The position numbers and the translations under genes were made by a program. The notes beneath the pieces are model-generated. The model saw nothing but the letters and a program-made list of their open reading frames with translations. It ran no database searches and was not told the DNA's origin. Source: Halobellus clavatus (GTDB lineage Archaea > Halobacteriota > Halobacteria > Halobacteriales > Haloferacaceae). From it: a DNA stretch of 64,000 nt. This document shows, in pieces, positions 1 to 64,000 of this stretch; the first letter of the stretch is position 1, and each line of letters begins with the position of its first letter. The stretch spans positions 496,001 to 560,000 of the forward strand of contig NZ_FNPB01000001.1 of the NCBI RefSeq assembly GCF_900107195.1. Direction: 5' to 3'.

Positions 1-279
1 GACGGCAGCAGTCGGGATCCATCAGACGACCCCGTCGTCGACGCGAAGAACGACTACTGGGGAGCTCCGGCCGGCCCCGAGGAAGCGGCGTTCAATCAGG
101 ATGCCGACGGCGACGAACAAAGCGACGTTGTCGGGACTGTGGACTTCGAACCGTTCCTGCGTAACCCACCGGGTGCCAAGGGCGGCGCCAACGGGAACAG
201 TGGCGGCAGTGAAAATCGGAACGGAAACGCGAATGGAACTAGCAACGGAAACGGGAACAACAGCGGCACGGGCACCTGA
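1..279 (+). CDS. C-terminal end of a surface beta-helix protein (partial)
   Basis: An open frame enters from the left edge and ends at a TGA at 277-279, giving 92 residues. It contains NDYWGAPAGPEEAAF followed by a short acidic stretch and VDFEPFL. This pattern is typical of the last turns of NosD-like right-handed parallel beta-helix proteins of archaeal cell surfaces. The remaining residues, about 30, are a low-complexity Asn/Gly/Ser tail, as seen in exported haloarchaeal proteins. The N-terminus, any signal peptide and the full domain plan lie outside the window. Family assignment is inference from the short motif. Confidence 0.6.
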   Translation, partial: DGSSRDPSDDPVVDAKNDYWGAPAGPEEAAFNQDADGDEQSDVVGTVDFEPFLRNPPGAKGGANGNSGGSENRNGNANGTSNGNGNNSGTGT

Positions 280-506
280 TCGCGAGCGTCTCGCTGTGAC
301 ACGCTCGGCTGCGTGCTATCGCGACGGTCGTCTCCCGCTCCGGTTTCCCACCCCGACGACGGCGGCCTCTCCAATACGGAGGCGGAACCCGGGGGCCGAT
401 CTCGAGACGCGCGGTGATGTCAGCGTCACGGGGCGCGGCCAGCCGTAGATGACGCAACAGCCTGGCGAGTTGGGAGCCGGTAGCTCGACGGAGCCCGATC
501 CACATA

Positions 507-514
507 TTTATAAA
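507..514 (+). promoter_or_regulatory. TATA box upstream of the membrane protein gene
   Basis: The sequence TTTATAAA lies in an AT-rich patch (502-521) about 35-50 bases before the candidate start codons at 545, 548 and 557. It matches the archaeal TATA-box pattern and stands out from the GC-rich surroundings. Confidence 0.55.
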
Positions 515-556
515 AAATTTGTTCGTACCCCGTGCTTGTCTTGAGTGGTGACGACG

Positions 557-1207
557 ATGGATGATCGGCCGTTTCCGGCGCTGTTGAATCAGGTGACTAT
601 CGCGATAATTATGTCCGGCTTCGTGTTGCTGCTTGGACTGTGGCCAATCTATCCGGTGGGTTCCCAGATCACGAACTTCCGGATATCTGCTGTCGTGATC
701 TCGCTTCTACTCTCGTTCTTTCTCGGGATAATCGTATACATACTCACCAGAACAGGAGAGGCCGTTCTAGTCCAGCGAGGCGTGATGAAGGGCCACAAGG
801 AGGTCTTCGAAGAGATACTTCGCGATCCGGAGAAATTGAGCGAGGAGAGTACGAAGGTATTCTACTCGATACTGGAGAGTCAGTACGACACCGAGAGAGA
901 AAATGTGAAAGATAATTTGGCCGATTTCTACAATTTAGTACTCAGCACGGTTCTCCAATCTCAGTACGGGCTGTCTCAGACTTTGTTAGGAATCTACATA
1001 TTGTCCCGAGGAGTGCTACTTGTCTTTCCGGCGCTGATCGTGATCTATGCGATATTCCCGACCCAGTATCCGTCCAGCACGTTGTCTGCGCTGTGTCTCG
1101 GATTACTGATCGTCTTTTTCTTTGGCTATCAGCGGTTCCAGAAATACTACGTGCAGCTGCTCATCACCGACTTTGTAGTTACAGGGAATGCGCTAGCCGA
1201 TCAGTGA
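557..1207 (+). CDS. hypothetical four-helix membrane protein
   Basis: The product is about 216 residues and I do not recognise the family. Hydrophobic segments near residues 13-33, 42-62, 148-165 and 172-192 suggest four membrane helices. Between helices 2 and 3 lies a charged loop of roughly 85 residues (rich in E, K, D and S) that is probably cytoplasmic. In-frame GTG codons at 545 and 548 precede the ATG at 557; I chose the ATG. A TATA box lies upstream. Codon use is more AT-rich than in neighbouring genes, which hints at acquisition or weak selection. No catalytic motif is visible. Confidence 0.7.
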   Translation: MDDRPFPALLNQVTIAIIMSGFVLLLGLWPIYPVGSQITNFRISAVVISLLLSFFLGIIVYILTRTGEAVLVQRGVMKGHKEVFEEILRDPEKLSEESTKVFYSILESQYDTERENVKDNLADFYNLVLSTVLQSQYGLSQTLLGIYILSRGVLLVFPALIVIYAIFPTQYPSSTLSALCLGLLIVFFFGYQRFQKYYVQLLITDFVVTGNALADQ

Positions 1208-1460
1208 CTCCCCGTCTCTGGGACTGCGGAAAGATCGAGGACACGGGAGGTGCACCCGAGTCTCCGTCCGGACACAACGTGCAATTCGAGGACGGATTCG
1301 AACACGACGGGCCTGGGCAAGACCCGTCATCACGGGAGAGAGCGAGTCCCGTAGAGACCACAGCGGAGGGACGACGAGTCACCCGACGCCTCGCTGCGTT
1401 CGAGTCGTGCGACGAGCGAGACGCGACGACGTTTTGGTCACGACTCACATATGCGGGAGT

Positions 1461-1784
1461 ATGTCGGAGATCGACGTCAGCGACCTGCTGCCGAACGAGC
1501 GCGTCCAACAGTCCGTCCTCGATGGAACCGTGACACAGTTGACCCGCGGAGCGAGCAACCGCTACGCCGAGGAGGGTGACACCTTCGAGATTGATGGCGA
1601 GACGTTCGAGGTGACGAGCGTCGAACACCGGACGCTTGGCGACTTCACCGACGCCGACGCACAGCGGGAAGGGTCCGAATCACTGGCGGCGTACAAACAG
1701 CGGATGGAACACGTGCATCCGGGGACCTTCGAGTGGGACGACAGCGACGAGGTACTGACCTACCAGTTCGAGAAGCGCGAGTGA
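1461..1784 (+). CDS. ASCH-domain protein
   Basis: This 107-residue protein matches the ASCH fold (PUA-related beta-barrel, probable RNA binding). It has an early LLPNERV element, a central strand with a FEIDGETFEVTSVEHRTLGD pattern, and a late HPGTFEWDDSDEVLTYQFE segment. The frame stays open further upstream, but the ATG at 1461 starts exactly where the domain starts. ASCH proteins are proposed to act in RNA processing or translation control, with some members being RNases; no specific substrate can be read here. It stands alone in its orientation. Confidence 0.75.
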   Translation: MSEIDVSDLLPNERVQQSVLDGTVTQLTRGASNRYAEEGDTFEIDGETFEVTSVEHRTLGDFTDADAQREGSESLAAYKQRMEHVHPGTFEWDDSDEVLTYQFEKRE

Positions 1785-1840
1785 AGTCTCGGGACGGAGC
1801 GGCCACGACGGGGCGTGAGCGTCTCCGAGAACCCGAGCGC

Positions 1841-1999
1841 TCACTCGCCGCCGTCGGTGACGATCTCGACGTCCTCGGCCTCCTCCATCTCGGTGAAGCC
1901 GGGGTCCTCTTCCGCTTCGTCTTCAGTCGTATGCTCCGCGAGCAGTTCTTCGAGCGATTCGTGCGTCGGTTCGCGCGGGCGGTCACTGTAGTGGCACAT
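1841..1999 (-). CDS. small acidic hypothetical protein
   Basis: A 52-residue, strongly acidic protein beginning MCHYSDRPREPTHESLEEL. The ATG at 1999 is preferred over a TTG further upstream because a TATA-like GTTAATTG sits about 30 bases upstream of it. The composition is typical of expressed haloarchaeal genes. There is one cysteine and one histidine near the N-terminus and no recognised domain. Confidence 0.5.
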   Translation of the reverse strand: MCHYSDRPREPTHESLEELLAEHTTEDEAEEDPGFTEMEEAEDVEIVTDGGE

Positions 2000-2081
2000 C
2001 GCCCAGGCGTTCGAAAGGTGTGCTAACAATTAACGCTTTTTGCCGATTGCGGACGTCGGGGTCGGGTCGAGGGGCTGATCC

Positions 2082-2906
2082 TCAGCCCAGCGAGATGTCC
2101 AGATACAGCATCACGATGACCCCCGCGATGGTCCCGAGAGTTGCGACGCGTTCGTGACCGCCGGTGTGCGTCTCGGGTACGATCTCGTCGCTGATCACGA
2201 ACAACATCGCGCCGGCGGCAAAGCCCATCGCGTAGGGGAGCAGCGCCGAGACCGTCTGGACCGCGTACGCGCCGAGGACAGCGAGCGGAATCTCGACGAG
2301 TCCCGACCGGATGCCAGTGAAGACGGCGTACCTCCGGCGATCGAGACCGGCGTTGACTGCCGCGATCGAGACCGCGAGTCCCTCGGGGATGTTCTGGATG
2401 CCGATCGCGAGCATCAGCGGAATCGCGCCGGCGACGTCGCCGCTGCCGAATCCGACGCCGACAGCGAGCCCCTCGGGCATATTGTGGAGCGTGATCGCCA
2501 GGACGAACAGGATCACCGGGGCGAGTCGGTCATCAACCGGGAGGGACTCGCTCGGGTCGGCGGCGTCCGCTCGCCGGCGGCCAGTCAAGAGAAAGTGCGC
2601 GTGCGGGACGAGCATATCGGAGCGATCCAGAAACAGCGCACCCAAGAGCACGCCGGCGAGGACCGGAATCGGGTCGCCGCCGGCGTAGGTCTCGATCCCC
2701 GGGATGATGAGGCTCGTGAAACTGGCGGCGAGCATCACCCCCGCGGCGAAGCCGAGCGCACCGTCGAGCGCCCGTTCGGAGGGGTCCCGCCAGACGAAGA
2801 TGAGCGACGCACCGACGAGGTTCATCCCGGCGATGACGAGTCCGCCGACGAGGCCGTGGACGACCGGATTCGAGCCGAACCACCGGACGAAGACCGACTC
2901 GATCAT
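2082..2906 (-). CDS. ZIP family metal transporter
   Basis: A 274-residue polytopic membrane protein of the ZIP (Zrt/Irt-like) family, which imports zinc or related divalent metals. The two hallmark metal-site motifs are present: HNMPEG in helix 4 and QNIPEG in helix 5. About eight hydrophobic segments are visible, with a variable loop after helix 3 (around residues 108-125) containing RRRADAADPSES. The sequence fits the archaeal/bacterial ZupT-like branch. No regulator is adjacent, although a NikR-type gene lies about 0.8 kb downstream in transcription. Metal specificity cannot be decided from sequence. Confidence 0.88.
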   Translation of the reverse strand: MIESVFVRWFGSNPVVHGLVGGLVIAGMNLVGASLIFVWRDPSERALDGALGFAAGVMLAASFTSLIIPGIETYAGGDPIPVLAGVLLGALFLDRSDMLVPHAHFLLTGRRRADAADPSESLPVDDRLAPVILFVLAITLHNMPEGLAVGVGFGSGDVAGAIPLMLAIGIQNIPEGLAVSIAAVNAGLDRRRYAVFTGIRSGLVEIPLAVLGAYAVQTVSALLPYAMGFAAGAMLFVISDEIVPETHTGGHERVATLGTIAGVIVMLYLDISLG

Positions 2907-3127
2907 CGTCGCGGCCCAGTGGGGACTGTTCGCCCCGCGAGCGCGACCCCGGGGACCGTCCAGAGGCCCCAGCGAGGGTCAGTCCCCGGGCGCTGATCCA
3001 CCGACCACTGATGCATACCGAGCGACGGTTCCAGAGGGACTTATACTGTCGGGAGCGCCCGGATCCCGACCGGACGGTGCTCGCACCGTCCCACAAGACC
3101 TAATCGGACGGGTGCGGAAGGGCGAAT

Positions 3128-3622
3128 ATGAGCGGGACGCAGGGGAAACGCCCGTGGCTCGCGGCGCTGCTCGGGACGCTCGCGACTGGGCTCGGCCACT
3201 TCTACCTCCGTCGGTGGGGACGTGGGCTGGGGTGGTTCGCCCTCGCGGTACTCGTCTCGCTGTTTTTCGTGCCCGCGGACGCCGCACAGACGCTCCTCGA
3301 CGGCGGCGGTGACCCCGCGACGCTACTGCCAGTGTTCGCCATCGGCGTCGCCAGCGTCGCCGACGCGTACCTGCTCGCGCGTCGCGGTCGGACCCACGCG
3401 GAGGGGTCCGCCGGACCGACGGCAGAGTCCGGGCCGCGTCGAGAGCCACAGGAGGGCCAATCGAGCGGAGCCGAACGGTCGGCCGGCCGTGATGAGTCGT
3501 CGGCGTCGACCGATCCCGTGGAATCCGCAGGCTCGACCGACGGAGGGACCTGTCCGAGCTGCGGAAAGGAACTGGATCCCGACCTCGACTTCTGTCCGTG
3601 GTGCACGGCTCGATTGGAGTGA
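3128..3622 (+). CDS. membrane protein with C-terminal zinc ribbon
   Basis: A 164-residue protein. Residues 10-75 hold hydrophobic helices (GLGHFYLRRWGRGLGWFAL resembles TM2-type membrane proteins). A polar Gly/Ser/Glu-rich linker follows, and the last 30 residues form a zinc ribbon with CPSCGKELD and FCPWC. Such proteins are common in haloarchaea but have no assigned role. Start ATG at 3128. Confidence 0.75.
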   Translation: MSGTQGKRPWLAALLGTLATGLGHFYLRRWGRGLGWFALAVLVSLFFVPADAAQTLLDGGGDPATLLPVFAIGVASVADAYLLARRGRTHAEGSAGPTAESGPRREPQEGQSSGAERSAGRDESSASTDPVESAGSTDGGTCPSCGKELDPDLDFCPWCTARLE

Positions 3623-3707
3623 CGTCGGATAGACCGGTGGGGTGAGGACGGCTCGGGGCGACCCACAGCCACCCGACCGACGGTCGGGGCGCACGACCGC
3701 CGAGACG

Positions 3708-4136
3708 TCAGTCCTCTGTCGGATAGCCGCTGAACTCGTCGACCGGCATCACGGAGTAATCGACGCTGAGGGTGTCTTTCGTCGCGCGGATCTTCCCGAC
3801 GAACGTCGAGATGTCCGCCAGTTCACCCTCGAGGACGAAGAGTTCCATACAGCGGTGTTCGCCGACGTGGCTGTGGAAGTTCGAGGCGACGAGCGATTCG
3901 TACTCGTGGCGGAGGCTCATCATTCGCTCTTCGACGTTCGTGGTCTCGTAGTCGAAGACGACGGTCACCACGGCCATCAACTCGCGATCTTCGAGCCGCT
4001 TGTCCTCGAACTCTCCGAGCAGGTTCCGCGAGGCCTCGCGGACGACCTCGCTCCGCCCGGTGTAGCCGTGTTCCTCGGCGAACGTATCGATACGTTCGAC
4101 CAACGCTTCCGGCATCGAGACGCTGACAACGGTCAT
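3708..4136 (-). CDS. nikR: NikR-type nickel-responsive repressor
   Basis: A 142-residue protein with an N-terminal ribbon-helix-helix ([20 protein letters not shown], then [13 protein letters not shown]) and a C-terminal ACT-like regulatory domain. The nickel-site pattern of NikR is recognisable: histidines in [15 protein letters not shown] and the cysteine in the same segment. NikR tetramers repress nickel-uptake genes when nickel is bound. No nickel transporter or nickel enzyme is adjacent; the nearest metal transporter is the ZIP gene. A palindrome in its own promoter suggests autoregulation. Confidence 0.85.
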
Positions 4137-4165
4137 ATATTAACTCGGTCCGAGAGAGATATTAA
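4137..4165 (-). promoter_or_regulatory. nikR promoter with palindromic operator
   Basis: Directly upstream of the nikR ATG two copies of ATATTAA (4137-4143 and 4159-4165) flank the perfect palindrome CTCGG-T-CCGAG (4144-4154). The AT-rich copies can serve as the TATA element. The central dyad is placed where a bound repressor would block transcription. Autoregulation by NikR is inferred. Confidence 0.5.
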
Positions 4166-4196
4166 TTTGTGGGGATCGCGGCTCGCGACCCGCGAT

Positions 4197-5108
4197 CTAG
4201 GCGTCGATGCCGACAACTCGAAAGGCCGTGTACGGGACGAGGTACCCGAAACTGTATCCGAGAAAGTGCAAGAAGACGTTGAGGATGCTCCCACCGGACG
4301 GTGAGGGCTGTGGAAACCCGATCACGACCAAGAGGACGAACAGCAGACCACCGAATCCGACGAGCGGGGAGACCGCATCTGCCAGTCGCCGCTCGTATTC
4401 GCGGACGCGTGCGAACGCCACAGACAACAGCACCACGGACGCGGTCCCGCTGAGGAGTCCGGCGGCGACGAACTCGACGCGCTGTGCGGGGACTGCTGGG
4501 ATCACTCCAGGGGCGAGGCGAAGCACGACGGTCGCGGCACCGGCGAAGAACGCGACCGGGAGGAGATCGTTCCCGACCTCAGGCGAGTCCGGTCGTTCGA
4601 GTTCGAATCGAGTCACGATGACGTGCGGCAGGTACCCCACGAACGCGAGGTTGATTCCCGAAAAACCCAGGCCGATCCGAGGACGGGGAAACAGTACGTT
4701 CAGCGCCGAGAAGACGAACGGGAAGACAGCGAGGATCGTGAACGCGACCAGATAGAACTCTTGTCGCCGATCGTTCCGAACGCTCACCACGGCGACGAAC
4801 GGGACAACCAAGAGAAAGACGACGAGGTTCGTCAGCAGGTGAGAGAGATCGAGGTGGACGAAGTGGGCGGTGTAGGCCGTCACAACGGTGGGTTCGAGAT
4901 ACGAGAGCGTGAACGACCGTCTGACCACCTCCGGGAGCAGGAACACCCCGATCAGGACGAGCGGGACCGCAGCGATGAACGCGATGTCGTACGGACGGAG
5001 ACGTTGCTTGACGACCGGGTCCGTGTCTGTCGACGAGACGTCCTTGGGCGTCTTGTCGTCGACGGGCTGTGTGGAGGAATCGGTGTCTCGATTCTGATAG
5101 CGACTCAT
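4197..5108 (-). CDS. rhomboid-family intramembrane serine protease
   Basis: A 303-residue multi-spanning membrane protein. After a polar N-terminal tail (about 40 residues) there are roughly seven hydrophobic segments. Rhomboid signatures are present: HFVHLDLSHLLTNL in the second helix, GFSGINLAF with the catalytic serine, and HFLGYSFGYL near the C-terminus with the catalytic histidine. Rhomboids cleave transmembrane helices of substrate proteins within the membrane. The 288 bases upstream (5109-5396) hold no convincing gene. The substrate is unknown. Confidence 0.85.
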   Translation of the reverse strand: MSRYQNRDTDSSTQPVDDKTPKDVSSTDTDPVVKQRLRPYDIAFIAAVPLVLIGVFLLPEVVRRSFTLSYLEPTVVTAYTAHFVHLDLSHLLTNLVVFLLVVPFVAVVSVRNDRRQEFYLVAFTILAVFPFVFSALNVLFPRPRIGLGFSGINLAFVGYLPHVIVTRFELERPDSPEVGNDLLPVAFFAGAATVVLRLAPGVIPAVPAQRVEFVAAGLLSGTASVVLLSVAFARVREYERRLADAVSPLVGFGGLLFVLLVVIGFPQPSPSGGSILNVFLHFLGYSFGYLVPYTAFRVVGIDA

Positions 5109-5396
5109 ACTTAGTGTGGTGAGCCTGGCGGTGATCGATCCGACGATACCGCGGTTCTCGGCTCGAATTCTCCGTTAAGGGGACCGAGGCAGTTGGCGGG
5201 TATGTAGCTTCTGTCGTGGGTATCATATTAGATAACGAATGGTGGTTCCCCACCCGTGAGTGATGCAGGCTCACCCGACGAATCGACTGCGTCGCCACGG
5301 TCGGTGAGGTCGGAACTGTCATCGACGCAGCCGAATCGATCGGCTCGAGACGATCACTGAGCCCGATCGTCGGACGCAGTCACCGCCGTCTGGGAG

Positions 5397-6050
5397 TCAC
5401 CCGTACGTCGACCGCATCGTCTCCGCTAAGACACCGTCGCGACGGAACACGACGTAGACGACGAGGAACGGTTCGTCGGCCGGGCGCAGGACGAACACCG
5501 CACGCGGCTGTTCGGACTCCGGCGGGACCGACTCGCCCTCGTCGGCGCGCCGGAGCAGCGGCTCTAGCGGTCGCATCCCGTTGCGGAACTCCTCGAAGAG
5601 GTCCTGAGCGCCGGACTGTTTCGCGAACACGTACAGTCCGCCGTTGGGCTCGCCGTCGGTGTTCTTCGTCACGCGGCCGTTCATCGGGGCGTTGTCGCCC
5701 TCGGCGACCATCCAGGTCTCTTTGGCCGCCTCGAAGAGCCCCGTCACGCCGTCGTAGAACTCGAAGACCGTCTCGGCGACGACGTCGACGGCGGCGAACT
5801 GCGGGTCGCCGTCGGTCCACTCGAGCGTGGCGTCGACGAGCATCCCCCGTCGAAGCGCGTCGACGTCGTCTGCGATATCAGCGGTGGCCGTGGCGTCAGC
5901 GGCGTCCGTGAGGGAGCCAGTGTCGACGTACGTGGGTTCGAAGGCGTCCAGCGGGTGGTCGCCGTCGTCGTCGACAGAGATCAAGAGCAGTTCGTCCGGG
6001 TCACGCGGCCGACCGAGGACACGGTAGCGGCCGTCTGTGGTCATATCCAT
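5397..6050 (-). CDS. conserved haloarchaeal hypothetical protein
   Basis: A 217-residue acidic soluble protein that I recognise only as a haloarchaeal type, not by function. It has a short N-terminal beta-rich segment (MDMTTDGRYRVLGRPRDPDE), a central helical region, and a beta-rich C-terminal half ending FLVVYVVFRRDGVLAETMR. No membrane segments or catalytic motifs are visible. Its start lies 7-30 bases after the stop region of the KDG kinase gene on the same strand, so the two may be co-transcribed. Confidence 0.65.
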   Translation of the reverse strand: MDMTTDGRYRVLGRPRDPDELLLISVDDDGDHPLDAFEPTYVDTGSLTDAADATATADIADDVDALRRGMLVDATLEWTDGDPQFAAVDVVAETVFEFYDGVTGLFEAAKETWMVAEGDNAPMNGRVTKNTDGEPNGGLYVFAKQSGAQDLFEEFRNGMRPLEPLLRRADEGESVPPESEQPRAVFVLRPADEPFLVVYVVFRRDGVLAETMRSTYG

Positions 6051-6056
6051 TGGAGA

Positions 6057-7022
6057 TCACCGAGAGATGCCGCCGGCGTCGTCATCGATCACGGCCGCGA
6101 CCTCTGCCGGCGTGACGACGGCCACGTCGCCCTCGACAGTGCGCTTCAGGGCGGCCGTCGCGGCCGCATACGCGAGCGCGTCGTCGACCGAGCCGGCGTC
6201 GGGGCCGAACCGCTTTGCGAGGTAGCCGCCGACGAACGCGTCGCCGGTGCCGATCGGGTCGTACGTGTCGGCCTCGTAGACCGATTGCTCGAACACCTCG
6301 CTGTCGTGGACGGCCACCGAGCCGGCCTCACCGCGCGTGAGGACGACCGTCTCGAAGTCGAAGTCCGAGAGCAGGCCGTTTGCCACCTCGACCGGGTCGC
6401 CCTCGCGCCCGAGACAGGCCGTCACGTCGCGCTCGGCAGCGAACAGCACGTCGACGTGGGGAAACAGCGATTCGTAGGCCTCGCCCGCCTCCTCGGGCGT
6501 CCACAACTTCGATCGGTAGTTCAGGTCGAACGCGGTCGTCACGCCGGCCTTCGTCGACGCGCCGAGTACCGCCGCTGTCGTTTCCGCGAGCGTCGGCGAG
6601 AGCGCCGGCGTGATCCCGCTCGTGTAGAAGACCGAGGCGTCTTCGAGCGCGCTCGTCGGCAGTTCGTCGGGCGTCGCGGTCGTCACCGACGCCCCGGTGC
6701 GATCGTAGATCACGTCACTCCCGCGGGGCTCCCCGCCGCGTTCGAGGTAGTAGGTCCCGAGCCGGGCCTCCGGCCGCCGGTCCCACGCGACTGCCACGTC
6801 GACGCCGTGGGCGCGGAGTTCGGAGGCGACGCGGCGGCCGAGCGGCGAATCCGGGAGTTTCGAGAGCCACGCGGTGTCACAGCCGAGCCGCGCGGCCGCC
6901 ACGGCGACGTTGCTCTCCGCACCGCCTGCGTGTGCGTCGAGCTCGCGCGCCCGTTCCAGGCGCTCACCCTGGGGTGGCGAGAGTCGCAGCATCGTCTCGC
7001 CGAACGTCACGATGTCGGACAT
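6057..7022 (-). CDS. kdgK: 2-keto-3-deoxygluconate kinase (PfkB family)
   Basis: A 321-residue PfkB/ribokinase-family sugar kinase. It shows the N-terminal GG motif ([16 protein letters not shown]) and the C-terminal signature with the catalytic aspartate in [18 protein letters not shown]. The overall pattern ([13 protein letters not shown] start, [10 protein letters not shown]) matches KDG kinases, which phosphorylate 2-keto-3-deoxygluconate to KDPG in the semi-phosphorylative Entner-Doudoroff pathway of haloarchaea. The ATG at 7022 was chosen over one nine codons upstream because it begins the conserved strand. Another PfkB substrate, such as fructose, is less likely but possible. Confidence 0.85.
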
Positions 7023-7085
7023 ACCCGGCCGTTCGCCCAGGGAGTACATAAGACCGGTTGTCGGGCCCGGCGCCGACCACCCCGC

Positions 7086-9422
7086 TCAGTCAGGCGTCTC
7101 GTCCGCCGCGCCCGCCGCCTCGAAGAGTTCCGGATACGCGACGCTGTCGGCGACGGGGGAGTCGCTCAGATCCGTGCCGAAGAGTTCGCCGACCGATCGG
7201 TCGGGAGCTGTGTAGTACTCGTCGAGCGGCCCGAACACGCTGCTGTTCTCGAGGCGGATTCCCTCGAACGTCACGACGGCGTCGATCGAGAGTGCGCCGT
7301 GTTCTTCGAGAGTCGAGACGCTCTCGAATCTGTCGAGCGTCGTGGAGAGCGGTGGGACCGCGTCGAGTTGCAACGCTGGATCGTCCAGCCGCTCGAAGGT
7401 CGCCTCCGAGATCGAGAGCGCGAGGGTGCTGGACGGCGTCACCGCAGTCTCGTGTGGCGTCCGATCCTGGATCGGTTCTTCGAGCCGATCGAGCATCGCG
7501 TGAGCGCCCTCGGCGACCGCGCGCTGGTCGAGGACGCCGGCATCGGTCACATCGCTCACGGTCTCGAGCTGTTCGAGCAGGTCCGGGTCGATCCAGTCGG
7601 GGTTCTCGAGTGGGAGCTGTCGGTACGGGCCGTCGGTCCCCGCGGTGAGTTTCTCCCGGAGCGCCTCGCGTCGCTCTTCGAGCTCTTGTCGCTGCGAGCG
7701 GCGGTGCTCGAGCGTCTCACGGACCTCGCGTCGGCGCTCGTCGAGTGCCTCCAGCGCGTCACGGAGTGCAGTTTCGGCGTCGCGCCGTTCGTCTGCGGCC
7801 TCGTCGTGGACCCGTCGCAACTGCACGTACTCGTCCCGGAGGGTCGCGAGTTCCGACCGCCGCGTGGCGGCCTGCTCGCGCTCGGATTCGAGGGTCCGAC
7901 GGCGACCCAGGCGGATCGGCAGGAGTTCGTCTGTGGTGCGGGCGAGCAGCGACTCGCGCTGTCGCAAGAGCGGGGCGAGCGTCCGGTCCCACCGGTCGAC
8001 CGGGTCGGCGTCCTCGCGGAGTGCATCGCCGACGTCGTCGGTGAGTTCGTGGGTCAGTCGATCGATGCGGTCCGGGAACGGGTGTTCCTCGAGCGCCGAT
8101 TCGAGTCGCGCGTGGACCTCTTGGGCCACGAGAAGGGTCGCGATCGCGTTCGGATCCGGATTCACATCGGCGTCGTGAGCCAGATCGGCGTGCGGAAACT
8201 CGCCGAACGCGTCGCGGACCTCGGCCACGGCGGAGTCGAACGTCAGCGATGCGTCGGGGCGCGAGAGCCCTTCGGCCCGGTCGCTGGCGACGTCGAGTGC
8301 TCGCCGGGGGACGAACAACTCGTCGACATCGCCGCTCGTGCCGCGGTTGCGCAGGCGATCCACCGCGCGGGAGGCCGCATCGAGCGATGCCGCCGCCGCG
8401 TCGTGGGCATCGATCTGTTCGTCGAGCGCGTCGATCTCCGCACGCGTGTCGACGTACGCTGAGATGGCTTCGAGCGGGACCTCGATGCCGTCAGCATCGA
8501 CCGAGAACAGCGTGGCCCCGACCGCCCCCTTGCGTGCGGGGCCGACGTCGAGGAGGTCCGGCTCCCGCGCCGACCTGACGATGAGCTCGGCCGCGCGCCG
8601 GTTCACCGCGGCCCGCGCGTCGGGATCGGCTCTCGCCTCCGGGGGCATCGGCAGGAGGCCGTACGCGTGGACGGGACTCTGTGTGAGAGTGAGGGTGGCC
8701 GTACCGAGCGAAGGGGTATCGGTATCCACGGGCAGGTCGATCGGGTAGTGATCGTCCGCAAAGCCGAGCAAAACGCGGAGTTCGCGGAGCGCGGTGTAGG
8801 TGTTGTACACGACCCGCTTGTCGGCTGACGGCACGAGGGCCTCACCGAATCCAGTGAGCAGATCGACCGACCCGAGCCCGAACAGCCAGGTGTCCGACGG
8901 CGCGTGTTCGTCGAGCAGCGCCAGGATGAGCGGAACGGCACCGGACCCGGTCCCACCGCCGAGTGAGCTCAGCACCCACACGTGATGGGGGGCCGGTCCG
9001 TCGGGGGCCTCCGGTCGATCGGTCTCGGGGTCGTCACGGTCGAACACGGCAGACAGCGCGGCGTAGACCGCGCCGAAGTTCGCGTCGCTGTCGAGGTAGT
9101 ACCGGCCGATCGCACGCTGACGAGCCGCTCCACCGTTCGCGGGGAGCCGGTCGGTGTCGGAGAGGTACCCGCGGGTGTCGATATCCATCTGGAACGTCCG
9201 ATTCGGCGGGTCCAGTCCGATGGTCTCGGCGCGGTCGGGTGCCAGAGCGTTGAGGTCCTCTGCTCGGGAGTCGATTGCGACGTACTCGAACGCTGGATCC
9301 GGATCGGTCCGGTCGACGGCCGCTGTGACAGCGTTCAGCATTCGACACCCCGCTTCGCCAATACCGAGGACGGTCACTGTCGCCGGACGCGGCGGCGACA
9401 GTGGGGCTCCACCGTTTGGCAT
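7086..9422 (-). CDS. large tubulin/FtsZ-like GTPase with coiled-coil extension
   Basis: A 778-residue protein. The N-terminal 300 residues carry a tubulin/FtsZ GTPase fold: GIGEAGC (20-26) for the first nucleotide loop, SSLGGGTGSG (152-161) as the tubulin signature, and YNTYTALREL (206-215) at the position where tubulins contact the base. FtsZ and CetZ are about 350-420 residues. Here a further 480 residues follow, including a long charged coiled coil (roughly 510-620, runs of E, R, L and A) and an extra C-terminal domain. This resembles the Tubulin_2-like group rather than FtsZ or CetZ. No membrane segment is seen. The function, perhaps a cytomotive or scaffolding polymer, is unknown. Confidence 0.8.
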   Translation of the reverse strand: MPNGGAPLSPPRPATVTVLGIGEAGCRMLNAVTAAVDRTDPDPAFEYVAIDSRAEDLNALAPDRAETIGLDPPNRTFQMDIDTRGYLSDTDRLPANGGAARQRAIGRYYLDSDANFGAVYAALSAVFDRDDPETDRPEAPDGPAPHHVWVLSSLGGGTGSGAVPLILALLDEHAPSDTWLFGLGSVDLLTGFGEALVPSADKRVVYNTYTALRELRVLLGFADDHYPIDLPVDTDTPSLGTATLTLTQSPVHAYGLLPMPPEARADPDARAAVNRRAAELIVRSAREPDLLDVGPARKGAVGATLFSVDADGIEVPLEAISAYVDTRAEIDALDEQIDAHDAAAASLDAASRAVDRLRNRGTSGDVDELFVPRRALDVASDRAEGLSRPDASLTFDSAVAEVRDAFGEFPHADLAHDADVNPDPNAIATLLVAQEVHARLESALEEHPFPDRIDRLTHELTDDVGDALREDADPVDRWDRTLAPLLRQRESLLARTTDELLPIRLGRRRTLESEREQAATRRSELATLRDEYVQLRRVHDEAADERRDAETALRDALEALDERRREVRETLEHRRSQRQELEERREALREKLTAGTDGPYRQLPLENPDWIDPDLLEQLETVSDVTDAGVLDQRAVAEGAHAMLDRLEEPIQDRTPHETAVTPSSTLALSISEATFERLDDPALQLDAVPPLSTTLDRFESVSTLEEHGALSIDAVVTFEGIRLENSSVFGPLDEYYTAPDRSVGELFGTDLSDSPVADSVAYPELFEAAGAADETPD

Positions 9423-9586
9423 ACGTTGTCGTCAGAGAGACGGTAAATAAACGTACGGCTCCGGAACAGCGATGGTTCGGTGAACTCCCCCGAGCGGTGG
9501 ATTCGAGTGCGGTCAGGTCGGCGGTTGCCGAAATCACGAGAAGGAAACCCACGGTATATATCCGGGTACGGCGTACCGTCCCGGAG

Positions 9587-10264
9587 ATGACCGACACCAC
9601 CTACGAACTCGTCGTCTTCGACGGGGACGAGACCCTCATCGACGGCGACATCATCAGCGCACTCGCCGGGCACGCCGGCGTCGCTGCGGAGGTCGAAGCC
9701 GTGAAAGCGGACGTCTGGGAGAGCGGCGCCGATCCGATGAAAGCGCTCGCAGAGCGCATCTTCCCGCACTTCGAGGGCGTTTCGACGGAGGCGCTGGATC
9801 GGCTCGTGCGGTCGCTCCAGTTCGCGCCGGGTGCCGAGACGGTGGCGCGAAACGTCACGTGTCAGACGGCAATCTTCACGGCGCTGTCGCCGCTCGCGAG
9901 TCACGTCGCGGACGAACTCGCCCTCGACTGGGAGCGGGCGAACACGCCGGTCGCCACGGACGGCGTGCTCACGGGTGAACTCCGCGGAGAGATCGTCGAC
10001 CGCGGGAAAGGCCCCGTGCTCGACGCCCTGGTGGCCGATCTCGGCATCGACCACGACCAGGTCATCGCCATCGGTGATGGCCCGCACGACGAACCGCTCT
10101 TCACCCGCGCCGGCTTTTCGATCGGTCTCGACCCGAAGCCGTCGGTTCGGGAGGTCCCCGACGTCGTCATCGACGAACGGGACTTCTTCCGCACCGTTCC
10201 GTATCTGCACGAACGGGGGGTACTCGACGCCACGGTCCGTGGTGAACGGTCCGCCGAGTGTTGA
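9587..10264 (+). CDS. SerB-like HAD phosphatase
   Basis: A 225-residue HAD-superfamily hydrolase resembling phosphoserine phosphatase. Motif I is FDGDETLID (DxDxT), a Thr/Ser motif II is in TALSPLA, the lysine motif is RGKGPVLDAL, and motif IV is GDGPHDEPLF. In SerB the last motif is usually GDGAND-like, so the H in place of N is a deviation and the substrate may differ. The ATG at 9587 is preferred over far upstream starts because motif I follows directly and a TATATA element lies about 30 bases upstream. Divergent from the tubulin-like gene. Confidence 0.78.
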   Translation: MTDTTYELVVFDGDETLIDGDIISALAGHAGVAAEVEAVKADVWESGADPMKALAERIFPHFEGVSTEALDRLVRSLQFAPGAETVARNVTCQTAIFTALSPLASHVADELALDWERANTPVATDGVLTGELRGEIVDRGKGPVLDALVADLGIDHDQVIAIGDGPHDEPLFTRAGFSIGLDPKPSVREVPDVVIDERDFFRTVPYLHERGVLDATVRGERSAEC

Positions 10265-10401
10265 CGGTGCCGCGAACCGGCGTCGAGCGACTGTCGTCCC
10301 GGACCGACGGCTGGGGCGAGAGCAGGTGTGACCGACCGGACGAGACCGCTCGTCCACCGATGAACGAACGCGACCCGGCGAGCGAGGTCCCCGCGGAACG
10401 G

Positions 10402-11466
10402 TTATAGCTGATCGAGAATCCGATCGGCGGCACTCGCGGACGTGTCTACCTCGGTCCGACGCTCCTCCTCGTCGTTCCACGCCGTCTCGGGACGACTCTG
10501 GAGGATGTAGAACTGCTTCTCATCGCCCGTTTCCTCGATCGCCCACTCGATGTCCTGGGGCCGATCGTAGTGCTGTTCGATGGCCTTCGCGAGGTCGGTC
10601 AGTTTGATGATCTCGTCGGCGGTCAGCGAGGGAACGTCCCGTTTGTCGTCCTCGACGGAGACCTCCTCCGTCCCAGCGTCTGTCGGGACCGTCATGATGT
10701 CTTTCTTCTGGACGTTGCGATCGACGATCTTGTAGACTGGCTTGTCGACGAGGAAGCTATCCGGAGTGACCGAGCCGCTCACGACGGCCTCGCCGAGTCC
10801 CCAGTTGGACTCGATGCGGACCTTCGATCGGTCGCCGTTCGAGGGGTTCAGCGTGAACATCACGCCGGAGGTCCGCGCGTCGACCATCTTTTGGATGCCG
10901 ACGCTGATGAGCACCTCGTCGTGCTCGAAGTCGTGCTCCTCGCGGTACGTGATCGCCCGCGCGGTGAACAGACTGGCCATACACGCTTTCGTCCGCTGTT
11001 TCACCGACTCGAAGTCGCTGACGTTGAGATAGGTGTCCTGCTGGCCGGCGAAACTGGCGTCGGGCAGATCCTCAGCCGTCGCCGACGAGCGGACCGCGAC
11101 CTGTAAATCCGTCGTGCCGGCTTCAGATCGGAGTTGCTCCCAGGCGGATCGCAGTTCGGCCGAGAGGAATTCCGGGAACTCGGCGCGCTCGATGTGTTCG
11201 CGGATGTCTTCGCTGGCTGCGGCGACGTCGTTGTCGTCGTCGATGTCGACCGTCGAGAGTCGCTCTGTGATGTACTCGGTGAGCGACTGTGTTTCGAGAA
11301 ACGCCTCGTAGAAGTCGGTCGTGACGGCGAACCCCGGCGGGACCTCGACCTCCTCGCCGGCCTCCATCAGTTCGCCCAGGGAGGCGTTCTTGCCGCCCAC
11401 GAGGTCGACGCTATCTTTCGTGCAATCCGGCGACGCGAAGTGAAGTGTGTACGTTGGCTCGGTCAT
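10402..11466 (-). CDS. ATP-grasp (PPDK_N) subunit of a split dikinase-type phosphotransferase
   Basis: A 354-residue protein equal to the N-terminal nucleotide-binding domain of PEP synthase/PPDK. Visible landmarks are GGKNASLGELMEAG, VAVRSSATAEDLPDASFAGQ, TSGVMFTLNPSNGD and the closing FYILQSRPETAW. It has no phosphohistidine or PEP-binding TIM barrel. The partner with the phosphohistidine domain lies 35 bases upstream on the same strand. This split architecture is that of phenylphosphate synthase (ATP subunit plus large substrate/His subunit) and of a divided rifampin phosphotransferase. It should transfer the beta-phosphate of ATP to the partner's histidine, releasing AMP and phosphate. 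Confidence 0.85.
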   Translation of the reverse strand: MTEPTYTLHFASPDCTKDSVDLVGGKNASLGELMEAGEEVEVPPGFAVTTDFYEAFLETQSLTEYITERLSTVDIDDDNDVAAASEDIREHIERAEFPEFLSAELRSAWEQLRSEAGTTDLQVAVRSSATAEDLPDASFAGQQDTYLNVSDFESVKQRTKACMASLFTARAITYREEHDFEHDEVLISVGIQKMVDARTSGVMFTLNPSNGDRSKVRIESNWGLGEAVVSGSVTPDSFLVDKPVYKIVDRNVQKKDIMTVPTDAGTEEVSVEDDKRDVPSLTADEIIKLTDLAKAIEQHYDRPQDIEWAIEETGDEKQFYILQSRPETAWNDEEERRTEVDTSASAADRILDQL

Positions 11467-11501
11467 TGTATGGTCTCTATTGACAATGTGTTACTTAGCG
11501 A

Positions 11502-13403
11502 TTACTCCGCTCGTTCCAGAATCTCGACCTCGCCGGTTTCCCCGTCGAGGCGGACGATGTCGCCGGTCTCGATGATCGAGGTCGCGTGTCCGGTGCCGGT
11601 CACCGCCGGGAGACCGTACTCGCGGCACACGATCGCCGCGTGACTCGTGATTCCGCCGTCGTCCGTCACCGCGCCCTTCGCTCGCGGGAAGACCGGGGCC
11701 CACGCGGGGTTCGTCAGTGGGGCGACGAGGATCTCGCCCTCCTGCAGTTTGTCGATGTCGCTGGAATCCTTGACGATGCGGGCCGGGCCTTCGACCTGTC
11801 CGGATGAGGACCCGAACCCGTCGAGGTTCGTCTCGTCGCCGCTGTCGGACTCGATGTCCAGCCAGTTTTCGACCTTTTCGGTCGTGATGCCCCACAGCAT
11901 CTGCATCAGCGGGTCGGTGACTTCTTCGGGCGGTTCGCCCAGTGCGGGCGAGGGGTCCCACGCTTTGGCAGCCTCGAAGATCTGTCGGCGCTCCGCGGCG
12001 CGGTCCTGCCAGCGCTCGGAGACGAACGCGCCCTTCCCGAGCGCCCACGTCTCACACGCCTCTTCGAGCAACTCCGCCACCTCGAATCGGTTAAAGAGGA
12101 AGATGTCCTCCTCGTCGGCCAACAGCCCGTGGTTGACCAGCAGTTCGCCGAACTCTCGCATCTTGCGGAAGACGATGGTGTGCAGCCAGTTCTCGATCCA
12201 GAACTGGTGGTTCTCGGCGTACTCATAGACGGCCATACAGGTCTCGTAGGCCGCATCGAACTCCTCGCGCTCCTCGGGGCTCAGATACTGCCGGTACTCG
12301 TCGACCACCTCGTCGCGCTCGGCCTGCAGTGCCGCGAAGTCCCGGCCGAGTTCCTCGCCGGCTTGCAGCCGGTCGACCTTCGACTCGAGGTGATCGAACG
12401 GGGCCTGGAGGTCCTCGATCCACGAGCCCTTGTAACTGTGGAACCCGTCGCCGTACGTCATATAGAACCAGGGATCTTTGACCTCGTCGAACCGCTCCAT
12501 AAATTCGGTTCCCGCGTCGGTCGCTCGAAGCCGGGCGATCTTCTCGTCCGGCGATCCCTCGGACGTCAGCACGTCGGTGACGTCCGACCCGAGTTCCACG
12601 GCGAACTCGGCCAGTTCGTTCAGTTCCTGGTCGGGGCGGAAGACGTCGGCTTCCACGGCGGAGACCATCTTCCCGATCGCGTCGTCGGAGATGTCGGGGA
12701 ACAGCTCGCGGCTGAGCTCGGTGAACTGCATATACGCCAGGTAGGCGAGATACAGGAACTCGAAGTGACGTTGCCACCCTTCGAGGGCGAGTTCGGTCAG
12801 CCGGTTGTAGTTTCGGACCACCTCGAGCGTCGATTGGCTCTGGCCTTTGCCCTGCGTGATCACGTCGTCGGGGACGTACTCCGGAAGGGCCGACGGGACG
12901 TCGAGGTCGTCGATCTCGCGGCCGATCTCTTTGACCGCGGGCAGCCAGACGCCGTTGTACAGGGCGTCGTAGTTCTCGTAGTAGTACTCGCTCCGCTCTT
13001 TGAAGAGCTTCCCGCGCTCTTCGAGCAGTTCCTCGTCTTCGACGTTGATACCGGTGAAGTACGCGTACCCGGCGACGACGCGGATGTCGACGGACATCGA
13101 CGGCGGTATCGCGAAGACGCGGCTGGTGTTCTGCGCCATCGCGATCTGCCACGCCTGCGCGCTGATCGTCATATCCCACGGCAGCAGCGGCTCGGTCGTG
13201 TCTTTCTTGTCCCAGAACCAGAACCGATCTCGCTCGTACTCCGTTCGGTCGTCGGTGAGTTCGAACCGGAAGTACTCGGGGTACATCTCCTCCCAGCCGT
13301 CCAGTTCCGCGGGGAGGTCTAGTTCGCCCGCGTGGGGGAAGCGCGTCCGCGCTTCGTCTGTCGTGTGGCCCGTTGGTTTCTGCGCACTCTGGTCAGATCC
13401 CAT
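11502..13403 (-). CDS. substrate/phosphohistidine subunit, phenylphosphate synthase-like
   Basis: A 633-residue protein whose last 100 residues are the mobile PEP-utilizing phosphohistidine domain (GGITSHAAIVCREYGLPAV, with the active histidine near residue 588). The first 500 residues are helix-rich and aromatic-rich, with no PEP-synthase TIM barrel, as in the substrate domain of phenylphosphate synthase or rifampin phosphotransferase. It probably accepts phosphate from the downstream ATP-grasp subunit and passes it to a hydroxylated, perhaps phenolic, substrate. ATG at 13403 is chosen over a GTG at 13415; a TATA element about 25 bases upstream implies a nearly leaderless mRNA. The neighbouring Rieske oxygenase supports an aromatic substrate, but this is inference. 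Confidence 0.82.
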   Translation of the reverse strand: MGSDQSAQKPTGHTTDEARTRFPHAGELDLPAELDGWEEMYPEYFRFELTDDRTEYERDRFWFWDKKDTTEPLLPWDMTISAQAWQIAMAQNTSRVFAIPPSMSVDIRVVAGYAYFTGINVEDEELLEERGKLFKERSEYYYENYDALYNGVWLPAVKEIGREIDDLDVPSALPEYVPDDVITQGKGQSQSTLEVVRNYNRLTELALEGWQRHFEFLYLAYLAYMQFTELSRELFPDISDDAIGKMVSAVEADVFRPDQELNELAEFAVELGSDVTDVLTSEGSPDEKIARLRATDAGTEFMERFDEVKDPWFYMTYGDGFHSYKGSWIEDLQAPFDHLESKVDRLQAGEELGRDFAALQAERDEVVDEYRQYLSPEEREEFDAAYETCMAVYEYAENHQFWIENWLHTIVFRKMREFGELLVNHGLLADEEDIFLFNRFEVAELLEEACETWALGKGAFVSERWQDRAAERRQIFEAAKAWDPSPALGEPPEEVTDPLMQMLWGITTEKVENWLDIESDSGDETNLDGFGSSSGQVEGPARIVKDSSDIDKLQEGEILVAPLTNPAWAPVFPRAKGAVTDDGGITSHAAIVCREYGLPAVTGTGHATSIIETGDIVRLDGETGEVEILERAE

Positions 13404-13426
13404 GCGAATAGTCACCGCGACACAGC

Positions 13427-13470
13427 TATTTATAACTAACGAAGGTTAGAGTAGTATTGTAACCTAATAC
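13427..13470 (-). promoter_or_regulatory. promoter with overlapping inverted repeats for the split phosphotransferase operon
   Basis: A TATTTATAA element lies about 25 bases before the ATG at 13403. Immediately upstream are two dyads: CTAAC-GAAG-GTTAG (13436-13449) and GTATT-N7-AATAC (13454-13470). Their placement over the TATA/BRE zone suits a repressor or activator, perhaps the winged-helix regulator encoded at 19710. Confidence 0.45.
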
Positions 13471-13570
13471 CCGACTGAGAGAAACTATTGTATTCTATAT
13501 CTCGGATGATATGGATATAAATTCCGGATAAGGGAGTAGTTTGATTACACCGTAATTACAACGGGGTGCT

Positions 13571-14275
13571 ATGCGAGTCGGACTCATCAGCGACGTTCAC
13601 GCAAACCGTCCCGCCCTCGACGCCGTCCTCGAAGCGATGCCCGACGTCGACGCGCTCGTCCACGCGGGCGACGTCGTCGGCTACGGCCCGTTTCCCAGCG
13701 ACGTCATCGAACGTTTCCGAGACGAGGGGATCGTCTCGATCCAGGGGAATCACGACCGCGCGGTCCTCGGAACGTTTCACGACAACTTCCATCGGATCCC
13801 GAAGACGGCTGCCCAGTGGACGACAGAACGGCTGACCGACGACGAACTCGCGTATCTGGACGCGCTCCCGGTCGAGCGCGAACTGGCTGGTGGCCGTCTC
13901 AAGGTCGTCCACGGCGCTCCCGGAAACCCCAACACCTACACCTATCCCGAGGACTTCTCGGCGGACTTGCTCGGCGAGGAGTCGGTGTTGGCGGTCGGTC
14001 ACACGCATCTCCAGGCGAAAGCCAGCTTCGACGCGGGCACCGTCGTCAATCCCGGCAGCGTCGGTCTCCCGCGGGACGGCGACTGGCGGGCAGCCTACGC
14101 GGTGGTCGACCTCGATGCGGGGACCGTCGACCTGCGGCGGGTCGAGTACCCCCGCAAAGAGACCCAGGAAGCCCTCGCGGCGAACGACCTCCCGGAGGTC
14201 CTGATCGACGGCCTCGAACACGGCGAGTTGGTGTTCGGGCGGGCGAAACGGTCGGTGGACGATTCGGTCGAGTAG
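13571..14275 (+). CDS. calcineurin-like metallophosphoesterase (YfcE/MJ0936 type)
   Basis: A 234-residue protein with all motifs of the calcineurin-like phosphoesterase superfamily: ISDVHAN, HAGDVVGYGP, GNHDR, VVHGAPG and GHTH. These ligate a two-metal centre (usually Mn or Ni) for phosphomono- or diester hydrolysis. The gene runs opposite to the phosphotransferase operon from a shared AT-rich intergenic region. It might hydrolyse the phosphorylated product or be unrelated housekeeping; the sequence cannot decide. Confidence 0.85.
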   Translation: MRVGLISDVHANRPALDAVLEAMPDVDALVHAGDVVGYGPFPSDVIERFRDEGIVSIQGNHDRAVLGTFHDNFHRIPKTAAQWTTERLTDDELAYLDALPVERELAGGRLKVVHGAPGNPNTYTYPEDFSADLLGEESVLAVGHTHLQAKASFDAGTVVNPGSVGLPRDGDWRAAYAVVDLDAGTVDLRRVEYPRKETQEALAANDLPEVLIDGLEHGELVFGRAKRSVDDSVE

Positions 14276-14293
14276 GCGCTCCATCGCGTTACC

Positions 14294-14339
14294 GGTGCTG
14301 TGTTCCCGTCGTCGAGGGTGCTGTGTTCCCGCCGTCGAG
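14294..14339. repeat. two-copy 23-bp tandem repeat
   Basis: The unit starting GGTGCTGTGTTCCCG occurs at 14294-14316 and again at 14317-14339 with one mismatch (GTCGTC versus GCCGTC). It lies between the convergent phosphoesterase and aldehyde dehydrogenase genes, just after both stop codons. It could be a slippage duplication or part of a 3'-end structure. Confidence 0.8.
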
Positions 14340-14343
14340 CCGT

Positions 14344-15822
14344 CTAGAACGGGTAGTCCCGCGGCTGGTGCTGGATCGAGGTCCACTTCGTCTCGGTGAG
14401 TTCGTCGATGATCCACTCGCCGTTGTACCGGCCCATTCCGGAGGCTTTCATCCCGCCGAAGGGCACGTGCGGTTCGTTGTTGATCGGCTGGTCGTTGATG
14501 TGGACCATCCCGGCGTCGATCCGGTCGGCGACGTCGCGGGCCCGCTGGACTCGCCCGGCGTGGACCGACGCCGCGAGGCCGTACTCGGTGTCGTTGGCGA
14601 GTTCGACCGCCTCGTCGTCGCTCCCGAACGGCACCACCGGTGCGACCGGGCCGAAGTGCTCGTTGCAGGCGGCGGCCATCTCGTTCGACATCCCCGAGAG
14701 CACCGTCGGTTCGACGAAGAGGCCGTCGGCGTCGCCGCCGAGTTCGAGCGTCGCGCCCGCTTCGAGGGACTGCTCGACGTACGACAGCATCGAGTCCCGC
14801 TCTGCCGCGTTGATGATCGGGCCGACGACGGTCTCCGCATCGAGCGGATCGCCGACGGGCAGTTCCGCGGCGCGATCGGTGAGCCGGGAGACGTACTCGT
14901 CGTAGATCGACTCGTGGACGAGGTGGCGGTTGATCGAGATGCAGATCTGTCCCTGATGCATAAACGAGCCGAAGATCCCCGCGTCGACCGCCCGGTCGAC
15001 GTCCGCGTCGTCGAGGACGACGTGGGGGTTGTTGCCGCCGAGTTCCATCGCGGGGAACGCGAGCGCCTCGGCCGCGTTGCGAGCGACGCGCTGTCCCACC
15101 GACGTCGACCCGGTGAACGCCACCGCCGAGAGTTCGGGATGGGAGGCGACCCGATCGCCGATCTCCGATCCGTGGCCCGTCACGACGTTCAGGACGCCGT
15201 CGGGGAGTCCCGCCTCCTCGAACAGTTTGGCGATGAGGAGGCCGCCGGTGATCGGCGTCTCCGTGGCGGGCTTGAGCACGACGCTGTTTCCGAGAGCGAT
15301 GGCGGGAGCGACCGCCCGAAGCGACAGCTGAAACGGGAAGTTCCACGGCGAGATCACGCCGACGACTCCGACGGGCTCCCGTTTGACGATGTTCTCCTTC
15401 CCGGCCACCTTCGATTGGCTGTGGCTGCCCGTCATCCGGAACGGATACGTGGCGACGTCGTGCATCATCTCGCCGGTCGAGGTGAACTCCCGCGACGCCT
15501 TCGGGCGGGCGCTCCCCGACTCGATCGCCAACAGTTCCGTCAGCGCCGCGTGGTGTTCTTCGATGCGGTGCTGGACCGCCCGGATGATCTCGCCGCGCTC
15601 CTGGGGCAGCACCTCCTGCCACGTCTCCTGGGCACGGGCGGCCGCCTCGTAGGCCGCGTCGACGTCCTCGGTGGTGCCGGCCGGCACCTCGGCGACGACG
15701 TCCCGGGTCGCCGGGTTCTCGACGGGGATCGATTCTCGGCCCCCCGACCGCCACTCGCCGTCGATGTACACGCTGTTCCAGTCTGCCGTGATCGAAAAAT
15801 CGCTCGGATGGGTCTGTGTCAT
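14344..15822 (-). CDS. NAD(P)-dependent aldehyde dehydrogenase
   Basis: A 492-residue ALDH-superfamily enzyme of standard length. It shows the cofactor-binding SPWNFPFQLSLRAVAPA region, FTGSTSVGQRVA, the catalytic glutamate in MELGGNNPHVVL, and the nucleophilic cysteine in HQGQICISINRHLVH. It resembles aryl-aldehyde (benzaldehyde/vanillin-type) dehydrogenases and would oxidise an aldehyde to an acid. Its neighbours, an alcohol dehydrogenase and a ring-hydroxylating oxygenase, suggest a step in aromatic side-chain degradation. The exact substrate is inferred only. Confidence 0.88.
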   Translation of the reverse strand: MTQTHPSDFSITADWNSVYIDGEWRSGGRESIPVENPATRDVVAEVPAGTTEDVDAAYEAAARAQETWQEVLPQERGEIIRAVQHRIEEHHAALTELLAIESGSARPKASREFTSTGEMMHDVATYPFRMTGSHSQSKVAGKENIVKREPVGVVGVISPWNFPFQLSLRAVAPAIALGNSVVLKPATETPITGGLLIAKLFEEAGLPDGVLNVVTGHGSEIGDRVASHPELSAVAFTGSTSVGQRVARNAAEALAFPAMELGGNNPHVVLDDADVDRAVDAGIFGSFMHQGQICISINRHLVHESIYDEYVSRLTDRAAELPVGDPLDAETVVGPIINAAERDSMLSYVEQSLEAGATLELGGDADGLFVEPTVLSGMSNEMAAACNEHFGPVAPVVPFGSDDEAVELANDTEYGLAASVHAGRVQRARDVADRIDAGMVHINDQPINNEPHVPFGGMKASGMGRYNGEWIIDELTETKWTSIQHQPRDYPF

Positions 15823-15886
15823 ACTCTCAGTCTCGTTCGGTGGTTGCTCGGTCGATGCCTCCGGAATCGAATCCCGTCACGGACGG

Positions 15887-16363
15887 TCAGTGCGCGTGCC
15901 CTCCGGGGCCGTGTGGGGTTTCGAGGAACTCCGAGAAGATGCTCGTGTCCTGAGCGGCCAGCGCTGCGAGGCCCTCCGCGTCGACCCGAATACTGAACTG
16001 CTTCTTCGGCGCCTCGACGATGAGGCGGTCCCCGGCGGGTGACTCGATGCTCCGGACGACGATGTCGGCGTACTCGTTGCTGAGCGTGAACTCGCAGTCG
16101 ACGTCGTCGTCGGCGTCGGACTCCGACCGCTCGGCGAGCGCGTAGTCCCGTCCGAGGAATTCGGAGAACACGTCCAGATCCTGCCAGGAGAGGCTCTCCA
16201 GCCCCAGCGCGTCGGCGCGGAGGACGTCGTCGTCGGTCCGGAGTTCCAGCCGTTCGCCCTTCGGGGTCCGGATCCGTCTGACGGTGACTGCCGCGTCCTC
16301 GCTTCGGACCTCGGTTTCCTCGTCGATCTCGATGTAGTGGGCTGACTCCGTCGGGTCGGTCAT
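15887..16363 (-). CDS. internally duplicated protein encoded with the ring-hydroxylating oxygenase
   Basis: A 158-residue acidic protein that I do not recognise. It consists of two similar halves. The first contains VTVRRIRTPKGERLELR, then ALGLESLSWQDLDVFSEFL. The second contains IVVRSIESPAGDRLIVEA, then AEGLAALAAQDTSIFSEFL. The ATG overlaps the stop of the oxygenase beta-subunit gene in an ATGA, which predicts translational coupling and a functional link. The C-terminus ends HGPGGHAH, which might bind metal. It has no ferredoxin or reductase motif, so it is not the usual electron-transfer partner. A third oxygenase subunit or assembly factor is a guess. Confidence 0.75.
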   Translation of the reverse strand: MTDPTESAHYIEIDEETEVRSEDAAVTVRRIRTPKGERLELRTDDDVLRADALGLESLSWQDLDVFSEFLGRDYALAERSESDADDDVDCEFTLSNEYADIVVRSIESPAGDRLIVEAPKKQFSIRVDAEGLAALAAQDTSIFSEFLETPHGPGGHAH

Positions 16364-16893
16364 AGGAAGATGGAGATGTTGTCGGTGTCGAGGACGGTCT
16401 GGTCTAACCGGATCTCCCGGTCGGCGATCTCGAACGACTCGTCGGTCTGTCGGAGCGTGTCGATGCGTCGTGCCGAGTAGAACGTGTGTGCCTCGCTGTC
16501 TCCACGGCTCAGGTACACGAGGAGGTTGCTCTCGACGTGCAGTTCCCCGTCGTCGAGGGAGTCGTCGTCCTCGCTGACGCTGACGTTCGTCACGTGCCGG
16601 CGCGTCCGCGTCGGCGGCCGCTCCGCCCACGCGTACTCCGAGTCGAACCGCTCGACTCGGGCCTTCAGCGACCCGTAGTCCTCGTTGAAGTAGTACCCCT
16701 GTTCACTGAACGCGCTGGCCTGGTTCTCCCGCATCAGCCGGCGGGGCATCCGGTAACTGATGTCGTCGGCGATGTGGTCGAACCACTCGTGGAGTTCCCG
16801 GTTGTCAAGCAGTTCGGCTTCGTAATAGAGGAACTGTTCGACCGACCGTTCGACGAGCAGCGACTCGATGTCCGCCTGGTGGTCAGTCAACAT
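16360..16893 (-). CDS. ring-hydroxylating oxygenase beta subunit
   Basis: A 177-residue protein matching the small (NTF2-like) subunit of Rieske non-haem iron oxygenases. It has an N-terminal helix with VEQFLYYEAELLDNRELHEW, an RMPRRLMRENQASAF segment, SEYAWAERPPTRTRRHVTNV and a beta-sheet with NLLVYLSRGDSEAHTFYSARR. It stabilises the alpha3-beta3 hexamer. Its ATG at 16893 overlaps the alpha-subunit stop by one base (TGATG), and its own stop overlaps the next start. Confidence 0.88.
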   Translation of the reverse strand: MLTDHQADIESLLVERSVEQFLYYEAELLDNRELHEWFDHIADDISYRMPRRLMRENQASAFSEQGYYFNEDYGSLKARVERFDSEYAWAERPPTRTRRHVTNVSVSEDDDSLDDGELHVESNLLVYLSRGDSEAHTFYSARRIDTLRQTDESFEIADREIRLDQTVLDTDNISIFL

Positions 16894-18290
16894 CAGCGGT
16901 CCTCCGTGACGTTGATGGGCGAACCGGTCGCGTCGGTTCGGTCGTTGCCGGCGAGCATCTCGTACCACTGTTCGTGGAACAGGCGCATCCCGCCCTCTTC
17001 GAGGTTCTCCGTGTACGCGAAGCCCGGCCCGAGCCACTCGTCGTCGATGTCCATCTCGCTCATCCACTCGAGGCCCATCTGGTAGTTCAGTTGGAGGTTC
17101 TGACTCTGAGCGAACTGGCCGTCGGCGGCCTCGGTGATGCTCTTCCAGATCGGGACGTCGTCCTGCTCGAAGTTCCCGGTCGGCCCGAAGTTCGAGGTGT
17201 ACATCTTGTACATCCGCTGTTTGAACGCCTCGGGCGCGTTCTTCGGGGCCAGCCCCCAACTCCACAGTTCCATCTGGTCGGGACCGATCGGCCGCCACTT
17301 CCTGATCGTGAAGAAGGGCGCGACGTCCTTCTCGGGGTCGTCGGTGGTGTCGCCGAAGTGAAGGAACCCGAAGTTCGGGAAGATCGCACCCGTGAACGAC
17401 AGCGCCTGTTTGGCCAGTTCCCACTGCCCCTCCGAGAGGTCGTCTTTGGTGAAGAGGTCCTCGACAATCTCGTCGGGATACGTGAGGAACACGTCTTCGC
17501 CCTCGAAGCCGCGCATACTCGTCGTGTGTCCGTCACAGTGGATGTGCCGATCGAGGCTCTCGCCGGTCCCGGCGTGCCCGACCGTCTCCTCACCGCCGAG
17601 TTCCAGATCGACGACCGAGCCGTGGGCCCAGGCAGTGTGGTAACTGTCGCCGTTGAAGTTGTCGGCGATGGTTTTCCAGTTCGCGTCGACGACCCACCGG
17701 TGGGGTTCGCCGATGACCTCCATCCCGCCCTCGGGGAGTTTCATGTGCACGTCGAAGTACCACTTGAAGTCCCCGAGCCACTCGTCGAGGGACGGACCCT
17801 CCTCGGCCAACGAGGCGAACACGAGGCCCTCGTAGGTCTCGAGGCGGGGGACGTGCGCGAGTCCGTACTCCTCTCGGTCGAGATCTTTGAACGCTTTCGA
17901 CTTCTGTGGGATGCCCGCCGCCTCGCCGTTGTTCTTGTACGTCCAGCCGTGGTACGGACAGCGGAAGTGGGAGGTGTTCCCCTGCTCTGCCCGACAGACT
18001 TCGGTGCCGCGGTGGCGACAGCTGTCGAACAGGAGGTTGATCTCGCCGCTCTCGTCGCGGACGAAGATGAACGTGTCGTCGCCAATGTAGCGCTGAGCGT
18101 AATCGCCCGGCTCTGGGATCTCGGACTCGTGCCCGATGAAGACCCACGACTGGGCGAAGATCCGCTCCATCTCGAGGTCGTGAAGCCCCTCGTCGTGGAA
18201 GAACTCGAGCGGAAATAGCCCTTCGTCGAGTGACTCACGGGCCGCCTGCAGCGTCTGTGCTGTCGAATTGGGGATGTCACCTGCTGCCAT
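16893..18290 (-). CDS. ring-hydroxylating oxygenase alpha subunit (Rieske/non-haem iron)
   Basis: A 465-residue catalytic subunit. The Rieske [2Fe-2S] site is CRHRGTEVC followed about 16 residues later by CPYHGW. The mononuclear iron site is recognisable as ADNFNGDSYHTAWAH. The family inserts both atoms of O2 into an aromatic ring to form a cis-dihydrodiol, or acts as a monooxygenase. The substrate could be benzoate-, phthalate- or salicylate-like. No reductase, ferredoxin or diol dehydrogenase is adjacent; a Rieske ferredoxin-like protein is encoded at 31420. It leads a three-gene coupled operon from an AT-rich promoter. Confidence 0.92.
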   Translation of the reverse strand: MAAGDIPNSTAQTLQAARESLDEGLFPLEFFHDEGLHDLEMERIFAQSWVFIGHESEIPEPGDYAQRYIGDDTFIFVRDESGEINLLFDSCRHRGTEVCRAEQGNTSHFRCPYHGWTYKNNGEAAGIPQKSKAFKDLDREEYGLAHVPRLETYEGLVFASLAEEGPSLDEWLGDFKWYFDVHMKLPEGGMEVIGEPHRWVVDANWKTIADNFNGDSYHTAWAHGSVVDLELGGEETVGHAGTGESLDRHIHCDGHTTSMRGFEGEDVFLTYPDEIVEDLFTKDDLSEGQWELAKQALSFTGAIFPNFGFLHFGDTTDDPEKDVAPFFTIRKWRPIGPDQMELWSWGLAPKNAPEAFKQRMYKMYTSNFGPTGNFEQDDVPIWKSITEAADGQFAQSQNLQLNYQMGLEWMSEMDIDDEWLGPGFAYTENLEEGGMRLFHEQWYEMLAGNDRTDATGSPINVTEDR

Positions 18291-18319
18291 ATTTACATCC
18301 CACAGTCAGTGTGCATATA

Positions 18320-18337
18320 CTTAAATATTCGGAATAT
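18320..18337 (-). promoter_or_regulatory. oxygenase operon promoter with dyad
   Basis: A TATA-like CTTAAATAT (ATATTTAAG on the coding strand) lies about 30 bases before the alpha-subunit ATG. Overlapping it is the 13-base palindrome ATATTC-G-GAATAT (18325-18337). The 213-base AT-rich intergenic region is shared with the divergent alcohol dehydrogenase gene, which has its own candidate TATA element near 18396-18404. Confidence 0.5.
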
Positions 18338-18521
18338 AGGAGTTATTGTAATTTCTCAATCGCTATTTCGGTATAATTGTATTGTACTGGACCAAAGATA
18401 TATTACGAACTCCGTCGAACACGATGCCGAATGAGTTCACAACCGAGGCTCCGGGCTGTCCCGTCGTCGCAGCGTCGCCTCGCTGTCACGCACCGCGCGG
18501 AATATGTCCCCGGTGATCAGG

Positions 18522-19616
18522 ATGCGTGAGATTACGGCCGCAGTGACGAGGGAACCGAACGAGTACGCCGTCGAGTCTGTCTCGCTCGCGGATCCCGAAC
18601 CGGGTGAGGTGCTCGTCGACGTCCGCGCGACCGGCGTCTGCCACACTGATTATCACGCCTACACGAGCGAAGACACGTCGTTCCCGGTGGTCCTCGGCCA
18701 CGAGGGGGCCGGGGTCGTCGAAGCGGTCGGTGACGGCGTGTCGACAGTCTCTCCCGGCGACCGCGTCGTGCTCTGGGTGTTGCCGTCGTGTGGCGACTGC
18801 GAGTTCTGCCGGCGCGGCGACCCGTACCTCTGTCAGGCGCGCCGGGAGGTCCGCGGCCGGATGATGGACGGGACGCGGCGCCTCAGCCAGGAGGGTGAAC
18901 CGATCAACCACTTCTACGCACAGTCGTCGTTCGCGAGTATGGCCGTCGTCCCCGAGCGGCAGGTCGTGCCGATCCCCGACGCGGTCCCCTTCGAGATCGG
19001 CGCACTGCTGGGGTGCGGCGTCACGACCGGGCTCGGGGCCGTCACGAACATCGCCGGGGTCGGAAGCGGCGAGACGGTCGCCGTGTTCGGCTGTGGGGGC
19101 GTCGGCGCGGGCGCAGTGCTCGCCGCGGGCGCCGTCAGTTCGGGCGCGATCGTCGCGGTCGACCTCGATCCCGAGACGCTCGCGACGATGGAGACGATCG
19201 GGGCCACACACACGGTGAACGCGACCGAGGCCGACCCCGTCGAGACGATCAGGGAGCGCACCGGCGGTGTCGACTACGCCTTCGAGTGTATCGGCCGACC
19301 GCAGACGGTCCGGCAGGCGATCGACGTGTTACGACCGGGCGGGACGGCGGCAATCACGGGAACGAGCAGTACCCCGCCGGCGGAGATCGACCTCGGCCGC
19401 TTCACGAAGGGGATCTCCGTCGTCGGAAACATCGTCGGATTCACCCGGCCACGGGTCGATATCCCGCGGTACGCGACGATGTACCTGAACGACGATCTAG
19501 CTCTCGATGCGGTCCTCACGGGGCGGTACGAGCTTCCGGAGCTGGGCGAGGCGTTCGCCGCGCTTGACGCGGGAACCGGGATCCGCAGCGTAGTTCAGTT
19601 CCCCGAGGGCGCATAG
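18522..19616 (+). CDS. zinc-dependent alcohol dehydrogenase (aryl-alcohol type)
   Basis: A 364-residue medium-chain dehydrogenase. The catalytic zinc site is GVCHTDYHAY and GHEGAGVV. The structural zinc loop is CGDCEFCRRGDPYLC (four cysteines). The NAD-binding fold has FGCGGVGAGAVLAA. It resembles benzyl-alcohol/class III-like dehydrogenases and would oxidise an alcohol to the aldehyde used by the nearby aldehyde dehydrogenase. An in-frame ATG at 18504 is an alternative start. A 30-codon frame from the ATG at 18424, about 25 bases after a TATA-like ATATATTA, overlaps this start and could be a leader or chance. Confidence 0.86.
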   Translation: MREITAAVTREPNEYAVESVSLADPEPGEVLVDVRATGVCHTDYHAYTSEDTSFPVVLGHEGAGVVEAVGDGVSTVSPGDRVVLWVLPSCGDCEFCRRGDPYLCQARREVRGRMMDGTRRLSQEGEPINHFYAQSSFASMAVVPERQVVPIPDAVPFEIGALLGCGVTTGLGAVTNIAGVGSGETVAVFGCGGVGAGAVLAAGAVSSGAIVAVDLDPETLATMETIGATHTVNATEADPVETIRERTGGVDYAFECIGRPQTVRQAIDVLRPGGTAAITGTSSTPPAEIDLGRFTKGISVVGNIVGFTRPRVDIPRYATMYLNDDLALDAVLTGRYELPELGEAFAALDAGTGIRSVVQFPEGA

Positions 19617-19681
19617 CTGGCGCCGCCCGCTCGCGCCGCGTTCGCGTCCTCTGTCGAGCGGTCCTCTCGCAGTGTTTTTTA

Positions 19682-19696
19682 CTATTGCCCGAATAG
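19682..19696 (+). promoter_or_regulatory. dyad in the promoter of the winged-helix regulator
   Basis: CTATT-GCCCG-AATAG is an inverted repeat ending 13 bases before the regulator's ATG, next to a T-run with TTTTTTACTATTG that may act as promoter. It resembles the TATT...AATA dyads before the phosphotransferase and oxygenase operons, hinting at autoregulation and a common regulon. Confidence 0.4.
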
Positions 19697-19709
19697 AGGC
19701 GAGGAAACT

Positions 19710-20261
19710 ATGTCTGACGATCTGCTCACCGAAATCGACGCCCGCGACCTCATCCTTCTGCAGGCCCGGATCTCGAACCCCACGGCGTCGAGTCGGGAAC
19801 TCAGCGAGATTCTCGACGAGGAGTACGACATCTCGCTGTCGCACAACCACGTGAACACGCTCCTCCGGGAGATGGAGAGCGAGGGGCTCTTCCGCAAGAC
19901 CGTCGTGCCGCGGCGAACGCTGTTCAAGCACTACGTGTTCCGGATCGCCTTCCACTATCCGAACTTCGAGGATCACTGGGAGGACTGCTACGAGGCGCTG
20001 GTCGACGACCCGCACGTACTGATGTTCTTCAACGCCGACGACAAGTACCGCTGGCAACTCATCACCCAGTTCCGCAGTACCGACCAGATGGACAAGTGGG
20101 TGACTGACTTCTTCGAGGCGCACGGTGCGGTGATCGACGAGTTCGAGACGACTTCCGTCCACAACCTACACAAGTTCAGTACGGACGCGGCGATCTTCGA
20201 CGATCTCATCTCGGAAACCGAAGCGGGTCAACAGTACCTGGACAAGCGCGACGAGGAGTGA
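19710..20261 (+). CDS. winged-helix (Lrp/AsnC-like) transcriptional regulator
   Basis: A 183-residue protein. Residues 1-65 form a winged helix-turn-helix (ARDLILLQARISNPTASSRE, then LSHNHVNTLLREMESEGLF) like Lrp/AsnC regulators. The remainder is an unfamiliar acidic and aromatic sensor domain that is not a standard RAM domain. It closes the catabolic island and lies directly after the alcohol dehydrogenase, so it is the best local candidate to control the oxygenase, dehydrogenase and phosphotransferase operons. Confidence 0.8.
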   Translation: MSDDLLTEIDARDLILLQARISNPTASSRELSEILDEEYDISLSHNHVNTLLREMESEGLFRKTVVPRRTLFKHYVFRIAFHYPNFEDHWEDCYEALVDDPHVLMFFNADDKYRWQLITQFRSTDQMDKWVTDFFEAHGAVIDEFETTSVHNLHKFSTDAAIFDDLISETEAGQQYLDKRDEE

Positions 20262-20325
20262 GATCGACCACGGCGAGGACGCACGGTCGCAATCGGGGCC
20301 GCCGCGTGCGCCGAGTGGCCAGCCG

Positions 20326-22704
20326 TCAGTGCCCGGGGTAATCCCGCTCGAAGCGGTCTTCGATCTCTGCGGCGTCGATCCGTATCACCACTGGACGGCC
20401 GTGCGGACAGGCGTAGGGGTTCTCACAGTCGTCCAGCGCGTCGAGGAGTTCGATCACCGACCCTTCGGTGAGGGAGGTGTTGCCCGTCACCGAGGGGTAG
20501 CACGCCAAGTCTGCGAGCAGGTCCGCGACGACGGCCTCGACGGTTTCGGCCCCGTCGGTCCCCTCACTGACGAACGCCGTGAGCGCGTCGCGGAGGAGTT
20601 CCGGATCGAGTGTCGCCGCGAACACCGCCGGGACGGCCGCGACCTCGACCGTCCGGTCGTCGGTCCGCTCGGCCCGGAACCCCAGTTCGGCCAGCGCGTC
20701 GCGGTAGTCGTCGAAGGACGCGGCCTCCCGAGCGGTGAGTTCGAGCGTGACCGGGTCGGCGAGCGCCTGGCTCGCGACCTCGCCGGAGAACGCGGCCTGG
20801 AGTCGCTCGTAGTGCACCCGCTCGTCGGCCGCGTGCTGATCGATCAGCACCATCCCGTCGTCGGCCTCGGCGACGACGTAGGTGTCGTGCAACTGCCCGA
20901 GGACGCGCATCGACGGGAGCGAGTCGAACGCCGGTTCGAGCGTCGCCGCGTCACCGCCCAGGTCGTGTTGGACGGTCGGCCCGACGAACCCCGTCGGGCG
21001 TGACTCCCGGTCGGCCGTGCGGTCGGAACCGGACTCTGCCGAGGCTGAAGTGTCGGACCCCGCCGGGGGGGTAGTGTCGGCGTCCGGTCGGGTGGTCGGC
21101 TCCCCGTCTCGCGGGGTATCTGCGAATCCCGAAGCGTCGTCTTCGCTCTCCGAGACGGACCACGCGGCCTCGTCGGCGGGATCGACCGGGTGGGCCCGCG
21201 ACTCGTCCGCGTCAGCGTCGGTGCCACTGGCGTCGACGTCGAACGCAGGATCGGGGTCGGTGTCGGTGGGAGCGGATTCGGCAGTGGGGCCAGCGGCTTC
21301 GTCGTCGGGGTCCGCCGCCGAGGCCGGGGCGTCCGCAGCGTTCGCCTCGTCGGTGTCGTCGGCGGCCGTTTCTGCAGCAGCGTCGCGGGCCCCGAACGCG
21401 TCGGCGGGAGCGTCACTCCCGACGTCGGTATCGGTCGCGGGACGCTCGGCCGATCCGTCAGCCGAGTCGGACTCCGGTTGGGGGCTGTGTCCTGCGCCGC
21501 CGCGGACCGCCGACTCCGGCGACTCGGGGGCGATTTCGGTCTCTTCGGGTGCCGAGCGACCACGGGGCGCGGTCGAACGGATCAACCCCGCTTCGAGGAG
21601 CGCATCACGGACGGCGGCGGTGACTGACTCGCGCACGCCAGACTCGTCGTCGAACCGGACTTCCATCTTCCGCGGGTGAACGTTCACGTCGACGGCGTCC
21701 GGCGACAGATCGACGAAGAGCACCGCGAAGGGATAGCGGTCGGCCGCCAACTGGCCGCCATACGCCTCCAGGACGGCCTCTCGGAGGACGCCGGCGGTGA
21801 CGTACCGATCGTTGACGAACGTCGAGAGGTACTCACGGGTGCTGCGGGTCGTCTCGGGGTGACTGACCAGTCCCGTGACGCGCTCGAGCGGCCCCGAGTC
21901 GGGTTCGTGTGCGACCTCGATCATCGACTCGGCGACCTCGCGGCCGTACACCGACAAGACCGCCGACCGGAGGTCGCCGCGGCCCTCGGTCGCGAAGAGT
22001 TCCCGGTCGTCGTGTTCTATCGAGATGGCGACGTCGGGGTTCGCCAGCGCGTAGTGGGTGACGACAGTGTTGACGTGGTCGAACTCCGTAGCGGTCGTCT
22101 TCAGGAACTTCCGACGGGCGGGAGTGTTATAAAAGAGGTCCGTCACCTCGACGACGGTTCCCTCCGGGCAGCCGGCGGGGGCGACCTCGGTCACCTCGCC
22201 GCCCTCGACGCGGAGTTCCGTCCCCGCGTCGCCGCCGCGGGGCTTCGTTCGGATCGTCAGCCGCGAGACCGCGCCGATGGTGTGCAGCGCTTCGCCGCGG
22301 AATCCCAGCGTGCCGACACCGGCCTCGAGGTCCTCGATGTCGTCGATCTTGCTCGTGGTGTGCTCTTCGACCGCGCGTTCGACGCTCGCTCTGCGCATAC
22401 CGACGCCGTCGTCGCGGACGCGGATGCCCTCCGTCCCGCCGGCGTCGACCGCGACGGAGATCCGGGAGGCGTCGGCGTCGAGGCTGTTTTCGAGGAGTTC
22501 CTTGACGACCGATGCCGGCCGTTCGACGACCTCGCCGGCCGCGATCTGTCGCACCGTTCGATCGTCGAGTTCGCGGATCGTCGGCGTCCGCGGTTCGTCG
22601 GTGTCGGCGTCGGTATCGACGTCGGTACCGGAGTCTTGGTCGCTTGCGTCGTCCGTCGCGCCCGCGTCGGTAGCGGCCTCGGTATCGCTCGGGTCGTCAC
22701 TCAT
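20326..22704 (-). CDS. mutL: DNA mismatch repair protein MutL
   Basis: A 792-residue MutL. The N-terminal GHKL ATPase has IAAGEVVERPASVVKELLEN, VRDDGVGM and TLGFRGEAL. A long acidic, disordered linker (roughly 380-570, runs of D, A, S, E and T) joins the C-terminal dimerisation/endonuclease domain. That domain has DQHAADERVHYE (from about 622), ACYPS, CPHGRP (from about 766) and FERDY. These are the metal-site motifs of nicking-type MutL. A 40-residue acidic extension precedes the conserved start. The ATG overlaps the NUDIX gene stop (ATGA), so the genes are coupled. Confidence 0.95.
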   Translation of the reverse strand: MSDDPSDTEAATDAGATDDASDQDSGTDVDTDADTDEPRTPTIRELDDRTVRQIAAGEVVERPASVVKELLENSLDADASRISVAVDAGGTEGIRVRDDGVGMRRASVERAVEEHTTSKIDDIEDLEAGVGTLGFRGEALHTIGAVSRLTIRTKPRGGDAGTELRVEGGEVTEVAPAGCPEGTVVEVTDLFYNTPARRKFLKTTATEFDHVNTVVTHYALANPDVAISIEHDDRELFATEGRGDLRSAVLSVYGREVAESMIEVAHEPDSGPLERVTGLVSHPETTRSTREYLSTFVNDRYVTAGVLREAVLEAYGGQLAADRYPFAVLFVDLSPDAVDVNVHPRKMEVRFDDESGVRESVTAAVRDALLEAGLIRSTAPRGRSAPEETEIAPESPESAVRGGAGHSPQPESDSADGSAERPATDTDVGSDAPADAFGARDAAAETAADDTDEANAADAPASAADPDDEAAGPTAESAPTDTDPDPAFDVDASGTDADADESRAHPVDPADEAAWSVSESEDDASGFADTPRDGEPTTRPDADTTPPAGSDTSASAESGSDRTADRESRPTGFVGPTVQHDLGGDAATLEPAFDSLPSMRVLGQLHDTYVVAEADDGMVLIDQHAADERVHYERLQAAFSGEVASQALADPVTLELTAREAASFDDYRDALAELGFRAERTDDRTVEVAAVPAVFAATLDPELLRDALTAFVSEGTDGAETVEAVVADLLADLACYPSVTGNTSLTEGSVIELLDALDDCENPYACPHGRPVVIRIDAAEIEDRFERDYPGH

Positions 22705-23126
22705 TCCTCGTGGACCTCCGTCGCGATGGAGACGGCCTCCTGCTGGACGTCGCTCAGTCGGTCTTTCGCCGTCTCGGGGAGCAGCCACGCGTGGTCGGTG
22801 TGCTCGTCGCTGAGCGTGACCGGGTCGTCGACGTCGACATCGAGGCTGGCGGGGACCACGCACCGGTAGTAGACCGCAAACCGCCCGCGGTCGGTGTCGT
22901 TCCGCCACGACGCCGCGTGGATCGGGCGGTCCACGTGGACGTCGAGTCCCGTCTCCTCGACGATCTCGCGGTGGACGCCCGCGGGGGCGTCTTCGTACGG
23001 TTCGAGGCGGCCGCCGGGGAGTTCCCAGCCGCCGTCGGTGCTGCGGCGGACTATCAGGATGGTTTCGGTCTCGGCGAACAGGACGCCGCGCTGACTGATC
23101 GTCGCCTCCAGGTGGGCCTCGGTCAC
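22701..23126 (-). CDS. NUDIX hydrolase
   Basis: A 141-residue protein with a complete NUDIX box, beginning GGRLEPYEDAPAGVHREIVE and continuing ETGLD, for Mg-dependent hydrolysis of a nucleoside diphosphate-linked compound. It is coupled by an ATGA overlap to mutL. That suggests a genome-maintenance role such as nucleotide-pool cleaning (MutT-like), but substrate specificity is not encoded in the visible motifs. Confidence 0.88.
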   Translation of the reverse strand: MTEAHLEATISQRGVLFAETETILIVRRSTDGGWELPGGRLEPYEDAPAGVHREIVEETGLDVHVDRPIHAASWRNDTDRGRFAVYYRCVVPASLDVDVDDPVTLSDEHTDHAWLLPETAKDRLSDVQQEAVSIATEVHEE

Positions 23127-23375
23127 GTCCGATCACCGACGCTCCGATCCGCTCGCGCCGTTCCTGTCGGCACCGTCGGCCGAGTCCCGGCGCGATCGCT
23201 CGTCGAACACATTTGCTACTCGAACACTGTTCGCAGACGCCCTAATCCTTACCGGTCGTCTACACGCGTGTGACGCGTCCGAACCGTGTGTGTCGTGAAC
23301 GAGGCTGTGGCTCCGCACCGAGAGTCACGGGTGACGCATCGTCGTGCCAGGGGCGGGTCGTCATCGGCGGCGGCG

Positions 23376-26123
23376 CTACGTCTCGTCGAGCCGATCCTGC
23401 CACTCCTTGACGCGCCCCATCAGTTCGAGCGGGGACAGTTCCTGGAGGTCGAGGTCGTCGATCTCGGCCGCGACGTCTTCGGTGGCCTGCGGGACCGATG
23501 GCGACGGCCCGTCGGCAGCCTCGGCTGACGCGGACGCGTCCGTTCTCGCGCCCGAGTCGGTCGCGTCCGCTCGACCCCCGTCGGTGGCCTCGGCCGTGGT
23601 CGCGTCGTCGACGAACTGTCCCGACGAGAGGTCGAAGACGGCCTGCGTCGGTTCTGCGCTGCTGCCCCCGCTGCCTCGTGCCTCGATCGCCTCGTCGGCG
23701 CGGAGCCGTGCCAGCACCTCGTCGGCCCGGGAGACGACGGGGTCCGGAACGCCAGCGAGTTCTGCGACGTGGACGCCGTAGGAGCGGTCCGTCGGTCCCT
23801 CCTCGATCGTGCGGAGGAACGTCACGTCGTCGCCGGCGTCGTCGACCGCGACGTGGACGTTCTCCACGCGCTCGAGGAGGTCCGCCAGCGACGTGAGTTC
23901 GTGGTAGTGCGTCGCGAAGAGCGTCTTCGCGCGGATCTCGTTGTGCAGGTACTCGGTCGCGGCCCACGCGATCGAGATACCGTCGTAGGTCGCGGTCCCG
24001 CGGCCGACCTCGTCGAGGATGACGAGCGAATCCTCGGTGGCCGAGTGGAGGATGTTCGAGAGCTCCTGCATCTCGACCATGAACGTCGAGCGGCCCTGGG
24101 CGAGTTCGTCGAGCGCGCCGACGCGGGTGTAGATCCCGTCGACGACGCCGATCGTCGCCGAACGCGCCGGGACGAAACTCCCGATCTGCGCGAGCAGCGT
24201 GATGAGTGCGACCTGTCGCATATAGGTCGACTTCCCGCTCATATTCGGTCCGGTGACGAGCAGGAACTCGCGGCCGCCCGACGCCGCTGCGCCGTCGGCG
24301 TCGCCGCCCATCCGGAGGTCGTTCGGGACGAACTCCGTCGTCTGCTCGACGACGGGATGCCGGCCCGCCTCGATGTCGAGCGGCCCCGGAGCGGTGAGTG
24401 CCGGTCGAACCCAGTCGTTGCCGGCGGCGTGGGTCGCGAGCGACGCCAACGCGTCGATCTCGGCGAGTGCCCGGCCGACGTCCTGGAGGAGTTCGGCGTG
24501 GGCGGCGACGCGGTCGCGGAGGTCACAGAACAGGTCGTACTCCAGGTCGCCGCGGGCCTCCTCGAGTCGGAGGATCTCGCGTTCGCGTTCTTCGAGTTCG
24601 TCGGTGACGAACCGCTTCGAGTTCTTGAGCGTCTTGATCTCCGTGTAGTGTTCGGGGACCTGATCGGCGACGGACTTGCCGACCTGGATGTAGTGCCCGT
24701 CGGTCTTGTTCCGATCGACCGTGACGTGACTGAGGCCGTGTCGGCGCTTTTCGCGGTCGGCGAGCGTGTCGATCCACTCTTTCGCCTCGGCGTGTCGCGA
24801 CAGCAGGTCGTCGAGCTCGCCGTCGTAGCCGCGGCGGAACAGGCCGCCCTGTCGGACCGTCTTCGGGGGATCGTCGGCGAGTGCCGAATCGAGTTCCTCG
24901 CGGATCGCCGCCGCGGCCGCTCTGTCGGGCCGTTCGACGATCTCAGCGAGCGGCGAGTCCGCGAGCGGCGAGCCGTCGATCGCCTCGGCCACCGCTGGGA
25001 GGATCTCGAGCGTCTCCCGGACGGCGAGGAGGTCTCGCGCGTCCGCGCTCCCGGAGGTCGTCCGCGCGGCCAGCCGTTCGAGGTCGTAGCCGCCGTCGAG
25101 CGCCTCGCGGACCCGCTCGCGCGCCAGCGCGGCCGAGGCGAGCGCGTCGACACAGTCGAGTCGCCGCGTCAGTTCCGCACGGTCGCGTCGGGGGCGCGTC
25201 ACCCACTCCTGGAGGAGGCGCCGGCCCGGCGCAGTCACGGTGTGGTCGATGGTCGCGAGCAGGGTCCCGTCGCCCGCCCCCTGCATCGTCTCGGTGAGTT
25301 CGAGGTTCCGCTGGGTGGTCGAGTCGAGTTCGAGGTGCGTCGAACTCTCGAAGGACTGCAGGCGCGTCATCGACGGCAACACGCCCGCGCCGGTCTCCTC
25401 GACGTATCGGAGCACGGCACCGGCAGCCCGGACCGCTGCGTCCTCGTCGATGCCGACGCTGTCGAGCGTCTCCCGGCCGAACTGCTCGCGGAGTGTGTGC
25501 GTCGCCCGGCCGGGTGCAAACGCGTCGGCCTCGAACAGCGAGACCGTGGCGTCGGTCGACTCGCGGAGCCGCCGGGTGAGGGCGTCGTCGCCGCGGACGG
25601 CCGGTCCCGGGAGGATTTCGACGGGGTCGAAGCGGTGGAGTTCCGAGAGCGCGGCGTCGGCGTCCGCGGCGACGGTCACGAGGAACTGCCCGGTCGTCGC
25701 GTCCGCGAACGCGAGGCCGAAATCGGCCGTCCCGTCTGCCCCGTCCGCGCCGTCGACGACCGCGGCGATGTAGCGCGCCTCGGCATCGTCGGTCTCCAGC
25801 AGCGTTCCCGGCGTGACGACACGGGTCACCTCGCGGTAGTGATCCCCGCTCGCGCCCTCGAACTGGTCGGCGACGGCGACCCGGTAGCCGCGCTCGACTA
25901 ACGCCTTCAGATACGGCGTGAGGTCGTCGACCGGCACGCCCGCCATCGGGTACGACGACCCGTGGGAGGACTTCTGAGAAACCTTCAGATCGAGTTCCTC
26001 GGCGACCAGTTCGGCGTCCTCGGCGAAGAACTCGTAGAAGTCGCCGCACTGCATCGTCAGCATATCGGCATCGGTATCGGATTTCAGAGCGAGAAACTCC
26101 TCAACGATTCCCTGCGAGGCCAT
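23376..26123 (-). CDS. mutS: DNA mismatch recognition ATPase MutS
   Basis: A 915-residue MutS1-type protein. The N-terminal mismatch-binding domain has QCGDFYEFF with the Phe-x-Glu wedge. Connector, lever and clamp regions follow. The ABC-type ATPase has GPNMSGKSTYMRQ (Walker A near 623-632), the ST-x-F-MVEM motif and ILDEVGRGTATYDG (Walker B). The C-terminus carries an Ala/Asp/Thr-rich linker and a helical tail (LSPLELMGRVKEWQDRL). It lies 250 bases upstream of the NUDIX-mutL pair on the same strand, forming a mismatch-repair cluster. Confidence 0.95.
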   Translation of the reverse strand: MASQGIVEEFLALKSDTDADMLTMQCGDFYEFFAEDAELVAEELDLKVSQKSSHGSSYPMAGVPVDDLTPYLKALVERGYRVAVADQFEGASGDHYREVTRVVTPGTLLETDDAEARYIAAVVDGADGADGTADFGLAFADATTGQFLVTVAADADAALSELHRFDPVEILPGPAVRGDDALTRRLRESTDATVSLFEADAFAPGRATHTLREQFGRETLDSVGIDEDAAVRAAGAVLRYVEETGAGVLPSMTRLQSFESSTHLELDSTTQRNLELTETMQGAGDGTLLATIDHTVTAPGRRLLQEWVTRPRRDRAELTRRLDCVDALASAALARERVREALDGGYDLERLAARTTSGSADARDLLAVRETLEILPAVAEAIDGSPLADSPLAEIVERPDRAAAAAIREELDSALADDPPKTVRQGGLFRRGYDGELDDLLSRHAEAKEWIDTLADREKRRHGLSHVTVDRNKTDGHYIQVGKSVADQVPEHYTEIKTLKNSKRFVTDELEEREREILRLEEARGDLEYDLFCDLRDRVAAHAELLQDVGRALAEIDALASLATHAAGNDWVRPALTAPGPLDIEAGRHPVVEQTTEFVPNDLRMGGDADGAAASGGREFLLVTGPNMSGKSTYMRQVALITLLAQIGSFVPARSATIGVVDGIYTRVGALDELAQGRSTFMVEMQELSNILHSATEDSLVILDEVGRGTATYDGISIAWAATEYLHNEIRAKTLFATHYHELTSLADLLERVENVHVAVDDAGDDVTFLRTIEEGPTDRSYGVHVAELAGVPDPVVSRADEVLARLRADEAIEARGSGGSSAEPTQAVFDLSSGQFVDDATTAEATDGGRADATDSGARTDASASAEAADGPSPSVPQATEDVAAEIDDLDLQELSPLELMGRVKEWQDRLDET

Positions 26124-26189
26124 ATCCGCACCTGGGCGGCGGGCGGATAAAACGCTACGGTGTGGGCGACGGCGTGCGCCGGGTCCTGC

Positions 26190-26340
26190 GCGAGCGTTTA
26201 TGTCGGATGACGCGGCCAGCGTCGTTGTGACCTGACGCCACCCCCGCGCCGGTCAGCGGTTGCCCGGCACGTCGGCGCGGGACGAACGCGGGTGCCGGCT
26301 GTTCGCCACGGCGTCTCGGGGCGACGGACCGCTACCGGTC
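26190..26340. repeat. structured intergenic element, copy A
   Basis: This roughly 150-base region is clearly similar to 42842-42990. Shared blocks include GCGAG-x-GTTTA at the left end, GGCACGTCG-x-CGCGGGAC in the middle, GTGCCG-x-CTGTTCGCCACG (26292-26310), and CGCTAC-x-GGT around the stop codon of the adjacent minus-strand gene. It can form the hairpin CCCGCGCCG (26243-26251) with CGGCGCGGG (26273-26281). Copy B keeps the stem with a paired substitution, which favours a selected RNA or DNA structure. It lies between the NuoCD stop and mutS. Confidence 0.7.
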
Positions 26341-28005
26341 CACTTCGCCCATAATCGTATCGAGGCTGCCGAGCGTCGCGATCAGATCGGGGATGTAGCC
26401 GCCGCGGGTCATCTCCGGGAGCGCCTGGAGGTGTGAGAAGGATGGGCCGCGGATCTTGAACCGCGCGGGCGAGTCGGTGCCGTCCGCACGGATGTAGATC
26501 CCCAGTTCGCCCTTCGCGGCCTCGACCGCCCGGTAGATCTCCGCGTCGTCGTCGGGCTTGAGCGTCCGCGGGACGTTCGCCTGGATCTCCCGTTCGTCGT
26601 CGGGCCAGTCCTCGAGCAGTTCGGCGCACTGCTCGACGATCCGCGCCGACTGCTCGATCTCGCGGAGCCGGACCAGCAGTCGGGCGAAGTTGTCGCCGTC
26701 GGCCTGCGTGACGACGTCCCACTCGAGTTCGTCGTAGTAGCCGTAGGAGTCGTCGCGGCGGAGGTCGTAGTCGACCCCCGAACCGCGAGCGACCGGTCCG
26801 GTACACCCGTAGGCCTTCGCCGTCTCGGTCGGAAGGACACCGGTGTCGACCGTCCGGATCTGGAGCACTTCGTTGCCGGTGAGGAGGTCGTGGTACTCCG
26901 CCAGCCGCTGGGGAAGGTCGTCGACGAAGTCGTAGATCTTCGTGACGAACTCCTCGCGGGGTTCGGGGAGGTCCCAGACGACTCCACCGAGCCGGAAGTA
27001 GTTGAACATCAGCCGCTGGCCGGTGAGGTCCTCGAGGATGTTCTGGACCCGCTCGCGGTCCTTGATGGCGTACATAAACGTCGCCGTGAAGTCGCCGATC
27101 ACGTCGAGCGCGTACGCCCCCACCGCGAGGAAGTGCGAGAGCATCCGCGAGAGCTCCGCCGCCATCGTGCGGACCACCTGCGCGTACTCGGGGACGTCGA
27201 TGTCTGCGAGCCGCTCGGCCGTCCGGGCGTACGCCCACTCGTTGAGCAGTCCAGCGCCACCCCAGTCCCAGCGATCGGGGTACGGCATAATCTGGTGTCG
27301 GTAGGTCTTCGACTGGCACATCTGCTCCTCACAGCGGTGGATGTAGCCGATGTCGGGATCGACGTCGACGACCTGCTCGCCGTCCAGCGTCACCTCCAGG
27401 TGGAGGACGCCGTGGGTCGCAGGGTGATGCGGCCCGATGTTCAACAGTAACGTGTCGCCGTCGCGCTCGTCGTCCTGAACCGGATTCACGTTCTCGGTGT
27501 AGGGGACGATCTGCGGCCGGTCCTGATCGTACTCCTGGGAGAGCGGATGCCCCTGCCACGTCTCCGGCAGGAGGAGCCGCCGGAGATCCGGATGCCCCTC
27601 GTACTCGATTCCGATGAGGTCGTAGGCTTCCCGCTCGTGCCAGCCGGCCGTCGGAAACACGGGTGCGGCCGACTCGATGGTTGGATCGTCCAGCGGCGCG
27701 GGGACGACCACACTCAGTTCCTCGGTGGGATCGTCGTAGCGCTTCATGTGATAGATCGTCTCGTAGCGGTCCGCGTACTGCTGAGCGGTGGCGCACGAGA
27801 GGTGATCGAAGCCGGCCTCGGTGCGGAGGAATCCGAGAACGTCCTGGACGGCGTCGGGACGGATCACGACGCCCGGCGCGTGGCGGTGGTCGTCGCGGCT
27901 GACGCCGAACCGGGATTCCAGGGCATCGATGGCGGCCTCGGCAGTGGTCTTCGCCGACACGTCGAGCGATGGCTGCTCCGTGTGGAGGTCCGAGGAGGGC
28001 TGCAT
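26332..28005 (-). CDS. orphan NuoCD-type NADH-quinone oxidoreductase subunit
   Basis: A 557-residue fusion of a NuoC domain (about 25-165, with GWHEREAYDLIGIEYEGHPD) and a NuoD domain (from about 185). The quinone-site histidine is kept (GPHHPATHG, 191-199). The tyrosine of the second quinone-binding motif, normally in R-x-DY, reads RWDWGG (245-250), so a Trp occupies that place. Other complex I genes (nuoA, B, H-N) are absent from this window, although haloarchaeal nuoCD normally sits in the nuo operon. It may be a divergent paralogue with another partner. Confidence 0.85.
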   Translation of the reverse strand: MQPSSDLHTEQPSLDVSAKTTAEAAIDALESRFGVSRDDHRHAPGVVIRPDAVQDVLGFLRTEAGFDHLSCATAQQYADRYETIYHMKRYDDPTEELSVVVPAPLDDPTIESAAPVFPTAGWHEREAYDLIGIEYEGHPDLRRLLLPETWQGHPLSQEYDQDRPQIVPYTENVNPVQDDERDGDTLLLNIGPHHPATHGVLHLEVTLDGEQVVDVDPDIGYIHRCEEQMCQSKTYRHQIMPYPDRWDWGGAGLLNEWAYARTAERLADIDVPEYAQVVRTMAAELSRMLSHFLAVGAYALDVIGDFTATFMYAIKDRERVQNILEDLTGQRLMFNYFRLGGVVWDLPEPREEFVTKIYDFVDDLPQRLAEYHDLLTGNEVLQIRTVDTGVLPTETAKAYGCTGPVARGSGVDYDLRRDDSYGYYDELEWDVVTQADGDNFARLLVRLREIEQSARIVEQCAELLEDWPDDEREIQANVPRTLKPDDDAEIYRAVEAAKGELGIYIRADGTDSPARFKIRGPSFSHLQALPEMTRGGYIPDLIATLGSLDTIMGEVDR

Positions 28006-28090
28006 ACGCCTAATTCGTCGACCAGTAGCCTGGAATTACTGCCTCACGCCCGAGGTGCATTTTTGTGCGTGGGTCGAGCACGGAGACGCG

Positions 28091-28771
28091 ATGCAATCGG
28101 TTCGACTTCGACTCGGGCTCCCCGAACCGTACGTCCATCCGATGCACGCGTTCGTCGCCGACACGCCCGGGTTCCGGGAGACGCGACTGCGACACTGGAA
28201 CCCCGCTGTCGGCGAGCGGAACACCCTGGTGTTCTTCGTCGACGGCGACGATCGTGCGGCCTACACCGAGGCGTTGGTCGAGCAACCGTCGATCTTGGAG
28301 TACGAAGTTGCTCCAGCGGCGGGCCGGCGCGGCTTTCACCTCGCCGTCACCGAAGACCAGCGGTCCGCGGACGCGCGGCTCACGGCGGCGTTCCTGGGGA
28401 CCGGCGTGGTCGTCGTCCCGCCGATCGTCTACCGGGCGGATCGCTTGATCGACGTCTCGCTGGTCGGGACAGGCGAAGAATTGACGGCCGCCTTGGAGGG
28501 ACTGCCGGACGAAATCGACATCGACGTCGAACGGGTCCGACCGTACGACGGGCGCCTCGCTGACCCCACGGCCGCGCTCACGCCGCGGCAACGCGCGGCG
28601 CTCGACGTCGCCGTGGAGGTAGGATACTACGCGAGCCCTCGCGAGGCGACACTCGACGCCGTCGCCGACGAACTCGGCTGTGCACCCGGAACCGCGGCCG
28701 AACACCTCAGGAAGGCCGAAGCGACGGTGCTCGGGCGAATCGTCGACTCGGTACCGGGCGCGAGAACGTAG
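28091..28771 (+). CDS. Bat-type HTH-10 transcriptional regulator
   Basis: A 226-residue protein. The N-terminal 150 residues form the sensor-like domain typical of haloarchaeal HTH-10 proteins (start MQSVRLRLGLPEPYVHPMHA). The C-terminus is the HTH-10 DNA-binding domain: LTPRQRAALDVAVEVGYYAS, then ATLDAVADELGC and GTAAEHLRKAEATVL. It is related to the bacterio-opsin activator. It is transcribed divergently from the orphan NuoCD gene and may control it. The ATG at 28091 begins the conserved sequence although the frame is open further upstream. Confidence 0.85.
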   Translation: MQSVRLRLGLPEPYVHPMHAFVADTPGFRETRLRHWNPAVGERNTLVFFVDGDDRAAYTEALVEQPSILEYEVAPAAGRRGFHLAVTEDQRSADARLTAAFLGTGVVVVPPIVYRADRLIDVSLVGTGEELTAALEGLPDEIDIDVERVRPYDGRLADPTAALTPRQRAALDVAVEVGYYASPREATLDAVADELGCAPGTAAEHLRKAEATVLGRIVDSVPGART

Positions 28772-28777
28772 GCCCGA

Positions 28778-29590
28778 TCAGTCGGCGCGCACCGAGCACG
28801 CCTCGGTGTACTCGATGTCGGCGATCGAGTCGATCGAGTCGTCGCCACAGATCGGGCACTGGGGGTTTTGCTGGTAGGGAACGGTCTCGAAGGACAACTC
28901 CATCGCGTCGTAGAAGACCAGGCGCCCTTCGAGTTGGTCGCCGGCGTCGAGCGCGAGTTTGACCGCTTCGGTGGCCTGGATACACCCCACGGTGCCCGGG
29001 AGGACGCCGAGGACGCCCGTCGTCGCACAGTCGGGGACGGTCCCCGGTTCGGGGGCCTCGGGGAACAGACAGCGGTAACACGGGCCGTCCGGGACGAGCG
29101 TCGTCAACTGTCCCTCGAACTTGTAGATCGCGCCGTGGGCGATCGGAATCTCGTGGATGCGACAGAAGTCGTTGAGGAGATAGCGCGTCGGGAAGTTGTC
29201 GGAGGCGTCGACGACGACGTCGTAGTCGGGGACGATGTCTGCGACGTTTGCCTTGGTCAGCCGCGTCTCGTACGCGTCGACCTCGACGTCGGGGTTGAGT
29301 TCCGCGACGAATTCGGTGGCGCTGTCGACCTTGGGCCGACCGATGTCGCTATCGCGGTGGATCACCTGCCGCTGGAGGTTACTTCGTTCGACGGCGTCGT
29401 CGTCGGCGATCCCGATCGTTCCGACCCCGGCGGCCGCGAGGTACTGAATCACCGGTGACCCGAGGCCGCCCGCGCCGACGACGAGGATCGCGGCGTCGAG
29501 CAGCCGCTGTTGGCCCTCCGGACCGACCTCGTCCATAATGATGTGTCTGGAGTAGCGATCCAGCTGCGTGGAGTCGAGTGAGAGTGACAT
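28778..29590 (-). CDS. ubaA: SAMP-activating E1 enzyme (UbaA/MoeB family)
   Basis: A 270-residue E1-like adenylyltransferase. It has the nucleotide loop VVGAGGLGSPV (38-48), the conserved arginine region SNLQRQVIHR, the aspartate in DASDNFPTR, a catalytic cysteine at 188 in DCATTGVLG, and zinc-binding CYRC and CPIC pairs. In Haloferax this enzyme activates the ubiquitin-like SAMP proteins for protein conjugation and for sulfur transfer to molybdopterin and tRNA. It ends 7 bases from the convergent HTH-10 gene. Confidence 0.92.
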   Translation of the reverse strand: MSLSLDSTQLDRYSRHIIMDEVGPEGQQRLLDAAILVVGAGGLGSPVIQYLAAAGVGTIGIADDDAVERSNLQRQVIHRDSDIGRPKVDSATEFVAELNPDVEVDAYETRLTKANVADIVPDYDVVVDASDNFPTRYLLNDFCRIHEIPIAHGAIYKFEGQLTTLVPDGPCYRCLFPEAPEPGTVPDCATTGVLGVLPGTVGCIQATEAVKLALDAGDQLEGRLVFYDAMELSFETVPYQQNPQCPICGDDSIDSIADIEYTEACSVRAD

Positions 29591-29663
29591 ACGTGTGCTC
29601 GGTCGCGAGAGGGGTTAACTTCACCCGGTGTCGATCCGCGGCCCGGTCGGCGTCGTCGGGTCG

Positions 29664-29957
29664 TTACTCAGCGCAGCAGGCTTCAGCCTCGTCGGCGTCG
29701 CCCTCTGCCGGGTGGGTGTTCGGCGCGTCGTCTGTGAGTTGATACAGGTTCTGCCGCGCGTCCGCGAAGTAGACGTCCTCGTCGACCACGTCGATCCCTT
29801 CGAGGCGCTCGAGGGCGTAGCGGACCGTCCGAGCCGAGAGCATCGACTCTTTGACGATGCCTTTCTGGGTCAGCGGGCCGTTGTACTCGAGTACTTTGAA
29901 GACCAACTTCGCGCTCGGCGGGAGGTCGTCGAGACTCTCCTGTTCTGCCTCTGCCAT
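29664..29957 (-). CDS. winged-helix DNA-binding protein
   Basis: A 97-residue protein with a MarR/TrmB-like winged helix: LPPSAKLVFKVLEYNGPLTQ, then KESMLSARTVRYALERLEG. An acidic tail ends in CC. The ATG at 29957 is preferred over a GTG at 29972. Such small regulators are widespread in haloarchaea; the target is unknown. It is divergent from the iron-box-controlled gene 150 bases away. Confidence 0.78.
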   Translation of the reverse strand: MAEAEQESLDDLPPSAKLVFKVLEYNGPLTQKGIVKESMLSARTVRYALERLEGIDVVDEDVYFADARQNLYQLTDDAPNTHPAEGDADEAEACCAE

Positions 29958-30105
29958 TGTAGGTTTTGACACAGCGAACGGTCATAAACCTTCGCGAGTG
30001 AGCACGGCGAAACGCCCGGATATCGGAGAGGCAGCAGGTGACAGCAGTGTAATCGCTACCGGCGGTTTTTCGGCCCGCCTAAAATTCGGAAGAGATTTAC
30101 GTCTG

Positions 30106-30121
30106 TTTAGGTCTGCCTAAA
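30106..30121 (+). promoter_or_regulatory. iron-box operator (DtxR/SirR/Idr type)
   Basis: TTTAGG-TCTG-CCTAAA is a perfect 6-6 inverted repeat ending two bases before the ATG of the substrate-binding lipoprotein. A further half-site CCTAAA lies at 30078-30083. The sequence matches the TTAGG/CCTAA dyads bound by archaeal and bacterial DtxR-family metal regulators. It predicts repression when iron (or manganese) is plentiful. Confidence 0.75.
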
Positions 30122-30123
30122 CT

Positions 30124-31356
30124 ATGCGCGACACCCAACGATCGAGACCGCTGACGCGACGGCGATATCTGGCAGGCACCGGGGTCCTCGGGGCGGCACT
30201 CCTCGCCGGCTGTACAGGCGGCAACACGGAGACGACCGCCGCCGACTCCGGCGGCACGCCGGCCACGGACGCGGCGACCACAACGTCGGGAGCGAAGCCG
30301 TCGACCGGAGCGGCGTCACACGCTGCGGCGCTGGCACCCGTGGGCGACGTCAGTCTCGATTCGGTCCCGGAGCGCGTCTTCACGCTGTACAACCAGTACG
30401 CGGATATGCTGGTCGCGATCGGTCACGGCGACGCCGTCAACTCGATGTTCGTGCCCGAGATGGCCGGCCCGACGATGAACCGCTACTACGAGCGCCTCGA
30501 CGGCGTCACCTTCGAGTGGGAGGGGCTGCCGAACCCCTACAACGACTTCTCCAAAGAGTTCCTCTACAGCCTCGACAGCGACCTCCACCTCCTCGATCCG
30601 GCGTGGGCGGTCACGCAGGAGGGCTGGAGCGAGAGCGACGTCGCAGAGATCACCGAGAATCTCGGGCCGTTCTTCGGGAACTTCTACAGCGGGACGCACG
30701 CGAGCCCACCGGAACCGTACGCGGAGCGCTATCAGTACTACGACCTGTGGGAGATCTTCGACCGCGTGGCCGCACTCTTCGACGAGCGTGAGCGGTACGA
30801 GCGTCTGGCTGCCGTCCACGAGGACCTCCTCGCGACGATCGAGGCCGACCTCCCACCGGAGTCCGAGCGGCCCACGGCGGTGCGTGTGACCCTCGGCGAC
30901 GGACAGTTCTGGACGTATCACCTGAACCGTCCCGGCTTCTGGCTCGCGGACACTCGCCCGCTCGCCGCCACGGACGCCTTCGGGAGCGAGACGTGGGACG
31001 GCCTCTGGGGCTCGGTCGGCTACGAGACGATGGCCGAAGCCGATCCCGACGTCATCCTCCACCTGTGGGGGGTGACGCCCCGCTACGAGATGGCTGCGAT
31101 CCGCGAGCGACTCCGGTCGCACCCGGTCGGCAGCGACCTCGCCGCAGTCGAGAACGATCGGGTCTACGCGCAGGGGATGCGCTATCAGGGCCCGCTGATG
31201 AATCTCTTCCAGATCGAGATGACGGCGAAGCAACTGTACCCAGAGCGCTTCGGCGAGTGGCCCGGCTACGAGGACGGAGAGCCGTATCCGGAGATTCCGG
31301 CCGGAGAGCGACTGTTCGATCGCGCTCGCGTCGCCGACATCGTCACTGGGGACTGA
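30124..31356 (+). CDS. iron-siderophore-type ABC transporter substrate-binding lipoprotein
   Basis: A 410-residue exported protein. The N-terminus has a twin-arginine motif (LTRRRYLAG) and a lipobox with LLAGC, so it is probably Tat-exported and lipid-anchored at the cysteine near residue 36. A Thr/Ser/Ala-rich linker (to about 75) precedes a periplasmic-binding fold of the FepB/BtuF class (Fe3+-siderophore or cobalamin): VPERVFTLYNQYADMLVAI and later AEADPDVILHLWG. No permease or ATPase gene is adjacent, so it must use a transporter encoded elsewhere. The iron-box palindrome at its start indicates metal-dependent repression. Confidence 0.88.
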   Translation: MRDTQRSRPLTRRRYLAGTGVLGAALLAGCTGGNTETTAADSGGTPATDAATTTSGAKPSTGAASHAAALAPVGDVSLDSVPERVFTLYNQYADMLVAIGHGDAVNSMFVPEMAGPTMNRYYERLDGVTFEWEGLPNPYNDFSKEFLYSLDSDLHLLDPAWAVTQEGWSESDVAEITENLGPFFGNFYSGTHASPPEPYAERYQYYDLWEIFDRVAALFDERERYERLAAVHEDLLATIEADLPPESERPTAVRVTLGDGQFWTYHLNRPGFWLADTRPLAATDAFGSETWDGLWGSVGYETMAEADPDVILHLWGVTPRYEMAAIRERLRSHPVGSDLAAVENDRVYAQGMRYQGPLMNLFQIEMTAKQLYPERFGEWPGYEDGEPYPEIPAGERLFDRARVADIVTGD

Positions 31357-31419
31357 GCGTCGCTCCGGGCGGCCGACGCGACGCCACGCTTTTGCGATCG
31401 CCCCCCATAGTGGCGCGAG

Positions 31420-31833
31420 ATGACAGACGGCGCGAAGATCGCGGACGTCGACGACGTCCCCCCGTCGGGATCGTATCTCTTCACCGCGGCGGACGCGTTC
31501 ACGAACGAGACTGAACTCATCCTGGTGCGGTGCGAGGAGGAACCGGGAATTCAGGCGTGGCCCAACACCTGCACGCACCAGCAACAGGCGTTCGACCGCG
31601 GCGACGGCGCAGCGATACGCGACGGACAGCTCGTCTGCCCCCGGCACGGGTCGCTGTTCGACGCCTGCGCGGGCACCTGTGACAACGGGCCGGCCGCGGG
31701 GACCGAACTCTCGACGGTCGAGGTCACCGTCGAGGACGGATCGGTGTTCCTCAGCGACGACAACTACACGTTCCGGCACGCCGGGGGCACTGGCGACGAC
31801 GATCCAGCGTCGACGTCACACATCTCGTTCTGA
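31420..31833 (+). CDS. Rieske [2Fe-2S] ferredoxin-like protein
   Basis: A 137-residue single-domain Rieske protein. Cluster ligands are CTHQQQAFD (C-x-H, with an unusual QQQ) and CPRHGSLFDACAG (C-x2-H). An extra cysteine pair (DACAGTCDNGPA) is typical of Rieske ferredoxins of oxygenase systems and of some NirD-like proteins. It has no membrane anchor. It could donate electrons to the ring-hydroxylating oxygenase, whose cluster lacks a ferredoxin gene, but the 13-kb distance makes this only a possibility. Confidence 0.86.
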   Translation: MTDGAKIADVDDVPPSGSYLFTAADAFTNETELILVRCEEEPGIQAWPNTCTHQQQAFDRGDGAAIRDGQLVCPRHGSLFDACAGTCDNGPAAGTELSTVEVTVEDGSVFLSDDNYTFRHAGGTGDDDPASTSHISF

Positions 31834-31846
31834 CGGCCGGCGGCGG

Positions 31847-32044
31847 TCAGAAGACGTCTTCGCCGGGGAGGAGATCGCGGTGACAGTCGCGGCACGCGGT
31901 GAAGCCGTGCTGCTCGAAACACTGTGCCTCGTGTTCACACAACTCACACCTCGTGACCTCACCGAGCGTCGGTCCGGGGTGTGCGTCTCGTCGGTACGGA
32001 CTGATCGAATTCCGCTCGGTTCGCGGCCGCGACGACTCAAGCAT
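31847..32044 (-). CDS. small zinc-finger protein
   Basis: A 65-residue protein with two CxxC knuckles, CELCEHEAQC and CRDC, the arrangement of haloarchaeal micro zinc proteins. The N-terminal 30 residues are Arg/Pro-rich. It starts at the ATG at 32044 and ends 13 bases from the convergent Rieske gene. The role is unknown. Confidence 0.7.
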   Translation of the reverse strand: MLESSRPRTERNSISPYRRDAHPGPTLGEVTRCELCEHEAQCFEQHGFTACRDCHRDLLPGEDVF

Positions 32045-32083
32045 TTCGTACGCATATCTTTGGTTTCGAGACGGATAACCCTA

Positions 32084-32109
32084 TTTTAATACAGTCGACC
32101 GTGTTAAAA
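32084..32109. promoter_or_regulatory. 26-bp near-palindrome upstream of the zinc-finger gene
   Basis: TTTTAATACAG-TCGA-CCGTGTTAAAA has 11-base arms with 9 matching positions. It lies 40-65 bases upstream of the zinc-protein ATG and 67 bases beyond the leuS stop. The outer TTTTAA/TTAAAA can serve as TATA elements. It may be an operator, a promoter pair, or a leuS terminator. Confidence 0.45.
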
Positions 32110-32175
32110 TATTTACTCGCGATGTCGTCATCGTTGCGTTCGTCTCAGTGAGAGATCCGGACAATCGCCGGCGAC

Positions 32176-35058
32176 TTATTCGGCTTCGAGTTCGATCGCC
32201 GGGCGGAACGGGACGGCCTGTTTCTGTGCCTCGACGTCCTGGCCCTCCGTCTGGACGACGATGTCGGCGTCGAACTCCCGCCCCAGGAAGTCGGCGGCGC
32301 GCTCGTAGGCGGCTGCCTCGTCGACGGCCGCGAGCGCATCGAGGTCGGCGTCCGCACGCCCGCGGGCGAACTCGATCAGTTCGCCCACGAGGTCGTTGAC
32401 CGCGTTGCCGCGCTCGCGGAGAGCCGGATCCTGCATCACTTCGCTCATCACCGCACCCTGATCCGCGCCGATCTCCGCGATCGTCGCGAACACCTCCTGC
32501 TTCCAGTCGGCCGCGACGGTGACGCGGATGCGATCGGGGTCGGCTTCGGGAACGTCCTCCTCGGCGTTTTCGAGCGACTGTTGGATGCCCTGGATGTCCT
32601 CGACGACGCGTTCGATCTGTGACTCTGCGACCTCGATCTCGCTGTCGAGCAGCGCGGCGTCGACCTCGGGCCACGGCGCGTCCTCCGCGGGCGTTCCGGT
32701 CAACTCCTCGTGGAGTTCGTTCGTCAGGAACGGGATGAACGGCGCGAGCAATCGGAGCCGGGTCTCAAGCACCTCGCGGAGAGTCCACCGCGCGGCCGGC
32801 CGCGATCGGTCCGTCCGCCGTCGGTACCACCGCAGGTCCTCCTCGAAGTCGTAGAAGGCGGCCTGACTCGCCGTGCGCGTCTCGGACCCTTCCATCGCGT
32901 CGGTCACCTTCGCGACCGTGCGCTGAAGGCGCGACAGCAGCCATCGGTCCTCGGTCGCCAATTCGGGGCGCTCCTCGGGGCCGGGGACGTCGACGACGTC
33001 CTGCGCCCGGGTCCAGAACCGCTCCAGTTGATTTCGGACGGAGGCGACCTGTTCGGCCCGCCAGTCGTAGTCCTGCCACGGCTCCGCCGAGTTCAGGAGG
33101 AAGAAGCGGACCGTGTCCGCGCCGTACTCATCGATGGCCTTGCCCGGGAGGACGACGTGCCCCTTCGAGGAGGACATCTTCTCGCCCTCCAGCAGGCCCA
33201 TCCCCATAATGACGATTCCCTCGGGCCACTGTTCGGTGTCGAACAACTCGGCGTGGTGGAAGAGATAGAACGTCAGGTGGTTCGAGATGAGATCGTTCGC
33301 AGAGAAGCGGTAGGTCACGGGGTACCAGTAGCGCCACTCCGCACGGAGTTCCAACGCCCGCTCGTCGGGGTCGTCGACCGCGTCCGCGCCGTAGAAGAGC
33401 GCGTCGAAGAACTCCCGATCGAGGTCCTCGGTCGGAATCTCCCGCAGGCGGTGAGCGATCGTGTAGTACGCCATATAGATGGTCGAGTCCGAGAGGGGCT
33501 CGATCACGAAGTCTTCGTCCCACGGCAGGCGGGTGCCGAGCCCGTAGTTCCGGATGCAGGGCCACTCGTTCAGCCAGTCGATCGTGTGATCGTACTCGCC
33601 GCGGGTGTTCTCGGGGATCGCCTCCATCTCCGCGACGGCGTCGTGGGCCGCCTGCTTCCAGTCCTCGTCGTTGTAGCGCAGGAACCACGTGTCTTGCTCG
33701 GCGACGACGACGTCGCCGCCGCAGCGGCAGACGACCTCCTCGGAGAACTCCTGCATCGTCCCGAACGCCCCCGTCTCGCGGTGCGCGTCGCGGAACCGGT
33801 CGCGGACGTCCTCGACGACCTCGCCGGCGAATTCGCCGTACTCGTCGTTCAGCCGGCCCTGGTGGAACTCGCTGTTGTACAGTTCCTGGGTCGCCTCCTC
33901 GAGTGCGGGATCCGTACTGGACTCGATCCCGGCCGCCTCGACGGCGGTCTTCGCCGGGATCTCGCCGTAGCCCTCGATCGAGAGGATCGGGACCGGATCG
34001 ATCGCGTCGACGTCGGCCGGGTCGATTCCGTACTCGGCCAGCCGCTCGTCGTCGGCTTTCGCCTCCTGGAGGGCGACGTAGTCGTCCGGGGAGTGCGCCG
34101 GCACCGACATCACGACCCCGGTGGCGTTCTCGGCGTCGACGAACTCGGCGGGAAGGACGAGGACGTCGTCGCCGGTGATGGGGTTCGTGACGTACTCGCC
34201 CACGAGGTGCTCGCCGGAGACGGTCCGTTTCGGGACGACCTCGTACCCCTGGAGTTGGAGTTTCTCGACGGCGGGCGCGGAGACGAACCACTCCTCGTCG
34301 TCGACGTCGGCGATCACGTAGTCGGCGTCGGGGTCGATGTACGCGTTCGTGACCCCCCTGACGGTCTCGGGGCGGAGCGTCGCCATCGGGACGACCGTGT
34401 CGCCCCGGCCGAAGCGGACCAGGGTGTACTCCTGGAACTCCGCCTCCTCACCTTCGAGCAGGTCGTGAGTCGTGACCGGCTGTTCCTCGTTGGTGCAGTA
34501 CTTCACGGGGTGGAGGCCCTTCTCCAGACGGCCGCGGTCGCGCAGCGTCTCGTACTGCCAGGTGACGAACTTCGAGTAGCGCTCGTCGTTGGTGGTGAAC
34601 TCCCGCCGCCAGTCGATCGAGAGCCCGAGGTCTTTCATCCCCTTCTTGTAGTGGTCCTCGATGAAGTGGCGGGCGTAGCCCATCGGCGTTTCGAGGTCCT
34701 GAAGCGTGTCTTCGGCGACGTTATAGGTGTCTCGCAGAACTGAGAGTTGCTCCTCCTCGCCCTTCTTCAGGCGCTCGACCGCGCCGATGATCGGCGTGCC
34801 GGTGACGTGCCAGGCGATCGGAAAGAGCACGTTGTCGCCGCGCTGGCGTCGGTACCGCGCGTAAACGTCCGGGACGGTGTAGGTGCGGGCGTGACCGATG
34901 TGCATCCCGCCGCTGGGGTAGGGGTACGGAACCGTGATGAACGTCGGATCCTCGTCGGCAGCGTCGGCAGCGTCGGCCGCGGGATCGGCCTCGTAGCGAC
35001 CCTCCTCGGCCCATCGCCTGCGCCACCGCGTTTCGAGTTCCTGCGGGTCGTAGTCCAT
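32176..35058 (-). CDS. leuS: leucyl-tRNA synthetase
   Basis: A 960-residue class I synthetase of archaeal type that charges tRNA-Leu. It has the HIGH motif at 53-56 (PSGGMHIGHART), a large CP1 editing domain, and the KMSKS-type loop as EKMSSSKG near 627. It ends with the archaeal C-terminal anticodon-binding and tRNA-contact region. An acidic insert (DPAADAADAADEDP, about 25-38) lies between the N-terminus and the first catalytic strand. The gene stands alone and is divergent from the HAD gene 93 bases away. Confidence 0.96.
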   Translation of the reverse strand: MDYDPQELETRWRRRWAEEGRYEADPAADAADAADEDPTFITVPYPYPSGGMHIGHARTYTVPDVYARYRRQRGDNVLFPIAWHVTGTPIIGAVERLKKGEEEQLSVLRDTYNVAEDTLQDLETPMGYARHFIEDHYKKGMKDLGLSIDWRREFTTNDERYSKFVTWQYETLRDRGRLEKGLHPVKYCTNEEQPVTTHDLLEGEEAEFQEYTLVRFGRGDTVVPMATLRPETVRGVTNAYIDPDADYVIADVDDEEWFVSAPAVEKLQLQGYEVVPKRTVSGEHLVGEYVTNPITGDDVLVLPAEFVDAENATGVVMSVPAHSPDDYVALQEAKADDERLAEYGIDPADVDAIDPVPILSIEGYGEIPAKTAVEAAGIESSTDPALEEATQELYNSEFHQGRLNDEYGEFAGEVVEDVRDRFRDAHRETGAFGTMQEFSEEVVCRCGGDVVVAEQDTWFLRYNDEDWKQAAHDAVAEMEAIPENTRGEYDHTIDWLNEWPCIRNYGLGTRLPWDEDFVIEPLSDSTIYMAYYTIAHRLREIPTEDLDREFFDALFYGADAVDDPDERALELRAEWRYWYPVTYRFSANDLISNHLTFYLFHHAELFDTEQWPEGIVIMGMGLLEGEKMSSSKGHVVLPGKAIDEYGADTVRFFLLNSAEPWQDYDWRAEQVASVRNQLERFWTRAQDVVDVPGPEERPELATEDRWLLSRLQRTVAKVTDAMEGSETRTASQAAFYDFEEDLRWYRRRTDRSRPAARWTLREVLETRLRLLAPFIPFLTNELHEELTGTPAEDAPWPEVDAALLDSEIEVAESQIERVVEDIQGIQQSLENAEEDVPEADPDRIRVTVAADWKQEVFATIAEIGADQGAVMSEVMQDPALRERGNAVNDLVGELIEFARGRADADLDALAAVDEAAAYERAADFLGREFDADIVVQTEGQDVEAQKQAVPFRPAIELEAE

Positions 35059-35151
35059 ATCTACCCTCTCTGGACCCGACGGTAAAATATCTCCTAACTC
35101 GGCCGAGGCCGAACGGACAACGCTAAGGCCGCCGCCCGACGCCTACGGGAT

Positions 35152-36021
35152 ATGCACCCAGACGCGGTCGTCCTCGACATCGACGGCGTCCTCGTCGACG
35201 TCGCCGACTCCTACCGACGCGCGATCGTCGAATCTGTCGAACGGCTGTACGAGCGAACGATCGACCGCGACGACGTCCAGTTGTTCAAGGACGCCGGCGG
35301 CTTCAACAACGACTGGGACGTGACGTATGCGGCGGCGCTGTACGTCCTCGTCGACGAGCACCGACCGCTCCCGCTGTCGACGTTCGCCGCCGAGATCGAG
35401 GCGGCCGGCGGCGGCCTCGACGCGGCCGAGGCGGTGGCGGCCGAGCACCTCGACGACGACGCGTGGGACGCCGTCCGCGACGCCTGGGACCCAGAGGGCC
35501 TCCACGACGCGTTCCAGGCGCTCTACCTCGGCGCTGATCGCTACCGTGACCTCGAAGGCGGCGAACCGCCGTTCGAGACGCGAGGCTACATCCACGACGA
35601 ACCGGTGCTCCTCGAACCGGCGACGCTCGATCGACTCGAAGCGAGCGCCGAGCTGGGAGTGCTCACCGGTCGCCCGGCCGCCGAGGCGGAGATCGCGCTC
35701 GACCGCGTCGGGCTGTCGGTCCCCGACGAACACCGCTTCACGATGGACGACTGGGAGGCGGGCAAGCCACACCCCGACGCCCTGACGACGCTCGCGGCCC
35801 GCTTCGACGCCGAGACCGTCGCGTTCGCCGGCGACACGCTCGACGACGTACGGACGGCGGTCAACGCCGCCGCGGCCGACGGAGGTCGGGCGTACCACGG
35901 GATCGGGGTCCTCACCGGCGGCCTGACGGGTGAATCGGGCCGAGAAGCGTTCGAGGGCGTCGGTGCGGCCGCCGTCGTCGATTCCGTGAACGACCTGCCC
36001 GAACGGCTCTTCGAGAACTGA
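35152..36021 (+). CDS. HAD-family hydrolase
   Basis: A 289-residue HAD phosphatase with motif [12 protein letters not shown], motif II in GVLTGRP, the lysine motif in [15 protein letters not shown] and motif [15 protein letters not shown] helical cap (about 20-150) indicates the type I cap class. The length and cap resemble the archaeal group often placed near histidine-biosynthesis genes. The local neighbour hisE makes a histidinol-phosphatase-like role conceivable, but the substrate is not established. Confidence 0.82.
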
Positions 36022-36087
36022 TTCGGCGGCCCGGAGAGCGGTCCGACGACGGGTACGCTTATTTTCCCGGTCGCCAACGTCTATTCG

Positions 36088-36468
36088 ATGGATGCGCTCC
36101 GATTCGAGCGGACCGCCTGGGCCGTCGTCTTCGCCGCCGTCGTCGCGGTGTTCGGGACGCTGCTGCTGCTCCCGGACCCGACCGGGGTCGTCGCTGCCGG
36201 CGTCGCGCTCGCGATCTTCGCCGTCGTCGCGTTCCTCGCGATCCGGTACGCGCTGGGATCGCTCCCCCGGGACGCCGTGGTGGGCGATCAGACCGTCCGG
36301 TATCTCGTGTTCTTCGCCGTCGCGATCGTCGGACGGGTCGGCCTCGGATCGCTCGGCTACACCGGCATCGCGAGCACCGCCGTGACGTTCGCCGTCGCGT
36401 GGGTGCTCGCGATGTGGGCCGAACGACTGAACCCGAAGCGCTGGGGAGAGGAGGCGAGCGGCGCGTGA
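36088..36468 (+). CDS. four-helix membrane protein
   Basis: A 126-residue hydrophobic protein with four predicted helices (about 10-28, 32-52, 68-84 and 90-108) and a basic C-terminus (ERLNPKRWGEE). No functional motif is visible. The downstream small membrane protein starts at a GTG overlapping this stop codon, so the two are coupled and probably act together. Confidence 0.72.
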   Translation: MDALRFERTAWAVVFAAVVAVFGTLLLLPDPTGVVAAGVALAIFAVVAFLAIRYALGSLPRDAVVGDQTVRYLVFFAVAIVGRVGLGSLGYTGIASTAVTFAVAWVLAMWAERLNPKRWGEEASGA

Positions 36469-36713
36469 CCGCCGGCTCCGGATCCGACGGCGGTCTGACA
36501 GGCGGGATCGGTCACCACTTCGTCCGGTTCATCGCCGTCGTCGTCGCCGTCGACGCGTTCGGCCTCGGCGCGTGGTGGCTGCTCCCCGCGGGCGGGTCGA
36601 TCCGGACCGGCGTCCTGCTCGGGACGCTCGTCGTCGCGCCGCTGCTCGGCTTCCTTATCGTGTACGCGCCGGCCGTCTCGGCGGCCCGCAGACGAACGGG
36701 CGACGAGCGGTAG
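36465..36713 (+). CDS. small membrane protein coupled to the upstream gene
   Basis: An 82-residue protein with two hydrophobic helices (about 17-37 and 45-66). The GTG at 36465 overlaps the upstream TGA (GTGA), which decided the start. The frame is also open upstream but there it would lie inside the preceding gene. The function is unknown. Confidence 0.68.
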   Translation: MTAGSGSDGGLTGGIGHHFVRFIAVVVAVDAFGLGAWWLLPAGGSIRTGVLLGTLVVAPLLGFLIVYAPAVSAARRRTGDER

Positions 36714-36786
36714 GACCAGCCTGTCGACACCGGCAGCCGTGCCCGCTCACGCAACCCTTTACCGGATTCCACCCCACCTCTGGGCT

Positions 36787-37455
36787 ATGCGAATTGCACT
36801 TCTCGGCGGGACTGGCGACATCGGAGCGGGCCTCGCGGTCCGCTGGGCGTACCACACCCACCACGACGTCGTGATCGGCTCCCGGGACCCCGACGCCGCC
36901 CACGACGCTGCCGACGAGTACGCGGAGGCCGTCGCCAGCCACGGTCGCGAGCGGAAGCTCACCGGCTTCGAGAACGCGATGGCGACCGACCGCGCCGACG
37001 TCGTCGTGCTCTGTGTGCCGCCGTATCACGTTGCGGACACCGTCGAGTCCGTCGCCGACGAACTCGACGGCGACGACATCCTGGTCACGCCCGCGGCGGG
37101 GATCAAGCGGGAGGACGGCGGATTCAGGTCTCACGCCCCGAGCGCCGGGAGCGTGACTGCGCTCGTCGCCGACGCCGCACCCGACGACGTCCCCGTCGTC
37201 GGCGCGTTCCACACCCTCCCGGCCGGCCGTCTCGCTGACCTCGACGCGGAACTGGACATCGACACGCCCGTCGTCGGCGACGACGACAGCGCGAAGCGTC
37301 AGGTGATCGGACTGGCCGAGGACATCGACGGGCTGCGTGCGCTCGACGCCGGCGGGATCGGCGCCGCGGCGGAGGTCGAGTCGGTGACCCCGCTCCTGCT
37401 CAACGTCGCACAGAACAACGACGGACTCCACGATCTCGGCGTCCGATTCCAGTAG
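36787..37455 (+). CDS. npdG: NADPH-dependent F420 reductase
   Basis: A 222-residue Rossmann protein beginning MRIALLGGTGDIGAGLAVRW, the dinucleotide loop of F420H2:NADP oxidoreductase. It also has VIGSRDPDAAHDAADEY and VVVLCVPPYHVADTV, followed by a C-terminal GAFHTLPAGRLADL segment. The enzyme exchanges hydride between F420 and NADP. The ATG at 36787 starts directly on the first strand; frames further upstream are not needed. Confidence 0.88.
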   Translation: MRIALLGGTGDIGAGLAVRWAYHTHHDVVIGSRDPDAAHDAADEYAEAVASHGRERKLTGFENAMATDRADVVVLCVPPYHVADTVESVADELDGDDILVTPAAGIKREDGGFRSHAPSAGSVTALVADAAPDDVPVVGAFHTLPAGRLADLDAELDIDTPVVGDDDSAKRQVIGLAEDIDGLRALDAGGIGAAAEVESVTPLLLNVAQNNDGLHDLGVRFQ

Positions 37456-37471
37456 TTCCAGTCGTCCGCGC

Positions 37472-37849
37472 TCAGAATCGGTCGCGGAGTTCGACCCTGA
37501 GATCGTCGAGATCGCGCTCTTCCATCGCGAGCAGCACGAGCAGGTGATAGACCAGATCGGCGCTTTCGGCCAGAAGTTCCTCGCGGTCGCCGTCTTTCGC
37601 CGACAGGATGGTCTCTGTCGTCTCCTCGCCGAGTTTCTCCAGTACGGCGTTTTTGCCCTTCTCGTGGGTGAACAGCGAGGCGGTGTAGGAATCCGCTGGG
37701 AGCGTCTCCCGTCGGTCCTGGATCGTCGCGAAGAGTTCGTCGAGCACCTCGTCCGGCGGCGTCTCGGAGTCCATACGAGTGCGTAGGTCCGCCTCGGGGG
37801 AAGAATCGTCCGGTTCCGACGACGAGGAGGTGTCCGTCGGCCGACTCAT
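37472..37849 (-). CDS. hisE: phosphoribosyl-ATP pyrophosphatase
   Basis: HisE hydrolyses phosphoribosyl-ATP to phosphoribosyl-AMP, the second step of histidine synthesis. The all-alpha MazG-like domain is recognisable: LDELFATIQDRRETLPADSY, the KGKNAVLEKLGEETTETILS metal-site helix, and LAESADLVYHLLVLL. Two starts are possible: the ATG at 37849 with a 25-residue Ser/Asp-rich leader, or the ATG at 37774 directly before the domain. The first overlaps the right-hand strand of a 16-bp inverted repeat, so choosing between them matters for regulation. Confidence 0.86.
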   Translation of the reverse strand: MSRPTDTSSSSEPDDSSPEADLRTRMDSETPPDEVLDELFATIQDRRETLPADSYTASLFTHEKGKNAVLEKLGEETTETILSAKDGDREELLAESADLVYHLLVLLAMEERDLDDLRVELRDRF

Positions 37850-37929
37850 AGTGTTTACTCTCATCTCTTAGCGCCGGGCGCTGCCAACGGGGGTGGCGCT
37901 CGGCGGTAAAAAGTGAGAGTAAACACTAT
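37848..37929 (-). promoter_or_regulatory. 16-bp inverted repeat with nested stems in the PIN-ATPase/hisE junction
   Basis: TGAGAGTAAACACTAT (37914-37929) and its exact complement (37848-37863) flank 50 bases. On the minus-strand transcript the first arm follows the stop codon of the PIN-ATPase gene and the second arm overlaps the upstream hisE ATG. Inside, AGCGCC at 37870 can pair with GGCGCT at 37877-37882 or at 37895-37900, giving mutually exclusive hairpins. This looks like an intercistronic RNA structure or attenuator. Confidence 0.55.
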
Positions 37930-39794
37930 CAGGCCGGGTGGACGGTGATCCGTTGCGTGCGGTCGATGGCCTGTTCGAGTTCGTCCGCGATGGCGCTGCC
38001 GCGGGAGACCTGGATGTCGCCGCCGCGGCCGACCGTCGCGGTGAAGAGGTACTCGCCGTCGGCGCGGACCTCGACGGTCTCGCCGACGTGTTCGTCCATC
38101 CGGATCACGACGTGCCGGGAGGTCACCTCCGGCGTGACGACGACCCCGTCGTCGGCCGAGTCGCCGCCGGACCCCCCACTGCCACCGCCGCCACCGGCGT
38201 GCTGACCGCCCTGTGCGGGCTTCTCGTCGTGCGTTCGGACGTCGATGTCGATGCCGAGGCGGTCCTCCACGTCGGAGATGCGGCCGCCGCCCTTGCCGAT
38301 CACGTAGGAGATGTCGTCCTCCTCGACGTAGACGACGGCTTCGTTCTGGTTCTTGAGTTCGACCTCGACGTGCCCGCGGGCGATCGAGCGGATCTCCCGT
38401 TCGATCTCCTGGCGGGCGAGACGGTCGACGCCGGTTTCGCTGCTTCCCTCGCCGTCGCCGAGCGGAACCGTGATGACCTGCCGGTTGAACGTGTAAATCT
38501 CGTACTCCGGCTTCCCGGTCTCGAAGTCCGCGACCTGAATGACCGGCCGCGCGAGGTCCTCGGCGGTGAGCCCCTCGGGCACCTTGACTTCCGTCTTCAC
38601 GTCGTAGACGGTGTCGACGCGGCCGTCTTCGATGTAGACGACGGTGTCGACGACCTGCGGGATCATCCCGAGTTCGACCCGGCCGACGAGCCGCTGGAGC
38701 GCGTCGATCGCGCGGGTCGCGTGGACGACGCCCACCATCCCGACGCCGGCGAGTCGCATGTCCGCGAAGACGCCGAAGTCCTTCGTCTTCCGGACCTCGT
38801 CGTAAATGGTGTAGTCCGGGCGGACCAAGAGCAGCGAGTCGGCGGTCTTCTCCATATCGCCCCCGAGCGCGGTGTACTGGGTGATGTCGTCGTCGACCTG
38901 GAGGTCGCGGGGCTTCTCCATGGTCTTCACCGCGTAGTCGGCGTCGGTGAGGAACTCCGCGACCGCCTGCGCGAAGGTCGACTTCCCCGCGCCGGGCGAC
39001 CCGGAGATGAGGACGCCGCGCTGGCGTTCCTGCAGCCGATCGCGGAGTTCCTCGGCGAACTCGTAGTCGTCGAGGTCGGTCTTGACAATCGGCCGAACGG
39101 CCGTGATCTCGATGCCGTCGGCGAAGGGCGGACGCGCGACCGCGATGCGGTAGTCGCGGAACTGGACGATGCTCATCCCGGGTTCGGAGAGTTCGAGGAA
39201 GCCCTCCGAACTCGTGCGGGCGGTCTCTTCGATGTCGTCGGCCCACTCTTTCATCTGCGCCTCGTCGGTGACCGCGTCGCGGATCGTCTGGTAGTGCATC
39301 TCACCGATGGCACCGCGCTTGGCCTTCGGCTTCGTGCCGGTCTTGAGGTGGACCGACATCGTCTGGTCGTCGAAGAACTCCTCGATGACGAGTTCGTCGG
39401 ATCCGCGGACGCGCGGTTCGACGTACTCCACGTCGATTCCCTTGGCCGTCGCGACCTCCGATTGGACGACGTCGCTCGTCAACAGGGTCGCGTCCTCCTC
39501 CTCGGCGACCTCGCGGATGAGCGCGTCGATGTCGCCCTCGTGGGCCCCGGTGGCTTCGCTGGGCTTCGTTCGGCGGCCGACGTACCGGACGGAGACAGCG
39601 CCGTCGTCGGCGAGTTCGGCGAGCCGCTGGAGCTCTTCGAGGCCGGCCCACCCCGTGTCGAGGCCGTCGTTGGCCTGCGACTCGAGTTCCCCGACGACAG
39701 CCTCGGGGACCAACACCTCGATCTCCTCGTCCGACTCGACTCGCTCGGACACGCGACCGTCGATGACCGCGCTGGTGTCCGGGACTGTCTTCAT
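37929..39794 (-). CDS. PIN-domain/VirB11-type ATPase/KH protein (PINA family)
   Basis: A 621-residue protein. The N-terminal PIN nuclease domain (1-140) has acidic residues in VPDTSAVIDGR, EGDIDALI and LLTSDVV. The central PilT/VirB11-like ATPase has GSPGAGKSTFAQ (near 262-273) and a motif in VRPDYTIYDEVRKTKDF. A KH domain follows (VIGKGGGRISDVEDRLG, near 498-514), then a Gly-rich linker (about 530-545) and a final beta domain. It corresponds to the conserved archaeal PINA-type ATPase reported to process nucleic acid junctions. It may be co-transcribed with hisE. Confidence 0.88.
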   Translation of the reverse strand: MKTVPDTSAVIDGRVSERVESDEEIEVLVPEAVVGELESQANDGLDTGWAGLEELQRLAELADDGAVSVRYVGRRTKPSEATGAHEGDIDALIREVAEEEDATLLTSDVVQSEVATAKGIDVEYVEPRVRGSDELVIEEFFDDQTMSVHLKTGTKPKAKRGAIGEMHYQTIRDAVTDEAQMKEWADDIEETARTSSEGFLELSEPGMSIVQFRDYRIAVARPPFADGIEITAVRPIVKTDLDDYEFAEELRDRLQERQRGVLISGSPGAGKSTFAQAVAEFLTDADYAVKTMEKPRDLQVDDDITQYTALGGDMEKTADSLLLVRPDYTIYDEVRKTKDFGVFADMRLAGVGMVGVVHATRAIDALQRLVGRVELGMIPQVVDTVVYIEDGRVDTVYDVKTEVKVPEGLTAEDLARPVIQVADFETGKPEYEIYTFNRQVITVPLGDGEGSSETGVDRLARQEIEREIRSIARGHVEVELKNQNEAVVYVEEDDISYVIGKGGGRISDVEDRLGIDIDVRTHDEKPAQGGQHAGGGGGSGGSGGDSADDGVVVTPEVTSRHVVIRMDEHVGETVEVRADGEYLFTATVGRGGDIQVSRGSAIADELEQAIDRTQRITVHPA

Positions 39795-39865
39795 AACCGC
39801 GAGTTCGACCGGCGGACGGATAAGGGTATAGACTGCCGGTGTCCGGCCAGCAGCCGCGGATCAGT

Positions 39866-39882
39866 CACCCGAAGTGCGGGTG
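39866..39882. terminator. hairpin between the transducer and PIN-ATPase genes
   Basis: CACCCG-AAGTG-CGGGTG is a perfect 6-bp stem with a 5-base loop, lying 26 bases beyond the transducer stop on the minus strand. It may aid 3'-end formation, but no T-run follows and archaeal terminators rarely need hairpins. Confidence 0.3.
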
Positions 39883-39907
39883 GCCGGGACCACCGAAGCG
39901 TCACCGA

Positions 39908-41590
39908 TCAGTCGTCGGCGGCCGCTCCGGCGGCACCGTCCCCGTCGCCGAACTCGAACCCGCCGAGGGAGTCGGTGTCGTCCGCGCGGTGTTCTTCGAG
40001 CACCTCGAAGGAGCCGGCCAGGTTGTCGAGCCCGTTCGCGCGCTGGGCGAGGGTGTCCGCCTGCTCGTCGAGTTCGCGGAGGGACCGCGACTGCTCGGCC
40101 GCGTCGTCGACGGCGGCGGCGGTCTGGGCGGTCGTCTCCTCGGAGATGTTCGCGACCTCGTCGACCCGCGCCGAGACGTCCTGTGCGGACTGGGCCTGCT
40201 GGTCGGTGGCGTCGCTCACTTCACGGATGCTCGCGTCGATGCCCTCGATGTCGTCGACGATCGACTCGAACTCCGCGATCGCCTCCGAGACCGTATCGAC
40301 GCTGGATTTGACCTGTCGGTCGGTCTCCCGGACCGTCGAGAGCGTCTCCTCGGAGCGCTGGGTCACGTCCTCGATGAGGCCCGAGACCTCGTCGGCGGAT
40401 TCGCGCGTCTCCTCGGCGAGTTCTTTGACCTCCTGGGCGACGACGCCGAAGCCGTCGCCGGCGTCGCCCGCGTGGGCCGCCTCGATGGAGGCGTTGATCG
40501 CCAGCAGGTTCGTCTGCGAGCCGATGTCGTCGATGAACGACGCGATCTCGTCGATCTGTTCGATCTGGGCGGCGAGTTCCTCGACGGCGGCGGCCGTCTC
40601 TTCGATCTGCGTCTCGACCGTGTCGAGTTCGGCCATCGCCTCGGTCGCCACGTCGCGGCCGGCCCGCCCGCGCTCTGCGGCGCGTTCGGCGGAGCCGGCG
40701 ACCTCGTCGGCTGAGGCGGCGATCTCTTCGACCGTCGCCGAGAGCGTCGACAACTCGGAGGCGACCGTCTGGAGGTGGTCGGTCTGTTCGTCGGCCCCCT
40801 CCTCGATCTCGTCGACGGCGGCCGCGACCGCCTCGCTCGACTCGGTGGCGCGCTCGACGTGAATCCGGGCCTGGTCGCTCATCTCGGCAACCTGGTCCGC
40901 GAAGGTCTGGACGTCGGCGACCGTCTCCGAGAGCGTCCGGACGAACTCGTTGTACGAGCGGGCGACCTCGCCGTATCGATCGTCCTCACTCGCCAGTTCC
41001 TCCGCGGGGACCAGCGCCGTCAGGTCGCCCTCGCGGGCCCGCTCGGTCGCCTCGCCGAAGGCGTCGACGAGTCGCTGGAGCGCTCGGGTGTGCGCGGCCA
41101 GGTCGGTCGACATCCGGCCGAGAGAATCACCGAACGCGCCGGGAAGCTGTTCGTCGAGGATCGGGTCCTCGAAGTTCCGGTCGGCCATCGCAGTCGCCTG
41201 CGCGGAGACGAGCTGAAGATGGTCGTGCATATCGGCGAAATCCTCGACGAGCTGTGCCACCTCGTCCTCGCCGTCGGCGGTCGGCGGCGGCGTCGAGAGA
41301 TCGCCCGCGGCCACTGCGGCAGCCGACGTCGAGAGGTCGTCGATCGGGCCGACGACGTCGCGACGGACGATCAGCACGGTGTTCAGGAAGGCGACGATCG
41401 ATGCCGCGAGCAGCCCGCCGGTGAGCAGCGTCTGGATCCCGCCGCTCGTCACGAGCGGGAGCCCGGCCTGTGCGACCGAGATGCCGAACTGGATCCCGAC
41501 CGCCGTCAGGAGTTTCCGCGCGACCGACTGGGAGACCCCCAGAATATCCATCGTCCCCCAGAGGAGCCGTTCGTACGGTTCGAGTAACAT
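39908..41590 (-). CDS. methyl-accepting transducer (Htr type) without a large sensor domain
   Basis: A 560-residue chemo- or phototaxis transducer. Two closely spaced hydrophobic helices (about 26-45 and 50-70) are followed by a HAMP linker ([19 protein letters not shown]), a long coiled coil with Glu/Gln-rich methylation heptads, and the CheA/CheW tip [20 protein letters not shown]. The helices leave almost no extracellular loop, so the signal must come from the membrane, a partner protein or the cytoplasm. No sensory rhodopsin gene is adjacent. The start at 41590 was chosen because the first helix follows and the upstream frame is Pro/Arg-rich. Confidence 0.88.
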
Positions 41591-41768
41591 ACCTCCCGGT
41601 GGCGGCCTCCGTCCTATAACGACATTAGTCGTTCCCACGGGTCGATAACTGGATGCAGCGAAAATTAGATCACGACATCAATGTTTGCTTCGCATATTCA
41701 GATTTGATATCCGGGATGTGTCTCAGGAGTCCAAATACCGGGAGCGCTCCCCGATCCACGCGCGTCGG

Positions 41769-42395
41769 TCAGCGCTCGTCGAGCCAGGACGCGAATTTCG
41801 CGAGCGCGCGACCGCGGTGAGAGATCGCGTTCTTCTCGGTGGGACTCATCTCGGCGAGCGTCGCCCCGTCGTGTTCGAAGATCGGATCGTACCCGAAGCC
41901 GCCGTCGCCGCGCGGTTCGACGATTCGACCGCGGACTGCCCCCGTGAACAGTTTGACCGGCAGCGCGTCCTCGTCGCCGTCGGCAGCCGAGTCAGCGGCC
42001 GCGGCGGCCGTCCGATCGTCCCGATCGACGGGGTCGGGGCTCGCGTCGAACGCGTCGCCGTCGCAGTAGGCCAACACGCACCGGAACGCGGCGCGACGCG
42101 GCGCGTCGAGTTCACGGGCAACCAGTCGCTGGACGGCATCGATGCCCAGCGTGTGCTCGACGAACGCGGAGTACGGGCCGGGGAATCCGTCGAAGCCCTC
42201 GACGAACAGGCCGGCGTCGTCGACGAGGACGGGCTCGCCCGCGTGCCGATACGCCTCGCGCGCGCCGCGAGCGGCGATCGGGCCGAGTTCCGACGACTGG
42301 ATCTCGGTGTAGTCGTAGTCCAGCTGTTCGACCCCGTCGAGGTACTCGCGCGCCTCTCGGACCTTCCCCGCGTTCGTCGTGACGTATCGGAGCAT
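41769..42395 (-). CDS. XTP/dITP diphosphatase (Ham1/RdgB family)
   Basis: A 208-residue house-cleaning pyrophosphatase that removes non-canonical purine nucleotides. Signatures are the start MLRYVTTNAGKVREA (TxNxxK), VDDAGLFVEGFDGFPGPYSA, GGFGYDPIFEHDG and KNAISHRGRALAKF. An acidic Ala/Asp insert (about 120-143) interrupts the middle, a common haloarchaeal feature. ATG at 42395. Confidence 0.92.
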   Translation of the reverse strand: MLRYVTTNAGKVREAREYLDGVEQLDYDYTEIQSSELGPIAARGAREAYRHAGEPVLVDDAGLFVEGFDGFPGPYSAFVEHTLGIDAVQRLVARELDAPRRAAFRCVLAYCDGDAFDASPDPVDRDDRTAAAAADSAADGDEDALPVKLFTGAVRGRIVEPRGDGGFGYDPIFEHDGATLAEMSPTEKNAISHRGRALAKFASWLDER

Positions 42396-42486
42396 TCGAC
42401 CGATGGGAGGCGCGTCGGGAGAAAAGTCCCGTCGGTTCACTCGCGGCGGGTCGACCCCCAGAGCGGGCGCACCGGGCGGACGACCG

Positions 42487-42774
42487 TCAGTCGACGATGA
42501 CCTCGACCGGGCCTCCGTCGTCGTCTTCGTCGACCGCTTCGTCCTCCGCCGCGCCGCCGGATTGCTGTTCCTGCCAGAGGAGGACGCCCACGACCGCGAG
42601 GGCGATCCACGACCGCCAGCTGGCGAGGTTGAGTGAGTAGCCGACGCCGAACGGCTTCTTCACGAGCATGCCCTCGTCGGGCTGCCAGTACGACGAGAGG
42701 AGGCGACCGAGCGACGGCCGCTCGAAATTGTACGGAATCCCGAGGATCTCACCCTGTTTCGGTTTGTCTGCCAT
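42487..42774 (-). CDS. small membrane protein (DUF5808-like)
   Basis: A 95-residue protein with a conserved start (MADKPKQGEILGIPYNFERP), one membrane helix (about 52-67, SWIALAVVGVLLW) and an acidic C-terminus. I recognise the type from haloarchaea, where it carries a DUF label without known function. It lies downstream of the structured repeat copy B. Confidence 0.75.
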   Translation of the reverse strand: MADKPKQGEILGIPYNFERPSLGRLLSSYWQPDEGMLVKKPFGVGYSLNLASWRSWIALAVVGVLLWQEQQSGGAAEDEAVDEDDDGGPVEVIVD

Positions 42775-42841
42775 ACCCTCGGCTACGCCGGGCGGTAATA
42801 AATCGTTTTGGCATCCGACGGCGGTCGGCCGGTCGGCCGGA

Positions 42842-42990
42842 GCGAGGGTTTACAACCGATCGGGGGGCCAGCAGCCGCGTGCGCTGACAGCCGCCCCGCG
42901 TCGGGCAAGCGGTCGCTTGGCACGTCGACGCGGGACAGGGGAGAGAAGTCGTGCCGACTGTTCGCCACGCTGCCGGTCTGCGCTACTGGT
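42842..42990. repeat. structured intergenic element, copy B
   Basis: This is the homologue of 26190-26340. The stem here is CCCGCGTCG (42895-42903) with CGACGCGGG (42926-42934), one C-G pair of copy A being replaced by T-A. An inner hairpin CAAGCG-GT-CGCTTG is perfect in this copy. The block GTGCCGACTGTTCGCCACG is at 42951-42969. As in copy A it begins at the TAG stop of a minus-strand gene (here kae1-bud32), and a GGTTTACA box at the left end could be a plus-strand promoter. Confidence 0.7.
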
Positions 42991-44578
42991 ACCGGCCGCG
43001 CCCTTCGACGTCGCGGAGTCGCGCTCGGACGGCGTCGTCGCCGACGTCCTCGTACCCGGATTCGAACGCCGACAGCAACGGCGCGGGGTCAGTGGCCGTC
43101 CCGGCGACGCTCTGCTCGAACACGTGGAGGTCCATCGCGTAGTCCTCGACGTGATCGGTGTAGTATCCGAGGCCGAAGTCGATGAGGTAGGTCCGCTCGT
43201 CGCCGACGCGGACGTTCCGCGTCGTGGGGTCGCCGTGGACGAACCCCGCGCCGTGGATCGTCGCGAGGTGTCGACCGACGGCGCGGCAGCGATCGGGACC
43301 GAGCGCCGCCGCGAGGTCGGCGTCGCCCACGCGCTCGAAGACGAGTGTTCCCTCGGTGGGATCGACGTCGTAGACGACGGGCGTCGGAACCCCGACGCGT
43401 CGCGCGGCGCTGGTGAGCCGCGCCTCCGCCCGGGTCCGCTCGGCCCGGAGGCGGTCGTCGAGCGCCGGGTGTCGGTACGCCTTCGGGAGGCGGCGCTTGA
43501 TCACGCGTTCCCGGTCGACCGTGACCGTCGCTTCGGCGCCGCGGATCGTCCCGGACACCGCGGGGTCGCGGACGACCGACTCCGCGTCGCCACGCCAGGT
43601 CACCGGCACCTCGTCCGGGCGGAAGTCGGGGTCGACAGCGGACTCCGGGATCGAGACCGTGTCACCCGCCGCATACATCTTCGCGCCGAGCACCGCGATC
43701 ATCCCGGCGTTGTCGCGGAGGAACCGCGGTTCGGGCGCGTGGAAGTCGGCGCCACGCTGCTCGCACATCGACGCGAGCATCGCTCTGAGTCGGTCGTTCT
43801 GTCCGACCCCGCCGCCGAGGACGAGTTCGTCGGTCCCGGTGAGCGACAGCGCCCGTTCGGCGACCTCGGTGAGCATCGCGAAGATCGTCTCCTGGAGGCC
43901 GGCGCAGACGTCCTCGACGGGAACGCCGTCGTCGACGGCGTCTTTCGCCGCGGACATGATGCCCGAGAACGAGAAGTCCATCCCCTTCACGACGTACGGG
44001 AGGTCGTAGTACTCGCCCTCGCGCGCTCGCTGCTCGACTTTCGGGCCACCGGGGTGCGACCAGTCGAGGTGCCGCGTGAACTTGTCGATCGCGTTGCCGA
44101 CGCCGGTGTCCATCGTCTCGCCGAGGATGCGGTACCGGCCGTCGTGATAGCCCAGGAGGTGCGCGTTCGCGCCCGAGGCGTTCAGACAGACGGGGGAGTC
44201 GAACCCCGAACGATGCCGGCCGATCTCGAGGTGCGCGACCATGTGGTTGACCCCGACCAGCGGCACCGAGAGCGTGCCCGCCAGCGACCGCGCCGCCGTC
44301 CCGACGATACGGAGACACGGGCCGAGCCCCGGCCCCTGAGAGAACGCCACGGCGTCGACGTCGAGGCCCGGGCCGTCGGCTGTTTCGTCCGCGCGGTCGA
44401 GGATCGTCGAGACTACGCTGGGGATCGCCGAGCCCATATGCTCCGCCGCTTCACGCGGGTGAAGCCCGCCGCTGTCGGGCTGATACGGGTCCGATTCGAT
44501 GTGGACCTCGTCCGTTTCGGTGTCGTAGAGAGCGGCGCTAGCGGCCCACGCGGTGCCCTCGATGCCGACGATACGCAT
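42983..44578 (-). CDS. kae1-bud32: KEOPS Kae1-Bud32 fusion (tRNA t6A synthesis)
   Basis: A 531-residue fusion. Kae1 (about 1-325) has the ASKHA fold with metal-binding VNHMVAHLEIGRHRSG and SFSGIMSAA, and forms N6-threonylcarbamoyladenosine at tRNA position 37. Bud32 (about 345-531) is an RIO-like kinase/ATPase with VIKRRLPKAYRHPALD, FVHGDPTTRNV (catalytic loop) and LIDFGLGYY. The fusion is typical of many Euryarchaeota. It follows S24e after only 30 bases. Confidence 0.95.
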   Translation of the reverse strand: MRIVGIEGTAWAASAALYDTETDEVHIESDPYQPDSGGLHPREAAEHMGSAIPSVVSTILDRADETADGPGLDVDAVAFSQGPGLGPCLRIVGTAARSLAGTLSVPLVGVNHMVAHLEIGRHRSGFDSPVCLNASGANAHLLGYHDGRYRILGETMDTGVGNAIDKFTRHLDWSHPGGPKVEQRAREGEYYDLPYVVKGMDFSFSGIMSAAKDAVDDGVPVEDVCAGLQETIFAMLTEVAERALSLTGTDELVLGGGVGQNDRLRAMLASMCEQRGADFHAPEPRFLRDNAGMIAVLGAKMYAAGDTVSIPESAVDPDFRPDEVPVTWRGDAESVVRDPAVSGTIRGAEATVTVDRERVIKRRLPKAYRHPALDDRLRAERTRAEARLTSAARRVGVPTPVVYDVDPTEGTLVFERVGDADLAAALGPDRCRAVGRHLATIHGAGFVHGDPTTRNVRVGDERTYLIDFGLGYYTDHVEDYAMDLHVFEQSVAGTATDPAPLLSAFESGYEDVGDDAVRARLRDVEGRGRYQ

Positions 44579-44608
44579 TCAAAAAGCCGCGGTCGGTTCG
44601 ATGCCGAC

Positions 44609-44926
44609 TCAGGCCTCTTCGGCCTCGGCGTCAGCGTCGGCCTCGGCCCCCTCGATCTTGTTCCGATCGAGCATGTAGTCCTGTTCGATGTCGCGAGCGA
44701 AGTCCGGCGATTCGTAGACTTTCGCGTAGCCGACGGTCTTGCGCATCCCGAACTTCGTGTCGAGTTCGTGGACGACGACCTCGTCGGAGTCCTTGTTCAG
44801 TTTCGCAGCGAGACTGTCACGGACAGAGAGTCGCGACGGCGTCGCCTCTTCGTGAACGATCTCGAAGCGGACGTCGGACCGATGTAACATCGGGTTCTCG
44901 TCCTCGGAGATAATGTCGATTTCCAT
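44609..44926 (-). CDS. rps24e: ribosomal protein S24e
   Basis: A 105-residue protein beginning MEIDIISEDENPMLHRSDV, with NKDSDEVVVHELDTKFGM and a YAKVYES segment characteristic of S24e, and an acidic Ala/Glu tail. In many archaea S27ae follows S24e directly, but here kae1-bud32 follows after 30 bases and no S27ae gene is seen in the window. Confidence 0.95.
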   Translation of the reverse strand: MEIDIISEDENPMLHRSDVRFEIVHEEATPSRLSVRDSLAAKLNKDSDEVVVHELDTKFGMRKTVGYAKVYESPDFARDIEQDYMLDRNKIEGAEADADAEAEEA

Positions 44927-44977
44927 GGTTCAGTTGTTCTACAATCCAGCGGAAAGCAGTAAAAGGATTTCGAAGAC

Positions 44978-45511
44978 TCAGGCGTCGACGCCGAGCGTGG
45001 TCAGCGCGGCCTCGACGTCGCCCGTCATCTGTTCGAGAAGCGAGCGCATCTCGGCTTTGGCGTCGGGCGTGACGGCCACGGCGACCATCCCCTCGCCGGG
45101 CTGTCCGTAGACGACGGTCCCGCCCGCTGGCGTGACGAGGACGGCGGGGAGCGCCGCGAGGTCCTCCTCGCCGTCGACGACGATGGTGATGGGTTCGGGA
45201 GCGTCGACGGCGTCTGCGAGCGTTGCGAGTAGCTCTTCGGAGATGGCCCCGGGCGGGTTCTCGACGGCCCGCCGGTGCTCGGGGTCCGCGAGCGCGTCGC
45301 TGATCGCCTCGTCGACCGCCTCGCGCTCGGTCCGGCCGTCGACGAGCGCGACGGCCGGGACGTGGCCGGCCTGCCGGAGGTGGTAGGTGACGACGTCGCC
45401 GACGGCGACGATCGGTCGACCGGCGTCCGCGAGCAATGCGTCGGCGTCCTCGTAGACGTCGCCGAAGGGGTCCTTGAACGAGCCGCGCAGGTCGTCTGGG
45501 AGCGTGAGCAT
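44978..45511 (-). CDS. GTP-dependent dephospho-CoA kinase (DUF359)
   Basis: A 177-residue protein of the DUF359 family, shown in archaea to phosphorylate dephospho-CoA with GTP in the last step of CoA synthesis. Conserved segments are AVGDVVTYHLRQAG, VALVDGRTEREAV, and the C-terminal PAVLVTPAGGTVVYGQPGEG. It starts 7 bases after the spt4 stop and belongs to the RpoE1-Spt4-DPCK-S24e-Kae1 run that is conserved in many archaea. Confidence 0.92.
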   Translation of the reverse strand: MLTLPDDLRGSFKDPFGDVYEDADALLADAGRPIVAVGDVVTYHLRQAGHVPAVALVDGRTEREAVDEAISDALADPEHRRAVENPPGAISEELLATLADAVDAPEPITIVVDGEEDLAALPAVLVTPAGGTVVYGQPGEGMVAVAVTPDAKAEMRSLLEQMTGDVEAALTTLGVDA

Positions 45512-45518
45512 CCGTCAG

Positions 45519-45716
45519 TTAGCGGACTTTCAGCGCGTAGCCGCCGGGTTCTCTGACGTTCATCTCCTCGGCGATCTCCGAGCGTTCGGGGTGCGTGATG
45601 ACGACGTAGCCCGCCCAGTCCTCGGTGAGGCTGCTCGATCCGCAGTTCTCACACGCCTGCGCGTCGCCGTGGTTGATGTAGTGGCACTCCCGGCAGGCGA
45701 GACGGGACTCCGCCAT
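45519..45716 (-). CDS. spt4: transcription elongation factor Spt4
   Basis: A 65-residue zinc protein (LACRECHYINHGDAQACENC) followed by SSSLTEDWAGYVVITHPERS. It pairs with Spt5 on RNA polymerase to promote processivity. It directly abuts rpoE1: the RpoE1 stop codon ends at 45717 and the Spt4 ATG begins at 45716. Confidence 0.95.
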   Translation of the reverse strand: MAESRLACRECHYINHGDAQACENCGSSSLTEDWAGYVVITHPERSEIAEEMNVREPGGYALKVR

Positions 45717-46295
45717 CTATTCGCCCTCCGCGCCGGTCGTCGCGGTGTTGGCCTGCCGATCCGCTTCGAGCCAGCCGTGTTTGCCGAGGCCGGGCTGCTT
45801 GGCGGTGAGGCCGATCTTCGAGTCGCGGGGGTTGCGTTCGTCGATGCTCTTCGTCACGACGCGGACCCGGACCGAGTCGCCGACGCTGAGCGTGCGGTTC
45901 GATTCGGTCGAAGCGAGCTGTTGGTTCTCGCCGTCGTAGGCGAGGTATTCGTCCGAGATCTGCGAGACGTGGAGCAGCCCGTCGACCGGCCCGATGCCGA
46001 CGAACGCGCCGAACTCGACGACCTCGACGACCTCACCGTCGACGACCTCCTGCATCGAGGGGTCGAAAGTGATCGCGTCGAACTCCGCCTCGTAGTAGAC
46101 GCCGGCGCGGCCGGGGAGTACCGTCCCCTCGCCGATGTCGTGGACGTCGGCGACGCTGACGACGCTACCGACCTCCTCGTCCATCCGTCCCTCGAGTTTG
46201 TCCTGCAGGAGCCGCTTGACCCGCTGTGGCGTCACGTCCGCGAGGTGCTCTGGCGGCACCTCGACTGTGTCTTTGAGTCGTACCCGTTTGTACAT
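45717..46295 (-). CDS. rpoE1: RNA polymerase subunit E' (Rpo7)
   Basis: A 192-residue subunit of the RNA polymerase stalk. The N-terminal domain (MYKRVRLKDTVEVPPEHLAD) is followed by an S1 RNA-binding domain (VVEFGAFVGIGPVDGLLHVS) and a short acidic tail. It binds nascent RNA together with Rpo4 (RpoF). Confidence 0.95.
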   Translation of the reverse strand: MYKRVRLKDTVEVPPEHLADVTPQRVKRLLQDKLEGRMDEEVGSVVSVADVHDIGEGTVLPGRAGVYYEAEFDAITFDPSMQEVVDGEVVEVVEFGAFVGIGPVDGLLHVSQISDEYLAYDGENQQLASTESNRTLSVGDSVRVRVVTKSIDERNPRDSKIGLTAKQPGLGKHGWLEADRQANTATTGAEGE

Positions 46296-46298
46296 GCG

Positions 46299-46682
46299 TT
46301 ATGGTTCTGTTATCTCCAATGTGTTTCGACCCCTTAAACCGATTACGCGAACGCCGTGTTCGAGCAATCGGTCGCGGAGCGGCCTGTCGTTGGTGAGCGC
46401 GTAGTCGCCTTCCGCCGCGGCGAGTTCCACCACGGCATCGTCGGCGTAGGACTGCCCGGTCTCGACGACGCGACACCGCGAGACGAGGTCGCGGCCCACG
46501 CTCGCGGCGACCGCCTCCTCGCCGTTCCCGGATTCGGCGAGTTTCTCCAACTCGGCGACGACCGAGCGTGGAACGGCCAGGTCGGCGTCCGACCCGACGA
46601 GGCGGTCGAGCTCCTCGAAGACGCGAACGTCGAGTTCGACCGGCATCATCAGCGCGTTCGTATCGAGGATCACCGTCGTCAT
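46299..46682 (-). CDS. PIN-domain ribonuclease
   Basis: A 127-residue single PIN domain of the Fcf1/Utp23-like kind, with acidic catalytic residues in VILDTNALMMP, VAELEKLAE, YADDAVVELAA and ALTNDRPLRDRL. Its place between aIF2-gamma and RpoE1 is conserved in archaea. This suggests a housekeeping RNA-processing role, possibly pre-rRNA, rather than a toxin; no antitoxin gene is present. Confidence 0.85.
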   Translation of the reverse strand: MTTVILDTNALMMPVELDVRVFEELDRLVGSDADLAVPRSVVAELEKLAESGNGEEAVAASVGRDLVSRCRVVETGQSYADDAVVELAAAEGDYALTNDRPLRDRLLEHGVRVIGLRGRNTLEITEP

Positions 46683-46749
46683 CTCCGGTTCGAGTGGGCG
46701 TCGCCGCGCCCGGTCGTGTCGCCGGTCGGTTCGTCCCGCGCCGTCGGGC

Positions 46750-47982
46750 TCACTGCAGCGTGCCGATCCCGATGAGCCGCCAACGGGCCCCGACCCGTCG
46801 GTTGATCGCGATCTTCGCGCCGGATTCGGCGCAGACGGGGCGCTTCAGCGCCACTTCGGCCTCGCCGGTGCGGGCGCTCGTGACCGAGCCGACGGTCGTC
46901 GCGGTCCCGACGGTGAGCATCAGCGGCTCGCCGGTCGATATCTCTTCGACGGAGCCCTCGTCCTCGCCGACGATCCGGTCGAGGAGTTCGACGTCCATCG
47001 TGAATCCCTCGCGCGTCGGCGGGAGTGTCCCGGGTTCACCCGCGACCTGGCCCGCCAGGGCATCGCCCTTCGTGAGGCTCGGATCGAGGCCGGTCCCGAT
47101 GCCGCAGAGGCCGCCCGGTTCGACCTCGTCGACGGACTCGCTGCCGGCCTGCAGCGATCGGATGTCGGTCGTGATCGGCTGCCACTCGGTGGCGCCGCCC
47201 TCCTCGACCTCACGGCCGGGCCGGAGTTCGACTTCCTCGCCGGTGGTCAGATTGCCCTGGACGACGGATCCGCCGACGACCCCGCCTTTGAGGTCTGCCC
47301 AGGTCGTGCCGGGCCGGTTGATGTCGAACGACCGCGCGGCGAACAGCCGAGGCGATTCGCCCTCGTCGCGCTCGGGCGTCGGAATCTCCTGTTCGATGGC
47401 GTCGATCAGGAGGTCGATGTTCACTTCCTGCTGGGCGCTGACGGGGATGATCGGGGCGTCCTCGGCGACAGTGCCGGAGACGAACTCTTCGATCTGTTCG
47501 TAGGACTCGACGGCGCGCTCGCGGTCGACGAGGTCGATCTTGTTCTGTGCGATGACGATATTGTCGATCCCGATGATGTCGAGCGCCATCAGGTGCTCTT
47601 CGGTCTGCGCCTGCGGGACGTCCTCGGTCGCGCTCACGACGAGGACGGCCCCGTCCATGATGGCCGCCCCGGAGAGCATCGTCGCCATCAGCGTCTCGTG
47701 ACCCGGGGCGTCGACGAACGAGACCGTGCGCAGTACGTCGGTCTCTTCGCCGTCCGGGCCGGTCTCTTCCACGGTGTAGCACTCGGGCGGGTCGACGCCC
47801 GGGACCTGTCGGAACGTGGCGTCGGCGTAGCCGAGGCGGATGGAGATACCGCGCTTCATCTCCTCGGAGTGCTGATCCGTCCACGATCCGGACAGCGCCT
47901 GCACGAGCGTCGTCTTCCCGTGGTCGACGTGTCCGACGAGTCCGATGTTCACCTCCGGTTGTTGTGTTTGTCGTGTCACCAT
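46750..47982 (-). CDS. eif2g: translation initiation factor aIF2 gamma
   Basis: A 410-residue GTPase, the core of aIF2 that delivers initiator tRNA. G motifs are [11 protein letters not shown] (G1), DAPGHE (G3) and NKIDL (G4). Two beta-barrel domains follow, ending [16 protein letters not shown]. The zinc-knuckle region carries only a single cysteine (ECYTVEE). ATG at 47982 was chosen because the conserved start ([14 protein letters not shown]) follows at once. Confidence 0.95.
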
Positions 47983-48142
47983 TGACCTCCTAGAGAGTAA
48001 TCTTGCGAGCAATTCGCCGCGAGCGACTGATAAAGTTGCTGTTCTCGCTCCACGACGCCGGGCAAACGAGGTCGAATGCGGCCGAAACAGGCCGTATCGC
48101 CGCCGATCGTGTGGTGCGTGAACAGGGTTTTTCCGGCGGCGG

Positions 48143-49732
48143 TCACTCCGAGAGCGCTCGTTCGAGGCTCGCCGCGACCGCCCGCGCCTTCTCGGCGACG
48201 GGGTCGGGCACGGTGCCGGCGGCCACCGCGGCGTCGAGTTCGTCGTCGTCGACGCGCTCGACCGTGCCGTCCGGATGCTTGATGACGTCGACGTGGAGAT
48301 CGACGTACCGGATCTCCGCTGGGAAGCACTCGACCGGGGTGCAGACGTTGACGTAGGTGCCCTTCAGGTCGCCGTCCTCGCCGCGGTAGATCGTCGGATA
48401 CCACCAGCGGCCCTCCCGAAACTTCGTCAGGGCGGTGTCACCGCGTTCCCGCGACGTCCCGAGCGCGTCGTAGGTGCCGCCGCCCGAGAGCGTCCGCTCG
48501 ACGGCGACGGTCCCGTCGGAGTCCCACTCGGTGACCGTCCCCCGACCGAGCGAGAACGCCCGTCCGTCGGGCTTGCCGTGCGTGATCGCGACGGTGTCCC
48601 CCTCGACCGGGCCGAACTGCCGGGTCACGACCGCGAACGGGAAGGTCTCGTCCGCGTTGGCGGTGTCGTTGCCGTCGTCTGTACTGTCAGCGTCACCATC
48701 GCCGTCGTTCGTACTGTCAGCGTCGCCGGTATCCCCCGACGGGCCACCGAGCCCGTCACCGCAGAGTGCTTCGGCGAGGTCGACACCGGCGCTCGCGGCC
48801 TCGCTGCCGGCCTTCGTGCGATGGTGTCCGGGCATCGTCGCCGTCACGGCCCGACGCGCGTCGTCGAGCGCGAACCGGGACTCGCGACCGAACCAGCACC
48901 ACTGACCGCTCGTCGGCGCGGCGAGGGCCCCCGTCGGGGCCGCGTCGGCAGGGGGCGTGTCGCCGTCTCCGGCGTCTCCGAGCGCGTCCGAAAGCGAGTC
49001 GGCACGGTCGACGGCGCGCGCCAGCGCGGCATCGAGCGCGTCCATATCGGCTCGGGTGGCCGCGTGCGACCACTCCAGCCCCCAGCCGTCGGGAACGGTG
49101 GTCGAGAGGAACTCCGTCATTCCCGCGAGTTCGCGCCCGGCGGCGTCGTCCCGGGTGTCGACTGTCACCCCGCTGCCCCCACGAACGAGTGTCGCGAGGC
49201 CGGCGTCGGCGCGGATGTCCGTCCCCAGTTCGGCCCGGTGATCCGCCCACGGCGGCGCGCTCTCGCGCACCTGCACGCGAACCCGGTCGCCCGCGTCGAG
49301 GTAGTCGTCGCTCTCGGCGTACGGGAGGAAGCCCTCCGCGTCGCCGAGCGCACAGACGGCCCCGGAGCCGAGCGTCTCCGTCACCTCGGCCTCGAACACG
49401 GCACCCGGGGGCGTCGGGTCCACCCACGCGAACGTGTCTCGACCGACCTCGCGGAGTTCGTCCGCGACGCGGTCGACCGCGTCCGGATCGCCGTGGACGC
49501 CGACGCCCTGTCGGTCCTCGGTCGTCGCGACCGTCACGTCGTGGGTCTCATCGCCGAAGTCGGCGTCGAACCGCTCGCGGATCGGCGCGGAGGCCTGGAC
49601 GACCGTCTGGCCGGCATCGAGGAGCGAGCGAGTGAGGGCAGTCGTGTAGATCCCGCGGATCCGGACGGCTGGCGGATCGCCGGAGCCGTCCGGGGATTCA
49701 TCGGACTCGGAACGGTGGTCGTCGCCCGTCAC
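48143..49732 (-). CDS. FAU-1-like RNA-binding protein (DUF402)
   Basis: A 529-residue protein of the FAU-1/RNase E/G-related family. The N-terminal region is [17 protein letters not shown], then an S1-like segment ([20 protein letters not shown]). The C-terminal DUF402 domain has [20 protein letters not shown] and [17 protein letters not shown] Asp/Ser/Thr/Asn-rich low-complexity insert (about 335-360) contains short tandem repeats. Pyrococcus FAU-1 binds AU-rich RNA and has been linked to rRNA maturation. The stop overlaps the next ATG. Confidence 0.85.
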
Positions 49733-50100
49733 AGCGCGTCCTCGTCGCGGGCGAACCGCACGCGGTCGTGGACCGTCGGGCCGAGCGAGAGTTCGACGAC
49801 GTCCGCCGAGAGGATCCGGCCGCCCTCGACGGGGACCCCCCAGGAGTCGAAGCGGAGGTACCCCCGGAGGTCGCTGCCGTGCGTGAAGAGATCGAGGTAC
49901 GCCACGTCGTGTTCGTGGATGTCATCGGCGCTGTGCGCCTTCGACATATCCGAGTAGAGGGTGTCGGCCTCGAAGAACTCCCGGAGCCGAGCGGCGTCGC
50001 GCTCGACGGCCTCGGCGACACGGTCGGAGGCCTCGCGGATCTCCTCGTCGGAGAGCCCGACCTCCCGGAGCGCCGCCTGGGTGCGCTGATCGAAGTGCAT
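49729..50100 (-). CDS. conserved haloarchaeal hypothetical protein
   Basis: A 123-residue acidic protein starting MHFDQRTQAALREVGLSDEE. The N-terminal half is helical and the C-terminal half beta-rich (LRGYLRFDSWGVPVEGGRIL). Its 3' end overlaps the start of the FAU-1-like gene (ATGA), indicating coupling and perhaps a shared RNA-related function. No known motif. Confidence 0.72.
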   Translation of the reverse strand: MHFDQRTQAALREVGLSDEEIREASDRVAEAVERDAARLREFFEADTLYSDMSKAHSADDIHEHDVAYLDLFTHGSDLRGYLRFDSWGVPVEGGRILSADVVELSLGPTVHDRVRFARDEDAL

Positions 50101-50247
50101 CGTACTCGGCGCTACGAACGGCCGACGGTTTAATCTCACTCGTCGCGTCCGCGGGGAAGTCCCCAGCGGACGAGACGGGCACCAGCGGCGCGCCGGTGGC
50201 TGGGATCGCCGAAGACGTTAGGTGAAATGGTCGTGAATCGGTGTTCG

Positions 50248-51252
50248 ATGGAAGACCGTCGGGATCCGATCGAGGAGGCGTCGGACGGCTCGCTCGACCT
50301 CTACGACGTGGCGACCTGGGAGAGTCGGACCCGCATCGACAGGCTATCGTCGATTCTCTGGCAAGTCATCGCCGGGTCGGCCCGGATCGCCGTCGTCCTC
50401 GTGGCGTTTCTGCTCCTCCTCGGGATCGGCGGACTCGCCGCGCTGACAGATCCCCAGACCGGGGTTCTCACTGTGCTCTCGGCGATCCCCGCGATCGGCC
50501 TCGCGGCGTACGTCTACTCGACGGACGTGACCTCTCGCGAGCCGCTGTCGCTGCTCGTGGCGACGTTCCTGCTCGGCGTGCTGACGGCGAACTTCGCTGC
50601 CATCCTCAACAGCGCCCTCAGACCGTACTTCCAACTGCTGGGCTTCGTCGGTTCGGCGCTGTTCTTCTATCTCATCGTCGGCCCCATCGAAGAGACCGTG
50701 AAGCTTCTGGCGGTTCGACTGTACGCGTACACTGACGACCGCTTCGACGCCGTTCTCGACGGAGCGGTCTACGGGGCGATGGCGGGGCTCGGCTTCGCCG
50801 TCATCGAGAACGCGCTCTACATCACCCGACAGATCCCGAACGAGGGACTCGATCTCGGACTGGGGTTGATCGGCGTCGGCGGCGGCATCACCGCAGTCCG
50901 GGCGCTCGCGGGCCCGGGGCACGTCATCTACTCCGCGATCGCGGGGTACTACCTCGGCCTCGCGAAGTACAACCCCGGCAACCGCGGCCCGATCGTGGTG
51001 AAGGGGATCCTCCTGGCCGCGCTCGTCCACGGCACCTACAACACGACCGTCGGGATCGGAACGGGAGTGATAAGTCTCCTGACCGGTCTCTCGGGCATCG
51101 CGCCGTATTTGATCTACGTCGTGATTTACGACGGGATCTTCGGGCTCTTCTTGCTCCGGAAGATCCAGCGCTACCGCGACGCGTATCACCAGGCGCACGC
51201 GCCTCCCGCAGACGGGTCCGAGTTCGAGTCGGAGATGACCGAATTCGAGTGA
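50248..51252 (+). CDS. PrsW-family intramembrane metalloprotease
   Basis: A 334-residue membrane protein with about eight helices. PrsW/CAAX-type features are GPIEETVKLLAVRLYAY (EExxK), GAMAGLGFAVIENALY and a histidine in GPGHVIYSAIAGYYLG with a later LVHGTYNT. Bacterial PrsW performs site-1 cleavage of an anti-sigma factor; archaeal substrates are unknown. The ATG at 50248 is preferred over upstream GTG/ATG candidates because the acidic cytoplasmic leader begins there. Confidence 0.83.
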   Translation: MEDRRDPIEEASDGSLDLYDVATWESRTRIDRLSSILWQVIAGSARIAVVLVAFLLLLGIGGLAALTDPQTGVLTVLSAIPAIGLAAYVYSTDVTSREPLSLLVATFLLGVLTANFAAILNSALRPYFQLLGFVGSALFFYLIVGPIEETVKLLAVRLYAYTDDRFDAVLDGAVYGAMAGLGFAVIENALYITRQIPNEGLDLGLGLIGVGGGITAVRALAGPGHVIYSAIAGYYLGLAKYNPGNRGPIVVKGILLAALVHGTYNTTVGIGTGVISLLTGLSGIAPYLIYVVIYDGIFGLFLLRKIQRYRDAYHQAHAPPADGSEFESEMTEFE

Positions 51253-51279
51253 GAGGTGGGTGGCCGAATTCGAGTGAGA
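51239..51279. repeat. 16-bp direct repeat at the PrsW stop codon
   Basis: CCGAATTCGAGTGAGA occurs at 51239-51254 and 51264-51279. The first copy contains the stop codon and the second lies just downstream, encoding the same would-be ending out of use. It is probably a small tandem duplication of the gene end. Confidence 0.8.
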
Positions 51280-51286
51280 CGCCGGA

Positions 51287-51952
51287 TTACTCGGCGCTGG
51301 TGCCGGCGGCGAGACGGTCATCGAGCCCCTCGACGTAGCCCGAGACCATCTGTTCGACGTACTTCGCGACGACGTCGACTTCGATGTGGACCGGGTCCCC
51401 GACCGACTTCGCCGAGAGCGTCGTTACGTCGTACGTGGTCGGGATGATTGCGATGCCGAAGCGCTCAGCGCCGCGTTCGGCGACGGTGAGGCTGATCCCG
51501 TCGATCGTGATCGATCCCTTCTGGACGACGTAGCGCTCGATCGACTCGGGGAGTTCGAACTCGAACACCCAGTCGTCGCCGACCCGTTCGATCCCGGTGA
51601 CTTCGGTCGTTGTGTCCACGTGGCCCTGAACGAGGTGGCCGTCGAACCGGCCCTCAGCGGGGAGCGCGCGTTCGAGGTTCACCCGGTCGCCGGCGGCGAC
51701 GTCGCCGAGGTACGTCTTCGCGACGGTCTCGGCCGCGAGGAACACCTCGAACCACGGCGTCGGGTCGGTCTGGAACGCCTCGACGGTGAGACAGACGCCG
51801 CTGACGGCGATGGACTGCCCGTGGTGAAGGTCCGAGAAGTCGATCTCCGTCGCCGCGTCGTCGACGTCGGGTTCGATTCGAAGGCGGCGACCGCCCTCGT
51901 CCGCTGTGGCGTCGACGACGGTGCCGGTGGTCTCGACGATGCCGGTGAACAT
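51287..51952 (-). CDS. ribE: riboflavin synthase (RibE, bacterial type)
   Basis: A 221-residue trimeric riboflavin synthase with two lumazine-binding repeats. The first is MFTGIVETTGTV...IAVSGVCLTVEAF and the second FDGHLVQGHVDTTTEV...SITIDGISLTVAE. It dismutates two dimethyl-ribityllumazine molecules to riboflavin. Haloarchaea use this bacterial-type enzyme, unlike the distinct archaeal RibC of methanogens. No other rib gene is adjacent. Confidence 0.93.
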   Translation of the reverse strand: MFTGIVETTGTVVDATADEGGRRLRIEPDVDDAATEIDFSDLHHGQSIAVSGVCLTVEAFQTDPTPWFEVFLAAETVAKTYLGDVAAGDRVNLERALPAEGRFDGHLVQGHVDTTTEVTGIERVGDDWVFEFELPESIERYVVQKGSITIDGISLTVAERGAERFGIAIIPTTYDVTTLSAKSVGDPVHIEVDVVAKYVEQMVSGYVEGLDDRLAAGTSAE

Positions 51953-52128
51953 ACCTGCCCCTTCGTCTCAGTTCCGAAAAGCGTCTCGGAACCGGTTCGG
52001 ATCCGATCGGCCGCCGAATACCGACGATCCCGGTAGACGAGCGGACGGTCGGCTCGATGTGGGGCTGTCCGAGCGGCAACCGCGGGGTTTCCAAAGGTCT
52101 TTGCCGCTCCCGTTGCTAGGCTACGTCG

Positions 52129-52827
52129 ATGGACGACGCCGTGCGGGTCCGTGACGCCGCGCGCGAGGCGGTCGACGACATCCACCCGAATCGGCTCCGG
52201 GAAGTGCTGGGTGATCGGCTCGCCGACGCGCCGATGACACCGGCCGTGTTGGCGCTGGTGAGCGCCCGGGCACCCGAGACCGGAGTGGATACGGACGCCG
52301 ACGGGCTCGCCGAGCGGGCTGCAGGAGTACAACTGATATACGAGGGCCTGCGACTCACTCGGTCGCTGTCGCACGACGAGCCGTGGCTCCGAACCCAGGG
52401 GGGCGACGCCGACGGCGACATCGACGCCGACCTCGACATCCTCGCCGCCGACGTGCTCGTCTCCCGGGGCTTCTATCTGCTCGCGCGGACCGACGCCGCC
52501 GACCGGGCCGTCGAAGTGGTCCGATCGTTCGGCCGCGATCAGACGCTGCGCCGCGGCGAGGGCGCCGACCGAGAAACGCTGGACCGGAATCTCGAAGCGG
52601 ACGTGTTCGTGCTCGCCGTCGTCGCGGGGATGACAGCCGTCGGCGAGACGCCCCCCGCGAGGCTGCTCGAGTACGCCGCCGAACTGGGCCGAGAGTCCGA
52701 CGCCGACGGGCAACTCCAGCCCGCAGAGGTGGCACTCTCGGAGGCGACCACCGAGCGGATCGCGTCGCTGTCGGCGCTCGGCGGGGGCTCCGACGACCGC
52801 GTTCCCTCCTCTGCAACCGATTCCTGA
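52129..52827 (+). CDS. conserved haloarchaeal hypothetical protein next to tRNA-Thr
   Basis: A 232-residue acidic, mostly helical protein (MDDAVRVRDAAREAVDDIHP). A segment DILAADVLVSRGFYLLART faintly recalls helical terpenoid-synthase folds, but the Asp-rich catalytic motifs are not clear. No function is assigned. Confidence 0.72.
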   Translation: MDDAVRVRDAAREAVDDIHPNRLREVLGDRLADAPMTPAVLALVSARAPETGVDTDADGLAERAAGVQLIYEGLRLTRSLSHDEPWLRTQGGDADGDIDADLDILAADVLVSRGFYLLARTDAADRAVEVVRSFGRDQTLRRGEGADRETLDRNLEADVFVLAVVAGMTAVGETPPARLLEYAAELGRESDADGQLQPAEVALSEATTERIASLSALGGGSDDRVPSSATDS

Positions 52828-52921
52828 GCTGTCGCCCCGGCGACGTATCGTGTTCTCCGCATCGCCGAGTACCGTATCGAATCGAAACGCCTAAAGACGA
52901 ATCCGGGCTACGGAGAAACGC

Positions 52922-52993
52922 GCCTGGGTAGCTTAGCGGTAAAGCGCGTCCTTGGTAAGGACGAGACCCCGGGTTCAAATCCCGGCCTAGGCT
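52922..52993 (+). tRNA. tRNA-Thr (anticodon GGU)
   Basis: A cloverleaf can be drawn: acceptor GCCTGGG (52922-52928) pairs with CCTAGGC (52986-52992) with one G-T pair, followed by discriminator T. The anticodon stem CGTCC/GGACG encloses loop TTGGTAA with anticodon GGT. The T-arm is CCGGG-TTCAAAT-CCCGG. CCA is not encoded. A promoter-like CCTAAAG lies about 26-32 bases upstream. The 3' end is the apparent insertion site of the following element. Confidence 0.95.
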
Positions 52994-53010
52994 TCCTCTC
53001 CCTGCTACGT

Positions 53011-53088
53011 CCGGTAGTTACCGGGTTCTTCGTCGGTGAAAGAATGTCCACCGCGCAAGAACGAGTACCCGGTACCAAATACGGTACC
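53011..53088. promoter_or_regulatory. cluster of small palindromes between attL and the integrase
   Basis: CCGGTA-GT-TACCGG lies at 53011-53024. GGTACC occurs at 53071-53076 and 53083-53088, with ACCGGGT-like words in both orientations at 53020-53026 and 53068-53073. The position between the tRNA end and the integrase gene suits integrase arm-type or excisionase binding sites. An AT-rich CATTATACATTTAAAG at 53131-53146 may be the integrase promoter. Confidence 0.5.
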
Positions 53089-53189
53089 CCGACGCAGTCA
53101 CGCGTTTTCACAGAAAAGACAGGCATACTACATTATACATTTAAAGATTGCCACGCAAACGATCTAGATCTAGTACAGAGGATCGAACT

Positions 53190-54314
53190 ATGACGTACAG
53201 CTCTGAAAACAAAGTTGACGGGATCGTACTCGTCACCGACGACGCGAAAGAATACCTAAACCCGAGACAAGAAGTCACATACCGCGAACACCGCCGCAAC
53301 CTAGTAGAATGGATGCTAGCCCTCGGCAAAAACCCTGACAAAGCCCAGGGCTACAGCCACTCCACCACCAAAAACAGAATGAACCGTTTGGATTTGTTCT
53401 ACCGGTTCGTCTGGAACAGGAAAGGCCGGTTCGTCCAAGACCTGACCACGGACGACGCCGACGACTGGATGCGCCACCTCGCCACCGAGGATATGAAGGA
53501 ATCCACGAAGAACCACTACCAGAAAGCCGCCAAGACCTTGTTCAAGTGGAAACGCGAGGCCCGCAACAAAAACACGGAATGGGAACCCGAGATCCAGTAC
53601 AGCGACCCTTCCACGACTTACACTCCACGGGACTACCTAACCAAAGACGACCGCCGCAAACTGAGAGAAGCCGCAATGAGCTACGGAAGTGTACCCCACT
53701 ACAACAGTGTAACCCCCAGTGAACGCGACAGATGGAAAACATACCTCTCACAGAGACTTCAGAAACCGAAGGATGAAATCACGATGAAGGACTGGGAAAA
53801 GGCAAATTCCTTCAAGTACACTTCGATGATTCACGTCGCCCTGGATGCGGGCCTACGTCCTATCGAGATTAAGCGAAGTAATGTTCACTGGGTCGACACC
53901 GAAAACGGCGTACTACGGATCCCACGCGAAGAAAGCAGTAAGAACCGGGAGAACTGGATAGTCGCACTCAAAGAAGAAACCAGTCAAATCCTGAAACGCT
54001 GGCTCGACGAACGAGAAACACGAGAAAAATACGACGGCCGGGACGCGCTCTGGCTCACAATGTACGGCAACCGCTACAACAAAGACAGTTTCCGGGACGT
54101 CTTCCGCAAAGTCGCTAAGGAAGCCAATCTGGATTTGGAGAACCGAGACCTAACACCGTACAGCATCAGACACAGTACTGCGACCTACGTAGCCGAGGAA
54201 GAAGGACTCGCAGTAGCCGCCCAGCAGTGTAGACACAAGTCGAAGCGGACCACGGAGAAGTACGAACACAGTAGTACGACACGGCAGCAGGACGCCGTCA
54301 ACAACATAGACTAA
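53190..54314 (+). CDS. tyrosine recombinase/integrase
   Basis: A 374-residue integrase. The N-terminal SAM-like core-binding domain (about 20-130) has YREHRRNLVEWMLALG and LTTDDADDWMRHL. The catalytic domain has the first arginine in DAGLRPIEIKR (near 223), an R-x-x box written YSIRHSTATY (near 323-332, Tyr at the usual first His), RHKSKRTTEKYEH and the nucleophilic tyrosine near 358. It should integrate the element at tRNA-Thr. ATG at 53190 is preferred over a TTG at 53148. Confidence 0.92.
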   Translation: MTYSSENKVDGIVLVTDDAKEYLNPRQEVTYREHRRNLVEWMLALGKNPDKAQGYSHSTTKNRMNRLDLFYRFVWNRKGRFVQDLTTDDADDWMRHLATEDMKESTKNHYQKAAKTLFKWKREARNKNTEWEPEIQYSDPSTTYTPRDYLTKDDRRKLREAAMSYGSVPHYNSVTPSERDRWKTYLSQRLQKPKDEITMKDWEKANSFKYTSMIHVALDAGLRPIEIKRSNVHWVDTENGVLRIPREESSKNRENWIVALKEETSQILKRWLDERETREKYDGRDALWLTMYGNRYNKDSFRDVFRKVAKEANLDLENRDLTPYSIRHSTATYVAEEEGLAVAAQQCRHKSKRTTEKYEHSSTTRQQDAVNNID

Positions 54315-54324
54315 AACCCCTCCT

Positions 54325-54336
54325 CTCTTTTTTCTC
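54325..54336 (+). terminator. T-rich tract after the integrase
   Basis: CTCTTTTTTCTC follows the integrase stop by about ten bases. Archaeal transcription commonly ends at such T-runs. Confidence 0.45.
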
Positions 54337-54422
54337 CCTCGTTCCAGAAACCCGTACACGGCAGTAAGTCGTTCGAGTTTAGAGCCTGTTTCAAAGCTTT
54401 CTGTCGAACCAGGGAGAGGTGA

Positions 54423-54440
54423 GTGTGACCTGATTCACAC
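54423..54440. promoter_or_regulatory. 18-bp perfect dyad in the convergent intergenic region
   Basis: GTGTGA-CCTGAT-TCACAC has 6-base arms. It lies in the 192-base gap between the convergent integrase and zinc-protein genes, followed by two near copies of TTTT-C/T-GTACCTG (54445-54457 and 54490-54502). It may be a protein-binding site or a hairpin ending the leftward transcript. Confidence 0.35.
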
Positions 54441-54506
54441 CTGATTTTCTGTACCTGGGGGAAATGTTCGGGGCTGTTTCCGGTGCTGGTTTTCCGTACC
54501 TGTCGG

Positions 54507-54833
54507 CTATAGTTCCTTGATTGCTTTCTCGATGCTGTCTCTCGCGTTGACCACTTTCTGTATCTGTTCCTGGTTGTCGCCTTCGTATTGTGTGAGGGTT
54601 TGTTCGAGTTCGTCGGAGATATCGATTAGTTGCTCGGCTAAAGCAGTGTCTGGGTCGTAGGCAACGATGTAATCCTGTACCTCTTCGGGAGGTTTGCTGT
54701 CTTGGTAGCTGAGGTGGTATTTTTCGCTTTCATTTTCGCCGCAGCCTCTACAGACTGGTACGACGTCGCTGTCCGCGTGAGGTTTTATCCAGAGGTCGTG
54801 TTGTCGTTCGCAGTTTCCAAATGCACATTTCAT
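54507..54833 (-). CDS. small zinc-finger protein of the element
   Basis: A 108-residue protein. The N-terminus holds four cysteines (KCAFGNCERQHDLW and VPVCRGCGENESE) that probably bind zinc, in an HNH/DksA-like spacing without a complete HNH motif. The C-terminal 50 residues are helical (LAEQLIDISDELEQTLTQYE). An AT-rich promoter (54834-54930) separates it from the rightward genes. Function unknown. Confidence 0.72.
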   Translation of the reverse strand: MKCAFGNCERQHDLWIKPHADSDVVPVCRGCGENESEKYHLSYQDSKPPEEVQDYIVAYDPDTALAEQLIDISDELEQTLTQYEGDNQEQIQKVVNARDSIEKAIKEL

Positions 54834-54932
54834 TATGTTATTATTTAGTATCAGTTTTTAAATAATTGAGGCAGACTATCCGTCAAAGTGTAAGATACTT
54901 ATTTAAAAGTTGTAGACAATATGTAAGATAAG

Positions 54933-55238
54933 GTGATTGGATTGTCGCAAAAACGTAAGACGGAATCTCAACTTGGCAAATTCAAAAAATTGTACAACTA
55001 TGCGGTTACCCGGCCGTGCGGTCACTCTCTCCAGTACAGAGGTTACACCTTGGAGAAAGTGGACTGGCCTCACCCGGAGCACGATGAATATAACATCAAA
55101 AACCGGGATGGCAAAGTAGTAGAGAGCTACACCATCACAGCCTTTGACTCACCTAAAGACCTGAAACAGAAACTGGACAAGCTGATCAACCGGAACCCTT
55201 CAACAGTCAAGGAAGCCCTCGGAGGTGGCAACACGTGA
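54933..55238 (+). CDS. hypothetical protein coupled to radC
   Basis: A 101-residue basic protein starting at a GTG after an AT-rich promoter stretch. It contains PCGHSLQYRGYTLEKVDWPH and a C-terminal helix (SPKDLKQKLDKLINRNP). Its stop overlaps the RadC GTG start (GTGA), so the two are translated together. No recognised domain. Confidence 0.65.
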   Translation: MIGLSQKRKTESQLGKFKKLYNYAVTRPCGHSLQYRGYTLEKVDWPHPEHDEYNIKNRDGKVVESYTITAFDSPKDLKQKLDKLINRNPSTVKEALGGGNT

Positions 55239-55669
55239 GGCAGGAACTCGGCAACCTCACAGTAAAAGCCGAGATACAAAAACAAGAACCCGACACGGTA
55301 CAGTCACTTCACGACGTAGTCGACAGGTACGAGTCCCTGAAACACGGGCAAAAGGAGCACCTGTACGCTGTTTTCCTCACCAACGGCAACCGGTTCATCG
55401 GAGACAAAATAATCGGGTTAGGCAGCCGCGACACCGTCGAGATTGACATACAGGACGTGGTCAGAACCGCCGCACTCACTAACGCCGGCGCAGTCATCCT
55501 TGTACACAACCATCCCTCCGGCAAACCTGGAGCCACAGCAAAAGACATCGAAGTCACCAGGGAAGCCAGGGAAGTACTGGAGAAAATCAACGTCGAACTA
55601 TTGGACCACGTCATCATCTCCAGGGAAAGCCACTACAGTATGCGGAGGGCAAACGATGGACCATTCTAA
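55235..55669 (+). CDS. radC: RadC-like JAB/JAMM-domain protein
   Basis: A 144-residue protein consisting of the RadC/JAB metalloprotease-fold domain. The JAMM signature is HNHPSGKPGATAKD (H91, H93, S95, D104), which binds zinc. RadC proteins are frequent in mobile elements, where a role at replication or as anti-restriction factors has been suggested; true repair function is unproven. The N-terminal helix-hairpin-helix of bacterial RadC is absent. Confidence 0.88.
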   Translation: MRQELGNLTVKAEIQKQEPDTVQSLHDVVDRYESLKHGQKEHLYAVFLTNGNRFIGDKIIGLGSRDTVEIDIQDVVRTAALTNAGAVILVHNHPSGKPGATAKDIEVTREAREVLEKINVELLDHVIISRESHYSMRRANDGPF

Positions 55670-55757
55670 ACACAACCTTCCTTTCCCCTTTCTAGATCTG
55701 CGAGTGGTGGAGTCCTCTAATAAAATTCAATTCCCCAAACGTTTCCAGGGCAGCAGA

Positions 55758-55988
55758 ATGGACACACAGACAGTACTCGAAGAATACGGGCTTTCCCGAG
55801 AAACAGCCGGCAAATACGTAGACGCGATCACCCGATCCAACCAGACACAGACCGCAGAAGAACTCAACGTCAGCAGGGACACAATCAACCGGTACAAGAA
55901 CGCCTTCTCAGAAATGAACGCGCAGGAACGATTACTTCTCATCTCCACTCTAACCCAGGAAAAACTCCTCGACCAAGCCACAGAGTGA
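55758..55988 (+). CDS. small HTH protein
   Basis: A 76-residue protein, MDTQTVLEEYGLSRETAGKY, with a clear helix-turn-helix in TQTAEELNVSRDTINRYKNA (near 35-55). An upstream in-frame ATG at 55656 would add 34 residues and overlap radC. It may be an element regulator or an excisionase-like factor. The following frame lacks a normal start codon and may be joined to it. Confidence 0.65.
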   Translation: MDTQTVLEEYGLSRETAGKYVDAITRSNQTQTAEELNVSRDTINRYKNAFSEMNAQERLLLISTLTQEKLLDQATE

Positions 55989-56226
55989 TCCACCTATCGC
56001 GCAGGCATACCAGAAAGGCGACCACGTCAAACTCATACTCGACAAAGAAACAGAGCCGGACAACCATCTACACGGCAAAACAGGGGAAATCATCGACGTA
56101 AGCTTCGACGACGCTGCCTCAGTAACTGGAGACAGCGAAGACAACTTCATCTACACCGTCAAACTCGACAACGGCGAAATACCTGAGATCCACTTCCGCA
56201 GACACGACCTGAAGCACCTGGAATAA
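55954..56226 (+). pseudogene. small beta-barrel-like reading frame without a standard start codon
   Basis: From 56005 the frame reads AYQKGDHVKLILDKETEP, then HGKTGEIIDVSFDDAASV, then YTVKLDNGEIPEIHFRRHDL. This is the pattern of a family of short haloarchaeal proteins (SH3-like barrel). Between the preceding in-frame TAA (55951) and the domain there is no ATG, GTG or TTG. It lies in the +1 frame of the HTH gene, whose TGA is at 55986-55988. It could be expressed by frameshift, start at a rare codon such as ATC (55996), or be broken. Confidence 0.55.
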
Positions 56227-56282
56227 TCACCCAGTCTTGGCCAAATACATTTGAGAGTTGAGGAAGACAGACAATACAGTCA

Positions 56283-58826
56283 ATGCGCCATAATGACCTT
56301 CCTCGTTTGGATCTACATACATTAGAAGGGTTATCAGAGTTGTCGGAGGTGGAATCAACGGAGTCCTTGGAGGATGGCGTTAGGATTGAAGTCAATGGTT
56401 CGTATTTGTACTTCTATCATCCTGGTGGACCGCAAAGCCAATTAGAGAGCCTTCCAGAGGATATTGATCGTGTTTTCATTACGGTCGAGAGAGGATTCTT
56501 AGAATTTGCTGACCAGGGAAACCTGTACTACACGTCTTCTGAAGCCGATTCTTTTGAAGAAATTGTAGAGATGTTAATTACTCAGGAGATTGAGGGAGAG
56601 GTAGTTGAAATTGATGAAGCATTAGAGAAACTGATTGATTCCGGGTACTTAGCAGGGTTTACTCCCCAGTCGGTAACCGAGATCTTAGCTGGCTGGGCAA
56701 TCTCATCATCAGATGAATCTGTTTTGGATATTGCGACGGGAACAGGCAGCCTTCTGAAACAAGCCGCCAAAGAGAACGAAGAGGCAGAGTTAGTCGGGAT
56801 AGAAATAAATCCGGTAATCGCTAAATTAGCTCAAGCCCGGTTGAAAGACATTAGCAACGCTGAGATTCTGAATACCGATTTCTTCGACTGGAACCAGTTA
56901 GGTCAGCAAGAGCTGGGTGAAAAGGATGACTCACGAAAGTTCGACGTTGTGATCGGTAACCCTCCGGTTGGAAGGATGCATCATATAATACCGGAGAAAC
57001 GTGATGAACTACGGGACAAATACCCAGATATCGGATCCACGGCAGCAGCTGGGTTCGTAGCGAAGGCAGCAGAGCACCTGAAAGAGGGAGGATGTGGAGC
57101 ATTCGTACTTCCTAAATCCGCTCTAAGAGATGAGTTGCTGCAGCACCTAACAGAATTCTGTAGCATCCATAGAATTGTAGAAATGCCGATTGGCACATTC
57201 AACTACGCTAGAGCTCCAGAACTGGTGCTGCTAACCTTTATTAAAGAAGAGAGGTCGCGGGAAGAGCGAGAAACAGGGATTGCGAGATTCAACAAGCCAG
57301 AACTACCAGAAAATGCTCGTGGACTCTTCGAGCAACCGTTGAAAGGAATTGTTCAAAATCGACATAACCCCTACGACGCCGAAATCGTGCGGGCATCTCA
57401 CGCCGATCTTGAAGGTAAAAACGTGATGCGGATACTCTCGAACCCGCCAATCTACGACATAGTTACCTCTGAACAGTTCCCAAGACTGGGTGATCTACCT
57501 GGTGTCACAGTTGGCTCAGGTGTTCAAACAGGAAATAATGATTTATTTTATTTCGGCGTTGATGAGAAAGAAGATTCGAAAATCGAGGCCCGGTTCTTCC
57601 GACCACTCATCAAGAATCCTCGCGATGACGTTCAATCAATTACTGAGGACGAGATTGATCGATATATTCTAGATCTACAATCCTATGTTGAGGAGCAGGA
57701 GGAGAATGGAGTCGAGGTCACAGAGGAGAACATTATTGACCAGCTGGAGGATGATGGATACAGTGGTTTAGCTGACTATCTACGGGATGTACCGGTTAAT
57801 CCCCGTAAGCGAAGACCGTATTTCCTACCTGAATACCGGGGTAAAATCGACAGCGTAGACTTGGTTATTCCGGAATTCTTCGACACTCCTCGCTGCTACT
57901 CTGTAGAGGTTGAGGACGCAATGTTTGATAATACGATGATTGGTGTCCAAGTTGAAAATGACCAGATGGCAGATGCTATATCACGATTGCTGAATACACC
58001 ACTTTACAGAGAGTTTTTCCAGACATTCGCCGGCACGATGAATTTGGATTGGTATCGGATGAATATCGGCCAGGCCAAGGATATTCCCATTATCAAGAAT
58101 GCCCTTACCGAGGATGTATTCGACCGTATGGACCCGTTCTTTCCGCCAGATGATGACAACGACTTGGTGAATCTGAATCAACTTCTGATAGAAAGCTGTG
58201 AGAGCGATGAAGGAAGCCAGATGCTTCGCCAGTACTTGGCATCCAGAGATAATTACGCCTGGTCTTGGTTTATGACTCTACCCGAGTTTGAGGAGTTTCA
58301 GGAATTGCTGGAGTCAGATAAAGAGGAAGCGCGGGAGTTCGTCGTTAACCGGTTTGATCAAGAGCTCTTGGATCAGGCTCGGAACACGTTTGAGAATATC
58401 GAGTTCTTTGAGGAGCGTAGAGAACTGTTGAATGATCTGCTGATGGAGTTTGAGGAAGGACACTACAGAGGGTTCTTGGCCGGCATTGTTCTCCAGTTTG
58501 AAGGAGTGCTCGCTGATCTGGTGGAAGAAGCAGGTGGAGAGATAATTGAGGAAGATCACGAGACCAAGTTCAAGATGCCGGGCAGAGGTCGTAGCCAAAC
58601 AAAGAATCTGGGTAGTCTGATCTCACACTTCTTTGACGGCGTCTTCAGCACCTTCTTGGACGAGACTGTAAGACAGCGACGTAATCAAATCGCGCACGGA
58701 GACGTTATAGAAAACAGCCGTGACCTCTCAATACATTTCTTTATATCCTTCTACGCCCTCTGTAATGCTTCTCTAAATGAGTACGTGCGTTTAGCTGAAC
58801 AAGACCAATCTGGAATGCCTGCCTAA
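56283..58826 (+). CDS. adenine-methyltransferase-like protein with C-terminal HEPN motif
   Basis: An 847-residue protein. Residues 1-115 are an unfamiliar acidic domain. Residues 120-330 form a class I methyltransferase of the N6-adenine/Eco57I-TaqI kind, with SAM motif DIATGTGSLLKQAA (149-162), GIEINP and the catalytic-loop position GNPPVGRMHH (225-234). The motif is normally NPPY/F/W, so Val replaces the aromatic residue. Residues 380-620 resemble a TaqI-type target-recognition domain (LGDLPGVTVGSGVQTGNN). The last 130 residues are helical and contain RNQIAHG (R800-H805), the R-N/D/H-x3-H signature of HEPN RNases. It is markedly less GC-rich than even the rest of the element. Confidence 0.82.
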   Translation: MRHNDLPRLDLHTLEGLSELSEVESTESLEDGVRIEVNGSYLYFYHPGGPQSQLESLPEDIDRVFITVERGFLEFADQGNLYYTSSEADSFEEIVEMLITQEIEGEVVEIDEALEKLIDSGYLAGFTPQSVTEILAGWAISSSDESVLDIATGTGSLLKQAAKENEEAELVGIEINPVIAKLAQARLKDISNAEILNTDFFDWNQLGQQELGEKDDSRKFDVVIGNPPVGRMHHIIPEKRDELRDKYPDIGSTAAAGFVAKAAEHLKEGGCGAFVLPKSALRDELLQHLTEFCSIHRIVEMPIGTFNYARAPELVLLTFIKEERSREERETGIARFNKPELPENARGLFEQPLKGIVQNRHNPYDAEIVRASHADLEGKNVMRILSNPPIYDIVTSEQFPRLGDLPGVTVGSGVQTGNNDLFYFGVDEKEDSKIEARFFRPLIKNPRDDVQSITEDEIDRYILDLQSYVEEQEENGVEVTEENIIDQLEDDGYSGLADYLRDVPVNPRKRRPYFLPEYRGKIDSVDLVIPEFFDTPRCYSVEVEDAMFDNTMIGVQVENDQMADAISRLLNTPLYREFFQTFAGTMNLDWYRMNIGQAKDIPIIKNALTEDVFDRMDPFFPPDDDNDLVNLNQLLIESCESDEGSQMLRQYLASRDNYAWSWFMTLPEFEEFQELLESDKEEAREFVVNRFDQELLDQARNTFENIEFFEERRELLNDLLMEFEEGHYRGFLAGIVLQFEGVLADLVEEAGGEIIEEDHETKFKMPGRGRSQTKNLGSLISHFFDGVFSTFLDETVRQRRNQIAHGDVIENSRDLSIHFFISFYALCNASLNEYVRLAEQDQSGMPA

Positions 58827-58887
58827 GCTACGCAATTCCTCGGGTCTTGGGTTAGACCTTTGAAATTTGAGGTTTAATCCGGCGGGT

Positions 58888-59976
58888 ATGGGATTCCTGG
58901 ATTTCCTGACTGGCCTGTTCGGCTCGCAGGAGAGCTCTACAGCTGATAGTAGTTCTCAAACGTCGACTTCGTCCGGTTTGAGGGTTGACCTTCCTAACGT
59001 TGAGTACCAGGGGAACCGGTTTTTCTCTGAAGCCTCTGAATCGGAGAACGGCGAGTGGATAGTAGTCTACGGGAAGGCTATGCAGGTGGAAAACGAGATT
59101 CATAGGCTCTTCCTCCTGAGAGAGGAGGAGCTCCAGTTCACGAAGGAGTTGAAGCGTATCGAGGATGCGAGGATAAGTGATACTGGTAGTGTGCTGGCTA
59201 TTGACGGTGAGAGCCGGGAGGACTTGTCCGGCAGGCTGTACGTGTTTAATCGTAGCGGCGATCAGGTTTTCAGCCAGGGTTTCGATGCAAACGTCGGGGC
59301 TTCAGCCCTCTCCAGCGACGGCAGGTACGCTGCTGTCGCCACTTTGAATCCGGACTGCTCCACGTACGTCTTCGACCTCAGTGAAAGCCGCCAAGTTCTG
59401 AAACACGAGAACCAGGAAGGTAACAAGATGGGCTTAGAGTACAAAGACGAAGAAGGCGAGACCCGTGTTTATTTGTCTGAAAGCCCTGATTCTGGGCCTC
59501 TCTACGCTATCGATTTAGGGGGAGATGTTGTGTGGAGGAGTGAGGAGTTGCAGAGAAAACACCGGTTGCAGGAGTTGATGGATAGCAGTGAGACTGAGGA
59601 TCTTGAAGAGGCTCTAGATCTGCTGGACGAAGCTTACGAGCTGGCGGACGGTGAGAACGAGAAGAAGAACGTGGCTCAGAAGTTGGCTGATACGCACTGG
59701 AGTCTAGCTAAAAGCTCGGAGAATGACTCGGACGAGTGGTGGCAGCACCTGAACCAGGCCAAGGCGTACTACACCGAGATATTGCCGTGGTACGATGGAA
59801 AGCAGGGTGTGGCGAAGGTCTCCCGCAAACAGGGGAAGTACTACCTGAAGCAAGACCAGGAAGAAGCCGCTTTGGAGATGTTCCAGAATATTGCTGATCT
59901 AGAAGAAGAGTACGACGTACAACTTCTCACGGATGCTGACGAGAGGAAGTTGGAGGAGTTGTCACAGGAATCTTGA
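58888..59976 (+). CDS. beta-propeller-like/TPR protein
   Basis: A 362-residue protein. It starts with a hydrophobic amphipathic segment (MGFLDFLTGLFGS) and a Ser/Thr linker (to about 40). Residues 45-220 have repeated strands like a WD/PQQ propeller (ISDTGSVLAIDGE, SSDGRYAAVATLN, GPLYAIDLGGDVVW). Residues 225-350 are helical repeats of TPR type (LEEALDLLDEAYELADG, QEEAALEMFQNIADL). It lies 61 bases after the methyltransferase-HEPN gene on the same strand and may be its partner or sensor. Its end overlaps the convergent PLD gene by 15 bases. Confidence 0.68.
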   Translation: MGFLDFLTGLFGSQESSTADSSSQTSTSSGLRVDLPNVEYQGNRFFSEASESENGEWIVVYGKAMQVENEIHRLFLLREEELQFTKELKRIEDARISDTGSVLAIDGESREDLSGRLYVFNRSGDQVFSQGFDANVGASALSSDGRYAAVATLNPDCSTYVFDLSESRQVLKHENQEGNKMGLEYKDEEGETRVYLSESPDSGPLYAIDLGGDVVWRSEELQRKHRLQELMDSSETEDLEEALDLLDEAYELADGENEKKNVAQKLADTHWSLAKSSENDSDEWWQHLNQAKAYYTEILPWYDGKQGVAKVSRKQGKYYLKQDQEEAALEMFQNIADLEEEYDVQLLTDADERKLEELSQES

Positions 59977-61995
59977 GATCAGGCCTTTGTCCTCGTTGAT
60001 GTTGAAGGGGAACCAGTCGTCTACTGCTTCTTCGGCTTTGATCTGTATCTGGTTGCCGTCCTGCTGTGCACGTGCTTCGTTTGGTAGTGTGCGGGCGTAT
60101 TTCCGGACGCTGCTGTAGACGCTGAGTGAGTCATCGAACTTGGCAATGAGGTTGCCGTTACGCCTTTGGAATTCGACGAGATCACTTCTGTATGCGTCTT
60201 CCCACATCCATTTCCCGATGTCGTATCTTTTCTCGGCAGGCTCTTCAGGGAAGTAGCTGGGTAGGTCCCGGTTTGCTTGTTGGTAGAGGTTTTTGAAGAC
60301 TTGACGGGCTTCTGCGAGTGTGTCGGCGTCTTGACTCCGCATTGTGACGTCTCTGTCTTTGAAGATTTCCGCGAACCAGGTGAATAACGGGTTGCTTCGC
60401 TCTGTGAGGTCGTTCACGTATTTCGCGGTTTGATGAGTGTCTTTGAACTGGATGTCGAAGTTGAGGATCTTGGCGCGGTGCTGTATCCGGCTTCGTGGGA
60501 GGTTGTCGTTGCTGATGAATGCGAGTGCTGGGATATCTACTTCGCCGGTCCAGTGTTTCTGCCGGAAGTTGAGGTAGGTCTCGATGTCCAGGTCGTTTGG
60601 ATCGATGTCGTCGAATACGACGGGGAAGACGGAGTCGACCCTTCGAACTCTGGTGAGATTGGTTTTGTTTAGGTCGTCGCCGTCTTTGGGTTCTGTGACG
60701 TGGCCGTTGGAGAGTAGGTGGAAGGCGTACCGGGTGAGTGTTCCTTTGCCGCTGCCCGGTTCTCCGTAGACGTAGAGGCTGGGCAGGTACTTGTCGAGGT
60801 CGATGCCGTTGTCTTTGTAGACTGCTGCGTACCGGTTGATGAACGGTGCCCAGAAGAACCAGATGATGGCCTCCCACATCTGGGCCTTGACCGCTTCAGG
60901 GTGATCCGTGCGGCCGAACTTGTCCACTGTTTGGAAGTACTGTTCTAGGTATTCCAGGGCTTGATCGATTTTCTCTGGGTCGTCTGGGAGTTCGCGTGTG
61001 AGTTCGAGCTGTCTTGCGGATTCGGTTTGTAGTATGAGTTTGTCGTCGCTGTTGAACCACATTTTCGGTGCTCCGAATTTCTCTTTCGAGTGTTTGCTGA
61101 TTGCACCGGGAGATGCTCGAAGGGTTTTGCCGTCGATTGCTGCATCGATGGAGCGGGTTTCTTCTCTCAGGTCGGTGAGAATGTCGTCAAATCCGTTCAG
61201 GGATTGTGTGATGGTTTGGTCGGCTTGGTTTTCGTTGTTGCTGACGGCCAGTGTGAGGTCTGGGTCTTCGAATTCTCCTATGATGGTTGCTTTTTCGACG
61301 TTTGCTTCGTCCAGTCGTTCGGTCAGTTCTTGTTCGAGTTCGGCCTCTTCTTCCTGGGATGTGGTGCGGCCGTCCACCCACGCGTGTATGATTTCTTCGC
61401 GTTCTTCGTCGTCGACCTCTTCGAGCTGGTCGGTGAGGTCTTGCATAAACTGGTCGGCGTAGCCTTTGTGTTCGTCGTACCAGGTGTCGAAGACGTTGTC
61501 GAGCGGCTGGTTGCCATCGGTTTGGAAGACGGCTATCGCGTTTTTCTGTCGTGTTGATCCCCAGCCTTGTTCGCTGAGGTTGGGTGATCCGAGGATGTTG
61601 GTTCGGGAGCCGTCTTGGTGTTGTAGTATGTATATTTTGGAGTGGACCTCGTTGCTTCGGAGGCTGGCAAGGTAGATGCGTAGCCGGTTTTCGCGTTGTA
61701 GGCGTTCGAGTTTTTCTGCGAGTTGTTCCTTGCCGCGTAGTTTCTTCCTGTAGTCGAGTGTGTTGTCTCCGATGACGACTTCGAGGTTGACGTCGTCTGT
61801 TCCGATGTCTTGGAGGAGGTTGAGGAGCGTCTCGGGTGAGTCCGAGTAGGTGATTGCGCGTATGTCGGTTACGTCTTCGGTGAAGTAGGTCTCGAAGTTG
61901 TCCCTGGTTTTGAGCGTGGCTAGCTCTAGCTCTGCTTCTTCGTCTTCGCTGAGCTGTACTGCGGTTTCGTAGAGCGTGTTTGGGTTTTCTGGCAT
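59962..61995 (-). CDS. PLD-nuclease/P-loop ATPase fusion
   Basis: A 677-residue protein. Residues 40-165 are a phospholipase-D-like domain with VHSKIYIL (H118, K120) and ILGSPNLSEQGWG (GSPN 136-139), as in PLD-type nucleases; the Asp of the HKD motif is not at its usual place. An acidic helical linker follows (190-290). Residues 370-600 form an AAA+/SF3-helicase-like ATPase with YGEPGSGKGTLTRY (Walker A 411-419), VVFDDIDP (Walker B 461-465), FISNDN (sensor 1) and a basic RSRIQHR. ATG at 61995. The combination suggests an ATP-driven nuclease acting on foreign DNA or on element replication. Confidence 0.8.
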   Translation of the reverse strand: MPENPNTLYETAVQLSEDEEAELELATLKTRDNFETYFTEDVTDIRAITYSDSPETLLNLLQDIGTDDVNLEVVIGDNTLDYRKKLRGKEQLAEKLERLQRENRLRIYLASLRSNEVHSKIYILQHQDGSRTNILGSPNLSEQGWGSTRQKNAIAVFQTDGNQPLDNVFDTWYDEHKGYADQFMQDLTDQLEEVDDEEREEIIHAWVDGRTTSQEEEAELEQELTERLDEANVEKATIIGEFEDPDLTLAVSNNENQADQTITQSLNGFDDILTDLREETRSIDAAIDGKTLRASPGAISKHSKEKFGAPKMWFNSDDKLILQTESARQLELTRELPDDPEKIDQALEYLEQYFQTVDKFGRTDHPEAVKAQMWEAIIWFFWAPFINRYAAVYKDNGIDLDKYLPSLYVYGEPGSGKGTLTRYAFHLLSNGHVTEPKDGDDLNKTNLTRVRRVDSVFPVVFDDIDPNDLDIETYLNFRQKHWTGEVDIPALAFISNDNLPRSRIQHRAKILNFDIQFKDTHQTAKYVNDLTERSNPLFTWFAEIFKDRDVTMRSQDADTLAEARQVFKNLYQQANRDLPSYFPEEPAEKRYDIGKWMWEDAYRSDLVEFQRRNGNLIAKFDDSLSVYSSVRKYARTLPNEARAQQDGNQIQIKAEEAVDDWFPFNINEDKGLISRFL

Positions 61996-62064
61996 AGGTT
62001 TCCCCGTCCTCCGGTGTGACCTGGAATCGGTCAACTGTCCTACTAGTGGAATATCCGGGGAAGG

Positions 62065-62096
62065 TTTTAATAGTTTTGCTGATAGAGTATAGTTTG
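62065..62096. promoter_or_regulatory. AT-rich divergent promoter region
   Basis: TTTTAATAGTTTT and GATAGAGTATAGTTT lie between the divergent PLD-ATPase (start 61995) and P-loop/winged-helix (start 62121) genes. TATAGTTT is about 25-30 bases before the ATG at 62121, fitting a leaderless archaeal promoter. Shared control of both units is likely. Confidence 0.5.
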
Positions 62097-62120
62097 AGAA
62101 AACGAGAGTGGTTTCACCTA

Positions 62121-63239
62121 ATGGATGACGAGCAAGACAAACTGAATCGATTCCAAGAAGCATTCGAGAGAGGTCAGGAAGGCCAGATCAGCAACTATGA
62201 GGCCTGGCTACAGGACCAAGGAATCGACTCAGAGAAAGTAAATAGAGAATACTTGGAACAGTACTTCCGGGAGAACCCGGAGAATGCAGTAAACCACGAA
62301 GAAGAGTTAGAGGAAGTTGCGGAGTACATCGGGTTCTTCTCCCGGAGAAGCAACGTCTACCACCTACCGGTTATCGGGATTTCGGAGGTAGGGAAGACCC
62401 AGTTCATTCAAACAGTCTCCAACCTTCTCGGCCAGATCGAACCGGAGATCGAGCAGCGAACCTACCGGGCAGACGATTTCACGGAACTTGGTGAAGACGA
62501 GGAGAGGATCTTCGAGGTCAGAGATGAGCTTCGAGGCCTGGACAAGGTCGTTGTATACGTTGATGACTGTGAGTGGGCAGAGGCGGAGAGTCTCCTTGAA
62601 TCATTCCGCGTGATTGAGAGCGTTGTTGATGACGCGTTCCTTGTCACGTCGTGGACTCCTGAGTACTGGATGCACCACAGGGAGGATGTCGAAACAGTCC
62701 TTCCCTCCTCTACTGAGATCCACCTCTCTCCGTTTTCGGAGAAGGATTCACTGGAGGCGTTGAATCAGGTAGTCAAGGTTCTGTCCGATGACGGGTTGGA
62801 TCTCCCCGAGGAATTCCTTGAGGAAATCCACCGGTACAGCACCGGTATTCCAGGCGTCTTCACGGACTTGTTGCTTGCTTCGCTACGCGAGGCGTTTGTG
62901 AAGGAGTTGGAGTTGGGTAGTACGGAGTCGGTGGAGGCTGCCGCCGGGAAACTGAACCTCGACGAAGTGGAGGAGACGGTGTACGAGTTGTCGGATACGA
63001 AGGTAACGATTCTGACCCATATGCTGCTGTGGAACCACAGGGATGGAATACGGCCGTCTCAGCTTGTCGACCTGCTGGACAGGGACAAGTCAACGGTGTC
63101 GTACCACCTGAAGGACTTGCAGGCAGATGGCTTGGTCGAGTCAGAGAAGCAGGGTCGTTCAGCGTACTACAGGGTCAAGAATCAGGTTAAACCATTCATC
63201 CAGACCAGAATCGCGCAAAACGGTGAGTACAATGGCTAG
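62121..63239 (+). CDS. P-loop ATPase with C-terminal winged helix
   Basis: A 372-residue protein. A charged helical N-terminus (1-75) is followed by a AAA/STAND-type NTPase with LPVIGISEVGKTQFIQTV (Walker A 86-93), KVVVYVDDCEWAEAE (Walker B near 142-156) and TSWTPEYW (sensor-like). A helical lid precedes a winged helix at about 305-365 (IRPSQLVDLLDRDKSTVSYH, then LVESEKQGRSAYYRV). The layout resembles archaeal Orc1-like or MJ-type ATPases and STAND sensors. Its 3' end overlaps the next gene by 8 bases. Confidence 0.78.
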   Translation: MDDEQDKLNRFQEAFERGQEGQISNYEAWLQDQGIDSEKVNREYLEQYFRENPENAVNHEEELEEVAEYIGFFSRRSNVYHLPVIGISEVGKTQFIQTVSNLLGQIEPEIEQRTYRADDFTELGEDEERIFEVRDELRGLDKVVVYVDDCEWAEAESLLESFRVIESVVDDAFLVTSWTPEYWMHHREDVETVLPSSTEIHLSPFSEKDSLEALNQVVKVLSDDGLDLPEEFLEEIHRYSTGIPGVFTDLLLASLREAFVKELELGSTESVEAAAGKLNLDEVEETVYELSDTKVTILTHMLLWNHRDGIRPSQLVDLLDRDKSTVSYHLKDLQADGLVESEKQGRSAYYRVKNQVKPFIQTRIAQNGEYNG

Positions 63240-63954
63240 TTACAAGATACTACCATTACGGAACGAAGGTATTGATCTCGAAAAGATCGAAAATCGTGTA
63301 GAGAATATGTCGGCGCTGGAGTCCAGCGCAGACCTGAGAAGCGGCACCTTGCCTCGGAGCTTACAGACATTCCGGGGCGAGATGTGCTACGTCGAGTACG
63401 CACAGGAAGAGGAGACAGAAGTCACGACGTTGGAGGGTGAAGATGAGCCGATCAAGGTCGCGGATATGTACCCGATCATCTTCCTCGGGAACGGCTACGT
63501 GGCCTACGATGCTAACCTCCCGAACCAAGACGTCGAAACAGAAGTCGTCCAGATGGTTTCAGACCTGCTGGACACGGACATCTCCTACGAGGCGGTCGAG
63601 TTCGACAAAGACGACTTGGAAGGTGTCGTGGATCAAGCGAACAAGGTTCGGGAAGCCAATTTCAATCCGTCCAATCAGAAGCCGAACAGTGTCTCAGCAC
63701 GGTATCTTCCAGGTCTCCAGGATACTGAAATCTGGCATCAATACGAGAACGATCCAATGGAGAAGGTGAGGGTGGATTTGCCGGATCAAACGACCTATAA
63801 CGTCTCGTTCTACGAGAAGGGGAAAGTCACGGTCCACGGACGAAACATCCCGGTAGATGTCCAGGTCGAGGTTCTCAGGTACATTACTGATGAGGTAGTG
63901 TCTAACCTGGATATCGGTTCGTTCCAGAAGAAGCTGGGAGGTGAGTTCCAATGA
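63232..63954 (+). CDS. hypothetical protein of the P-loop operon
   Basis: A 240-residue acidic protein of unknown family: MASYKILPLRNEGIDLEKIE, a mixed alpha/beta middle with MYPIIFLGNGYVAYDANLP, and a C-terminal domain with VSFYEKGKVTVHGRNIPVD. The ATG lies inside the end of the ATPase gene and its TGA overlaps the next ATG (ATGA). Tight coupling suggests a complex with the ATPase. No catalytic motif is visible. Confidence 0.7.
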   Translation: MASYKILPLRNEGIDLEKIENRVENMSALESSADLRSGTLPRSLQTFRGEMCYVEYAQEEETEVTTLEGEDEPIKVADMYPIIFLGNGYVAYDANLPNQDVETEVVQMVSDLLDTDISYEAVEFDKDDLEGVVDQANKVREANFNPSNQKPNSVSARYLPGLQDTEIWHQYENDPMEKVRVDLPDQTTYNVSFYEKGKVTVHGRNIPVDVQVEVLRYITDEVVSNLDIGSFQKKLGGEFQ

Positions 63955-64000
63955 TGCTAACCAATATTTTCCAGATGCGGAACGCTCCGGAAGATCCGTC
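63951..64000 (+). CDS. third gene of the P-loop operon (N-terminus only)
   Basis: A frame beginning ATGATGCTAACC overlaps the preceding stop (ATGA) and is open to the window edge, reading MMLTNIFQMRNAPEDP. Two consecutive ATGs could start it. Too short for any family call; it shows the operon continues. Confidence 0.6.
   Translation, partial: MMLTNIFQMRNAPEDP

Follow-up and report, generated by a model that had tools for sequence, protein, structure and literature searches.

A Tubulin_2 (FtsZl1) paralogue with a predicted coiled-coil arm at the mutL-kdgK locus of Halobellus clavatus

The locus and the family of its tubulin-like gene

The stretch of DNA analysed here, referred to as the window, consists of 64,000 nucleotides from Halobellus clavatus. 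At positions 7086-9422 of the minus strand it contains a single unbroken open reading frame of 778 codons with an ATG start. The encoded protein of 778 residues matches the Pfam family Tubulin_2 (PF13809) over residues 18-217 with 39.8 bits (cut-off 27, E 4.3e-10); its score against the ordinary Tubulin family (PF00091), 26.9 bits, is under the cut-off of 33. Orthologues in the same reading frame, 39-40% identical over the full length, are found in two further genomes of the genus. From these orthologues and the PF13809 score it is clear that the frame is more than a chance ORF.

The same genome encodes four ordinary PF00091 members above the cut-off in open frames of 394-425 residues, assigned from their motifs as two FtsZ (400 and 401 residues) and two CetZ (394 and 425). 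The window protein is about twice as long as these, as the first-pass annotation of the locus had stated. A second long FtsZl1 protein, of 824 residues counted from its ATG, is encoded elsewhere in the genome on contig C12.

FtsZl1 was defined in 2010 by Makarova and Koonin (PMC2875224), who took a haloarchaeal protein of 1051 residues as their starting point; the parts of that paper available to us describe an N-terminal FtsZ-like domain, an extended coiled coil and a mostly helical C-terminal domain. According to the same parts, T6-H7 could not be identified, the C-terminal domain had no similarity to FtsZ, and filament formation was left open. They also describe a second family, FtsZl2, which is found in Proteobacteria, has no coiled coil and carries an alpha/beta C-terminal region. 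In a 2023 study, as far as its accessible text goes, Tubulin_2 proteins were used as a divergent outgroup (PMC9871819).

In a tree of 31 N-terminal domains, the window protein falls within the 27 FtsZl1 rows, and a 100/100 branch separates these from the outgroup, although the tree has long branches and an outgroup of just four rows, two from CetZ and two from FtsZ. The closest relatives are the orthologues from Halobellus rarus (L079) and from genome G292 (support 97/90). Against the FtsZ profile TIGR00065 the protein scores 12.6 bits, where the cut-off is 295.2. Together with the Pfam scores this bears out the earlier proposal of a tubulin-fold protein with a GGGTGSG signature outside FtsZ and CetZ: in a phylogeny with both, as the first-pass annotation had advised, the protein separates from them, and no profile places it firmly in either. 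The score and the tree also rule out that the protein is simply FtsZ or CetZ carrying a minor insertion. A long helix predicted at residues 505-594 agrees with the coiled coil noted before; in the AF2 model it is followed by a C-terminal domain at 599-746, and the relatives align over the full length. This coiled coil in the model and the haloarchaeal host exclude FtsZl2.

The window protein is therefore an FtsZl1 (Tubulin_2) paralogue, a member of a family known since 2010 and not of a new class. The latter idea is ruled out by a PF13809 score above the cut-off. Where the first-pass annotation saw a tubulin homologue of an unassigned kind with a novel C-terminal domain, such a coiled coil and C-terminal region belong to the usual build of this family, as described in the available parts of PMC2875224, and in our models the C-terminal region resembles the tubulin C-terminal domain. 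Like the family described there, the protein combines an FtsZ-like N-domain with GGGTGSG, a coiled coil and a C-terminal domain, and it co-exists with ordinary FtsZ.

Starting 63 nucleotides past the stop codon of the ftsZl1-type gene, and on the same strand, is a kdgK-like gene for a pfkB sugar kinase (6057-7049, likely ATG at 7022), a neighbour that is kept in both orthologous loci. The mutL gene (20326-23136, minus strand) lies directly upstream of the ftsZl1-type gene in both orthologous genomes and about 11 kb away from it here. The ten neighbours scanned include the sugar kinase, a DUF6663 protein, a HAD protein, a PPDK-like protein, a Rieske dioxygenase and mutL, in accordance with the metabolic surroundings reported earlier. 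The vWA proteins, kinases, GTPases and membrane proteins that typically neighbour FtsZl1, and that are common in the family without being needed for membership, were not found among these ten genes, apart from the sugar kinase, and in this the window copy differs from the family as presented in the available parts of PMC2875224.

Of the 17 genomes of the genus, 13 have mutL next to kdgK, with 88-544 nucleotides between the matches, and one (G048) has them on separate contigs. In the two orthologous genomes (G292 and G293) the window-type gene occupies a gap of about 2.5-2.6 kb between them. In the window the two are about 11 kb apart, with other genes added, including aromatic-ring dioxygenase genes. 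Since the pair is adjacent in 13 genomes, and the gene lies between the two in the other three that have both on one contig, the simplest view of the metabolic neighbourhood is that it marks an insertion site. A function read from the metabolic neighbours was set aside for this reason. Relative to the rest of the genus, about 8 kb of this interval between the ftsZl1-type gene and mutL (10402-18290) is an insertion, which encodes a PPDK_N protein, a separate PEP-utilizer protein, an aldehyde dehydrogenase and a Rieske-type ring-hydroxylating dioxygenase.

Nucleotide site and predicted fold

In tubulin-like proteins, T3 contacts the gamma-phosphate, the guanine is contacted by asparagines of T6 and H7, and the T7/H8 segment carries a catalytic acid that acts for the next subunit. 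All window coordinates in this section are on the minus strand. The T1 loop GIGEAGC (residues 20-26, 9345-9365) has G20, G22 and G25 in 27 of 27 FtsZl1 rows, and in the T4 signature GGGTGSG (residues 155-161, 8940-8960) G156-G159 are invariant in the 27 rows. N207 is conserved in all of them. The T3 loop GAARQRAIGRY (residues 98-108, 9099-9131), identified from aligned columns, stands opposite the T3 of CetZ in hhalign; its R103 is an arginine in every row, and R101 in 26 of the 27, the remaining one having a lysine.

S6-T6-H7 (residues 253-286, 8565-8666) was located from the alignment rows and the secondary structure of the model, and T6/H7 is recognisable in both. In the H7 column of N274, 19 of the 27 rows have an asparagine, seven an aspartate and one a glutamate, and the window copy keeps the asparagine. 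T6 reads FNEE in the partnered paralogue, MPPE in the window protein and MDQA and TDQA in the other two orthologues. The window T6 is altered, and judging from the sequence GTP binding may be weaker.

The distance from the H7 asparagine to S7 is 24-33 residues in all 22 short and mid-length FtsZl1 forms, and 36, 36, 41 and 39 residues in the FtsZ and CetZ proteins of the same genome. In five long FtsZl1 forms it is 35-49 residues, although the alignment is less certain there. In the window protein the probable S7 is a strand at residues 304-314 (8481-8513), 31 residues from N274, in a model without an H8. No confident H8 is seen in either model: in the window model pLDDT is below 50 at 294-301 and 311-326, and in the model of a relative from Halorientalis persicus (L083, 26% identity) a single short helix at 315-319 lies within a low-confidence stretch. 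The catalytic T7/H8 segment thus appears to be missing in this set of short and mid-length forms. The T7 pattern NxDxxD is found in none of the 27 FtsZl1 rows and in both FtsZ of the genome; this is weak evidence taken alone, because the pattern also misses both CetZ. The GTP site identified in the first-pass annotation thus stands as not degenerate at T1 and T4, but not throughout, since the T6 asparagine is replaced and T7/H8 seems to be absent from the same set of short and mid-length forms.

The window protein (pLDDT 81.0, pTM 0.68) and the L083 relative (pLDDT 81.8, pTM 0.68) were each modelled with AF2 from a 14-row alignment of the same 14 sequences. With VIA-align, the window model matches CetZ1 (4b46) best, with Z 26.0, rmsd 4.0 and 307 of 330 residues, model residues 14-746 being aligned to chain residues 1-367. 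It also aligns with CetZ2 (4b45, Z 25.7) and the Mycobacterium tuberculosis FtsZ (6y1v, Z 22.8, 274 of 304 residues, model 13-722). The L083 model gives Z 23.4 with CetZ 3zid (rmsd 3.8, 310 of 360, model 10-794) and Z 22.0 with FtsZ 6y1v (282 of 304, model 11-764). Only the VIA-align alignments span the insert; those of Foldseek, with about 320 columns, do not. The VIA-align candidates were Foldseek's own list, and families absent from that list may still match. Given as alignment ranges rather than residue-by-residue correspondences, the comparison shows that FtsZ ends at model residues 722 and 764; from this and the number of matched residues, most of the tubulin C-terminal domain would be present and end past the coiled coil.

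The models suggest that a whole tubulin fold is interrupted by a long coiled-coil arm of about 280 residues. The arm (residues 317-594, 7641-8474), delimited from the model and the structural alignment ranges, contains the 90-residue helix 505-594 and is probably an insert after S7, and residues 599-746 (7185-7628) probably complete the tubulin C-terminal domain. The latter reading rests on the models because profile comparison finds nothing: with hhalign the N-domain matches CetZ (probability 97, E 1e-10) and FtsZ (85, E 6.3e-6), while the C-domain shows no similarity to either (probabilities 0.3 and 0.2). Sequence searches of solved structures listed no FtsZl1 member among the matches; the single sequence gave one coiled-coil match (E 0.099), and the family profile mainly N-domains of CetZ, FtsZ and tubulin as well as some coiled coils. 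Compared with the 2010 view in the available parts of PMC2875224, both T6-H7 and a tubulin C-terminal domain are suggested by the models here, with the arm as an insert.

CetZ, represented by CetZ1 and CetZ2, is accordingly the best match of the window protein, both in structure and for the N-domain profile. However, CetZ proteins have about 390 residues, possess T7/H8, lack a coiled-coil arm and are split from the FtsZl1 rows with 100/100 support. FtsZ likewise shares the tubulin fold and the T1 and T4 loops (Z about 22), but has the NxDxxD motif that the window protein lacks, and its profile TIGR00065 falls far below the cut-off.

A membrane protein encoded with FtsZl1 genes

Clustering of the neighbours at 22 FtsZl1 loci revealed one protein common to 19 of them, and a profile search added a further locus (L073). 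Judged by the hydropathy of six members, it has a hydrophobic segment at the N-terminus, and a second such segment separates an ectodomain from a cytosolic tail. From this the partner is predicted to be a small single-pass membrane protein with a signal peptide, an outer domain, one transmembrane segment and a cytosolic tail. In Pfam, no family scored above its cut-off for the five partners scanned. The partner may correspond to families A1/A2 of the 2010 paper, as they appear in its accessible text (PMC2875224).

In the profile search the partner gene lies within 2 kb of the FtsZl1 gene at 22 of 22 loci that are not of the window type (a count that includes the near-duplicates L081/L082 and L070/L071) and at none of the three window-type loci. 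At L084 the partner gene is split. Neither beside the window gene nor anywhere else in the 64-kb window is a partner gene present. The co-occurrence is strict in 292 haloarchaeal genomes, where an FtsZl1 type is found in 18 and the partner in the same 18, with one partner match each. Here E-value thresholds of 1e-10 for the FtsZl1 profile and 1e-6 for the partner profile were used; both profiles were built from such FtsZl1-partner loci, and scoring covered the top 3 or 8 candidates in each genome, so that weak extra copies may be missed. The carriers span 12 of 77 genera in several families. Within the same limits of scoring, six of the 18 genomes have a single partner gene accompanied by two or three FtsZl1 genes.

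The long FtsZl1 forms, with open frames of more than 1000 residues (L106-L112), constitute a distinct branch. At the seven such loci covered, the partner was found at none, and they have no match to the short-form profile, being too diverged.

Several individual loci deserve mention. In Haloferax marinum (L085, 1-11156) three FtsZl1 genes surround one partner gene. At L077 (6445-9312, minus strand) a broken FtsZl1 gene with split frames stands beside an intact partner gene, which suggests a recent loss. A vWA protein is encoded near FtsZl1 together with FHA-kinases at L098 (1286-6076), and together with an Hsp70 with GrpE at L080 (11728-15522); both loci agree in part with the gene context given for the family in 2010. 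At several loci a gene divergent from FtsZl1 encodes a protein with an HExxH motif (HEYVHTRQ-type, read by eye) and, at its C-terminus, double zinc ribbons (L081 6400-7830, L084 6394-7833, L085 3226-4866, L088 6197-7849, all minus strand). It might act as a protease within the module.

Proposed role of the window protein and its alternatives

The window type occurs in three of the 17 genomes of the genus (G000, G292 and G293, the last being Halobellus rarus), and each of these additionally encodes a partnered FtsZl1 at another locus, although three out of three within one genus is not independent evidence.

We tentatively suggest that the window protein is an accessory FtsZl1 subunit that serves a membrane-linked module, as a GTP switch or scaffold assembling through its arm. 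It would bind GTP and act as a switch or scaffold, assembling via the coiled-coil arm, rather than form a treadmilling filament. The two T3 arginines could sense the gamma-phosphate in the same subunit, or help to hydrolyse it. The FtsZl1 relatives would act with the single-pass membrane protein, and the module would connect the cell surface with a GTP-dependent scaffold in the cytosol. A membrane-tethered switch or scaffold is favoured because of the surface-exposed membrane partner and the apparent loss of T7/H8. In this view the window protein, which evolves fast, would be accessory to the one such module of the genome, on contig C12, and might form a heteromer with the FtsZl1 encoded there. 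The role of an extra subunit is favoured because several haloarchaeal modules hold two or three FtsZl1 per partner. Against it, the partner is not encoded beside the window gene, the altered T6 may weaken GTP binding, and the rate of evolution described below also fits a protein that is losing importance.

The family has one experimental precedent for a membrane or motility role. According to the part of the report available to us, Synechocystis is impaired in phototaxis when its Tubulin_2 gene sll0445 is disrupted, and the Sll0445 protein associates with the pilus proteins Slr2015 and Slr2018 (PMC9880817). Apart from Sll0445, no other wet-lab results on the FtsZl1/Tubulin_2 family were found in the literature. 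From the description in that paper Sll0445 has the same Pfam domain as the window protein; it differs in being cyanobacterial and in being encoded with FtsA-like and DivIC-like genes.

The main rival is that the window gene is a decaying or dispensable FtsZl1 duplicate, whose product, though still able to fold, is without its partner and on the way to being lost. In the comparison of G292 with G293, the window type (63% identity) has an omega (Nei-Gojobori) of 0.56, and its arm one of 0.66, but the value is 0.10 for the partnered FtsZl1 (94% identity); for the same pair of genomes it is 0.18 for the partner and about 0.32 for mutL and kdgK, some of the ORF starts being over-long. The altered T6 and the presence in only 3 of 17 genomes fit decay as well. 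However, in neutral simulations (three settings, 150 runs each) omega was 1.1 with minima of 0.86-0.89, and at least two stops arose in every run, while the window type has no internal stops in three species. T1, T3, T4, N207 and the H7 asparagine are also intact in all three orthologues. Since omega is below that of the neutral simulation and the frames are free of stops, yet omega is above that of the partnered paralogue, the window gene is maintained but loosely constrained and not a pseudogene. We consider its drift towards loss possible, if doubtful.

A conventional cytoskeletal tubulin, which polymerises and treadmills like FtsZ or CetZ and serves in shape or division, would agree with the full fold in the models and the intact T1 and T4. 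It is nevertheless unlikely, as T7/H8 appears to be missing (24-33 against 36-41 residues between the H7 asparagine and S7), the genome already has two FtsZ and two CetZ, and only 18 of 292 haloarchaea carry FtsZl1.

The patchy distribution, with 18 of 292 genomes in 12 of 77 genera and several families, and the fast evolution of the window type could also indicate a mobile conflict or anti-phage module. This is very unlikely: the PADLOC matches are weak and of the coiled-coil kind, the best one of the window protein having E 0.017, none of 374 pattern matches in viral contigs encodes a relative, and no known defence gene is among the neighbours scanned. A viral origin was set aside as well, as these matches in viral contigs include no relative and a Foldseek search of the L083 model against viral models returned ordinary viral tubulins as the best matches. 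Least probable of all is a stand-alone role in DNA repair or sugar metabolism tied to mutL or kdgK, apart from any membrane module, as the two same-strand neighbours are kept at three orthologous loci but adjoin each other without the gene in 13 of 17 genomes, so that the pair does not need it, and the partnered FtsZl1 is located elsewhere.

Returning to the accessory subunit of a membrane-linked module, it can be speculated more broadly, and with considerable doubt, that FtsZl1 proteins are membrane-linked coiled-coil switches, with a split fold, T7/H8 gone, T3 arginines acting in cis, an obligate membrane partner and heteromers of the window type. In a literature search whose scope stopped short of supplements and most subscription journals, we found no earlier report of the split fold, the missing T7/H8 or the strict partner.

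Within the tubulin superfamily, FtsZl1 is a branch that has received hardly any study since 2010. To the question raised then, whether its elements had diverged, been lost or been replaced, we propose that T6/H7 diverged, that the C-terminal domain is split by the arm and that T7/H8 was lost. The strict pairing of FtsZl1 with the membrane protein identifies a specific partner and offers haloarchaeal genetics a compact system of two genes; both Haloarcula japonica and Haloferax marinum carry the pair. If the broader proposal were true, FtsZl1 would be a tubulin-based system closer to dynamin or an SMC head than to a filament.

Follow-up and report, generated by a model that had tools for sequence, protein, structure and literature searches.

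A haloarchaeal protein family in which a degenerate N6-adenine methylase is fused to a HEPN-like domain

Introduction

What does a protein do that looks like a DNA N6-adenine methylase, lacks the aromatic residue of the catalytic motif and ends in the signature of an RNase? In type IIG enzymes a DNase domain is fused to the methylase, usually at the N-terminus. The question arises from an open reading frame of Halobellus clavatus, contained in the stretch of 64,000 nucleotides that was analysed here (contig NZ_FNPB01000001.1, positions 496,001-560,000, forward strand; hereafter the window). An initial annotation had read its product as a DNA-sensing, RNA-cleaving abortive-infection effector, an interpretation that is partly supported by the analysis presented below.

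Results

Architecture of the fusion protein

The coordinates and length of the reading frame (56283-58826, plus strand) proved exact, and the frame is intact, encoding 847 amino acids. Pfam matches to N6_Mtase (E 8e-18) and Eco57I (E 4e-11) lie at residues ~126-325, and over the last 160 residues no family match was significant in Pfam, a sub-threshold HEPN_RiboL-PSP match covering the RNxxxH region. The full-length AlphaFold2 model (pLDDT 78.9, pTM 0.70) matched CamA in Foldseek (E 5e-22) and in VIA (Z 23.3, rmsd 5.5, 462 residues aligned), the VIA alignment extending over residues 123-645. Further structural matches were M.BseCI, M.TaqI, type I M subunits, PglX/BrxX and type IIG enzymes. As the matches to CamA, M.BseCI and M.TaqI indicate, a methylase domain is followed by a recognition domain. 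The following features were assigned:

56283..58826, plus strand: whole gene, pseudo-N6-adenine methylase with HEPN domain (open frame, 14-member alignment, dN/dS well below 1)
56283..56642, plus strand: N-terminal region, residues 1-120, the fastest evolving part (low identity, no Pfam match)
56643..57302, plus strand: degenerate gamma-class methylase domain, residues 121-340 (N6_Mtase, Eco57I, CamA-type fold)
56958..56969, plus strand: motif IV NPPV, residues 226-229, replacing NPPY/F/W (family drift compared with control methylases)
57303..58142, plus strand: target-recognition-like domain, residues 341-620, boundary approximate (VIA alignment to CamA)
58143..58400, plus strand: helical linker, residues 621-706 (predicted helices; 1 of 86 columns invariant)
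58401..58802, plus strand: HEPN domain, residues 707-840 (AlphaFold2 model, VIA ranking, dN/dS 0.02)
58680..58700, plus strand: predicted HEPN active site RNQIAHG, residues 800-806 (invariant R800, N801, H805 and G806)

Residues 1-120 matched neither a Pfam family nor, at the sequence level, a nuclease family. Identity in this region is 57-58% inside the nearest subclade and 17-29% outside it, with no invariant column. Reading frame, Pfam matches, motif positions and family conservation thus bear out the methylase-like architecture with a C-terminal HEPN motif that had been annotated. The HEPN domain does not, however, take the place of the type IIG DNase, as had been suggested, but is added after the recognition domain.

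The C-terminal domain is HEPN-like

HEPN domains with a motif of the Rx4-6H type, in which the arginine is followed by a polar residue (N, D or H), are metal-independent RNases (PMC3710099). The alignment of the family shows no variation at R800, N801, H805 and G806 in any of the 14 members; these four comprise the two residues, R800 and H805, whose conservation the initial annotation had proposed as a check; the polar N801 directly follows the arginine throughout. A bare R-x4-H would by itself mean little, since ~0.9 occurrences are expected by chance in a protein of such composition. The expectation for RNxxxHG is 0.003 and, with invariance across the 14 proteins, a chance motif was ruled out. 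Besides these four, R712, Q738, F739, E740 and G741 are among the invariant columns, and they too fall into the C-terminal domain. E740 is located in the second helix of the HEPN domain, but no K/R is found four residues on; the upstream acidic residue, typically as Ex3[KR], is present in many HEPN families, not in all (PMC3710099).

In the full AlphaFold2 model the motif region is arranged as a helix (786-804), a loop (805-811) and a second helix (812-842), and the same topology was obtained when the C-terminal domain was modelled alone (pLDDT 87.0, pTM 0.83). With this domain model Foldseek never returned a significant E-value (best 0.45). The top eight rows of the VIA comparison were all HEPN proteins (Z 7.6-9.6): Csm6 came first (Z 9.6, rmsd 4.3, 130 aligned residues), followed by the HEPN toxin from a HEPN-MNT pair in four entries (Z 8.1 to 7.9) and by AF0298 (Z 8.0), ST0689 (Z 7.7) and 2q00 (Z 7.6). 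Lower rows with HEPN domains included another HEPN-MNT complex, AbiV, LsoA and Las1. Because helical bundles can reach such Z values by arrangement alone, this ranking supports a HEPN fold and does not prove it; the assignment is based on motif, topology and ranking taken together. By domain model and ranking, the C-terminal fold is HEPN-like, as had been anticipated.

HEPN_RiboL-PSP was the most frequent Pfam match of the family (8 of 12 members, all below the cut-off), and R, H and G of the motif are also invariant in 20 domain relatives. One protein reached by the domain profile (L061) carries Pfam DUF4209, a recognised HEPN family (PMC3710099). The same HEPN-like domain, its R, H and G conserved, forms the C-terminus of about ten haloarchaeal proteins of 458-561 aa (L053-L062) with unrelated N-termini, most of them lacking a Pfam family; judged from their sequences, these are likely further HEPN effectors. 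Separately, at locus L032 a 190-aa reading frame with a HEPN-like RNRTAHG is located ~0.9 kb upstream of a 910-aa homologue, with a 255-aa protein between them.

The methylase motif has decayed in the fused family

An active gamma-class methylase carries an aromatic residue in motif IV, and the window protein has NPPV. The same form is found in L006 and L005. The L007-L010 group has DPPM, L004 NPPI, L003 NSPI, L013 APPA, L014 HPPA, L015 HPPI and L019 HPPV. Motif I, which reads DIATGTG in the window protein, can be recognised in 12 of the 14 and has disappeared together with motif IV in L016 and L017. The fourth position of motif IV is aromatic in none of the 14 fused proteins. The annotated loss of the stacking aromatic therefore holds and is broader than had been noticed, positions 1 and 4 both drifting across the family. 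The homologues share the fusion and all lack the canonical catalytic motif, instead of being active methylases paired with a separate nuclease.

Two sets of controls were compared. Eight N6-methylases without HEPN, drawn from neighbouring loci, plasmids and homologue searches, carry NPPY, NPPW or NPPF. For the second set 59 Halobacteria were drawn, from which 30 PF02384 loci were taken, and motif IV was read by alignment; Asn and an aromatic residue are kept at positions 1 and 4 in 29 of these 30 haloarchaeal N6-methylases, in the forms NPPF/Y, NFPF and NPMW, L084 being the only control without a resolved motif. Taken together, the methylase of the fused family looks catalytically dead from its sequence, and an ordinary active methylase was ruled out by the motif IV drift and the controls.

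Several of the controls (L071, L072, L074, L075 and L076-L085) are type I M-like proteins with NPMW or NFPF instead of NPPF; hence, searches for the pattern NPP[YFW] miss such haloarchaeal proteins. The Halobellus genome also encodes, on contig C23, an N6-methylase-like protein (L002:646-3171) in which DPPR replaces NPPY and the HEPN motif is absent, possibly another degenerate methylase.

Distribution, descent and selection

A scan of species genomes yielded three relatives with 59-70% identity. Among 391 Halobacteria, 17 genomes gave a match, including relatives at ~25-30% identity; one of these matches (L021) is a plain NPPY methylase that lacks HEPN. All 14 homologues that were aligned come from Halobacteria, and beyond this class a draw of 393 genomes of the same phylum gave no match at E 1e-6. 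Among plasmids one diverged homologue was found, in Natribaculum breve (L016). A virus-borne gene was ruled out, three scans of viral contigs and a search of a phage collection having returned no full-length relative.

In a tree of the methylase domain all fused proteins form one clade (support 99/97), the placement of the long branches L016 and L017 inside the family being unsure. Consequently, the aromatic residue was probably lost once, anciently, with further drift thereafter. The 14 members are therefore non-independent cases of loss, and the argument is carried by the later drift of position 226 set against the strict conservation of the HEPN residues.

In most homologues the identity to the window protein climbs towards the HEPN end. 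dN/dS was calculated by a simple Nei-Gojobori estimate for two pairs (window/L006 and L004/L003). It was lowest for the HEPN domain (0.02) and rose through the linker (0.05-0.10), the recognition part (0.12-0.16) and the methylase part (0.16-0.22) to the N-terminal region (0.23-0.25). By this sequence measure the scaffold is under selection, though less tightly than the predicted HEPN effector, a pattern that would fit an arms-race sensor with a fixed effector.

A pseudogene was ruled out for the window copy. Some homologues are broken: L018 has an in-frame stop, L003 an apparent frame break near the N-terminus, and L020 and L063 are short remnants, which would be consistent with a costly or dispensable gene.

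The window copy resides on an integrative element

The fusion gene lies on an element of ~56 kb that is integrated in tRNA-Thr. Its ends are a perfect 45-bp direct repeat of the tRNA-Thr 3' end, the right copy being located outside the window (contig 605041-605085). From the integrase to contig position 605085 the GC content is ~43-56%, compared with ~65% outside. The unusual base composition that had been ascribed to the gene is thus real in being low in GC, but it is a property of the whole element and not special to the gene. The features of the element are:

52951..52995, plus strand: left attachment repeat, tRNA-Thr 3' part and next bases (perfect 45-bp direct repeat)
53148..54314, plus strand: tyrosine integrase of the element (Phage_integrase E 4.7e-22)
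55758..55988, plus strand: small helix-turn-helix protein, 76 aa, upstream of the fusion gene, possible regulator and optional part

At L023 and L005 the homologue is likewise preceded by a reading frame related to the helix-turn-helix gene, and at L004 by a degraded-looking one; none was seen at the other loci. An HsdM-like gene with NPPF is present on the same element, ~30 kb from the fusion gene.

The element further encodes a stand-alone RadC-type JAB domain protein (55235-55669, plus strand; Pfam RadC E 5e-30). Directly downstream of the fusion gene lies a gene for a 369-aa protein with weak TPR matches (58867-59976, plus strand), for which clustering found no partner at the other loci. 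It is followed by a gene (59962-62163, minus strand) whose 3' end also adjoins the homologues of L024-L027, as if it were a recombination remnant; its product of 733 aa combines a PLD-nuclease domain at the N-terminus with a P-loop region. The gene for a P-loop-like protein with a C-terminal winged helix (62016-63239, plus strand) runs on the strand opposite to the PLD gene and overlaps its start. From 63951 to the window end, and on the contig to ~566239 (L022:11952-14240), runs an Argonaute-like gene (762 aa, PADLOC pAgo E 4.5e-51), after which come genes for a Mre11-like phosphoesterase, a Rad50/LmuB-like ATPase and NurA. In L005 this Mre11/Rad50/NurA-like trio is also found by cluster, 4 kb downstream of the homologue.

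The gene appears to move alone

Four genomes from three genera and two families share a block of ~3.3 kb that is 97-99% identical, with different surroundings. The fusion gene is the only large gene in this block, and hence it seems to travel alone. When the loci were compared by clustering, no gene accompanied the fusion gene at every one of them, and an obligate partner gene was ruled out, the helix-turn-helix gene being limited to the nearest subclade and the degraded-looking relative.

Neighbours with defence-related matches include Avs2 and HEC-05 at L004, and Ppl together with the NPPY methylase of a DrmMI-like cluster at L029. L003 is the only locus at which type I HsdR/HsdM adjoin the fusion homologue. 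A DrmD-like helicase with a DrmMI-like methylase is found at L030 and, by cluster, at L034, with McrBC on the other side, and the same pair occurs at L031. At L024, L025, L028 and L032 the large neighbours that were scanned gave no match to a defence model. This descriptive listing of defence genes at many loci would count for an immune reading.

Discussion

Judged from the conservation pattern, the fused family has a methylase and recognition scaffold that has lost the canonical catalytic motif while selection was kept, joined to a HEPN-like domain whose predicted catalytic residues are invariant. The best explanation, which we favour with some reservation, would be a single-gene immune sensor-effector; RNA cleavage, trigger and defence role are what we infer. 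It is argued for by the invariance of the HEPN residues against the drift of motif IV, the controls that keep this motif, the contrast in dN/dS and the single clade. The single-gene mobile block, the defence neighbours, the HsdM with NPPF on the same element and the precedent of PrrC point in the same direction, while the best Foldseek E-value of 0.45 and the Pfam matches below cut-off speak against it. There is perhaps an even chance that the family represents a new class of stand-alone immune proteins, in which a methylase of restriction systems came to serve as a sensor without catalysis and was joined directly to a HEPN RNase within one mobile gene.

In such a protein the dead methylase would be the switch. 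In the healthy cell the scaffold would hold the HEPN domain off. When the DNA cleft meets the wrong ligand, which may be DNA of an invader or an anti-restriction protein by which a virus mimics DNA, a shape change would free or dimerise the HEPN RNase. This enzyme would then cut RNA of the cell or of the virus, and the simplest outcome would be dormancy or suicide. The sensor-effector would work beside ordinary restriction systems, as PrrC does. In CamA the tyrosine of NPPY stacks on the flipped adenine (PMC8187626), and BrxX with the equivalent Tyr-to-Ala exchange (Y511A) neither bound nor methylated DNA and no longer gave defence (PMC11842806). Hence, the scaffold may no longer hold a flipped base, and the BrxX result weakens sensing by base flipping and counts against the sensing of base modification that had been proposed at first. 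Within the sensor-effector reading, the recognition domain may sense DNA, or DNA-mimic anti-restriction proteins may be captured; both are compatible with the data and about equally probable.

The second of these triggers gives a sub-case of the best explanation that may be considered by itself: the pseudo-methylase would be a decoy whose cleft binds Ocr/ArdA-like anti-restriction proteins, and that binding, not DNA, would release the HEPN RNase. To our knowledge, no haloviral anti-restriction protein that binds the fusion protein is known. We regard this as a possible but rather doubtful account. It needs neither methyl transfer nor base flipping, Ocr and ArdA target methylase and recognition folds, as in the solved complexes 7eew, 7bst, 7bto and 8q56 of the structural matches, PrrC is triggered by an anti-restriction peptide (PMC3710099), and restriction-type genes lie nearby at several loci; these restriction-modification neighbours are, however, not constant.

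The fusion could instead be an addiction module, in which a HEPN toxin is held by the methylase-like part in cis or by the helix-turn-helix protein in trans and stabilises the element with no role in defence. HEPN domains are common toxins (PMC3710099), the gene sits on an integrative element and the nearest subclade has the small gene upstream. We nevertheless consider it unlikely, as no partner is conserved across loci, the block shared by four genomes carries the fusion gene alone, and a scaffold of ~700 residues under selection exceeds the needs of an addiction toxin. A DNA or RNA methyltransferase that is still active with an unusual motif IV, the HEPN domain being merely RNA-binding or accessory, is very improbable. 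SAM may still bind where motif I is recognisable, and Asn226 is kept in the window protein; position 226 is, however, N, D, A, H or lost across the family and the fourth position never aromatic, two members lack motifs I and IV, and the HEPN domain keeps exactly the RNase residues under a dN/dS of 0.02. That the gene is a non-functional, decaying methylase with a chance motif, as the four broken homologues might suggest, is hardly credible, being contradicted by conservation and selection: the frame of 847 codons is intact, dN/dS is well below 1 in all domains of the measured pairs and the HEPN residues are invariant.

With CamA, M.BseCI, M.TaqI and type IIG enzymes such as BpuSI the family shares the methylase and recognition fold; it differs in lacking the motif IV aromatic and any recognised DNase domain and in its C-terminal HEPN domain. 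The anticodon nucleases PrrC and RloC offer a working analogy, a HEPN RNase under a DNA-related sensor beside restriction-modification (PMC3710099); PrrC couples its RNase to a type I system and is activated once this system has been disabled (PMC3710099). Their sensor, however, is an N-terminal ABC (SbcC/Rad50-like) ATPase, whereas the N-terminal part of the fusion protein is a methylase fold, and the PrrC gene is embedded in an hsdMSR operon, which the fusion gene does not require. In BREX-related Type-1 systems of a 2026 survey, HEPN is likewise a built-in suicide effector of a restriction-like system, but it is carried by DUF499 ATPases that occur with a separate N6-methylase and a helicase (PMC12839542), not by a stand-alone methylase-like protein. 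PglX/BrxX of BREX, a structural match, has a methylase and recognition domain that detects foreign DNA; unlike the fusion protein, BrxX has retained NPPY, on which its DNA binding and defence depend, lacks HEPN and has several partners. To the DUF4209 and RiboL-PSP HEPN families the link is the domain profile that reaches L061 and the commonest sub-threshold Pfam match; the matches of the fused family stay below cut-offs, however, and methylase fusions are not described for those families in the literature searched. DISARM has constant drm genes, whereas here DrmD/DrmMI-like genes occur only at the distant L030, L031 and L034 (at L029 the methylase only), and within 20 kb around the window fusion gene no drm genes were found. 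Identities as PrrC, DISARM or a canonical methylase were ruled out by the lack of an ABC ATPase, the lack of constant drm genes and motif IV, respectively.

According to a 2013 survey, HEPN domains linked to restriction-modification are fused to nucleases, helicases and ATPases, not to methylases, which was taken as an argument that restriction, not modification, is the process to which HEPN is coupled; a table of the same survey lists occasional fusions of DUF86-type HEPN domains to nucleic-acid methylase domains (PMC3710099). In the literature searched, which left most subscription journals outside, no prior report of a methylase-HEPN fusion of the present kind was found. The fused family belongs with the known HEPN effectors tied to restriction-modification components and would be a new form among them. 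As the methylase that is fused to HEPN looks catalytically dead, the family is an exception that sharpens the 2013 rule. If the proposed reading is true, recognition modules of restriction-modification systems would have been reused as pure sensors, a single mobile gene would unite an RNA-cutting response with the ability to recognise foreign DNA or anti-restriction proteins, and one compact protein would be at hand for asking what triggers a HEPN suicide RNase.
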